From NCBI GenBank assembly GCA_017522915.1, contig JAFWXX010000038.1, forward strand, positions 1-35,036: DNA of 35,036 nucleotides, given 5' to 3'. A model generated the notes under the pieces. The model made no database searches and had not been told where the DNA came from. It saw only the letters and a program-made list of their open reading frames with translations. Shown piece after piece: positions 1 to 35,036 of this stretch (the stretch's first letter is position 1; the number at the start of each line of letters is the position of its first letter). Source of the stretch: Bacteroidaceae bacterium. GTDB taxonomy: Bacteria > Bacteroidota > Bacteroidia > Bacteroidales > Bacteroidaceae. The position numbers were made by a program, and so were the translations under genes.

Positions 1-1884
1 ACAAACCTGTTCAATATCCACATTCCTGCCAAGACGCACATAGAAATACATCCTGAAGTCCGACGAGCCTTGAGCATAAAGCATTGTATTCATTTTGGCC
101 TTGTTTGCTCCCACAAAGTTTATGTGAGGTATTACACCGATAATCTCTTCACCGTCCCATTTGTCACCAACGCCAAGCCCCGTTGCCTGTGATGTATAAT
201 CGGTTATCAGGTATCCGGGAGTGCCCTTAACAAAACCATGTCCCATTATTACCGGAATACCGAATACCTCCGGAGCATTATGCCGCACATAATGTATCTG
301 CATTTTTACAGTAACACCATCTATCAGTCTCGAATTATAGTCACCAGAACCGAAAAGTCCCCAATTCGTTGATGTCACAGCCTCTATATCAGGATTTTCA
401 GCAAGTTTCTCAAGGAATAGTTCATGCTTAGGTGCAATATCCATCGATTTTATCATAAGCATATTCTCTCTATCCATACCTACATCGTAACGTACCATAT
501 AACTGTATTGCAAGGAGAATACAAGTGCAAGAACCATAAGTACCATAGAGACCGTAAACTGCAATGCCACAAGCCCTGAACGCATAGCACGTCCGGCCTT
601 TGAGTGTGCAAATCCTTTTCTGACAGCAAGTGAGGCATTGAAACCTGTAATGTAGAATGCAGGGTAGAGAGCAGCTGCTACAGCCATCAATACGGCAACA
701 GCACACACAAGCACTACGCTTTCCGTATTGTCACCCATTGCCAAAGGAAAGTTGACATACTCGTTTATACCGGCACCCTGTACGGCATATATAATGTAAA
801 AGGCAATGACAAGAGCAATAAGCACCAGCCCTACGGCCTCAAATACAAAGTTCCATCGCAGAGTATTGCTGCTTGCACCGAAAACTTTGCATATATTCAC
901 CGTACGCATACGCACCGGTACAAGAGCCATAAAGAAATTCACGAAATTTATGAAAGCCACAATTACAATCACCAGAGCAATGGCAAGCTGCGTAATAGTT
1001 GTGCCGATAGAACCATTTGAGTAATTTTCAAACTGCGTATTGAAATAGAACTCATCCATAGGTACAAGCTTTATTTCCATTCTGCAAAGTTTCTCTTTCT
1101 CTTCCTTACTGATTTTGGCTCCTGTTGCAGCAATATACTGCTCATACATATCTTCGTTGAATTCATAGTACTTCTTTTGCCACAAGGCAATATATTCATC
1201 AGTGCCGGCCCCTTCCCGGAACTTCACGAAAACCGAATAGTTCCAGTTGTTGTTCAGCATACCGTCTTTCCTGTTGTCGTTGCGGAATATGTGTCTCCCG
1301 CCAAGAATAGTATTCTCGTCAAAATCCTTGAATATTGCAACAACCGTGAGCGGTGTGCCCGGTGCAAGCTCCCCCTCTTCGAGCTTGATGACATCTCCAA
1401 CGGTTATGCCCATTGTCTCAGCCATGCTCTCCGACACCACTGCTGCATTCATCTGCCTGAAGTCATCGGCGTTTCCTGCAACAATGTCGAACGAGAATAC
1501 ATCAAGCAGTGTGCTGTTGCATTTGGTGACACCGCATTTGAACTTCTCATAACCATTCCCGTTGCCATTTATCCACACATGGGTAGGGCTCTCATACCAC
1601 GCCATTGAGGCAATGCTCTCAACAACAGGCAAAGCCTCTGCGGTTTCGTATGAAACAGGATTGGGAGCATTCTCATTATAGCGGCCCAGCATCTCGCTAT
1701 AAGGCGATATCATATACACCCGCTCATTATCCTTAATGGAACCGTTGTAGGTAAAAGCACTATAGACCTGTGCCATAATAATGTAGAAGGCAGCAAAGGC
1801 CAGTGCCAACCCTGCAATGTTCAACAGCGAAGCAATCTTGTAACGCTTCAATGTCGTAATAAAATTCTTGAATGCTATTTTCAT
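1..1884 (-). CDS. ABC transporter permease, MacB/FtsX family (3' end cut by window edge)
   Basis: Inner-membrane permease of a MacB-like exporter. The visible 628 residues start with MKIAFKNFITTLKRYK, followed by a first membrane helix (about residues 18-38), a periplasmic MacB_PCD-like domain, a three-helix FtsX block containing VNICKVFGAS, and a second helix plus periplasmic domain. The last FtsX block (about 170-180 residues, judging from the neighbours) lies outside the window. It is the last visible gene of the export operon. Its ATG follows the TGA of the preceding gene by two bases, which suggests translational coupling. It is a close paralogue of the gene at 1887-4316: the first 15 residues are identical. 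Family assignment is firm; the substrate is unknown. Confidence 0.88.
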   Translation of the reverse strand, partial: MKIAFKNFITTLKRYKIASLLNIAGLALAFAAFYIIMAQVYSAFTYNGSIKDNERVYMISPYSEMLGRYNENAPNPVSYETAEALPVVESIASMAWYESPTHVWINGNGNGYEKFKCGVTKCNSTLLDVFSFDIVAGNADDFRQMNAAVVSESMAETMGITVGDVIKLEEGELAPGTPLTVVAIFKDFDENTILGGRHIFRNDNRKDGMLNNNWNYSVFVKFREGAGTDEYIALWQKKYYEFNEDMYEQYIAATGAKISKEEKEKLCRMEIKLVPMDEFYFNTQFENYSNGSIGTTITQLAIALVIVIVAFINFVNFFMALVPVRMRTVNICKVFGASSNTLRWNFVFEAVGLVLIALVIAFYIIYAVQGAGINEYVNFPLAMGDNTESVVLVCAVAVLMAVAAALYPAFYITGFNASLAVRKGFAHSKAGRAMRSGLVALQFTVSMVLMVLALVFSLQYSYMVRYDVGMDRENMLMIKSMDIAPKHELFLEKLAENPDIEAVTSTNWGLFGSGDYNSRLIDGVTVKMQIHYVRHNAPEVFGIPVIMGHGFVKGTPGYLITDYTSQATGLGVGDKWDGEEIIGVIPHINFVGANKAKMNTMLYAQGSSDFRMYFYVRLGRNVDIEQVC

Positions 1885-1886
1885 AA

Positions 1887-4316
1887 TCAATTGTTCTTTT
1901 TTATTGTATCGGCAGGGTTTTCCGTTGCAGCTTTCCACGAGCGGAGGGTTACGAGGCTGACGGTTACAGCCAAGACCACGACCAACGCCACGACATAGAT
2001 CCACCAAAGCGATGTAATGCGGTTGGCGAACTGCTCCAACCAGCGTGAGGTAAAGTAGCACGCAACTGGTGCAGCCACCACGAAACAGCCGAGGACAATC
2101 CACACATAGCGCAGGTTGAGCATCTGAATCATCTGTGCGGTTGTTGCACCATACACCTTGCGAACAGCAATCTCCGAGCGGCGGTGCTGCGTCTCGAACA
2201 TCACGATACCGAATACTCCCATCAGTGCGATAACGATTGCCAAAACTGCAAACATACCTATCAAGACCATATCCTTTTTGGTCTGCTTATAGAGGCTCTC
2301 GACCCACTCCTCCAAGAAATAGAGTTCGGGTTCTTCGGACGCCGGCGACAGTTCCTTAGTGAGTTTATTCACATAGTCGGCAAAGGCCTCAACATCGGCA
2401 CCCGCACGCAAACGGATATAGTAGTGGCTCATCGTAGAGTTTGAAGTAACATAGAATGCGTGATACTCATCGTTTTGACTGAGCGAGGTTAGGCGCACAT
2501 CTTTAATCACACCCACATAGGTTAGGAAATCCTCCTTTTGGCCGATAGGAATACCAAGATCGCGGTGCATACGCTGCATCATCACAATCTCATTGCGCTC
2601 GCACGAAGATTCGGTGAACCCCTCGCCCTCGACAACCTCAAAGCCAAAGAAGTCGAGGAAATTCCAACGCACAGGATTGGCACGCACCACATACTCCTGA
2701 CCCTCGTACTCGCGACCCCATCGCTGATTACAATACATAAGGTTTACGGCGGAGGTTGTTACATCTTCGGCATCGGGGTGCTGGCTCAAACGCTCCACTA
2801 CGGTCTCGTAGCGCTTTCTTAAGTCCCACGAAGCAAAGGTTACTACATTCTCACGGTCAAAGCCCAAGTCGTAGTTAATCATATAGCGGTACTGCAAGAA
2901 GAATACGGCAGTTACAATGATAAGAATCATTGCTACAGTAAACTGTGCACCCACCATCACAGAGCGCAGTCTGCGACCCGTTGCCGACTGTGCAAAGCCA
3001 CTTTTAACACCTAACGATGCATTGAAACGAGTGATGTAGAATGCGGGATACAATGCCGCCACAACTGCCAACAACGCCATCAGCACAACCACCATAATAA
3101 ATACTGGGATGTTATCCTTCAAGGCGAGCGAGCAGATTGAATAGTTGGTGATGTAACTATCCTGAATAACAATCATCAGGCAGAGCGTCAAGCCCATTGC
3201 GAGCAACACCAAGCCGATAGTCTCAAAGAGGAAGTTCCAACGCAAACTCCACAGACTTGCACCAAACACTTTGCAGATATTCACCGAACGTATACGAATG
3301 GGAACAAGCGCAAAGAAGAAGTTGATAAAATTAATAAAGGCAATCAACACTATGACAAAGGCAATGCTGCCGAGGATAATCGCTGTTGAGACAGTTCCTG
3401 TTCGGAAGTTATTATTCTGGGTAAAATTACCTCCATAATACATGTCGTCAACAGCCACTAAACGGGTATTGAGCACCTGAGCGCCGCTATCCAACTCCTC
3501 CTGAGCCATCTCCTTATCTTCGGGGTTGTCAGTCATCGCAATCCACTCTTGCACCATACCGAGGAACCACTCTGCATAACGATTCTTGAAGATTTCGATG
3601 TAGGTATCGAGGTCAGCACCCTCACGCAGACGCACAAAATTTGCGTAGTTCCAATTGTTATTATCCGAGGTGCGTACGCCCTCGTCGTTTTGCATAATCT
3701 TCCAATCCTTAAACATCGTATTATCAGGCATATCCTCGTAGATAGCCACAATGGTTTGCTGATGTATAGGTTTGCCATCATCAAAATATTTTCCGCCCTC
3801 AAAGTAAATCACATCACCCGCACCTACGCCCAACTTTTCAGCCTCCGAGCGAGCCATAATAACCGTGTTCGGGTTCTTTAACTGCGAGAAGTCGCCCGCC
3901 AGGCACTCAAAGCCGAAGAATGTGGGAATGTTCGCCGTACCCTGATAGACATAATCATTGAATGGGTCAAAGGTGTATTCGTTGCGCTTGACCCATATTC
4001 GGTTGATACTTGGGTAGGGCGCAATCGAAGCAACCTCCTCCGCATCGGGGAACTGCTCAGCAGCCTCGTAGGCTAACGCGCCAGGAGAGTTGGTGCTCCA
4101 CTCCAATTTACCATCACCACCGCCACCAAAGTCGGGCGAGACTATATAAGTGCGATCAGAGTCTTTGAGTGTACGGTTGTAAGTTACCGTAAACCACACC
4201 TGCGACATTATTATATAGAAAGCCACAAATGCCAGCGCAAGACCCGCAATATTCAACACTGAAGCTATCTTATAACGCTTCAATGTTGTAATAAAATTCT
4301 TAAATGCGATTTTCAT
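1887..4316 (-). CDS. ABC transporter permease, double FtsX module
   Basis: Full-length inner-membrane permease of 809 residues with two MacB_PCD-FtsX modules: helix 1 at about 18-38, a periplasmic domain, three helices in the middle (around IAFVIVLIAFINFINFFFAL), a fifth helix, a second periplasmic domain and a final three-helix block with RRSEIAVRKVYGAT. I chose the ATG at 4314-4316 because it gives the same MKIAFKNFITTLKRYK start as the downstream paralogue and lies two bases after the upstream TGA; a more upstream ATG would overlap the preceding gene by about 200 bases and add a Cys-rich sequence unlike this family. It is likely a partner of the single ATPase at 6921-7601. The substrate cannot be read from the sequence. 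Confidence 0.9.
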   Translation of the reverse strand: MKIAFKNFITTLKRYKIASVLNIAGLALAFVAFYIIMSQVWFTVTYNRTLKDSDRTYIVSPDFGGGGDGKLEWSTNSPGALAYEAAEQFPDAEEVASIAPYPSINRIWVKRNEYTFDPFNDYVYQGTANIPTFFGFECLAGDFSQLKNPNTVIMARSEAEKLGVGAGDVIYFEGGKYFDDGKPIHQQTIVAIYEDMPDNTMFKDWKIMQNDEGVRTSDNNNWNYANFVRLREGADLDTYIEIFKNRYAEWFLGMVQEWIAMTDNPEDKEMAQEELDSGAQVLNTRLVAVDDMYYGGNFTQNNNFRTGTVSTAIILGSIAFVIVLIAFINFINFFFALVPIRIRSVNICKVFGASLWSLRWNFLFETIGLVLLAMGLTLCLMIVIQDSYITNYSICSLALKDNIPVFIMVVVLMALLAVVAALYPAFYITRFNASLGVKSGFAQSATGRRLRSVMVGAQFTVAMILIIVTAVFFLQYRYMINYDLGFDRENVVTFASWDLRKRYETVVERLSQHPDAEDVTTSAVNLMYCNQRWGREYEGQEYVVRANPVRWNFLDFFGFEVVEGEGFTESSCERNEIVMMQRMHRDLGIPIGQKEDFLTYVGVIKDVRLTSLSQNDEYHAFYVTSNSTMSHYYIRLRAGADVEAFADYVNKLTKELSPASEEPELYFLEEWVESLYKQTKKDMVLIGMFAVLAIVIALMGVFGIVMFETQHRRSEIAVRKVYGATTAQMIQMLNLRYVWIVLGCFVVAAPVACYFTSRWLEQFANRITSLWWIYVVALVVVLAVTVSLVTLRSWKAATENPADTIKKNN

Positions 4317-4318
4317 AA

Positions 4319-6640
4319 TCAATTGTTCTTTTTTATCATCTCCACAGGGTTCTCGTTTGCAGCATGCCACGACAGCGACAACTGCACTGCATACACAAAA
4401 GCAATTACCGCCAGTGCACCGACAATATAAATCCATAGAGGCACACTGCAGCGCATCTGCGCAAGTGTCGAAAGCCACTCGCCATTCAACCACACGGCAA
4501 CCAGAACACCGCATAGTGTAGCCGGCAACACTATTCTCAAGAGCCTTGTTCCCAGAATCACAAGAACCTCGGCCGTCGATGCACCGCTCACTTTGCGCAC
4601 TGCAATCTCTTTGCGGCGACGTGCCATCTCACCTTGCAGATAACCGCACAAACCGATGAAAGCTATCAGCAGAACGACAGAGGCAACAACAACCATTCCG
4701 TCACGCATGCGCTTGACATGAGCGAATGCAATATCAATCCAGTCGCTGTAAGGTATAATCTTATACTTGTAGTAGCCATCGTACACCGATGCTATGGCTT
4801 CGTCAAGAGCCTTCACATTCTCATCGTCAATCTCCTTCATCAGAATATTGTAAAGCACCACCACTCTGTATTCCGGAGCCAGATCGCTAAGGTAAGGTAC
4901 TGTATGCAGTACAATAGGCTCTGCCACACCGGTGCTCATCATACGGTAGTCGGCAATGACACCCACAATCTCAAATGGCACCATAGAACTGTCATATATG
5001 ATTTTACCTATGGGAGAGTCACTCCACCCGCGCATCTCGACATATTTCTCGTTTACTATAACCTTATCGGCAGCATCGTCCGGCAAGAAGTTCCGTCCCT
5101 GCACAATACTCATCTGCATCGACGGTATATAGTTCTCGTCAACAATATCCCAACGGCAAGAGAAGAGCAAGTTTCCTCCTTCATCGACACATGGCATTCC
5201 CGAATAGCCCGACAGAGGTGACGAAGACGACATTCCGGCATTCTCGACAAAAGGCAAGCTACGCAGTTTGTCGGCAACCACTCCGGCATCCTTAATCTCG
5301 GTCGATAGCTCAAGAGCCATCAGCCTGTCGAACTTATAGCCGTAATCGCTATTCATAATATAAGAGACCTGTCTGTTGCTAACGAGAAGGAAAATGACAA
5401 CCGCTACAGCCATTGTCACTTGCAGGAAGAGAAGTGACTTCTTCCACCATACCCTGTTGTCTCCGCCACGGCGGAAAGCATAGTCTATGCTTACAGCCGA
5501 GAATATTGCAGACGGAGCAATTCCGGCCACAGCGAAAGCTGCCACACATACAGCCATAGGAATCCATATACGCTCCGGTGCAAACAAATCACTTACCCGA
5601 TAGCCGAACAGGTCGTATATTTGGCCGTGCATGCTTGTTATTATAACAACAGCAATAAACAGAGAAGCAAGCAGAATCAGCAACGTCTCGGACAGCAACA
5701 TGCCGAATATTGTTGAACGTGAAGCACCGTTACACTTCATGGTTGCAATAGTACGGCTGCGCTCGGCGAGCGAAGATATTGTCAGCAGCACATAATTGAG
5801 ACAGGCTACGATGAGAGCGGCCAAAGCTATAGCCGAATATATCATCTGCATCTGCCTTACATCATTAGCGACAAATATTGTAGAAGCAAACGGAACAAAA
5901 TGAAATGTCATCTGCCACTCCTTGCAATGCTCTTCAATGCCGTGCTTCCTTATAAACTCAGGCATTGCAGCCTCTACTTCTGCAATATCTGCACCCTCGC
6001 ATAGTTTTATAAACGTCGTATAGCTATCCTGACCGGTCCAAATCTCATCATCACTGTCATAGGGCAAATGCTCAAGAATATCAAAATCACCTATAGACTG
6101 GTTCACCGGCGGTGTTTCAAAGACACCGGCAACAACCAAGGCTCCTAATTTCTTGCCCAGCGGCTCCTCATCACCGAAATGCTTTTTGGCAAGACGCTCC
6201 GAAATCATCACTTCGTTTCCGGCAGCACCTTCGGCACTTAGTATCCTGTGAGGATCGCCGCTGATAACCCCGAAGTCAAGGACATCGAAAAGAGTGCTAT
6301 TTGTCAACAATGCCTTGGCTGTCATAACATTCTCCGTATCGCCATAAAGCTTTTCTACACCAATGAAATGTACAGCAGACTCGACCTGGGGTATATCAGT
6401 GACAATATTAGGAGCAAACGGCTTTACCAGCTTCTCAGACATTCCGAACTGAGGAGATTTCACCCATACCTGATAGACCCTCTCCTTGTTGGGGAAGAAG
6501 TTATTGAACGAGAGATTAAGTCCCACGTACGAGAACACGAGAAGCGCGACTGCAACACCCAATGACAAGGAAAGAACCCTTGCCAAAGAATTGCCGCGTC
6601 TCTTCAACAAGTAGCGGAATGAATAATTGAATATTTGCAT
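4319..6640 (-). CDS. ABC transporter permease, double FtsX module (divergent subclade)
   Basis: A 773-residue permease starting MQIFNYSFRYLLKRRGN. It has the same two-module plan as its neighbours: an N-terminal helix, a MacB_PCD-like periplasmic domain, a central three-helix FtsX block (around ALIVACLNYVLLTISS), then a second module ending in RRKEIAVRKVSGAS and three helices. It is shorter and more divergent than the other four permeases and lacks their N-terminal LLKRYK..S.LNI.G.A.AF pattern, so it may play a different role in a heteromeric complex (inference). Its C-terminus ENPVEMIKKNN resembles that of the next gene (ENPADTIKKNN). It is preceded by a 280-bp gap to the ATPase gene. Confidence 0.9.
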   Translation of the reverse strand: MQIFNYSFRYLLKRRGNSLARVLSLSLGVAVALLVFSYVGLNLSFNNFFPNKERVYQVWVKSPQFGMSEKLVKPFAPNIVTDIPQVESAVHFIGVEKLYGDTENVMTAKALLTNSTLFDVLDFGVISGDPHRILSAEGAAGNEVMISERLAKKHFGDEEPLGKKLGALVVAGVFETPPVNQSIGDFDILEHLPYDSDDEIWTGQDSYTTFIKLCEGADIAEVEAAMPEFIRKHGIEEHCKEWQMTFHFVPFASTIFVANDVRQMQMIYSAIALAALIVACLNYVLLTISSLAERSRTIATMKCNGASRSTIFGMLLSETLLILLASLFIAVVIITSMHGQIYDLFGYRVSDLFAPERIWIPMAVCVAAFAVAGIAPSAIFSAVSIDYAFRRGGDNRVWWKKSLLFLQVTMAVAVVIFLLVSNRQVSYIMNSDYGYKFDRLMALELSTEIKDAGVVADKLRSLPFVENAGMSSSSPLSGYSGMPCVDEGGNLLFSCRWDIVDENYIPSMQMSIVQGRNFLPDDAADKVIVNEKYVEMRGWSDSPIGKIIYDSSMVPFEIVGVIADYRMMSTGVAEPIVLHTVPYLSDLAPEYRVVVLYNILMKEIDDENVKALDEAIASVYDGYYKYKIIPYSDWIDIAFAHVKRMRDGMVVVASVVLLIAFIGLCGYLQGEMARRRKEIAVRKVSGASTAEVLVILGTRLLRIVLPATLCGVLVAVWLNGEWLSTLAQMRCSVPLWIYIVGALAVIAFVYAVQLSLSWHAANENPVEMIKKNN

Positions 6641-6759
6641 AAGAAGCTGTTTAAATTTCAGTTCAATTGTTTAAGACGTCTCGCATACACTCGGCATATT
6701 TTGTCCCGACGGAGCACTAATACTTTCATCTTTGCTCTTTTATCTTTGCTCTTTGTTCT

Positions 6760-6909
6760 GCAGGAACAAGCGTAACGCACTATTTGCCCGATAACCGTAA
6801 AATCATTGTAGCGAGGCAAAGACAAGGCTTGCGAAGTTACGAGGAGCACAGTTTACTAAATTGTAAATGAGCACCGCAGGAACAAGCGTAACGCAGTATT
6901 TGCCCGATA
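6760..6909. repeat. 34-bp direct repeat pair inside the operon gap
   Basis: Two 34-bp copies (6760-6793 and 6876-6909), differing at one base, share the core GGAACAAGCGTAACGCA and TATTTGCCCGATA. They sit in the 280-bp untranslated gap between the ATPase and the next permease. The same gap holds two copies of TTTGCTCTTT near 6731-6755 and a small inverted repeat TTTAC/GTAAA near 6852-6867. I see no credible gene here. The copies may be a dispersed intergenic repeat or affect mRNA folding within the operon. Confidence 0.7.
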
Positions 6910-6920
6910 CAATGGTTTTA

Positions 6921-7601
6921 TTACAATTTGTTCGCCACATCCGTAACTACCTGACCATCGAACAGACATATGGTACGCGACGCATACTGCGCATCGTGTT
7001 GGGAGTGGGTAACCATGATAATGGTAGTGCCTTCACGGTTTAGTTCCTGAAGAAGAAGCATAACTTCCTGTCCGTTCTTTGAATCGAGGTTACCGGTCGG
7101 CTCATCGGCAAGCACAAGCTTGGGATTGGATATTACGGCACGCGCAATTGCCACACGCTGCTGCTGACCGCCGGATAGCTGTTGCGGAAAGTGACCGGCA
7201 CGGTGGGAGATGTTCATGCGCTCAAGAATCTCGTTGACACGTTTCTTGCGCTCAGAAGCCTTCACACCCATATATACAAGCGGAAGCTCGACATTCTCGA
7301 ATACAGTCATTTCATCAATAAGATTGAACGACTGGAACACAAAGCCTAAATTGCCTTTACGGAACTGGGTACGCTCTCTTTCACGCAAGTTGCCTACCTC
7401 TTTGTCAAGAAGGGTATATTTTCCGCCTGTCGGGTTATCAAGCAGACCCAGGATGTTGAGAAGCGTTGACTTTCCGCAACCTGAGGGGCCCATAACAGCA
7501 ACGAACTCACCCTCTTTCACTTCAAAAGAAACACCGTTAAGAGCAATTGTCTCAATCTCTTCTGTAAAGAAACTCTTCTTTAAATTTTCTACTTTAAGCA
7601 T
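6921..7601 (-). CDS. ABC transporter ATP-binding protein, LolD/MacB type
   Basis: Cytoplasmic ATPase of 226 residues that should power the MacB-like permeases around it. Visible motifs are Walker A GPSGCGKS (38-45), Q-loop Gln90, signature LSGGQ (142-146), Walker B LVLADEP (162-168), D-loop NLD (171-173) and the H-loop His199. Length and sequence are typical of the LolD/MacB/FtsE group. It is the only ATPase in an operon with five permeases, so it is probably shared. There are gaps of 110 bp upstream and 280 bp downstream, unlike the tight junctions between permease genes. Confidence 0.95.
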   Translation of the reverse strand: MLKVENLKKSFFTEEIETIALNGVSFEVKEGEFVAVMGPSGCGKSTLLNILGLLDNPTGGKYTLLDKEVGNLRERERTQFRKGNLGFVFQSFNLIDEMTVFENVELPLVYMGVKASERKKRVNEILERMNISHRAGHFPQQLSGGQQQRVAIARAVISNPKLVLADEPTGNLDSKNGQEVMLLLQELNREGTTIIMVTHSQHDAQYASRTICLFDGQVVTDVANKL

Positions 7602-7711
7602 AATCGTATTTTTTAGTTATTAATATTAATTGTCTATTATCTTTTAATCTTACATTTTACACAATATGAATATATGCAGTCCGTCCAAAGGCAAGAATAT
7701 CTTTATTATAC

Positions 7712-10153
7712 CTACCTCGAAATAGCATCGACGGGATTCTCTTCCGCAGCACTCCACGAGCGTAGCGAAACGGTAACAATGGTAATTACAAGGATAACTC
7801 CTACCGCTAGGACATACACCCACCAAGACATTGACGTGCGATAGACATACTGCTGCATCCAACTATTGATGATGTAGTAGCTCACAGGTATTGCCACAGC
7901 CGAACAGAGAACCACAATGTATAGGTATTTAAGGTTGAAGAACGCAAGTATCTCACCTACTGATGCCCCATGAACTCGACGTATGCCTATCTCGCGGCGG
8001 CGATACTGTGTTTCGAACAGTACAAGACCGAACACTCCAATAATTGAAATAATAATCGACAGGAACGAGAAGAGTGTGACAAGGGTCGAGAGTTTATCTT
8101 CTTTCTGATAGATAAATTCAATCTCATCATCAAAGAATCTTACATTGATATTCTCCGGCACAACATCGGGAGCAAAATCAACAATCGTTTGGTGTATGTA
8201 CTCTCTTGCTTTCGTAATATCGGCACCCGCAACTGTACGTATATAAGCCCTACGAGGCAAGTCCCAGCCATATTGGCCAAAGACAACAAAGACATACGGT
8301 TTTATGGCGTTTTGGGCCGATTGGAAATCAAAATCCTCGCAAATGCCGACTACTTGTGTTTGCATGTTGCTGATATGACCTTGTATTTTACTCTCAGAAG
8401 AAATATTCATCTCTTTAGCAGCCTTCTCGTTGAATATCAATGCACCGGTCACCACCTCATTATCGGAGAGTATAAAGTCACGGCCTTCGACAATGTCAAT
8501 CCCCATTACCTGCAAGAAGTTCCACGATACCGGATACACTCTGAAGGTGACGTGTTGCCCATCTTCGGTCTTACGTGACCACTGTCTATCACCACCAGAA
8601 ATGAACTCTCCCTGTCCCCAAGCAACATCTATAATTTGAGGATTCTGTTTGAGTTTATCCTCCAAGGCATTGCGTTTAGTATAGTCCATTGTAATACCAT
8701 CCTCTTTTGTCCAGCCATAAGTTGCATCGTATGGTATTTCTACGGTCAAAATGTTTTCTTTGTCGAAGCCCATATCCCTTGTGAGCATATATTGATGCTG
8801 ACGATAGATAAAGAGCGAGCAGATAATCAATGTAATGGAAATGAAATATTGCACACCTACAAGTGCATATCGCAAGATACGTCCGTACTTTGATGCAGAG
8901 AAGTCACCTTTGATAACAAATGCAGGCGAGAATCCGGTAATATACCACGCGGGATATAGTGACACTAATACACCAAAAAGAATCAGGCCCAGAACGATAG
9001 CACCAGCCAAAGACCAATTCTCATTGATTGCAACTGAAGTCGAGATATACTCTTTAAGCGGTGTATCGGCAAAGATCACCACAATAACTGCTGCACCAAA
9101 AAGTGATACAAGAATCAGCCCCATTGTCTCAAAAAGAAAATTAAGACGTAGTTTTGCTGTTGGCGCACCGAAAACCTTATAATTATTGACAGCACGGATT
9201 CTGCTCGGAATCAAAGCAAAGAAGAAGTTTATAAAGTTGATAAACGAAATAACCAGAATCAATACGGCAATTGCAATGAGTGTATATGTTGTCGTACGAC
9301 TGCCTGATATTCCAATATTATGAGTATCCTCTGCAAAGAAAAGTTCATTGATAGGCATTAGGCGCGGTTTGATACGCGAAATCTGAACCTCAGTTTCCTG
9401 TTCATCCAGTCCTCTCTTTTGACAATCATCAATAACGTACTGATACATTTTCGCCTCGGCCTCCTCGCGCGAAGCACCTTCTCCCAGCAGTACATAGTAC
9501 GGAGTACCCCAATTACCCTCTTCTTCGGGTTTTGCTTTTGCCATATAGCAAAAACCATCAGACATGGCAATTGTAGATGGGCGTGGAAAGTCTTTGTAGA
9601 TACCTACAACTGTAAATAGCAGTTCACTGTCGGCATTCCGGCCATAATGCAACTTGTCTCCCACTGAGATATTACATCCATTGGCAACACTCTCTGTAAT
9701 GATAATGTCATATTCGGTATGGAATGACGAAGCACCGCCTGCAATAAACTCAAAAGGGAAAACCTCCAGCACCTCTGGTTCTGCCGCTCCGAATTTAATG
9801 ACAAAATTCTCAATAGAACCATTACGTTTGACAGATACATCTCCAGAGTAGTACATTGCATTCTGTAACTCGTAAATTGAACCACCTGCCTCAATCTCAG
9901 GACAAACGGAACACATTTCATCCGGTATCTGACGGTTCCAGCTGAAATCCCAACTGCCGTCACCAATCCAAGACGGATGCTCCAAACGATATATACGCTC
10001 CGAGTTCTTGATTACGCGGTTATATGACAGGTCAAACTTCACCTGCACTGCGATAAGATAGACCGCCGCAAAGGCCACCGCCATACCTATTATGTTCAAT
10101 ACAGAAGAGGTAATATACCTTTTCAGTAAAATTATGAAGTTCCTTAGATACAT
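7712..10153 (-). CDS. ABC transporter permease, double FtsX module
   Basis: Inner-membrane permease of 813 residues starting MYLRNFIILLKRYITSS. The order is an N-terminal helix (about 17-38), a first periplasmic MacB_PCD-like domain, three helices starting about residue 290 (TYTLIAIAVLILVISFINF), another helix, a second periplasmic domain and a terminal FtsX block with RRREIGIRRVHGAS. It is a close paralogue of the next upstream gene: both share the start LLKRY..SSVLNI.GMAVAFAAVYLI and the YRRREIGIRRVHGAS motif, which points to local duplication. Only 12 bases separate the two. It probably forms a heterodimer or alternative exporter with its paralogue. Confidence 0.92.
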   Translation of the reverse strand: MYLRNFIILLKRYITSSVLNIIGMAVAFAAVYLIAVQVKFDLSYNRVIKNSERIYRLEHPSWIGDGSWDFSWNRQIPDEMCSVCPEIEAGGSIYELQNAMYYSGDVSVKRNGSIENFVIKFGAAEPEVLEVFPFEFIAGGASSFHTEYDIIITESVANGCNISVGDKLHYGRNADSELLFTVVGIYKDFPRPSTIAMSDGFCYMAKAKPEEEGNWGTPYYVLLGEGASREEAEAKMYQYVIDDCQKRGLDEQETEVQISRIKPRLMPINELFFAEDTHNIGISGSRTTTYTLIAIAVLILVISFINFINFFFALIPSRIRAVNNYKVFGAPTAKLRLNFLFETMGLILVSLFGAAVIVVIFADTPLKEYISTSVAINENWSLAGAIVLGLILFGVLVSLYPAWYITGFSPAFVIKGDFSASKYGRILRYALVGVQYFISITLIICSLFIYRQHQYMLTRDMGFDKENILTVEIPYDATYGWTKEDGITMDYTKRNALEDKLKQNPQIIDVAWGQGEFISGGDRQWSRKTEDGQHVTFRVYPVSWNFLQVMGIDIVEGRDFILSDNEVVTGALIFNEKAAKEMNISSESKIQGHISNMQTQVVGICEDFDFQSAQNAIKPYVFVVFGQYGWDLPRRAYIRTVAGADITKAREYIHQTIVDFAPDVVPENINVRFFDDEIEFIYQKEDKLSTLVTLFSFLSIIISIIGVFGLVLFETQYRRREIGIRRVHGASVGEILAFFNLKYLYIVVLCSAVAIPVSYYIINSWMQQYVYRTSMSWWVYVLAVGVILVITIVTVSLRSWSAAEENPVDAISR

Positions 10154-10165
10154 GATTCTATTTTA

Positions 10166-12595
10166 TCATTTGTTTATTGCATCAACCGGATTGTCGTTTG
10201 CAGCCTTGTATGAACATGCAGTAACTGTAAGCACCGTTATCAAGGCAACAAGGAAAATTGCAAGCAGATATATCCACAAGGCCATAGGTGCCTGATAGGT
10301 AAACTGCTCTGTCCAGTACTTTATTATCACAAACCCCAGCAACACCGCCACTAAAGAACACCCGGCCAGAACCTGAAGATATTTGCTGTTGAACATTGCC
10401 AATATGCTGCTTACCGATGCACCATGCACACGGCGTATTCCAATCTCGCGCCGGCGATACTGTGTCTCAAAATGCACAAGGCCAAAGACTCCTATTATAG
10501 AAATCAATATCGAAAGGACCGTGAAGAGGATAATAAGTGAAGCCAGTTTGCCCTCTTTTTTGTAATTGCTCTCAAGTTCGGAGTCGAAGAATGAGATATC
10601 GTAACTATCGGCCGGCGCATCGGGCTCATACTCTGCAATTGTATTGGCTATGAACTCACGCACAGCAGTGACATCGGCATCCGGTGTTGTGCGCACATAC
10701 ATTTTGTTCATTACACGCCACGGATACTTGCCGAAGATGTAGAATGCGAAAGGCTCAATATTGTACTGCATGGGGCGGAAATTGAAATCCTTGCATATAC
10801 CTACCACCTCGGTACCAGAACGGTGACCCGCAAAGACATCACCCACCTTCAGGCCAAGCTTGCGTGCAGCGTCCTCGTTGAATATATATGCACCGTTTGC
10901 ATTGCATTCATCGCTGCTGAGGAAATCGCGCCCGTCAACTATATCAATCCCCATAAACCGCAGGAAATCCCATGAAACAGGATATACCTGGAAGTATATG
11001 CTCTGGCCGTTGAAGTCGCGTCCCCATTGCATTCTCGACAAGTTTATGAATGAACCGTCGGCAAAAGTGACATCCTCTATTTGGGGATTCTTCATCAGGC
11101 TCCCGGCAAATGCGTCGCGCCTGCCGTAAGACAATCCATTCTCCGGGTCGTACGACTCGAATACCGTTCCGCCAGGCAGATGGTTTACTACAAGAAGATT
11201 GTTCTTGTTGAAGCCCATGTCATGTGTGAGCATATAATCGTATTGCCTGTAGATAGAAAGCGAACAGATGACAAGCGTAATCGAGATGATATACTGTACT
11301 GCCACAAGTGTGTAGCGCAATCGTCTGCCCGGTGCAGTGGCCTGGAAACCGCCCATTACCATTGCCGGTGAGAAACGGGTAATGTACCACGCAGGGTATA
11401 TGCTCACGACAATCCCTGTAACAAGAGCGACAACGGAGACAGCAACTGCAACATCTATATTGTCACCAAAGGCCAATGACGTTGATATATGCTCAGTAAG
11501 CGATGTCTCCATGAACACGCCTGTAATCACAGCCGCTCCGCAAAGAGCGACAAGCACAAGCCCCATGGTCTCAAAGACGAAGTTCAGGCGCAGAGTGAAA
11601 GATGATGCTCCGAATACCTTGCAGGTATTTATGCTCTTTATGCGTACAGGAATAAGTGCAAAGAAGAAGTTTACGAAGTTTATGAGAGCAATGGCCATAA
11701 TGAGCACAGCAATGGCAAAGAGCGTGTATGTAGTGGCCTTGTTGCCGGTTGCATGTGCAGAACCGCTGACATCTGTTGAAAAATAGAGTTCAGTGAGAGG
11801 ATTCAGGCGCGGGTTGGCACGTTTGAGAAATTCGGCAATGTCTTCTTCACTTGCATTCAGGGATTGAAGCCATCCTATGAGATTGTTTCTCAGTTTCTCG
11901 CATACAGCATCGGGTGATGCCCCATTTCTCAATTTCAGGTAATAAGGGTCGTTCCAGTTGTTAGGATTGTGTTCCTCCTGTGGGGGCATGCCTCCCCAAC
12001 CGTCACATGCGTCAAGAATGCTGGGCGATGCAGGATCCTTGCATATTGCAATTACCGTTGCGGTATTCTCCTCGCTTGCCTCACGGCCATAACATATTAC
12101 ATCACCTGCCGAAATGTTGAATCTCCTTGCAGCAGACTCCTTCAGCACCAAAGTGGAATGGTCGAGGAAGTTGTCGAGCGAACCCTCGATTATCTCAAGC
12201 CCGAAGATATCCAATCCTTCACGTTCAGCCTCACACAAGTCGAAATATAGATACTCTATTCCCTTGTCACTCTTTCTTGAGTAATCGGAATTGATGTTGT
12301 AGTGTCCCGTTGGCCATATTGTAGCACTCTTCTCTATTTCAGGCACACCCTTGCAAAGGTCGTCGGGCAACTGACGTGCCCATGTGGTGCTCCAGTACCC
12401 CTCTTCGGCCCAGTGGGGATATTCAAGACGGTATATGTTGCCAGCATTGGGGATACCCTTGTTATATGAGAGGTCAAAATTTACCTGAACCATTATAAGA
12501 TACACCGCTGCAAAAGCCACTGCCATACCGAATATGTTCAGTACAGAAGATATAGTGTACCTTTTAAGCAGTGTTATAAAATTCTTTATATACAT
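10166..12595 (-). CDS. ABC transporter permease, double FtsX module
   Basis: An 809-residue permease starting MYIKNFITLLKRYTISS, with the same eight-helix, two-periplasmic-domain plan as the gene after it. The central helices begin near TYTLFAIAVLIMAIALINF and the last module carries YRRREIGIRRVHGASV. It directly follows the adaptor gene after an 81-bp gap in which I see no clear promoter. Because it is nearest to the adaptor and TolC genes, it may be the founding permease of the expanded set (inference). Function is export or mechanotransmission of an unknown envelope substrate. Confidence 0.92.
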   Translation of the reverse strand: MYIKNFITLLKRYTISSVLNIFGMAVAFAAVYLIMVQVNFDLSYNKGIPNAGNIYRLEYPHWAEEGYWSTTWARQLPDDLCKGVPEIEKSATIWPTGHYNINSDYSRKSDKGIEYLYFDLCEAEREGLDIFGLEIIEGSLDNFLDHSTLVLKESAARRFNISAGDVICYGREASEENTATVIAICKDPASPSILDACDGWGGMPPQEEHNPNNWNDPYYLKLRNGASPDAVCEKLRNNLIGWLQSLNASEEDIAEFLKRANPRLNPLTELYFSTDVSGSAHATGNKATTYTLFAIAVLIMAIALINFVNFFFALIPVRIKSINTCKVFGASSFTLRLNFVFETMGLVLVALCGAAVITGVFMETSLTEHISTSLAFGDNIDVAVAVSVVALVTGIVVSIYPAWYITRFSPAMVMGGFQATAPGRRLRYTLVAVQYIISITLVICSLSIYRQYDYMLTHDMGFNKNNLLVVNHLPGGTVFESYDPENGLSYGRRDAFAGSLMKNPQIEDVTFADGSFINLSRMQWGRDFNGQSIYFQVYPVSWDFLRFMGIDIVDGRDFLSSDECNANGAYIFNEDAARKLGLKVGDVFAGHRSGTEVVGICKDFNFRPMQYNIEPFAFYIFGKYPWRVMNKMYVRTTPDADVTAVREFIANTIAEYEPDAPADSYDISFFDSELESNYKKEGKLASLIILFTVLSILISIIGVFGLVHFETQYRRREIGIRRVHGASVSSILAMFNSKYLQVLAGCSLVAVLLGFVIIKYWTEQFTYQAPMALWIYLLAIFLVALITVLTVTACSYKAANDNPVDAINK

Positions 12596-12676
12596 AGTTT
12601 TATTGTTTTATATGATTGGAGAAGCAGATATTATTATTAAATAATTACAAAACCTTACGTATCTACTGCTGTATTT

Positions 12677-13945
12677 TCACTTCCCTTCTTTTAGAATAAG
12701 CACTTCATTGTCACCGAAATTGTCGTATGACGATGTTATGACCTTTTCGCCTTTTGAGAGACCGTCGAGGACCTCATAGAATCTGGGATTCTGACGCCCG
12801 ATGCGGATTTCGCGACGATAGGCCTTTCCGCCAGCCTCATCGACAACATATATCCAACGTCCTCCGGTCTTTTGGAAGAACGCACCTCGCGGGATATAAA
12901 CAGCCTCTACCGGCTGGCCTAACTGAAGGTTCAGGTTATATGTCTGGCCGGTACGGATATTATCGGGCAACTCGCCGTTGAAAGTAAGGTCTATCTTGAA
13001 CCTTCCTTCACGCACTTCGGGATACACTTTCTTCAGCAGCATGTCATATCCTTTGTCCTGACGCATGAAGGATGCAGTCAGCCCGGTCACAACACGGTCA
13101 ATGTAATGTTCGTCAACCATTGCGGTCACTTTATATGCCGAAAGGTCGTTTATCTGGCCTATTGCACCTCCCTGGCTCAGAGTCTGCCCTAAAACAACAT
13201 TGAGCATGCCCACCTCTCCGTCTATCGGAGCCTTGACCCTGAGGTTGCCTACACGTTCACGTATAAGCTGCATGTTCAGCTGCATGGAACGGAGGTTCTC
13301 ATCGAGCTGAGCCACCTGAACAGTGCGGTAAAGAGAATCCTGCTTCTGACGCTCGCGGACAAGAGAACGTCTGGCAAGAGCCAGTTCATAATCCTCCTTC
13401 GACTGCAGATAGGTCTCGCGGGCTACAAGTTCCTCCTTGAAGAGTTCCTTGTTCTGCTCATAGGCACGCATCTTACGGGCAACCTCAAGGTCGAGCTGCA
13501 GCATCTCCTGACGCAATGAAAGGCGTTCCTGCTCCATCGATATAAGAGTATTGCGCAGGATATTCTGCTTCTCGGCAAGGTCGGCTTCCGATTGCAGTAT
13601 CTGCATCGACAGCTGCTTGTTCGTCATCTCAAGAATTACATCACCAGCCTTAACAGCCGTACCCTCCTCGGCTACAATACGCTCCACAACACCACTTTCA
13701 AGAGGAGAAAGCTGCATGGTGGTTATAGGCTGCACCGTACCGCTGAGGCTCACGTAATCGTTGAACTCACCCTCTTCGACACTTGACACCATCAGAGTAG
13801 CTGTGTTGACACGCAATGTCGAAGCGTTTTCCTTCATAAGAAGCCACAGAACAAGCACTGCCAACAACACTCCAAACAGATAAGGAAGGCTCTTCTTGCT
13901 CAATACGGCACGCCAACCGGTTTTCTTTTCCAACTTTATATCCAT
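12677..13945 (-). CDS. Periplasmic adaptor, HlyD/MacA family
   Basis: Membrane-fusion protein of 422 residues linking the inner-membrane permeases to the TolC-like channel. It has a short cytoplasmic N-terminus, one membrane anchor (about 25-37, LPYLFGVLLAVLVLWLL), a lipoyl/barrel half (VSLSGTVQPITTMQLSPLES), a long alpha-helical hairpin rich in Gln, Glu, Leu and Arg (about 105-235), the second lipoyl half (LRVKAPIDGEVG) and a C-terminal beta-barrel and membrane-proximal part. Size and order match MacA-type adaptors. It lies 13 bases after the TolC-like gene, so the two are co-transcribed. Confidence 0.92.
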   Translation of the reverse strand: MDIKLEKKTGWRAVLSKKSLPYLFGVLLAVLVLWLLMKENASTLRVNTATLMVSSVEEGEFNDYVSLSGTVQPITTMQLSPLESGVVERIVAEEGTAVKAGDVILEMTNKQLSMQILQSEADLAEKQNILRNTLISMEQERLSLRQEMLQLDLEVARKMRAYEQNKELFKEELVARETYLQSKEDYELALARRSLVRERQKQDSLYRTVQVAQLDENLRSMQLNMQLIRERVGNLRVKAPIDGEVGMLNVVLGQTLSQGGAIGQINDLSAYKVTAMVDEHYIDRVVTGLTASFMRQDKGYDMLLKKVYPEVREGRFKIDLTFNGELPDNIRTGQTYNLNLQLGQPVEAVYIPRGAFFQKTGGRWIYVVDEAGGKAYRREIRIGRQNPRFYEVLDGLSKGEKVITSSYDNFGDNEVLILKEGK

Positions 13946-13958
13946 AGTAATTTATATT

Positions 13959-15290
13959 TTATTTTTCTGAATGTACAAACGGAACTCCACTATAATAGTC
14001 AACCATTCTCTTCTCTATCATATATTGCAGCTTCGACCGCAAGCAATCCGACTTTGCCTGCAACAGGTCTGCAGCAGCCATTTGCAGTTCTATAGCCGTA
14101 ACAAGCCCCTTTTCAAATTTAGCAGAGATACCGTTATAGGCCAACTGCGATGCCTCGACCTTCTTTACAGACTGGTTATACAGCTTGCCATAACCGTACA
14201 TCTGCCTGCAGGCCTGGGCCACTTCACTCTCTACAGCATTACGTGTGGCCTCCATCTCAAGCTTGGCATTACGCAAGGCATTGCGAGAAGAGCGTACCGA
14301 AGCCTTGCGGCTCAGATTAGAGAATACCGGTATAGACATCGACACACCGATATATTCACCTCTGTTGTTCTTGAATTGTGACGAGAATGAAGGGAATGCC
14401 GAACGGTTCTCAAAGTTTGTATAGAAGTTTGTCCCGATACCTGCCGAGAGGCTTATTGTCGGGAACCATACAGACTTAGCCTTCAAATAACGCAAGTTGC
14501 ACTCCTTTACTGCAAGCTCGGAAGAGACAACCTGCACATTGTTGGCAAGAGCATATTCTACAACATTATCAATCTGAGGGGCTGTTTGCTGCGGAACAAT
14601 ATCATAGTTCTCTACAACCTCAAGAGGCGTGTTCTGCGGATAGTTCATTGTTTCGCGCAACCTTATCGATGCCATAGCCAGATTATTCTGCTGCTCTGTA
14701 AGCAGATACTCATAATTAGCCTCCTGCGAAGCAACCTCTGCGACCTCTGCTGCACTCTTCAGACCCAACTCATGCAGTTTCCGTGCCTGGTGCAGTGTCC
14801 GGCGCGATGCCGAAAGATGCTCCTCCGATATCTTTACGGCACCTTTGTAATATACTACATCGGTGTATGCCTTCATAACATCCATAGCCACCCTGTCACG
14901 CGCAATTTGAAGGTCGCTGTAACCGCGGTCACGTGCAGTCCTTGCCGCACGTATCTCATTTACATAACGCAACCCGGCAAAGATAGGCATTGACGCCGAA
15001 AGGCTATATGAGTTGCTGAATGTGGATACGGTAGTATAACTGTTTGTTTCGGGATCGACAGAACGTCCGAAGTTGGTCGTTGCCGATATGCCAGCCGAAA
15101 CAGACGGGAACAAAGAGGCAACAGACTGCTTATAGTTCATCCTGGCATTGTCAAGAGCGTTCTCCTGCTTTCCTACCGATACAGAGTGTTCTACAGCATA
15201 GGCCATACACTCATCCATTGTCATTACCTGTGCCGATGCACCAGTAAACAAGAGAGTGCCGGCAATAATTATCATAAAAAACCTTTTCAT
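13959..15290 (-). CDS. TolC-family outer-membrane efflux protein
   Basis: Outer-membrane channel of 443 residues and first gene of the export operon. The N-terminus MKRFFMIIIAGTLLFTGASAQ is a classical signal peptide with an ASA-Q cleavage site. The rest shows the duplicated TolC pattern: MTMDECMAYAVEHS at the start of the first repeat, long amphipathic helices, and SVSAGISATTNFGRS / TISLSAGIGTNF beta-strand stretches in both halves. Length fits the family. The ATG at 15288-15290 lies about 27 bases downstream of a sigma-54-like promoter. It should pair with the adaptor encoded next. Confidence 0.93.
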   Translation of the reverse strand: MKRFFMIIIAGTLLFTGASAQVMTMDECMAYAVEHSVSVGKQENALDNARMNYKQSVASLFPSVSAGISATTNFGRSVDPETNSYTTVSTFSNSYSLSASMPIFAGLRYVNEIRAARTARDRGYSDLQIARDRVAMDVMKAYTDVVYYKGAVKISEEHLSASRRTLHQARKLHELGLKSAAEVAEVASQEANYEYLLTEQQNNLAMASIRLRETMNYPQNTPLEVVENYDIVPQQTAPQIDNVVEYALANNVQVVSSELAVKECNLRYLKAKSVWFPTISLSAGIGTNFYTNFENRSAFPSFSSQFKNNRGEYIGVSMSIPVFSNLSRKASVRSSRNALRNAKLEMEATRNAVESEVAQACRQMYGYGKLYNQSVKKVEASQLAYNGISAKFEKGLVTAIELQMAAADLLQAKSDCLRSKLQYMIEKRMVDYYSGVPFVHSEK

Positions 15291-15316
15291 ACAAAAAACA
15301 TTTCTACCAGACTACA

Positions 15317-15333
15317 TGCCAAAAGCGTGCCAA
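15317..15333 (-). promoter_or_regulatory. Sigma-54-like promoter of the export operon
   Basis: On the minus strand the sequence is TTGGCACGCTTTTGGCA. It has the -24 box TTGGCACG and, exactly ten bases after the invariant GG, the -12 GC. Transcription would start near 15305, giving a very short leader to the ATG at 15290. The spacing match is direct; use by the sigma-54 activator at 25658-26986 is inference. Confidence 0.65.
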
Positions 15334-15504
15334 AAATTATAAAATTTCAAATATCAACGATTTATCTAAAAACACAGCCTTGAAGAAATGTCTAATAATT
15401 TGACACCCGATGTAAAATCATTGGACAACTGGTAAAATTTAAGATAAAAAGCAGCGTCACAAAGGTTTTATTCTGCCGGCTTATGTTTATTGCATCACTT
15501 TTGC

Positions 15505-15513
15505 TATCTTCGC
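15505..15513 (+). promoter_or_regulatory. Bacteroidetes -7 box before the nucleoside-recognition gene
   Basis: TATCTTCGC matches the Bacteroides -7 consensus TAnnTTTG with one change and lies 25 bases before the GTG start at 15538. A clear TTTG -33 box is not visible. The plus-strand promoter shares the 15291-15537 spacer with the opposite sigma-54-like promoter. Confidence 0.5.
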
Positions 15514-15537
15514 AGATAATTAGGAAAACAATACAAC

Positions 15538-16770
15538 GTGGTACTAAACTATATATGGATTGCATTCTTCCTCATTGCATTTGCAATTGCACTGGGGAAG
15601 CTAATATTCGCAGGAGACACAACGGTCTTTCCTGCGATAATGGACTCTACCTTCGCACAGGCAAAGAATGCCTTTGAAATTTCGTTGGGACTGACAGGAG
15701 TGCTCTCACTTTGGATGGGAATAATGAAGATTGGCGAGAAAGGCGGCCTTGTGGCTGCGCTTGCAAGAGTGCTGAGCCCGGTATTATGCAGAATCTTCCC
15801 CGATGTACCCAAAGGACACCCGGCTATGGGAACAATGTTCATGAACTTCTCGGCCAACATGCTGGGGCTTGACAACGCTGCAACTCCAATGGGACTTAAG
15901 GCCATGCAGGAGCTGCAGGAGCTGAACAAGGAGAAGGAGACGGCAAGCAACCCCATGATAATGTTCCTTGTACTCAATACATCGGGGCTTACGCTCATTC
16001 CCGTATCGGTACTGCTCTATCGCGCCGAAATGGGAGCTGCCAACCCTACCGACGTGTTCATACCCATACTGCTTGCCACTACAGCAGCAACAATAACAGG
16101 ACTTATAGCAACAAGCATATACCAGCGCATAAACCTCTTCAACCGTACAATGATGCTTTTCCTATTTGCCATCTGCGCCTTAGTCACAGGAGGTACATGG
16201 GGAATGATGCAGCTTTCGCAGGTAGAGATTGAGGTGGTTTCGACATCGCTTGCCAATATAATACTGTTCTCGGTGATAATACTCTTCATCGCAGCCGGCA
16301 TGCGTGCAAGGATTAATGTATATGAAGCATTCATAGAGGGAGCAAAGGATGGATTCACAACAGCTGTACGCATCATCCCCTACCTTGTTGCCATACTTGT
16401 AGCCATTGGGGTGTTCCGCGCATCGGGAGGCATGGACGTGATAATGGACGGTGTGGCATGGTGCGCAAATGCAGCCGGCATAGGTGATGATTTCGTGGGT
16501 GCGTTGCCTACTGCCATAATGAAGCCGCTGAGCGGAAGCGGAGCAAGAGGCATGATGATTGATGCTATGAGCACATACGGTGCCGACTCCTTTGCCGGGC
16601 GCATGGCATGCCTGTTCCAGGGAGCTACCGACACTACATTCTATATATTGGCGGTATATTTCGGAAGTGTAGGAATACGCAAGACACGCCACGCGGTAAC
16701 ATGCGGGCTGCTTGCCGACCTTGCCGGAATAATTGCAGCCATAGCAATTGCATATATTTTCTTCGGATGA
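15538..16770 (+). CDS. Nucleoside-recognition (Gate) membrane protein, SpmA/SpmB-like fusion
   Basis: Inner-membrane protein of 410 residues with two Gate-domain halves, like spore maturation proteins A and B joined in one chain. The first half contains NFSANMLGLDNAATPMGLKA, the typical SpmA signature; the second half holds KDGFTTAVRIIPYLVAILVAIGVFRASGG and PTAIMKPLSGSGARGMM, typical of SpmB. There are about ten hydrophobic segments. The start is GTG at 15538; the nearby ATG at 15555 is in another frame. In non-sporulating Bacteroidetes such fusions are widespread, and a role as a nucleoside or small-molecule transporter is assumed, not shown. It is followed after 102 bases by ybeY. Confidence 0.82.
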   Translation: MVLNYIWIAFFLIAFAIALGKLIFAGDTTVFPAIMDSTFAQAKNAFEISLGLTGVLSLWMGIMKIGEKGGLVAALARVLSPVLCRIFPDVPKGHPAMGTMFMNFSANMLGLDNAATPMGLKAMQELQELNKEKETASNPMIMFLVLNTSGLTLIPVSVLLYRAEMGAANPTDVFIPILLATTAATITGLIATSIYQRINLFNRTMMLFLFAICALVTGGTWGMMQLSQVEIEVVSTSLANIILFSVIILFIAAGMRARINVYEAFIEGAKDGFTTAVRIIPYLVAILVAIGVFRASGGMDVIMDGVAWCANAAGIGDDFVGALPTAIMKPLSGSGARGMMIDAMSTYGADSFAGRMACLFQGATDTTFYILAVYFGSVGIRKTRHAVTCGLLADLAGIIAAIAIAYIFFG

Positions 16771-16872
16771 TTTTATAACAGATTGTCATATCGACCGACA
16801 GGGAGATATCTGAAATATTATTCCGGATTTCTCGTCGATACGTTCTGCCGAATGACAAAAAACACTTTTCTT

Positions 16873-17286
16873 ATGATAAGCTACCAGACCGAGGGTACCA
16901 GGATGCCCGCAATAAAAAGACGTGAGACAACAGCATGGATTAAAGCCGTTGCTGCTACATACGGCAAGAAGGTTGGCGACATTGCCTACATATTCTGCAA
17001 CGACGAAAAGATTCTTGAGGTGAACCGCGAGTACCTACAGCACGACTATTACACCGATATAATAACCTTCGACTACTGCGAGGGCGACACGATAAGCGGT
17101 GACCTCTTCATATCATTGGACACTGTACGCAGCAACAGCGAGATGGTAGGTGCCACATACGAGCAGGAGCTGTACCGCGTGATTATCCACGGCATACTGC
17201 ACCTATGCGGAATAAATGACAAAGGCGAAGGCGAAAGAGAAATAATGGAAGCCGCTGAAAACAAGGCTTTGGCAATGAGAAAATAA
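16873..17286 (+). CDS. ybeY: Endoribonuclease YbeY (rRNA maturation)
   Basis: YbeY is a metal-dependent single-strand endoribonuclease needed for 16S rRNA 3'-end maturation and ribosome quality control. I chose the ATG at 16873 (137 residues, MISYQTEG...), because residues encoded upstream of it (from 16783) do not resemble the family. The metal motif HGILHLCGIND has His106, His110 and Asp116; the third position is His in most bacteria, but I recall Asp in Bacteroidetes homologues, so this is probably lineage-typical. The final 21 residues (from Lys117) are copied three more times downstream. The native stop is at 17284-17286. Confidence 0.9.
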   Translation: MISYQTEGTRMPAIKRRETTAWIKAVAATYGKKVGDIAYIFCNDEKILEVNREYLQHDYYTDIITFDYCEGDTISGDLFISLDTVRSNSEMVGATYEQELYRVIIHGILHLCGINDKGEGEREIMEAAENKALAMRK

Positions 17287-17292
17287 AAACAA

Positions 17293-17381
17293 GCCTTAGA
17301 GAACACAGACAGCAATAGTCACGCGAAGCAACGCAGAAGGTGGTGCCGCGTGGGGTGCGAAAAGGCTGTGTTCTCAAAGGC
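17293..17381 (+). repeat. Hairpin element copy A in the ybeY array
   Basis: The left arm GCCTTAGAGAACACAG (17293-17308) pairs with the right arm CTGTGTTCTCAAAGGC (17366-17381): 15 pairs and one A-A mismatch. A second inner stem CACGCG / CGCGTG closes the middle. The outer AAGGC of the right arm is also the first part of the downstream ybeY tail, so the element and the copied gene end are structurally joined. An in-frame GTG at 17343 opens a 31-codon reading frame running through the tail to 17438. Confidence 0.75.
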
Positions 17382-17456
17382 GAAGGAGAGCGCGAAATTA
17401 TGGAAGATTGTGAGAACAAGGCTCTTGCAATGAGATAATAATTACATAAAGACAAT

Positions 17457-17543
17457 CCTTAGAGAACACAGACAGCAATAGTCACGCGATGCAGCGCAGA
17501 ATGTGATGCCGTGTGGGGTGCGAAAAGGCTGTGTTCTCAAAGG
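17457..17543 (+). repeat. Hairpin element copy B in the ybeY array
   Basis: The arms are CCTTAGAGAACACAG (17457-17471) and CTGTGTTCTCAAAGG (17529-17543). The inner stem is CACGCG with CGTGTG, where one G-C of copies A and C becomes a G-T (G-U) pair, so pairing survives the substitution. The bases just before this copy differ from those before A and C. ATG at 17506 opens a 32-codon frame ending at 17604 that joins element and tail. Confidence 0.75.
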
Positions 17544-17610
17544 TGAAGGAGAGCGCGAAATTATGGAAGCTTGCGAGAACAAGGCTTTGGAGGTGAGGAA
17601 ATAAAAACAA

Positions 17611-17699
17611 GCCTTAGAGAACACAGACAGCAATAGTCACGCGAAGCAGCGCAGAATGTGATGCCGCGTGGGGTGCGAAAAGGCTGTGTTCTCAAGGGT
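17611..17699 (+). repeat. Hairpin element copy C in the ybeY array
   Basis: The left arm is identical to copy A (17611-17626); the right arm is 17684-17699, where AAGGGT pairs with GCCTT through two G-T wobbles. The inner CACGCG / CGCGTG stem is intact. ATG at 17661 opens a 35-codon frame ending at 17768 with a different extreme C-terminus (MRYISD). Confidence 0.75.
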
Positions 17700-17896
17700 A
17701 AAGGCGAAAGAGAAATCATGGAAGATTGTGAGAACAAAGCTCTTGCAATGAGATACATAAGTGACTAAAAAGCGGATTGCTGTATTATGCAATGTTCCCA
17801 AAATCCTCATTTACTTAAATAAACTGCGGCATTCAGGAACTTTGCAAGCCTTGTACTCAACTTTTGTTAACTTCCGGAAATTTACAAACAAAACAT

Positions 17897-18970
17897 TCAG
17901 ATTTTAAGCCCGTCGAGCATTTCGGCGAAAAGCTTTATACCCTCGCGTATCTCGCTTATCCTTATATATTCGTTTGCTGTGTGCGAGCGTGAGGAGTCGC
18001 CGGGGCCCATCTTGAGTGTGGGAATGCTCAGCAACGCCTGATTTGACAGTGTGGGCGAGCCGTATGGCTTGCGGCCAAGCTCCACGGCACGTTTTACAAG
18101 AGGGTGTTCGGCAGATATTGACGAAGAGTTCAAACGCGTAGAACGCGCCTTGACTTCGCTGCTCACATGGCTTCCGATTATCTCAAGAAGCTCGCTGTTG
18201 GAATAGCACTCGTTGCTGCGTATGTCAACAACATAACTGCAACTGTCGGGGATGACATTATGCTGCTTCCCGGCATTTACCTGGGTAACAGTCATCTTTA
18301 CATCGCCAAGCAGAGGAGAACTCTCAGGATATTTGTAGTTTCTGAACCAATCGATATCCTCTATAGCCTTGTATATTGCATTTACACCTTCGTTGCGTGC
18401 CGCATGGCCTGCTACGCCTTTTGCAGTACAGTCGAGAACCATAAGGCCCTTTTCGGCTATCGCCGGGTGCATTCCTGTCGGCTCGCCTATTATGGCACAG
18501 TTTATAGGGGGAAGCAAGGGTATTACGGCCTCGATACCGTTCTTTCCGGAGACTTCCTCCTCGGCCGAAGCAAGGAATATTGTATTATAGCTTTGCGGAT
18601 TCTGACATATCTGATAGAAGACCTGAAGCATTGTAACCAATGATGCACCGTCGTCATTGCTGCCGAGACCGTATATGATGTCGCCATCGACAATAGGGGT
18701 GAATGGATGCTTGCTCCAGCCTGCAACAGGCTTTACAGTGTCGATATGTGCATCGAGCAGCAATGTAGGGCGCGTAGCATCGTACCCCGGCGCAATGCAC
18801 CATATATTGTTAAGGTGACGGTGCATGTCGAAACGCACCGGTGCACCCCTCTCGATGAAATGCTGCAACTTGTCGGTTGCATCACTCTCCTCACGGCTAA
18901 TCGACGGGGTACTGACAAGAACCTTCAACAACTCAACAGCTCTGTTTACATTCGACTCGGTTATAATCAT
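17897..18970 (-). CDS. M20-family metallo-deacylase, probable arginine-pathway N-acyl-citrulline/ornithine deacylase
   Basis: Cytoplasmic zinc amidohydrolase of 357 residues. The M20 ligands are visible: LLLDAHIDTV (His/Asp of the first site), GLGSNDDGAS (bridging Asp), SAEEEVSG (catalytic Glu and ligand), IIGEPT (Glu ligand) and the late His in SRSHTANEY. The inserted dimerisation domain lies near the middle (from about CTAKGVAGHAAR). Length and motifs fit the ArgE/DapE branch; in Bacteroides arginine synthesis is known to use N-succinyl intermediates, so an ArgE-like desuccinylase is my best guess. DapE or peptidase activity cannot be excluded. It is monocistronic, with its own -7 box. Confidence 0.78.
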   Translation of the reverse strand: MIITESNVNRAVELLKVLVSTPSISREESDATDKLQHFIERGAPVRFDMHRHLNNIWCIAPGYDATRPTLLLDAHIDTVKPVAGWSKHPFTPIVDGDIIYGLGSNDDGASLVTMLQVFYQICQNPQSYNTIFLASAEEEVSGKNGIEAVIPLLPPINCAIIGEPTGMHPAIAEKGLMVLDCTAKGVAGHAARNEGVNAIYKAIEDIDWFRNYKYPESSPLLGDVKMTVTQVNAGKQHNVIPDSCSYVVDIRSNECYSNSELLEIIGSHVSSEVKARSTRLNSSSISAEHPLVKRAVELGRKPYGSPTLSNQALLSIPTLKMGPGDSSRSHTANEYIRISEIREGIKLFAEMLDGLKI

Positions 18971-19005
18971 ACAGAATTTGTCTTCTTTATACTGTCATTA
19001 ACAAC

Positions 19006-19039
19006 GCAAAGGTACAAAGATAACCAATCAATTGCCAAA
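19006..19039 (-). promoter_or_regulatory. Bacteroidetes promoter of the M20 deacylase
   Basis: On the minus strand TACCTTTGC (19014 to 19006) is a full -7 box, with TTTG (19039 to 19036) 21 bases upstream as -33 box. It lies about 36 bases before the ATG at 18970. Confidence 0.6.
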
Positions 19040-19096
19040 TCTTCTTTTTAAAAATTGCGAACAAATTGATTTTATAGCCTTTACTGATTATTGTAA

Positions 19097-19129
19097 TTTG
19101 TTTATTTTTGAATATCGTTGTATCTTCGC
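19097..19129 (+). promoter_or_regulatory. Bacteroidetes promoter of prfB
   Basis: TTTG at 19097-19100 and TATCTTCGC at 19121-19129 are spaced by 20 bases, the arrangement expected for Bacteroides -33/-7 promoters. The ATG of prfB follows at 19156. Confidence 0.6.
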
Positions 19130-19155
19130 AGAGAATTTAAAACGACACACCACAG

Positions 19156-20271
19156 ATGATAACAGCCGACCAACTGAAAGACATAAAAGAGCGCACGGCT
19201 GCGCTCAAGCAGTACCTTGCAATAGATGAGAAGATAATACAGGTTGAGGAGGAGCAGCTCCGTACACAGGCACCCGGCTTCTGGGACAATGCCAAGGAGG
19301 CCGAGGCACAGATGAAGAAGGTCAAGGGACTACAGGCATGGATTGACGGTTACAAGGAGGTCAACAACCGTACCGAAGAGACCGAAATGGCCATGGAGCT
19401 TTTCCGTGAAGAGATGGTCGATGAACATGAGGTAGATGATGCCTATGCACGCGCTCTGGCAGCAATCGAGGAGCTTGAACTGAAAAACATGCTGCGCGGC
19501 GAAGCCGACGAGATGGATTGCGTACTCAAGATAAATTCGGGTGCAGGAGGTACTGAGGCCCAGGATTGGGCAAGCATGCTAATGCGAATGTACATGCGCT
19601 GGGCCGAGGCCAACAACTACAAGCTAACCGTTGCCAACCTGCAGGAGGCCGAGGATGCGGGAATAAAGACTGTAACACTTGAAATAAAAGGAGCATACGC
19701 ATACGGCTATCTCAAGGGCGAGAATGGTGTTCACCGTCTTGTACGCGTGAGCCCTTACAACGCACAGGGCAAGCGCATGACATCGTTCAGTTCGGTGTTC
19801 GTGACACCGCTTGTCGATGACAGCATCGAAGTGGTAATTGAGCCTGCACGCATATCATGGGATACATTCCGAAGCGGCGGTGCAGGAGGACAGAACGTGA
19901 ACAAGGTGGAGTCGGGAGTACGCTTGCGCTATCAGTACAAGGACCCTTACACCGGTGCCGAAGAGGAGATTCTCATCGAGAACACCGAGACACGCGACCA
20001 GCCTAAGAACAAGGAGAACGCTATGCGACAGCTTCGTTCCATCCTCTACAACAAGGAGATGCAGCACCGCATGGAGGAGCAGGCTAAGGTTGAGGCAGGA
20101 AAGAAGAAAATTGAATGGGGCTCACAGATACGCAGCTACGTATTCGATGACCGTCGCGTAAAGGACCACCGTACGAACTACCAGACATCGGACGTGAACG
20201 GTGTTATGGACGGCAAGATAGACGGCTTCATCAAAGCATTCCTGATGGAATTTGCCGAGAGCGGAGAGTAA
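19156..20271 (+). CDS. prfB: Peptide chain release factor 2
   Basis: Release factor 2 (371 residues) ends translation at UGA and UAA codons. The catalytic GGQ motif is at 244-246 (RSGGAGGQNVNKVESGVR). The codon-recognition tripeptide, SPF in E. coli, is SPY here (199-201), a form I believe is common in Bacteroidetes. The N-terminal coiled-coil domain (1-110) and the KGENGVHRLVR stretch are typical. The frame is continuous: the programmed +1 frameshift at an early UGA, which many bacteria use to autoregulate RF2, is absent; the equivalent place reads TAC CTT GCA ATA at codons 20-23. The CYTH gene follows after 16 bases. Confidence 0.96.
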   Translation: MITADQLKDIKERTAALKQYLAIDEKIIQVEEEQLRTQAPGFWDNAKEAEAQMKKVKGLQAWIDGYKEVNNRTEETEMAMELFREEMVDEHEVDDAYARALAAIEELELKNMLRGEADEMDCVLKINSGAGGTEAQDWASMLMRMYMRWAEANNYKLTVANLQEAEDAGIKTVTLEIKGAYAYGYLKGENGVHRLVRVSPYNAQGKRMTSFSSVFVTPLVDDSIEVVIEPARISWDTFRSGGAGGQNVNKVESGVRLRYQYKDPYTGAEEEILIENTETRDQPKNKENAMRQLRSILYNKEMQHRMEEQAKVEAGKKKIEWGSQIRSYVFDDRRVKDHRTNYQTSDVNGVMDGKIDGFIKAFLMEFAESGE

Positions 20272-20287
20272 TTTTACAAAAAGACGC

Positions 20288-20758
20288 ATGGCAATCGAGA
20301 TAGAGAGGAAATTCCTAGTTACCGACGACAGCTACAAGGCGATGGCTTTCCACAGCGACCGCATAGCGCAAGGCTATATATGCCGTCAAGGCGGCAACTC
20401 GACAAGAGTGCGGGTACGTGGAGAGAAAGGGTTCCTTACAATAAAAGGGCCGTCGGCAAACGGAGGGGTGAGCCGTTTCGAATGGGAAAAGGAGATTCCT
20501 GTAGAAGAGGCTTGGGAGCTGATGAAACTATGCCATAATGCAATCATTGACAAAAGGAGATACCTTGTGAAGTGCGGAGCGCACACATACGAGGTAGATG
20601 AGTTCTACGGCGACAATGAGGGGCTTGTAGTTGCCGAAGTGGAACTGCACGACGAGAATGAGGTCTTTGAAAAGCCGCCGTTCATCGGCAAAGAGGTAAC
20701 AGGAGACGGCAAGTACTACAATTCGAGCCTTACACGTTTCCCGTACAAATGCTGGTAA
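20288..20758 (+). CDS. CYTH-domain (triphosphate tunnel metalloenzyme) protein
   Basis: Cytoplasmic protein of 156 residues. The N-terminal EIERKFLV is the ExExK motif of CYTH/triphosphate tunnel enzymes, which bind triphosphate and divalent metal inside a beta-barrel. Further barrel residues are visible as STRVRVRG (Arg pair), LTIKGPS, and EVDEFYGDNEGLVVAEVEL (acidic metal ligands). Bacterial single-domain members often act as tripolyphosphatases, but the substrate is not predictable here. I chose ATG 20288 because the ExExK motif should be near the N-terminus; an ATG at 20252 would overlap prfB. It probably shares the prfB transcript. Confidence 0.88.
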   Translation: MAIEIERKFLVTDDSYKAMAFHSDRIAQGYICRQGGNSTRVRVRGEKGFLTIKGPSANGGVSRFEWEKEIPVEEAWELMKLCHNAIIDKRRYLVKCGAHTYEVDEFYGDNEGLVVAEVELHDENEVFEKPPFIGKEVTGDGKYYNSSLTRFPYKCW

Positions 20759-20759
20759 C

Positions 20760-20781
20760 TTTTGTAATTATAATTACAAAA
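20760..20781. terminator. 22-bp perfect palindrome after the CYTH gene
   Basis: TTTTGTAATTA followed directly by TAATTACAAAA forms a perfect AT-rich palindrome starting one base after the CYTH stop codon and 28 bases before the next ATG. It could be a weak terminator or a protein-binding operator for the following lipoprotein gene. Confidence 0.4.
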
Positions 20782-20809
20782 CAACAAATTTACTCAAATA
20801 TTATATTCT

Positions 20810-22093
20810 ATGAAGACCAATCCGAAATTAAGTTGTTTACTATTTATAACTGCATTATTTAGTGCATGCAGCGGAGACAATTCTTATAAGGAACCAGATA
20901 AATGTATCGACGGATACGGAGTGGAACAAGCCTACGACAGATGGATTCCAATAGAAATAGAAGGTAAACAGCTCTTCGCAGACAAAATGCTTACCGATGA
21001 TAAAGGAGAGCAATTCAAAGGAAGTAGAATGCATTTTAAAAACATTGTCGATTGTTGTATAAATGGATTTTACCGTATCAAGAATGGACATAACTATATT
21101 CTTTTTGGGAATACCCTTACCAATGATGGTAAACCTAACGTACTCGGTCCATATTACATGGTAGGAATGTTTTACGAAGATGTAACCCCTGCAGTAAAAG
21201 AAGGAGAGGGAATAGGCTATATCGACCGTAATGGAGATGTGGTATTTTGGCTTGATAAAGTATTGGGTAAAAAAGGTAAAATCGCATATAACTTCATGGG
21301 GGGGTTAAGCGTGGTTGGTACTCCGGTTACGAATGACGGAATTACTATTTACGGAGCAATAGACACTAAAGGCAATACTATTATTCCTTTTGATTATTTT
21401 AAACTTGAATATGCCGGAAGTGGATTATGGTATGCTGAAAATTTAACCAAAAACGCTGAAAAGGACTACGATGACTGGGTAGCTGATATCATCGACAGAA
21501 ACGGTAATGTAATCATTTCTTTCCCTCGAAAAGATTTCTCTAAGGGAACATTTAGGCATGACAATGGAAATCACGGACCTCACCAATTTGCATTCAGTGG
21601 TGATTACTCTCTTATGATAAATTATTCCGGAAATAATTGGAAAATTATCGATCGCGAAGGTAATGTTTTGGCAGAAAATATCGACGGAATCAAACCGTCA
21701 GGTGAACACTATCACGGCAATTTCATATTCAAAGACAAAAAGAATCATAAATATGGCATCATGGCACCGAATGGAGAAATCAAAATCGAAGCTCAATTTA
21801 CTAAAATTATATTCTTGAGTGACGAAGTTTTCTGTGCAAGAAAAAATAAAAGATACTATATATATGACTATTCTGGGGAGATAAAATTAGAATATGGCGA
21901 TTTCGGTTCATCGCGTCCGCTGGCTATAAACAAAAATTATCTTCTAGTCCAAAAAATAAGGGAAATAGAAATTTTTCCTCTTGATGACACCTCAAATAAA
22001 GAGATAATAAATGGAGGCGGTATGGTAACTTACTATGACCAACGCCTTATGGACAAGATTTATTCTTCCACTAATGAAATGTGGATGCCATAA
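20810..22093 (+). CDS. WG-repeat-like lipoprotein
   Basis: Predicted lipoprotein of 427 residues: signal peptide MKTNPKLSCLLFITALFSAC with a FSAC lipobox, then a series of degenerate WG-type repeats. Repeats can be seen as GIGYIDRNGDVVFWLDK, GAIDTKGNTIIPFDYFKL, DIIDRNGNVIISF, KIIDREGNVLAENI, KYGIMAPNGEIKIEAQF and YIYDYSGEIKLEYGDF: a [DS]xxG[ND] turn followed by a hydrophobic strand. WG repeats are usually beta-rich binding modules of unknown target. The gene is visibly more AT-rich than prfB and CYTH before it, which may mean later acquisition. Surface or periplasmic location follows from the lipobox; the function is unknown. Confidence 0.72.
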   Translation: MKTNPKLSCLLFITALFSACSGDNSYKEPDKCIDGYGVEQAYDRWIPIEIEGKQLFADKMLTDDKGEQFKGSRMHFKNIVDCCINGFYRIKNGHNYILFGNTLTNDGKPNVLGPYYMVGMFYEDVTPAVKEGEGIGYIDRNGDVVFWLDKVLGKKGKIAYNFMGGLSVVGTPVTNDGITIYGAIDTKGNTIIPFDYFKLEYAGSGLWYAENLTKNAEKDYDDWVADIIDRNGNVIISFPRKDFSKGTFRHDNGNHGPHQFAFSGDYSLMINYSGNNWKIIDREGNVLAENIDGIKPSGEHYHGNFIFKDKKNHKYGIMAPNGEIKIEAQFTKIIFLSDEVFCARKNKRYYIYDYSGEIKLEYGDFGSSRPLAINKNYLLVQKIREIEIFPLDDTSNKEIINGGGMVTYYDQRLMDKIYSSTNEMWMP

Positions 22094-22438
22094 ATCGACC
22101 ATTAAAAGATTGGGTTCAGATGCTATACATTGGTAAAGTATTCCACATCCACATAAATATAGTAGAAAAGGAAACGAAAGTTGTTAAGAAGTTTTCCTTC
22201 CCTTTCCTATCATGCAAAACTTACGCATCATTAGACACGTAGTAGCTTGTCTTGTTATCAAAGAAGATTATAATCAAATAACAATACAAGCTTTTTTAAA
22301 TCAGTAATTATATTTTTCATCTTTTACAAACCTGGAATTTTAGCAAATTTATTTAAACTTATTCCGTAATGATTATATTTGCAAAACCGAATAAATGTTG
22401 AGTCAACATGATTTAACTGACCTAAAATATCTTTTACT
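22094..22438 (+). other. Intergenic region between lipoprotein genes, with a -7 box
   Basis: No credible gene in 345 bases. An imperfect inverted repeat AAGGAAA / TTTTCCTT lies near 22168-22200 and may end the WG-lipoprotein transcript. A Bacteroidetes -7 box TATATTTGC lies at 22374-22382, 57 bases before the next ATG, without a clear -33 TTTG. Confidence 0.5.
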
Positions 22439-23086
22439 ATGAAAAAAATGTTATTTGCATTGGCTGCAATCGGTTCTTTAGTACTTGCAGGATGCTCTGA
22501 AAAAAAAGCAGAAGAAGTTGTAGAGTTCGTTGATACAAGCGACCTCAAGATGTATGAGCTCACAGGCAACGTAAAGAGCGTGAAAGCATACACGGTAAAG
22601 AGAGGCAACGAGGAACTTATCTACACACTCGCATTTGATGCAAACGGTCTTGCAACCACACACAAGTATGACCTTGACCTTGATATTGACGCAAATGTCA
22701 ATGTAGAACGTAACGAGAAAGGGGAGATAACAATATACAATGCAGCCCTTCCCGACGCTAAGAAGGCAAAAGTAAATGTAGAATACACATACAACGAAAA
22801 AGGACAGGCCGAGAAGATTGTTACAGTACGTGATGGCTGGAACAAGACAACCGAGAAGGTAAAATATGACGAGCAGAACAACAGACTCAAGGCTACAGCC
22901 GAGTCATACGAGGATGATATGAGGATTGTGGACGACATCACATACAACTACAAGAGTTACGACGAAAAAGGCAACTGGACCGAGAGAGAGCTTACCATAA
23001 GGAACCGCACAATAGACTGGGAAGGTGATGTTCTCCACGAGCAGACAATACGCAAAACAGAGAAGAGAGAAATATTATATTATTGA
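22439..23086 (+). CDS. Lipoprotein of unknown function, paralogue 1 (YD-repeat-like)
   Basis: A 215-residue lipoprotein: signal peptide MKKMLFALAAIGSLVLAGC with LAGC lipobox, then an acidic linker and repeated strand-turn units such as ERNEKGEITIYN, YTYNEKGQAEKIVT, VKYDEQNNRLKA and YKSYDEKGNWTERE. These resemble the [YF].[YD]...GN.. turns of YD/RHS-like beta repeats. The stretch DTSDLKMYELTGNVKSVK is identical in the next gene, which is clearly a tandem duplicate. It likely faces the periplasm or surface. I do not recognise a known function. Confidence 0.75.
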   Translation: MKKMLFALAAIGSLVLAGCSEKKAEEVVEFVDTSDLKMYELTGNVKSVKAYTVKRGNEELIYTLAFDANGLATTHKYDLDLDIDANVNVERNEKGEITIYNAALPDAKKAKVNVEYTYNEKGQAEKIVTVRDGWNKTTEKVKYDEQNNRLKATAESYEDDMRIVDDITYNYKSYDEKGNWTERELTIRNRTIDWEGDVLHEQTIRKTEKREILYY

Positions 23087-23110
23087 TTCTCTTATCCCAA
23101 AAGGCAATGA

Positions 23111-23146
23111 TGGCGACCCAATTTCTTTTGGGTCGCCATATTTTTA
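23111..23146 (+). terminator. Intrinsic terminator after paralogue 1
   Basis: The perfect 11-bp stem TGGCGACCCAA (23111-23121) / TTGGGTCGCCA (23128-23138) has a six-base loop and is followed by ATATTTTTATT. It lies 25 bases after the stop codon, so the two paralogues are transcribed separately. Confidence 0.85.
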
Positions 23147-23179
23147 TTCATTTTAATGTCACTAAATTCTGTAAATATG

Positions 23180-23210
23180 TTGAATGTTTTTCTATAATGA
23201 CTATATTTGC
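23180..23210 (+). promoter_or_regulatory. Bacteroidetes promoter of paralogue 2
   Basis: TTG at 23180-23182 and TATATTTGC at 23202-23210 are spaced 19 bases apart. The -7 box and its flanks (ATGAnTATATTTGCAA) match those before paralogue 1, so the promoter was duplicated with the gene. Confidence 0.6.
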
Positions 23211-23264
23211 AAGCATCAGAACATATCTGAAACAACCTGTTTTTTAACCGTAAATATCTTTATT

Positions 23265-23894
23265 ATGAAAAAGAATCTGTTTTTTGTTTTGATTGCAAGC
23301 ATCTGCTTCGGCCTTGCAGGCTGTTCCGACAAAAAAGCCGACACAAGCGACCTCAAGATGTATGAGCTCACAGGCAACGTAAAGAGCGTAAAGGTTATGT
23401 CTGAGACAAATGGCATTGAAGAGCTCGCATACACACTGGCTTTTGATGAAAAAGGTGTTGCAACGGCACATAGATACGACAAGCTATGGGAGGGTGAACT
23501 GAATATAAACGTTGAGCGAAACGAGAAGGGTGAGATGACTTCATACATAGCTATGTATGCCGATGCCGAAATCGCTGAGGTTGATGCAAAATATACATAC
23601 GACAAAAACGGTTACCTTACAACAATAGAAGCTATGTGGTATGGCGAAAGCAGTTCTACTGAGAAAATCAAGTATGACGAGAAGAACAACAGAAACGAAT
23701 CGGTCACCGAATACTACGACTATGACATGACTATTGTTGACGAGGTGAAGTATATTTACAACAACTTCGATGAGAAAGGCAACTGGATTGAGAGAGAGGC
23801 TGTAAAGCGTAACTATACAAAGGACTACGAAGGCGAAATAATAGACGAAACGACAACAACCTCTAAGGAGAGGAGAGAGATTGTATATTATTGA
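23265..23894 (+). CDS. Lipoprotein of unknown function, paralogue 2 (YD-repeat-like)
   Basis: A 209-residue lipoprotein starting MKKNLFFVLIASICFGLAGC (LAGC lipobox). I chose ATG 23265 because it begins the signal peptide; the 27 codons upstream have no family resemblance and cover the promoter. It shares DTSDLKMYELTGNVKSVK, the NVERNEKGEMT repeat, KIKYDEKNNR, FDEKGNWIERE and the C-terminal KRREI.YY pattern with paralogue 1. The region after the shared N-terminal block has diverged strongly, and the EEVVEFV linker of paralogue 1 is missing. Function unknown. Confidence 0.75.
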   Translation: MKKNLFFVLIASICFGLAGCSDKKADTSDLKMYELTGNVKSVKVMSETNGIEELAYTLAFDEKGVATAHRYDKLWEGELNINVERNEKGEMTSYIAMYADAEIAEVDAKYTYDKNGYLTTIEAMWYGESSSTEKIKYDEKNNRNESVTEYYDYDMTIVDEVKYIYNNFDEKGNWIEREAVKRNYTKDYEGEIIDETTTTSKERREIVYY

Positions 23895-23905
23895 TACTTT
23901 GAATG

Positions 23906-23949
23906 AAGAAACATTGAATGCAGCCTGCAGGCTGCATTCAATGTTTCTT
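23906..23949. terminator. 44-bp perfect palindrome, bidirectional terminator between convergent genes
   Basis: AAGAAACATTGAATGCAGCC is followed by TGCA and its exact reverse complement, giving a 44-bp palindrome with no mismatch. It starts 11 bases after the stop of paralogue 2 and contains the last codons and stop (23938-23940) of the convergent VanZ-like gene. A shared terminator is the simplest reading, although the U-tracts are short. Confidence 0.7.
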
Positions 23950-24312
23950 GTAGAGGTTCCATAATAGAGCAGCAGAGAAAACTCCCAAGGCATTGAACAG
24001 GAAATCGACGAAATCGCCGCTCCTGTATGTTGTCAGGCAACTTTGGGAAATCTCCATTACCCCGCTGAAAGCTATCGGCAATATAACCGCAAACCAGAAT
24101 ATCCTGTTCCTGTCGGCCTTGTCGTGCGACCTGTAATATTCGAACAGTATCACAGAACAGAACGATGCGTATATAACGAAATGGGCAACCTTGTCGAGCC
24201 CCGGAATGCCGGGAGTACTGTCCGAAGGCTTGTACAAAGTAAGGAATATAATGGCTGCAGAAGCCAACAGAGAGAGGGGGTATCTCCTGAATATATAAAG
24301 ATATTTTTCCAT
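23938..24312 (-). CDS. VanZ-family membrane protein
   Basis: Small integral membrane protein of 124 residues with four hydrophobic segments. The VanZ signature is visible: the Asp-Lys-x-x-H box in LDKVAHFVIYASF, and GVMEISQSCLTTYRSGDFVDFLFNALG, where E, Q, R, D and N are the conserved residues. VanZ was named from a low-level teicoplanin resistance gene, but most homologues have no proven function. I took ATG 24310-24312, giving MEKYLYIFRRYP; the 17 upstream codons are unlikely to be translated. The 3' end lies inside a 44-bp palindrome. Confidence 0.85.
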   Translation of the reverse strand: MEKYLYIFRRYPLSLLASAAIIFLTLYKPSDSTPGIPGLDKVAHFVIYASFCSVILFEYYRSHDKADRNRIFWFAVILPIAFSGVMEISQSCLTTYRSGDFVDFLFNALGVFSAALLWNLYKKH

Positions 24313-24335
24313 AACGGCTATCTGGTGTTTATTGC

Positions 24336-24389
24336 AAAAAAGGCTGTACCTCGACGGCAACATGCAGAAATTGCCTCAGAAGTACAGCC
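24336..24389 (-). terminator. Hairpin with T-run before the VanZ-like gene
   Basis: On the minus strand GGCTGTAC (24389-24382) pairs with GTACAGCC (24349-24342), with an inner GGCAA/TTGCC stem, and is followed by TTTTTT. This is a plausible terminator of the coiled-coil lipoprotein transcript. It stands only about 25 bases before the VanZ-like ATG, so it could also act as an attenuator for that gene. Confidence 0.55.
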
Positions 24390-24527
24390 GGAAATCAAAG
24401 AACAAGTCTAAAGTACCTTGCTATTATTGTAACTATAAAAACTCAATTATGTTTACAGACATTACAACAAATATTACCTTGACAAGATATAACGGTATGC
24501 AATTATGCATGAACTATAGGTCATTTA

Positions 24528-25451
24528 TCAGCCGGCACGTACAACAAGGTATCTTGTAACACTCCAGAATTTTGTTGAATCCAAAATCTTTAAGGTAAGC
24601 ATACCATCACCCCCTTCTACTACCGTATATGAATCTTCCGGATGGGTTGTAAGCACCTTGGCCTTCTTTGTTCCAAGAACAATTTCGTTTATATTTCTTA
24701 TGTCTATCTGTGTAAAGTAGTCCTTGTTAAAACCGGAGTCTTCCATCACATCACCTTTCTTGAAAAGACCGGTATTTGTAATTATCTTATGTTCTTTAAG
24801 TTCTTTCTTGCTACCTATTACATACCATGCTGCATTCAATGTTTTGTCCTGCTCGGCAATTATTTGTTTACTTTCGTTATTCTGTACTGTAAGTTCTTCC
24901 TTAATTGCAGTCAATGAAACAACAGCTTCATCAAGTTCTTTTACTTTTATGTTTCTTGCTGCAAGTTCAGCCTGAAGAGCCTTTATCTCTTCTGTCTTTG
25001 CAGAGAGTTCGGCAGTAAGGGACTCGACAGCCTTTTTCAGCTGTGATGACCTATAGTTGCTGTTCTTGAGTTTACCCTGCAATTCTTCAATCAATTCCTT
25101 ATTCTCCTTCATTCTTGACTGGATAAAAGCAAGGTCTGCTTTAACTCTATCTTTTATACTTGCCGGAGCATTCTCAATTGTACCGCTCTTAATCGCAATG
25201 CGATTTTCTGCCTCGTTTATCTGACGGAAACCCTCTGAAACATCATTGAAAAGACCCATAAGGTCATCAACCTCCTTACTGGAATTAGCAAGCTCTACAT
25301 TAAGCGAATCTACCTTCGCCATAAGCTCCTCCTTGCTAGGACCATTACCGCAAGATGCCAGGATTACAAGGCTTAAAATCGTTACAACAAGCACTCTTGC
25401 TCCACTTACAAAACTAATCACACAATTCATTCTTTTAACATTCTTTCCCAT
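24528..25451 (-). CDS. Coiled-coil lipoprotein, Cbp1-like (putative collagen-binding adhesin family)
   Basis: Predicted lipoprotein of 307 residues. The signal region ends in VILASC (lipobox), and the mature part starts with GNGPSKEELMAKVDSLNVELANSSKEV. A long heptad-rich coiled coil runs from about residue 38 to 205 (for example KAVESLTAELSAKTEEIKAL), followed by a compact C-terminal domain beginning AAWYVIGSKKELKEHKIIT. From memory, this layout matches the Bacteroides Cbp1-type family, annotated as collagen-binding; I cannot confirm that here, and adhesion should be treated as provisional. A start at the second Met (25430) is possible. It follows the response-regulator gene on the same strand, with a sigma-54-like site between them. 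Confidence 0.68.
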   Translation of the reverse strand: MGKNVKRMNCVISFVSGARVLVVTILSLVILASCGNGPSKEELMAKVDSLNVELANSSKEVDDLMGLFNDVSEGFRQINEAENRIAIKSGTIENAPASIKDRVKADLAFIQSRMKENKELIEELQGKLKNSNYRSSQLKKAVESLTAELSAKTEEIKALQAELAARNIKVKELDEAVVSLTAIKEELTVQNNESKQIIAEQDKTLNAAWYVIGSKKELKEHKIITNTGLFKKGDVMEDSGFNKDYFTQIDIRNINEIVLGTKKAKVLTTHPEDSYTVVEGGDGMLTLKILDSTKFWSVTRYLVVRAG

Positions 25452-25521
25452 AACTAAATATCATTTGGATGTATTAATAAATGTTTTTCATCAAGCATCG
25501 TATATGCTTCAATTTACTATA

Positions 25522-25550
25522 AACAAATTACGTGCCAAAAGCGTACAGTT
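25522..25550 (-). promoter_or_regulatory. Sigma-54-like promoter of the coiled-coil lipoprotein
   Basis: On the minus strand, TTGGCACG-TAAT-TTGTT (25538-25522) has a perfect -24 box and a -12 box with GT instead of GC. Overlapping it, the stretch ACGCTTTTGGCA (25544-25533) is identical to the middle of the export-operon promoter at 15317-15333. The resemblance of the two sites is direct; sigma-54 dependence is inferred. Confidence 0.5.
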
Positions 25551-25592
25551 TTATACAAATCACTAATAATCAAGTAGTTGGCATTTGTATAA
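25551..25592. promoter_or_regulatory. Inverted repeat upstream of the sigma-54-like site
   Basis: TTATACAAAT (25551-25560) and its exact reverse complement ATTTGTATAA (25583-25592) flank a 22-base spacer, just upstream of the sigma-54-like promoter. Three TGTGGAA motifs follow at about 25603-25653, the last inside a hairpin GTGTGGAA/TTCCACAC. These could be activator binding sites. Confidence 0.4.
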
Positions 25593-25657
25593 AATTTTAC
25601 TGTTGTGGAAAAATGTAGAATTAGGTGTGGAATTGTGTGGAATTTTTCCACACTCGG

Positions 25658-26986
25658 TTACTTAATGCCAAAAAGCCTTAGTTTATTATATAAAGTTTTG
25701 CGGTCTATTCCTAAAAAAGCTGCTGCTTTACTCTTGTTATTACCGGTACGGCTTAGAGCATCAGTTATACGACTCTTTTCATCCTCCCTGTCAAAAAGAG
25801 GACGAGAAGTTTCATTCGGTATCACTATGTTAAGGTCTTTTGCCTTTATATAATTATCGTTGGCAAGCAGTGTTGCGCGTTTTATAACATTCTTCAATTG
25901 ACGTATATTACCTGGCCATGAATATCCCTGCAACAACTCTGTTGCTGAGATATCGAAACCAATAATACTACGGCCCAATTCTCTGTTGGCACAATCTAAA
26001 AAGAACTTTGCAAAAGGAACAATATCTTCATAACGTTCCTTAAGTGAAGGCATACGCAAGGTAAACTCATTAATGCGATGATAAAGGTCTTCTCTAAAAA
26101 AACCTTTTTCTATTGCTGCTTCCAGATTCTCGTTGGTAGCACACACTATACGCACATCAACTTCTAACTCTTTTGTCGAACCTACCGGACGTACACGACG
26201 CTCTTGCAAGGCACGCAACAATTGCACCTGCACTTCATAACTTAAGTTTCCAACCTCATCAAGAAACAACGTTCCACCATCAGCTTCCAAAAAGGCACCG
26301 GTCTTGTCCGTTACAGCTCCTGTAAAAGAACCTTTTACATGACCAAAGAATTCCGAAGCTGCAAGCTCTTTGGGAATTGAACCGCAATCAATTGCGATAA
26401 AAGGACGGTTGCTGCGCTTACTCAACCTATGTATTCGCCTTGCTATCAACTCTTTTCCTGTTCCGCTTGCACCATTGATAAGCACTGACATCGGGGTTGG
26501 AGCAACAAGAGTCACATAGTTATAAAGCTGACGCGCAGCCTCGCTGTTCCCTTCCATAAACTCTGCTGTATCGGATTCAGGAATAGTGTCATTGGTTTTT
26601 TGCATGTGGTTCGCCGAAACAGAACTTTTACTCATGGCCTCCTCTATCTTTCTAAGCAGTTCATCGGGATGCACCGGCTTCGATATATAGTCGCTGGCAC
26701 CACGCTTCATTGCATTTACGGCACTCTGTATATCAGCATAGCTTGTCATTATTATTATCGGAACAGAAACCCTGTTCTTCTCTATCCATTCAAGCAGGTC
26801 TGTTCCGTTTCCGTCAGGCAATCGCAAATCAGAGAGTATCAGGTCAATACTTTCGGCCTCAATTGTCTTGCGTGCTCCACAAACATTGCTTACTACAGAA
26901 ATTTCAAAACCTTTCTTACCCAACCATGTTCTCAATACTGTTGAAAAAGTAAGATCATCTTCAACTATCAATATCTTCTTTGCCAT
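25658..26986 (-). CDS. Sigma-54-dependent response regulator, NtrC family
   Basis: Cytoplasmic transcription activator of 442 residues with the full three-domain plan. The receiver domain (1-120) has Asp10/Asp11, phospho-acceptor Asp53 (LSDLRLPD) and Lys104. The AAA+ domain has Walker A GASGTGKE (172-179), the sigma-54 contact loop GSFTGA (219-224, Ser for the usual Ala of GAFTGA), Walker B GTLFLDEV (238-245) and an Arg-rich sensor region. A Fis-type helix-turn-helix (403-442) ends the chain. It follows the kinase gene after ten bases and should be phosphorylated by it. Likely targets are the two sigma-54-like promoters in this window. Confidence 0.95.
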   Translation of the reverse strand: MAKKILIVEDDLTFSTVLRTWLGKKGFEISVVSNVCGARKTIEAESIDLILSDLRLPDGNGTDLLEWIEKNRVSVPIIIMTSYADIQSAVNAMKRGASDYISKPVHPDELLRKIEEAMSKSSVSANHMQKTNDTIPESDTAEFMEGNSEAARQLYNYVTLVAPTPMSVLINGASGTGKELIARRIHRLSKRSNRPFIAIDCGSIPKELAASEFFGHVKGSFTGAVTDKTGAFLEADGGTLFLDEVGNLSYEVQVQLLRALQERRVRPVGSTKELEVDVRIVCATNENLEAAIEKGFFREDLYHRINEFTLRMPSLKERYEDIVPFAKFFLDCANRELGRSIIGFDISATELLQGYSWPGNIRQLKNVIKRATLLANDNYIKAKDLNIVIPNETSRPLFDREDEKSRITDALSRTGNNKSKAAAFLGIDRKTLYNKLRLFGIK

Positions 26987-26996
26987 TTATGCTATT

Positions 26997-29417
26997 TCAT
27001 TTCTCTTTATACAAGACTGCTGCATCTATTATTTTATCTATTGCTTCAAATATAGCGATTATCTTCTTATCGGCATCAGAGGTATATTCTGTAATATCAC
27101 GCCGCAATTCAAACCACTCAAGCTCCTCTTTACCGTTTTTTACTCCTACCATTACAAAAATTGGCATAAGCTGGTGTGTTATGGTTGTTACCGCCGCAAT
27201 ATCCTTCTCCTGCATTGCCTTTGCAAGGATTTTTCTCTTTTCTCTTATATCAGCTACAAATGTAGTCATAATATCGTTCACTGCATCCATATCGTTGTCG
27301 GCAAATTCTGTAAGTCTGACGAAATCAATATTATCATACTTCAATGCTACGGACAGCACTTGAAACAGTTCTTTTCTTGTAAATGGCTTATGAAGAGATG
27401 CCGAAAAACCATACTCCTTTAGCTGTTCATGATTTATATCGCTTCTCGCTGTCATAGCGACAACGGGTATGTTAGAGAAACCCGATTCACGTATTCTACT
27501 TATGAGATCTACACCATTTATGGCTGGCATTTGTATATCAGTAAACAGAATATCAAACTTGTTCTGCTTGAGATGCATGAACAATTCGTCGGGATGTGTA
27601 CAACATGTTGTATTGATGGGAGTGTCGGCAAGCATTGATACTATCATATTAAGCTGAAGAGTATCATCGTCTATCAAAAGAAGTTCTGCACTTGGAATAT
27701 CTGTATCATCATACAACTTTTCGCTGCTGTTTCCGTTGCAGTTGACAGGGTATTCGAAAGGCAAGGAAACCTTGAATGTGGTACCAAAGCCTATACGGCT
27801 TTCTACAGAAATCTCACCGCCCAACAAATCCACAATCCTATTAGTAATGGCAAGACCTAATCCGAATCCCTCCTTTCCCTGCGCACTTGGCAATCTCATA
27901 AATTCCCTATATATGAGTTCTTGTTCTTCATCGCTCATTCCGCAGCCTGTATCAGTCACACTGAACTGTAGTGTGGATTCATAAAGCCGTGCTCTAATCT
28001 CAACAAAACCTTTAGAGGTGAATTTCAATGCATTACTCAACAGATTCTCTATTATCTGTCGCAACCTTAAGGAATCACCTACAATAAGAGTATCAAGATT
28101 ATTATCAATTATTCCTGTAAGTGTGAGACCTGCAGAGTCTGCCAAAGGCTTGTTGTTGTCAATGATTGCGCTGAACAATTCTTTTGCATTGAATACAACA
28201 AGCTTCAAATCTGCTTTGTCGGAATCTAACCTATGAAAATCCAGAAGTGATGTAACTAACTGCAAAAGATGAGTAGTTGCCTCTTGTATGTTTTTCAAAT
28301 AGAATTGCTGACGTTCACCGGAGACTATATTTCCGAGCAACTCCAAATAACCAAGAACAGCACCTGCCGGAGCCTTTATATCGTGTGTTATTGTCAGCAT
28401 TAGTTTCTCCTTAGCCTCAAGCAACTCCTCTGCATGCTGCTTCGCTTTCTCCAACTCATTACGGTAGTGGTTGCTGCGTGTTATATCACGCCATATAAGA
28501 AAAAGCAAGAACCCGGCTATAAGCAATGAAACAACTGCTATAACAGAGATTACAGCAGCCGACCATCTGCGAATATGCTCATTTTCATACAATTCTTGTT
28601 CTATACGCATGCGGTCTTCTTCCTCTATTGTCTTAAGCAACTGTTGCACTTTGCTGTTCAGCTGAAAGCTAATCATACCCAGCTGCTTCACCTGCAGGTT
28701 CAGTTTGCGTAACCTCTCCTTCTGGTTGTCCGAAGCACGCGAGTGCATGTTTCTAAGGATAGAAGCTATTGTATCAGCTACAATATCTGCATCATTGAGT
28801 GTATCTGTATAAACTTCATATATAGTATCTCTTACCACAATTGAATCTTTCTTTGAAGGTGAGAACACTTCTCTTATTCTTTTGAAGAAACTCTTCGGTT
28901 TGCCCGACACAATTTCCGATTTGGTACGCACAATTACACGCTCACGCGTAAGTTCTGCCTCGGCAAACGAGTCTTGCAGATGCTGTATGGCTTCTATCTC
29001 TTTATTAAAATTCCTGTCTGATTCATTATTCCTCAATACACTCAAAAGATTCCGCATATTTCTATCCTTCTGCTCCATGAGCATAACAACCGTATCAAGG
29101 CGCAAAAGCTGTATGGGTTGATCTGTTATACAGCGAAGCGAGTCAATATACTCATTTGCAACAGATATCACGTTCCTATAAGTTGGATAACCGGATGTTT
29201 CTCCTGCAACAATGGATTGTCCTATTATTTCTGCATTGTTAAGATTATTGATAACTTCGTTTGTAATACGTCGCCTCATTCTCAGCAAGTTATCATTTTC
29301 ATCACTGCCGGTTATATGACGTACACCACTATATATATACCCCATGGTAACAATCAACAAAACCATGAGTAAAGTGTAACCTATAGCTATTTTGTAACGT
29401 ATGGACATTCTATACAT
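26997..29417 (-). CDS. Hybrid sensor histidine kinase with receiver and HPt domains
   Basis: Inner-membrane sensor of 806 residues. Two membrane helices (about 9-30 and 286-309) enclose a mostly helical periplasmic sensor of about 255 residues. The kinase core follows: His345 in LTITHDIKAP, N-box with Asn462 (IIENLLSNALKF), G1 box DTGCGM (489-494) and G2 box GFGLGLA (517-523). A receiver domain (578-690) has acidic LIDDD and phospho-Asp627 (FTDIQMP). The C-terminal part looks like an HPt domain, with candidate His748 in TITHQLMPIF. A phosphorelay to the NtrC-like partner encoded next is likely. The start may be the Met at codon 4. The stimulus is unknown. Confidence 0.92.
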   Translation of the reverse strand: MYRMSIRYKIAIGYTLLMVLLIVTMGYIYSGVRHITGSDENDNLLRMRRRITNEVINNLNNAEIIGQSIVAGETSGYPTYRNVISVANEYIDSLRCITDQPIQLLRLDTVVMLMEQKDRNMRNLLSVLRNNESDRNFNKEIEAIQHLQDSFAEAELTRERVIVRTKSEIVSGKPKSFFKRIREVFSPSKKDSIVVRDTIYEVYTDTLNDADIVADTIASILRNMHSRASDNQKERLRKLNLQVKQLGMISFQLNSKVQQLLKTIEEEDRMRIEQELYENEHIRRWSAAVISVIAVVSLLIAGFLLFLIWRDITRSNHYRNELEKAKQHAEELLEAKEKLMLTITHDIKAPAGAVLGYLELLGNIVSGERQQFYLKNIQEATTHLLQLVTSLLDFHRLDSDKADLKLVVFNAKELFSAIIDNNKPLADSAGLTLTGIIDNNLDTLIVGDSLRLRQIIENLLSNALKFTSKGFVEIRARLYESTLQFSVTDTGCGMSDEEQELIYREFMRLPSAQGKEGFGLGLAITNRIVDLLGGEISVESRIGFGTTFKVSLPFEYPVNCNGNSSEKLYDDTDIPSAELLLIDDDTLQLNMIVSMLADTPINTTCCTHPDELFMHLKQNKFDILFTDIQMPAINGVDLISRIRESGFSNIPVVAMTARSDINHEQLKEYGFSASLHKPFTRKELFQVLSVALKYDNIDFVRLTEFADNDMDAVNDIMTTFVADIREKRKILAKAMQEKDIAAVTTITHQLMPIFVMVGVKNGKEELEWFELRRDITEYTSDADKKIIAIFEAIDKIIDAAVLYKEK

Positions 29418-29798
29418 ATATACCGTTCTGCAACAAAGTTATATTAATTTATCTTACTACAGGCGTTATTTCAGCTATTATGGAATCAAGATTAATTAAT
29501 TTTAATAATAAACTCTATTTAAACAACTTCTGAGAACAATACATACATTTTTTTAAAATACCTTTGTCTATACAATGCTTAGATAAAACTGTATGGAGGA
29601 TTTTTTCTATTTCAAGAAAGGGCAACGCAGAGGTATATTGCTGTTGATATTCATTATAACAGCCATTATAATTATAAGATGGATGATATAACGGCCTTAA
29701 AAATTTGGGATATAATTTAAAATCTTCGCCATAATGCACTATTTTTGCAGATAATGGTCATTTGAACCGATTTGTATTTTACAGCAAGAGAACTATAG
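29418..29798. other. Divergent intergenic region, kinase gene and ruvB
   Basis: AT-rich spacer of 381 bases. On the minus strand TAACTTTG (29441-29434) fits a -7 box for the kinase gene. On the plus strand TATTTTTGC (29740-29748) fits a -7 box for ruvB. A 74-codon minus-strand frame at 29515-29739 has no signal, domain or family resemblance and overlaps the promoter area, so I do not call it. Confidence 0.5.
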
Positions 29799-30818
29799 AT
29801 GAACGGAGATTTCAATATACGCGGCAAGAACAGCGACAAGGAGTTCGAGAATGCGTTGCGCCCGCTCTCTTTTCCCGACTTCAACGGACAGGAGAAGATT
29901 GTAAGCAACCTCAAAATCTTTGTACAGGCTGCAAAAATGCGTGGCGAGTCACTCGACCACGTTCTGCTCCATGGCCCTCCGGGCTTGGGAAAGACAACAC
30001 TCAGCAACATTATAGCCAATGAACTTGGAGTAGGGTTCAAGGTTACATCGGGGCCTGTACTCGACAAGCCGGGAGACCTTGCCGGAATACTTACATCGCT
30101 CGAACCGAACGATGTGCTTTTCATTGATGAGATACACCGTCTTTCGCCCATTGTAGAGGAGTATCTCTATTCGGCAATGGAGGACTACCGTATAGATATT
30201 CTCATTGACAAAGGACCGTCGGCACGCTCGATACAGATAGACTTGAGCCCGTTCACGCTCATAGGTGCTACTACGCGCAGCGGATTGCTCACGGCACCTC
30301 TGCGTGCCAGGTTCGGCATAAACATGCACCTTGAGTATTACGACAGCGAGACTCTGGCCGGCATCATAAGCCGTTCGGCAGAGATTCTCAGAGTATCGTA
30401 CGACAAGGAGGCTACATACGAGATTGCGCGCCGGAGCCGAGGCACGCCACGTATTGCCAATGCGCTGCTTCGCCGTGTACGCGACTTTGCACAGGTGATG
30501 GGCGACGGACATATAACAAACTCAATTGCCAAACTGGCTCTCGAAGCATTGAATATTGACAAGTACGGCCTTGACGAGATTGACAACAAGATACTATGCA
30601 CAATCATAGACAAGTTCAAGGGAGGCCCGGTAGGCATTGGAACAATTGCCACTGCTTTGAGTGAGGACACCGGAACCATTGAAGAGGTTTATGAACCGTA
30701 CCTTATAAAGGAGGGATTCATAAAGCGCACTCCGCGTGGTCGCGAAGTGACCGACCTTGCATACAAGCATCTGGGACGCAGCCGCTATGCAAACGGCGAA
30801 CAAGTCACATTGTTCTAA
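29799..30818 (+). CDS. ruvB: Holliday junction branch-migration ATPase RuvB
   Basis: RuvB (339 residues) is the hexameric AAA+ motor that, with RuvA, drives branch migration of Holliday junctions in recombinational repair. Visible are [16 protein letters not shown] at the N-terminus, Walker A GPPGLGKT (59-66), Walker [11 protein letters not shown] (106-115), sensor [19 protein letters not shown], and the C-terminal winged-helix region with [27 protein letters not shown] and TPRGREVT. Length is standard. The stop codon lies in a 55-bp segment that is repeated downstream and also contains the start of the next gene, so the two are probably one operon. Confidence 0.97.
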
Positions 30819-30922
30819 CAAACCATTCGGAATACCCACAAGAGTGAAAAGATGAGCAAACTGCAATTTCTAACAAACCATTCGGAATACCCACAAGAGT
30901 GAAAAGATGAGCAAACTGCAAT
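30813..30922 (+). repeat. 55-bp perfect tandem duplication between ruvB and the flippase
   Basis: Copy 1 (30813-30867) and copy 2 (30868-30922) are identical. Each holds the last ruvB codon and TAA, a spacer, the AAGAGTGAAAAG leader and the start ATGAGCAAACTGCAA of the flippase. The first copied ATG (30852-30854) opens a 16-codon decoy peptide that runs into TGA at 30900-30902, four bases before the real ATG at 30907. Confidence 0.95.
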
Positions 30923-32397
30923 CACTTGTAAAGGATACTGTAATATATGGCCTAAGCAGCATAATAGGCCGTTTTCTCAACTATCTGCTTGTTCCGCTAT
31001 ACACAGCCAAGATGAGCGTGGAAAGCGGCAACTACGGTGTTGTGACAAACATGTATGCATGGACAGCCATTCTTCTTGTGTTGCTTACATTCGGCTTTGA
31101 AACTACATTCTTCCGCTTCGCAAGCAAGGAGAACAGCGATGTAAGGAGAGTATTCTCGATGTCGATGCAGGTGATTGGCGCATTGTGCGGGGTATTCCTG
31201 CTTGCTGTGTTCCTGTTCCTGCCGTCTGTTGCCAATTGCCTCGGTTATGCAGCAACACCTGAATTCATAGGCATGATGGCTGTTGTGGTTGCACTGGATG
31301 CCATGCAATCCATTCCGTTCGGGTTGCTGAGATTCCAGAAAAGGCCTATAAAGTTCGCAGCACTTAAACTGCTGTTCATAGGAATGAATATAGCTATGAA
31401 CATATTTGCTTTTGTGATATTGCCAAAGCTTGCTACTGCATACCCGGAGACATTCAGCCGCTTCTACGACCCTGCAAACCAGGCATTCTATGTATTCTTC
31501 ATAAACCTGTTATGCACATCGGCCATAACGCTATTCTTCATTCCCGAATTGAAGATGTTCCGTTTTACAGCCGACAAGAGATTGCTAAAAAGCATGCTTG
31601 AATACTCCTGGCCGCTTCTCCTGCTGGGAATAGCCGGAATACTGAACCTCCATGCCGACAAGATTATATATACCTGGCTTGTTCCGGGCAAGCAGGGAAT
31701 GGTTGAACTGAGCATTTACGGTGCTTCAGTTAAAGTGGCTGCAATAATGGCTATGCTCATGCAGGCGTTCCGTTATGCATATGAGCCGTTTGTCTTTGGC
31801 AACAGCAAGGAGAAAGACAGCAAGGAGCTGTATGCAAAAGCCATGAAGTATTTTATTATAATAGCAATGATGGCATTCCTTGTTGTAATGTTCTACATGG
31901 ATATACTCAAGTATATCATAAGCCCGGCATATTGGGAAGGCCTGAATGTCGTTCCGGTAGTAATGGCAGCTGAGATATTCATGGGAATATATTTCAACCT
32001 CTCGTTCTGGTACAAGCTGAACGATGAGACTTACTGGGGTGCGATATTCTCTTTTATCGGATGCGCAATACTTTTTGCTGTAAATATAATATTCGTTCCG
32101 GTGTATGGGTATATAGCTTGTGCCTGGGCATCGTTTGCAGGTTACTTCACAGCTATGCTGCTATCATATATCATAGGGCAGAAGCGCAACGCTATAAGCT
32201 ACGACCTTAAAAGCATTCTTGCATACACGGCACTGTTCGCTGTTCTCTACGGCATATCTGTTGCCAACCCTATAGAAAACAGCATTCTAAGAATGGCATG
32301 CAATACAGTTCTGCTTATTGTATTCGTCGCATATTTTATAAAGAAAGACCTGCCGTTGAAAAACATTCCGGTAATTGGCAAGTTCTTCAGGATTTAA
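30907..32397 (+). CDS. Polysaccharide flippase (oligosaccharide-lipid translocase family)
   Basis: Integral membrane protein of 496 residues with about 12-14 hydrophobic helices. The N-terminus KDTVIYGLSSIIGRFLNYLLVPLYTAKMSVESGNYGVVTNMYAW is characteristic of Wzx/MurJ-type polysaccharide biosynthesis flippases, and the C-terminal half has the usual polysaccharide-synthesis domain layout ending in a short basic cytoplasmic tail (KKDLPLKNIPVIGKFFRI). It should move lipid-linked sugars across the inner membrane; the glycan is unknown since no glycosyltransferases adjoin. The upstream duplicated start region may lower or couple its translation. Confidence 0.88.
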   Translation: MSKLQSLVKDTVIYGLSSIIGRFLNYLLVPLYTAKMSVESGNYGVVTNMYAWTAILLVLLTFGFETTFFRFASKENSDVRRVFSMSMQVIGALCGVFLLAVFLFLPSVANCLGYAATPEFIGMMAVVVALDAMQSIPFGLLRFQKRPIKFAALKLLFIGMNIAMNIFAFVILPKLATAYPETFSRFYDPANQAFYVFFINLLCTSAITLFFIPELKMFRFTADKRLLKSMLEYSWPLLLLGIAGILNLHADKIIYTWLVPGKQGMVELSIYGASVKVAAIMAMLMQAFRYAYEPFVFGNSKEKDSKELYAKAMKYFIIIAMMAFLVVMFYMDILKYIISPAYWEGLNVVPVVMAAEIFMGIYFNLSFWYKLNDETYWGAIFSFIGCAILFAVNIIFVPVYGYIACAWASFAGYFTAMLLSYIIGQKRNAISYDLKSILAYTALFAVLYGISVANPIENSILRMACNTVLLIVFVAYFIKKDLPLKNIPVIGKFFRI

Positions 32398-32428
32398 ATG
32401 TATAGATGAATTTTTTGAAATAGAAAAG

Positions 32429-32470
32429 GAATGTACCAATATAAACCTTATAAGCAGTATTGATACATTC
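32429..32470. terminator. Bidirectional terminator hairpin after the flippase
   Basis: GAATGTACCAATA (32429-32441) pairs with TATTGATACATTC (32458-32470) with one mismatch and a 16-base loop, followed by a T-rich stretch. It lies between the flippase and the convergent gene ending at 32498. Confidence 0.65.
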
Positions 32471-32497
32471 TTATTTATCTATTTAATCTAAAAGATT

Positions 32498-32998
32498 TTA
32501 TTGATAATCAGATTCTTCAATTTCTTCGTTTTCAGCCTTTTCTTTGTTCTCTTGAAAAAACTCTAATATGTCATCAATGGTAGCTTTAAAAAAGCGGCCA
32601 AAATCAGTGGAAATACTAAATGGGGTACTAACAGTGAAACAAACTTGACCTAATACTTTTCCATAAGCCAAATTATAGTCCTTACCACAAGCTGAAAAAT
32701 CAAAAACATCCCCTTTCTTCCCTTCTTTCAATGCCATTGATAAGTCTGTTAGATTCTTCAACATTTCTTCTTTATTACCAAGGTAAAAAACAATATTTTC
32801 TAGATGTTTAGAATTATTGCGCAAGGTTACTGAGTAAACTTCTCCGCTATCCATTGTTGTTTTGTGAAGGACTACTGAACCATTGGTAAAAGACTTTACT
32901 TTCTCAATGTTAGCTGCTTTTTTTAGTTGGGCATAGGTATTAATATTCCCAAGGCATAAGACTGCTGTTAATACAGCAAAAAACTTAAACAATTTCAT
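32498..32998 (-). CDS. Exported protein of unknown function
   Basis: A 166-residue protein with the signal peptide MKLFKFFAVLTAVLCLGNINTYAQ (likely cleavage after TYA). The mature part is mixed alpha/beta, with VVLHKTTMDSGEVYSVTLRNNSKHLENIVFYLGNKEEML and a very acidic C-terminus. I recognise no family; small exported Bacteroidales proteins with a YAQ cleavage site and one compact domain are frequent. Codon use is more AT-rich than in the flippase. The upstream gene on the same strand is a decayed HTH-like gene; the two are not clearly co-transcribed. Confidence 0.65.
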   Translation of the reverse strand: MKLFKFFAVLTAVLCLGNINTYAQLKKAANIEKVKSFTNGSVVLHKTTMDSGEVYSVTLRNNSKHLENIVFYLGNKEEMLKNLTDLSMALKEGKKGDVFDFSACGKDYNLAYGKVLGQVCFTVSTPFSISTDFGRFFKATIDDILEFFQENKEKAENEEIEESDYQ

Positions 32999-33017
32999 AA
33001 GTATATTTTTATATAGA

Positions 33018-33241
33018 TTACTTTAATATTACATAGTTAGCCAATCTTATTCCTTTACTAAGCTCAGTTAGGTAACTAATCTTTATATTGGTTTTTCTAT
33101 AACTTCTTTTCTTGAATACCCATTATCAAGAATGACATTTGCGTATTTTATACCAAACAAATGAATCATTGTTACTCGGTCTTTAGGTGGAGCATTAAAA
33201 TACATATCAGAAAGTGTAATAGATAAATCTTTTAATGTCAT
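33018..33241 (-). pseudogene. HTH-like small regulator gene with a frameshift
   Basis: The frame from ATG 33241 reads MTLKDLSITLSDMYFNAPP, then VTMIHLFGIKYANVI, and stops after 52 codons at 33083. Adding one A to the run near 33090-33094 restores a longer frame that continues NIKISYLTELSKGIRLANYV and ends at 33018, matching the expected C-terminus of the small HTH-like family I recall from Bacteroidetes restriction loci. The ATG overlaps the stop of the XRE fragment (ATGA), so it was once translationally coupled. It could be a true pseudogene or a slip-prone A-run switching the C-terminus. Confidence 0.6.
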
Positions 33242-33459
33242 AATTTGTTATTTTTTTGAAGTAATTGATTTAATTCGTTTATGTCATTAAATTGATAGAT
33301 TTTCCCTTTTATCTTGATGTAACCTTCTACCGTATCATCATCTATCGGGTCGAACAAGCTTTTGATAGATATACCCAAAGCGACTGCCATTTTCTCAATG
33401 GTATCTAACCTTGCGTTGCCATACATTGCTCTCGTTAGACTTGAAGCGTCAATATCCAT
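33238..33459 (-). pseudogene. XRE-type helix-turn-helix fragment (5' truncated)
   Basis: The readable part starts MDIDASSLTRAMYGNARLDTIEKMAVALGI, the recognition helix and last helix of an XRE DNA-binding domain. In the same frame RKDLLKR precedes it, giving the partial second helix, but the first helix is missing and a TGA cuts the frame about 50 bases upstream of the Met. The C-terminal SLFDPIDDDTVEGYIKIKGKIYQFNDINELNQLL is family-like and intact. The fragment overlaps the Mrr N-terminal fragment in another frame, which marks a deletion junction. It may still be translated from the ATG, but DNA binding is doubtful. Confidence 0.6.
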
Positions 33460-33745
33460 ACGCTTTAAAAGGTCTTTCCTTTGTAGGTGGTGTTGCTTGC
33501 AAGAACTTCAAACCATTTTCTGTAATTCGATAGTTGCCACGAGATACAGTTTTAAGCATTCCTATATCTTCTAAACTCCATTTTGCCCAACCTACTATAT
33601 CTTTTGATTTTAATAATAGTTTCTCTTTGTTAGATAGATTAAAAACCCTTGAAATATATTCTCTGCATTCCTCTGCTGAATGAATTTCTTTATCACTCAT
33701 ATATTGCAAAAGAGGAAACATACACTCTCTAATTTTTGGTATCAT
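33449..33745 (-). pseudogene. Mrr restriction enzyme N-terminal winged-helix fragment
   Basis: A 98-residue product whose residues 1-82 resemble the Mrr_N winged helix: MIPKIRECMFPLLQYMSDKE, SRVFNLSNKEKLLL, then VGWAKWSLEDIGMLKTVSRGNYRITENGLKFL. The catalytic PD-(D/E)XK domain that should follow is absent; the frame instead runs into the XRE fragment and stops after TKERPFKAYGY. A -7 box TATATTTG lies upstream on the same strand at 33805-33798. This is best read as a remnant of a methyl-directed restriction gene joined by deletion to a neighbouring regulator. Confidence 0.62.
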
Positions 33746-33797
33746 AAGCCTACTATATAACAGAATTTATCTTTTAGCATATAAATGATAATCTTTA

Positions 33798-33805
33798 CAA
33801 ATATA
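33798..33805 (-). promoter_or_regulatory. -7 box before the Mrr fragment
   Basis: TATATTTG on the minus strand (33805-33798), about 53 bases before the Mrr-fragment ATG. A TTG lies 17 bases further upstream, slightly closer than the usual -33 spacing. Confidence 0.4.
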
Positions 33806-33944
33806 TGAAAATCATTTTATTGCAAGGATTTTATCACCCAAAATGTCCACATTGCCGAATTTTACATTTAGCCTTTTGGGGACTCAGCAGTAAAGCAATA
33901 TGGTTTGCTGTAATTTGACTTTGTCTAGTCTGCTTGCGTTCGTG

Positions 33945-33973
33945 GTGCAATTACAAACGGGTTTGTATTGCAC
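33945..33973. repeat. Hairpin GTGCAAT...ATTGCAC
   Basis: GTGCAATTACAAAC (33945-33958) pairs with GTTTGTATTGCAC (33961-33973), with one bulged T and a two-base gap. It lies in a 73-bp segment present before repeat copy 1 but absent before copy 2; both copies have TTTGCTGTAATTT upstream (33904-33916 and 34683-34695). Confidence 0.65.
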
Positions 33974-33989
33974 TCACTTACCCGCAGCC

Positions 33990-34248
33990 TTTATCGGTGA
34001 CGGATATTAAGGATATCACCTTTGTAGGTCGTATAGCAATGGTAATTCTAAAAAAGAAACCGGCACCGTTGAATTTCACAACTTAAACCTGGTTGATTTT
34101 TGGAAATAGTGCGAGGATTGTTTGACTGTTAGTTAGACACTCTGCAAGGAGTGGCTAACTGAAGGAGTTCCACAGCACCCAAAAATCAAACAGAAAGTTT
34201 AAGTGGCAAGACCTCTTTGACTGAAAGATGTCGTTTGCGACTCTTGAA
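33990..34248 (+). repeat. 259-bp direct repeat, copy 1
   Basis: Matches 34694-34952 at a constant offset of 704 bases with few mismatches. The first part reads as a C-terminal peptide VTDIKDITFVGRIAMVIL..., ending in TAA inside a stem. After it, ACTTAAAC (34081-34088) pairs with GTTTAAGT (34197-34204), TTGATTTTTGG (34093-34103) with CCAAAAATCAA (34179-34189), and AGTTAGaCACTC with GAGTGgCTAACT (34131-34160), giving a layered hairpin of about 124 bases. Confidence 0.85.
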
Positions 34249-34447
34249 TTTTTAAATCGACAATACCGCCAGCAATTAGTCGTGCGTAGCACCGATGAAA
34301 TTGGGGCTCACCTGCAAACTCTAGGGGGATGAGAAAAACTATAAAGCAAAACTAAGGTTTTCAAATCTCGCTACCGCTCGTCATTATATTCTTATGCAGT
34401 TCTCAACCTTAAACTGTAGGTTGTTACCAAACGAAGAACTTGCTATC

Positions 34448-34488
34448 ATTACTTTTTCTCTCGTGAAAAAGTAATCAAAAAACGCCCG
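34448..34488. repeat. Left facing end: hairpin plus CAAAAAACGCCCG
   Basis: ATTACTTTTTC (34448-34458) pairs with GAAAAAGTAAT (34465-34475), followed by CAAAAAACGCCCG (34476-34488). The same arrangement occurs in mirror image at 34985-35018, so the two enclose a 571-bp segment with repeat copy 2. Confidence 0.6.
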
Positions 34489-34507
34489 TCACGCGTAAAA
34501 ATTAGTC

Positions 34508-34574
34508 ACAACAGCCTTCTGCTCACAAGTTGCAGGCAACATTCTTCGGCCGGCTGTTGTTTGTCTCAAACAAC
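34508..34574. repeat. Two overlapping hairpins
   Basis: ACAACAGCC (34508-34516) pairs with GGCTGTTGT (34552-34560). Its right arm overlaps a second hairpin, GTTGTTTG (34556-34563) with CAAACAAC (34567-34574). The two are mutually exclusive, as in a switch. Confidence 0.6.
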
Positions 34575-34579
34575 TTCTC

Positions 34580-34677
34580 GTTCAAACAGCGGGGAGAGGA
34601 CAACTCGCTATTCACGAAAAACATAATCACGTATATGCACCGCTCAAACAATTCCTCTCCTTATCCGCTGTTTGAAC
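34580..34677. repeat. 21-bp inverted repeat around a 52-base core
   Basis: GTTCAAACAGCGG (34580-34592) plus GGAGAGGA (34593-34600) pair with TCCTCTCC (34653-34660) and CCGCTGTTTGAAC (34665-34677), with TTAT bulged. This is a strong inverted repeat enclosing 34601-34652. Confidence 0.75.
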
Positions 34678-34693
34678 GGTTGTTTGCTGTAAT

Positions 34694-34952
34694 TTTATCG
34701 GTGACGGATATTAAGAGAATTACTTTTGTCGGTCGTATAGCAATGGTAATTCTAAAAAAGAAACCGGCACCGTTGAATTTCACAACTTAAACCTGGTTGA
34801 TTTTTGGAAATAGTGCGAGGATTGTTTGACTGCTAGTTAGACACTCTGCAAGGAGTGGCTAACTGAAGGAGTTCCACAGCACCCAAAAATCAAACAGAAA
34901 GTTTAAGTGGCAAGACCTCTTTGACTGAAAGATGTCGTTTACGACTCTTGAA
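34694..34952 (+). repeat. 259-bp direct repeat, copy 2
   Basis: Second copy of the 33990-34248 repeat. In the peptide-like part the differences are mostly third-base changes (ATC/ATT, ACC/ACT, GTA/GTC) plus Asp to Arg; the hairpin part is almost unchanged (one T/C in its loop side, one G/A near the end). Confidence 0.85.
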
Positions 34953-34984
34953 CCAAAAAGAGGTTGACTGAAATTCCCGTGTGC

Positions 34985-35018
34985 CGGGCGTTTTGGTACT
35001 TTTGAGCGACAAAAGTAC
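34985..35018. repeat. Right facing end: CGGGCGTTTTG plus hairpin
   Basis: CGGGCGTTTTG (34985-34995) is followed by GTACTTTTG (34996-35004) pairing with CAAAAGTAC (35010-35018). It is the mirror counterpart of 34448-34488. Confidence 0.6.
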
Positions 35019-35036
35019 ATGATAGAGCGACAACAA

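What the first reader, a model, noticed from the sequence alone, without database searches (positions are those of the whole stretch)
17221..17768. ybeY is followed by three more copies of its own 3' end, each linked to a structured hairpin element
Seen directly: native tail, hairpin A, tail, hairpin B, tail, hairpin C, tail. The right stem arm of each hairpin runs into the first codons of the copied tail (AAAGG), so hairpin and gene end behave as one unit. Stem pairing is largely retained between copies through wobble changes. This suggests a small element that inserts at a gene's 3' end and supplies a replacement end, so that ybeY remains intact after each round. I know of no described element of about 150 bp that does this.
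Basis: partly seen in the sequence, partly recalled or inferred. Interest (0 to 1): 0.85.

Follow-up and report, generated by a model that had tools for sequence, protein, structure and literature searches.

The report
Hairpins that hand genes new ends
In a group of uncultured gut bacteria, many from cattle, sheep and buffalo, small DNA hairpins sit just behind genes and are often followed by spare copies of those genes' last codons, which suggests a tiny mobile element that enters a gene's end without breaking it.

Summary
In detail: behind ybeY stand three ~83-nt hairpins (94-98% identical) and three further copies of the last ~20 codons (73-85% identical). It is not a local oddity. A covariance model finds the hairpin in 44 of 44 genomes of the genus (up to 88 per genome) and in 2 of 142 other genomes sampled from the family. 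Of 281 hairpins tested, 117 have right flanks resembling sequence upstream (4.5% in mismatched controls), half of these starting at the first base after the terminal CAA. Many are gene tails: ybeY, ribH, gdhA and others. Copies differ mainly at third codon positions, so both were once coding. In one sister comparison the displaced copy, not the coding one, matches the sister's native tail in protein. The hairpin's 5' foot is complementary to the gene at the junction (0 of 2000 permutations), and in clean empty sites that target pre-exists. I read this as a non-autonomous element that inserts by base pairing at gene ends and brings or duplicates the tail. It resembles an IS608 right end, but 39 of 44 genomes lack a detectable Y1 transposase. 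Enzyme, unit boundary and direction of copying are not shown.

The parts
16852..17286 (+). ybeY (name taken from the finding and recalled; no family search run); ORF with intact current 3' end; start codon inferred
   Evidence: ORF 16783-17286; relatives; start by reading
17223..17286 (+). native (coding) tail from the junction ACAA|AGG to the stop
17291..17382 (+). hairpin A; element end TCAA at 17374-17377
   Evidence: 94.5 bits
17378..17438 (+). tail copy 1 (KGEGEREIMEDCENKALAMR stop)
17454..17545 (+). hairpin B; element end CAA at 17540
   Evidence: 86.4 bits
17541..17604 (+). tail copy 2 (KGEGEREIMEACENKALEVRK stop)
17609..17700 (+). hairpin C; element end CAA at 17695
   Evidence: 92.6 bits
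17696..17768 (+). tail copy 3 with ancestral downstream context (ends RYISD stop; G043 native ends RHVSD stop)
17293..17297 (+). 5' foot GCCTT of hairpin A, complementary to AAGGC at the ybeY junction

Best explanation
A genus-specific family of small non-autonomous mobile hairpin elements. Each ends in (T/C)CAA. Its 5' foot is complementary to a short target that follows an AA in the host. Insertion puts the hairpin, in the gene's sense, just behind a stop codon, and leaves the gene's last codons on both sides: the left copy finishes the gene, the right copy is the displaced end. I think most likely that the moving unit is [tail + hairpin + TCAA], cut at AA|target on both sides by the same base pairing and pasted at AA|target of a homologous gene (single-strand peel-and-paste as in IS608). 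Shown: family, structure, orientation, tail copies, foot-target complementarity, empty sites. Inferred: that the unit carries the tail, that pairing chooses the target, and the single-strand route. The enzyme is unknown.
For: 44 of 44 genus genomes have model hits; in a family sample 11 of 151, 9 of them this genus. Structure: 34 predicted pairs, 23 with changes on both sides in at least one of 25 sequences. Element ends TCAA in 243 and CCAA in 30 of 290 distinct hairpins. Right flank resembles upstream sequence in 117 of 281 versus 63 of 1406 mismatched controls; match begins at base 0 after CAA in 59 of 117; by genome G000 20 of 62, G022 38 of 82, G004 26 of 63, others (partly chosen as tandem) 33 of 74. 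Of 187 arrays, upstream ORF on the same strand in 129, opposite 38, undetermined 20; hairpin 0-20 bp after the stop in 40 of 129 versus 1 of 38. Mismatches between coding tail and first copy: codon positions 1/2/3 = 14/12/64. Foot-target longest pairing 4.02 versus 2.73 permuted, 0 of 2000, 17 gene cases. Foot versus bases after CAA in 110 distinct hairpins without tail copy: 2.93 versus 2.59, 0 of 300 shuffles. Sisters G022/G041: of 23 arrays with both flanks, 9 have no hairpin in G041; L190 and L220 are clean and L238 nearly clean insertions at a pre-existing AATGACA, complementary to the foot (T)TGTTAT with one wobble. L222, 19 codons: displaced copy versus sister's native tail 9 synonymous, 0 nonsynonymous differences; coding copy 8 and 4.
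Against: No candidate enzyme common to the genus: Y1 transposase in 5 of 44, none in G000; reverse transcriptase domain in 18 of 44; other enzyme families were not searched. Association of hairpin type with its left tail at ribH is not significant (Mantel r 0.12, 201 of 2000 permutations as high); with the right tail r 0.02, 742 of 2000. Several ribH copies start after an A-rich stretch at variable points. Several arrays end in a truncated 5' half-hairpin, which the model does not predict. Foot-target pairing could simply be outer stem; it is weak in two of 17 cases (L226, L090: run 2), and the cases were collected by hand. L222 rests on 10 versus 13 differences in 60 nt, the next codon goes the other way (displaced Leu, coding copy and sister Phe), and the gene is only about 80% identical between the species. 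Donors of the foreign-looking ybeY tails were not found: best match of the native tail 0.82. The genomes used are mostly fragmented drafts.
Confidence: 0.45

Rival explanations
1. The hairpin alone is mobile and makes a long, variable target-site duplication that begins at its 3' end and runs past the stop codon; later recombination with other species swaps tails.
For: G040 ribH copy of 56 bp with 2 mismatches; ribH copies resume at varying points after TGYGC-like bases plus an A-rich stretch; G022 ribH has, relative to G041, a hairpin flanked by an 11-bp direct repeat with six A's at its 3' end, though the same A-rich junction also exists elsewhere in the G041 array, so this may be a rearrangement.
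Against: Differences between copies concentrate at third positions, 64 of 90 (p = 4e-5 against one half); L222 displaced copy is closer in protein to the sister; hairpins at ybeY are far more alike than the tails.
Confidence: 0.3
2. No dedicated mobility: hairpin arrays behind genes spread and rearrange by homologous and microhomology recombination with DNA of related species.
For: Mosaic tails at ybeY and different hairpin order at ribH in the close pair G022/G041; no common enzyme among the two families searched.
Against: Clean intergenic insertions into empty sites with fixed ends; exact start after CAA at many unrelated genes; strong orientation bias.
Confidence: 0.2
3. Simple tandem duplication by slippage at ybeY.
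For: Tandem units of similar length.
Against: The last tail, not the last hairpin, joins ancestral downstream sequence; tails diverged more than hairpins; same pattern at other genes.
Confidence: 0.04

Closest known systems
IS200/IS605 family ends (IS608; PMC5934647, passages seen)
   Same: Hairpin with right cleavage site TCAA; guide just 5' of the hairpin base; targeting by base pairing between element and target.
   Different: No Y1 transposase detected in 39 of 44 genomes including G000; here the complementarity reaches bases 3' of the TCAA; a copy of the host gene's tail often follows; one hairpin, not two ends.
REP/BIME with RAYT (TnpA-REP; PMC8266576, passages seen)
   Same: Dispersed intergenic palindromes in high copy, often in arrays.
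   Different: Longer (~90 nt versus 20-50), no constant tetranucleotide such as GTAG before the hairpin in the alignment, no Y1 enzyme in most genomes; gene tails copied.
MITEs and Rickettsia palindromic elements (review PMC10969869, passages seen)
   Same: Small non-autonomous palindromic elements; RPEs insert inside genes and keep them open.
   Different: Those add codons within the gene; here the gene end is replaced or duplicated and the foot matches the target gene.
MIRU of mycobacteria (recalled; no paper on it seen)
   Same: Small repeats in tandem at stop codons of genes.
   Different: As recalled, no hairpin with a gene-matched foot and no copied gene tail.
Islands and phages integrating at gene 3' ends (recalled)
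   Same: The incoming attachment site restores the gene end and displaces the old one; tandem accretion.
   Different: Those are kilobases long with an integrase; here about 150 bp and no gene.

Membership tests
IS200/IS605-type element | Y1 (HUH) transposase PF01797 available in the genome | tested here: not met
   0 hits in G000, 5 of 44 genus genomes; MAGs incomplete
IS200/IS605-type element | Subterminal hairpin, right end TCAA | tested here: met
   243 of 290 TCAA, 30 CCAA; right site TCAA of IS608
IS200/IS605-type element | Guide 5' of hairpin pairs with the cleavage/target tetranucleotide | tested here: inconclusive
   Foot pairs with target bases 3' of the cut; not the same geometry as IS608
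REP/RAYT | 20-50 nt palindrome preceded by conserved tetranucleotide (most often GTAG) | tested here: not met
   No constant tetranucleotide before the hairpin in 25 aligned copies; length ~90
MITE | Short, no ORF, terminal inverted repeats, dispersed | tested here: met
MITE | Short fixed-length target-site duplication and a parent transposon | tested here: not met
   Direct repeats of variable length; no parent found, search limited to two enzyme families
Known RNA family (Rfam 15) | Match to a family model | tested here: not met
   No hit in window 16600-18400; in 10 loci 5 hits, none on a hairpin
Retroelement | Reverse transcriptase in host | tested here: inconclusive
   PF00078 in 18 of 44; none in hairpin-rich G041, G004, G009

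The most novel reading that the evidence does not exclude
A new class of mobile element: a gene-free ~90-nt hairpin whose 5' foot is a readable address. It homes between related species to the same gene end, carries that gene's last codons as cargo, and displaces the old end, so an essential gene (ribH, ybeY) is re-tailed at each round and never broken.
Probability: 0.35. Interest if true: 0.92.

Novelty: new variant of a known kind. Interest (0 to 1): 0.83.

Why it matters
It would be a very small natural system in which a DNA or RNA hairpin seems to choose its target by pairing and avoids harm by restoring the target gene's end. It would also be a natural source of C-terminal variation and of gene-end transfer between species, and the displaced tails keep a record of past ends. 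It makes the question of how non-autonomous hairpins pick sites testable, because address and target can be read side by side at hundreds of loci.

Tried and rejected
Phage vehicle: a core pattern gave 3 viral contigs; none confirmed by the model. RAYT/IS200 enzyme and reverse transcriptase: not universal. Known RNA: no hit on a hairpin. Module linkage at ribH (hairpin with left tail versus right tail): not significant either way. Slippage at ybeY: rejected by N+1 tails. In notes I wrote 'at least 17 of 30' ribH loci and a 20-codon comparison; the counted figures are 15 of 30 with E at most 1e-6 plus one weak, and 19 codons. In one search the printed codon positions of the gene-body comparison are in the wrong frame and are not used. 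Literature searches: (no paper held enough terms); as far as the listed titles and abstract starts show, none describes an element that re-tails genes. Subscription journals are mostly not held.

Full report
1. The observation. Behind ybeY (stop at 17286) the window holds three hairpins and three more copies of the gene's last codons. The hairpins differ at 2-5 of 83 positions; the tails, over 60 nt, are 73-85% identical, and the differences fall mostly at third codon positions. Each hairpin ends in TCAA, and the copied tail starts at the very next base. The tails are mosaic: by eye, their 5' halves pair up as native with copy 3 and copy 1 with copy 2, their 3' halves as native with copy 2 and copy 1 with copy 3. 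The last tail is followed by sequence shared with the hairpin-free ybeY of G043.

2. A family. DNA search of the own genome gave 28 matches at E up to 10. An alignment of 25 copies folds into one hairpin of 34 pairs, 23 of which have changes on both sides in at least one sequence. The model built from it hits 44 of 44 genomes of the genus at E up to 1e-4: from 1 to over 80 per genome; G000 68 (E up to 1e-3), G022 88 and G004 83. In a sample of 151 genomes of the family, 11 have hits at 1e-6: 9 of this genus and 2 weaker ones in one other genus (strict filters). The closest named relatives by ybeY are MAGs of Bacteroidaceae/Bacteroidales, many from ruminant gut. Rfam has no match on the hairpins.

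3. Copied tails at other genes. From four model searches (297 hits) 290 distinct hairpins were kept: 65 of G000, 84 of G022, 64 of G004, 77 of others. The first three are covered densely; the others were taken from best hits and partly because they looked tandem, which may inflate their share. For 281 with enough flank, the 80 bases after CAA were aligned to 260 bases upstream, hairpins masked: score at least 24 in 117, against 63 of 1406 pairings of different loci; the match starts at base 0 in 59 of the 117. Per genome: 20 of 62, 38 of 82, 26 of 63, 33 of 74; among single hairpins 39 of 122. The upstream match is not always a gene; some are spacers or simple repeats. Examples read in full (gene names are mine from the translations, no family search was run): gdhA in G022, ribH in several species, a 362-aa ORF in G000 (66-nt copy, 4 differences in its 49 coding bases, all third position), genes whose products end in NGKKVLVK-like tails (G004, G022), WGDLWN (G022) and WGNLWK (G000) tails, a repeat-protein-like gene in G032, and yebC in G004.

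4. Position and orientation. In 187 arrays (122 single, 65 with 2-5 hairpins) the upstream ORF lies on the hairpin's strand in 129, on the other in 38, undetermined in 20. The hairpin starts 0-20 bp after the stop in 40 of 129 against 1 of 38. ORFs were called crudely (at least 90 codons).

5. Zero, one, many. Of 23 ybeY ends printed (30 loci held; 41 matches in 40 of 44 genomes), 21 have no unit, G027 has one and G000 three. Of 80 named ybeY loci scanned with the model, one (L274) has the hairpin at ybeY (a partial hit in L281 lies at the far end of the locus). For ribH, 43 of 44 genomes have the gene; of the 30 loci held, 15 have hairpins at E at most 1e-6 and one more a weak hit. Of 29 hairpins listed, 27 are followed by TG and 19 by TG[CT]GC, as in the gene after GA[AG]; other loci are empty or hold remnants.

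6. The copies were coding. In 20 first-copy pairs (genes of at least 120 aa with the stop within 70 bp; 13 have a coding part), mismatches by codon position 1/2/3 are 14/12/64, synonymous codons 53, nonsynonymous 20; one pair (L251) gives 23 of the 90 mismatches. Third-position excess is significant even against one half (p = 4e-5), my rough expectation if only the proximal copy had been under selection. Not all copies look so: many ribH copies have internal losses.

7. Sister comparison. G022 and G041 are mostly 92-99% alike at the flanks. With 1.89 Mb of G041 in hand, 23 of 58 G022 arrays have both flanks; 14 hold a hairpin in G041, 9 do not. L190 and L220 are clean insertions and L238 nearly so (its right flank differs over about 20 bases): the empty site holds AATGACA, the inserted stretch ends in GAATGACA, and the foot TTGTTAT is complementary to ATGACAA with one wobble (in L220 six of the seven bases). 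In L243 the G041 gene ends GAG TAA; in G022 it ends GAA TGA, and a TGATTTTTGC stretch like that at L113 and L108 leads into the hairpin, so the element seems to supply the stop; the bases behind the hairpin no longer align well. In L222, over 19 codons, the copy behind the hairpin differs from G041's native tail in 9, all synonymous, while the coding copy differs in 12, of which 4 change the residue (10 versus 13 of 60 bases): the displaced copy looks like the lineage's own end. The next codon goes the other way (Leu in the displaced copy, Phe in the other two), and that gene is only about 80% identical between the two species, so this one case is not final. The other four empty cases (L188, L237, L241, L245) are rearranged or unclear.

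8. The foot. For 17 hand-collected gene cases, the longest Watson-Crick run between the hairpin's foot and the gene's own sequence at the junction averages 4.02 against 2.73 (sd 0.18) when genes are permuted, 0 of 2000. Some hairpins of one array (L004) were included although they have no tail copy. Over 200 distinct hairpins, foot against the bases after CAA: 2.84 against 2.52; for 110 without tail copy 2.93 against 2.59; 0 of 300 shuffles each. The effect is small per element but general. It fits a guide, and it also fits a stem that simply extends outward.

9. Mechanism. IS608 has the same order of parts: guide, hairpin, TCAA, with target choice by base pairing (PMC5934647, passages). I therefore favour single-strand cut and paste at AA|target on both sides of [tail + hairpin], which would restore the gene end at every insertion. 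Against it: no Y1 enzyme detected in 39 of 44 genomes, pairing on the other side of the cut, no significant hairpin-tail linkage at ribH, the A-rich starts and half-hairpins. A long variable target duplication is the main rival; it explains the ribH cases better and the foreign-looking tails worse.

10. Known or new. It resembles MITEs, REPs and IS608 ends, but fails the enzyme test for the latter two in most genomes, and none of the papers listed in my searches (one search listed none) showed, by title and abstract start, elements that copy or replace a gene's tail. I saw passages of three papers only. MIRU and gene-end integration are recalled analogies.

Noticed in passing
L241:1328-1467 and L126:546-728: Hairpins whose terminal loop holds an insert of another palindromic repeat. 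Further hits of about 140 nt in G004 (L197, L264, L265, L266) suggest the same by length only.
   Followed up: no
L115, L117-L119, L128: Spacers between hairpins made of heptamer-like repeats (AAAGATG, GAAAGCT, AAAACTG) directly after the element's CAA.
   Followed up: no
Array ends in L005, L089, L112, L178, L203, L205: These arrays end with a truncated 5' half-hairpin; in L112, L178 and L203 an inverted repeat that looks like a terminator follows.
   Followed up: partly
L361-L380 (ribH): After several ribH hairpins TGYGC is followed by a short A-rich stretch before the tail copy resumes at a variable point.
   Followed up: partly
L190, L220, L238 flanks: Target AATGACA lies, by eye, at the end of a second dispersed intergenic repeat.
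   Followed up: no
L178:1226-1405: Rfam Bacteroidales-1 (suggested 6S RNA), 119 bits, next to the G000 array.
   Followed up: no
G027 C4 and C19: Two contigs each carry the same ybeY with its one unit: strain mixture or assembly duplication.
   Followed up: no
window 1887-12595: Four paralogous permease-like ORFs (773-875 aa) around one ABC ATPase-like ORF (6921-7601) on the minus strand (by eye).
   Followed up: no
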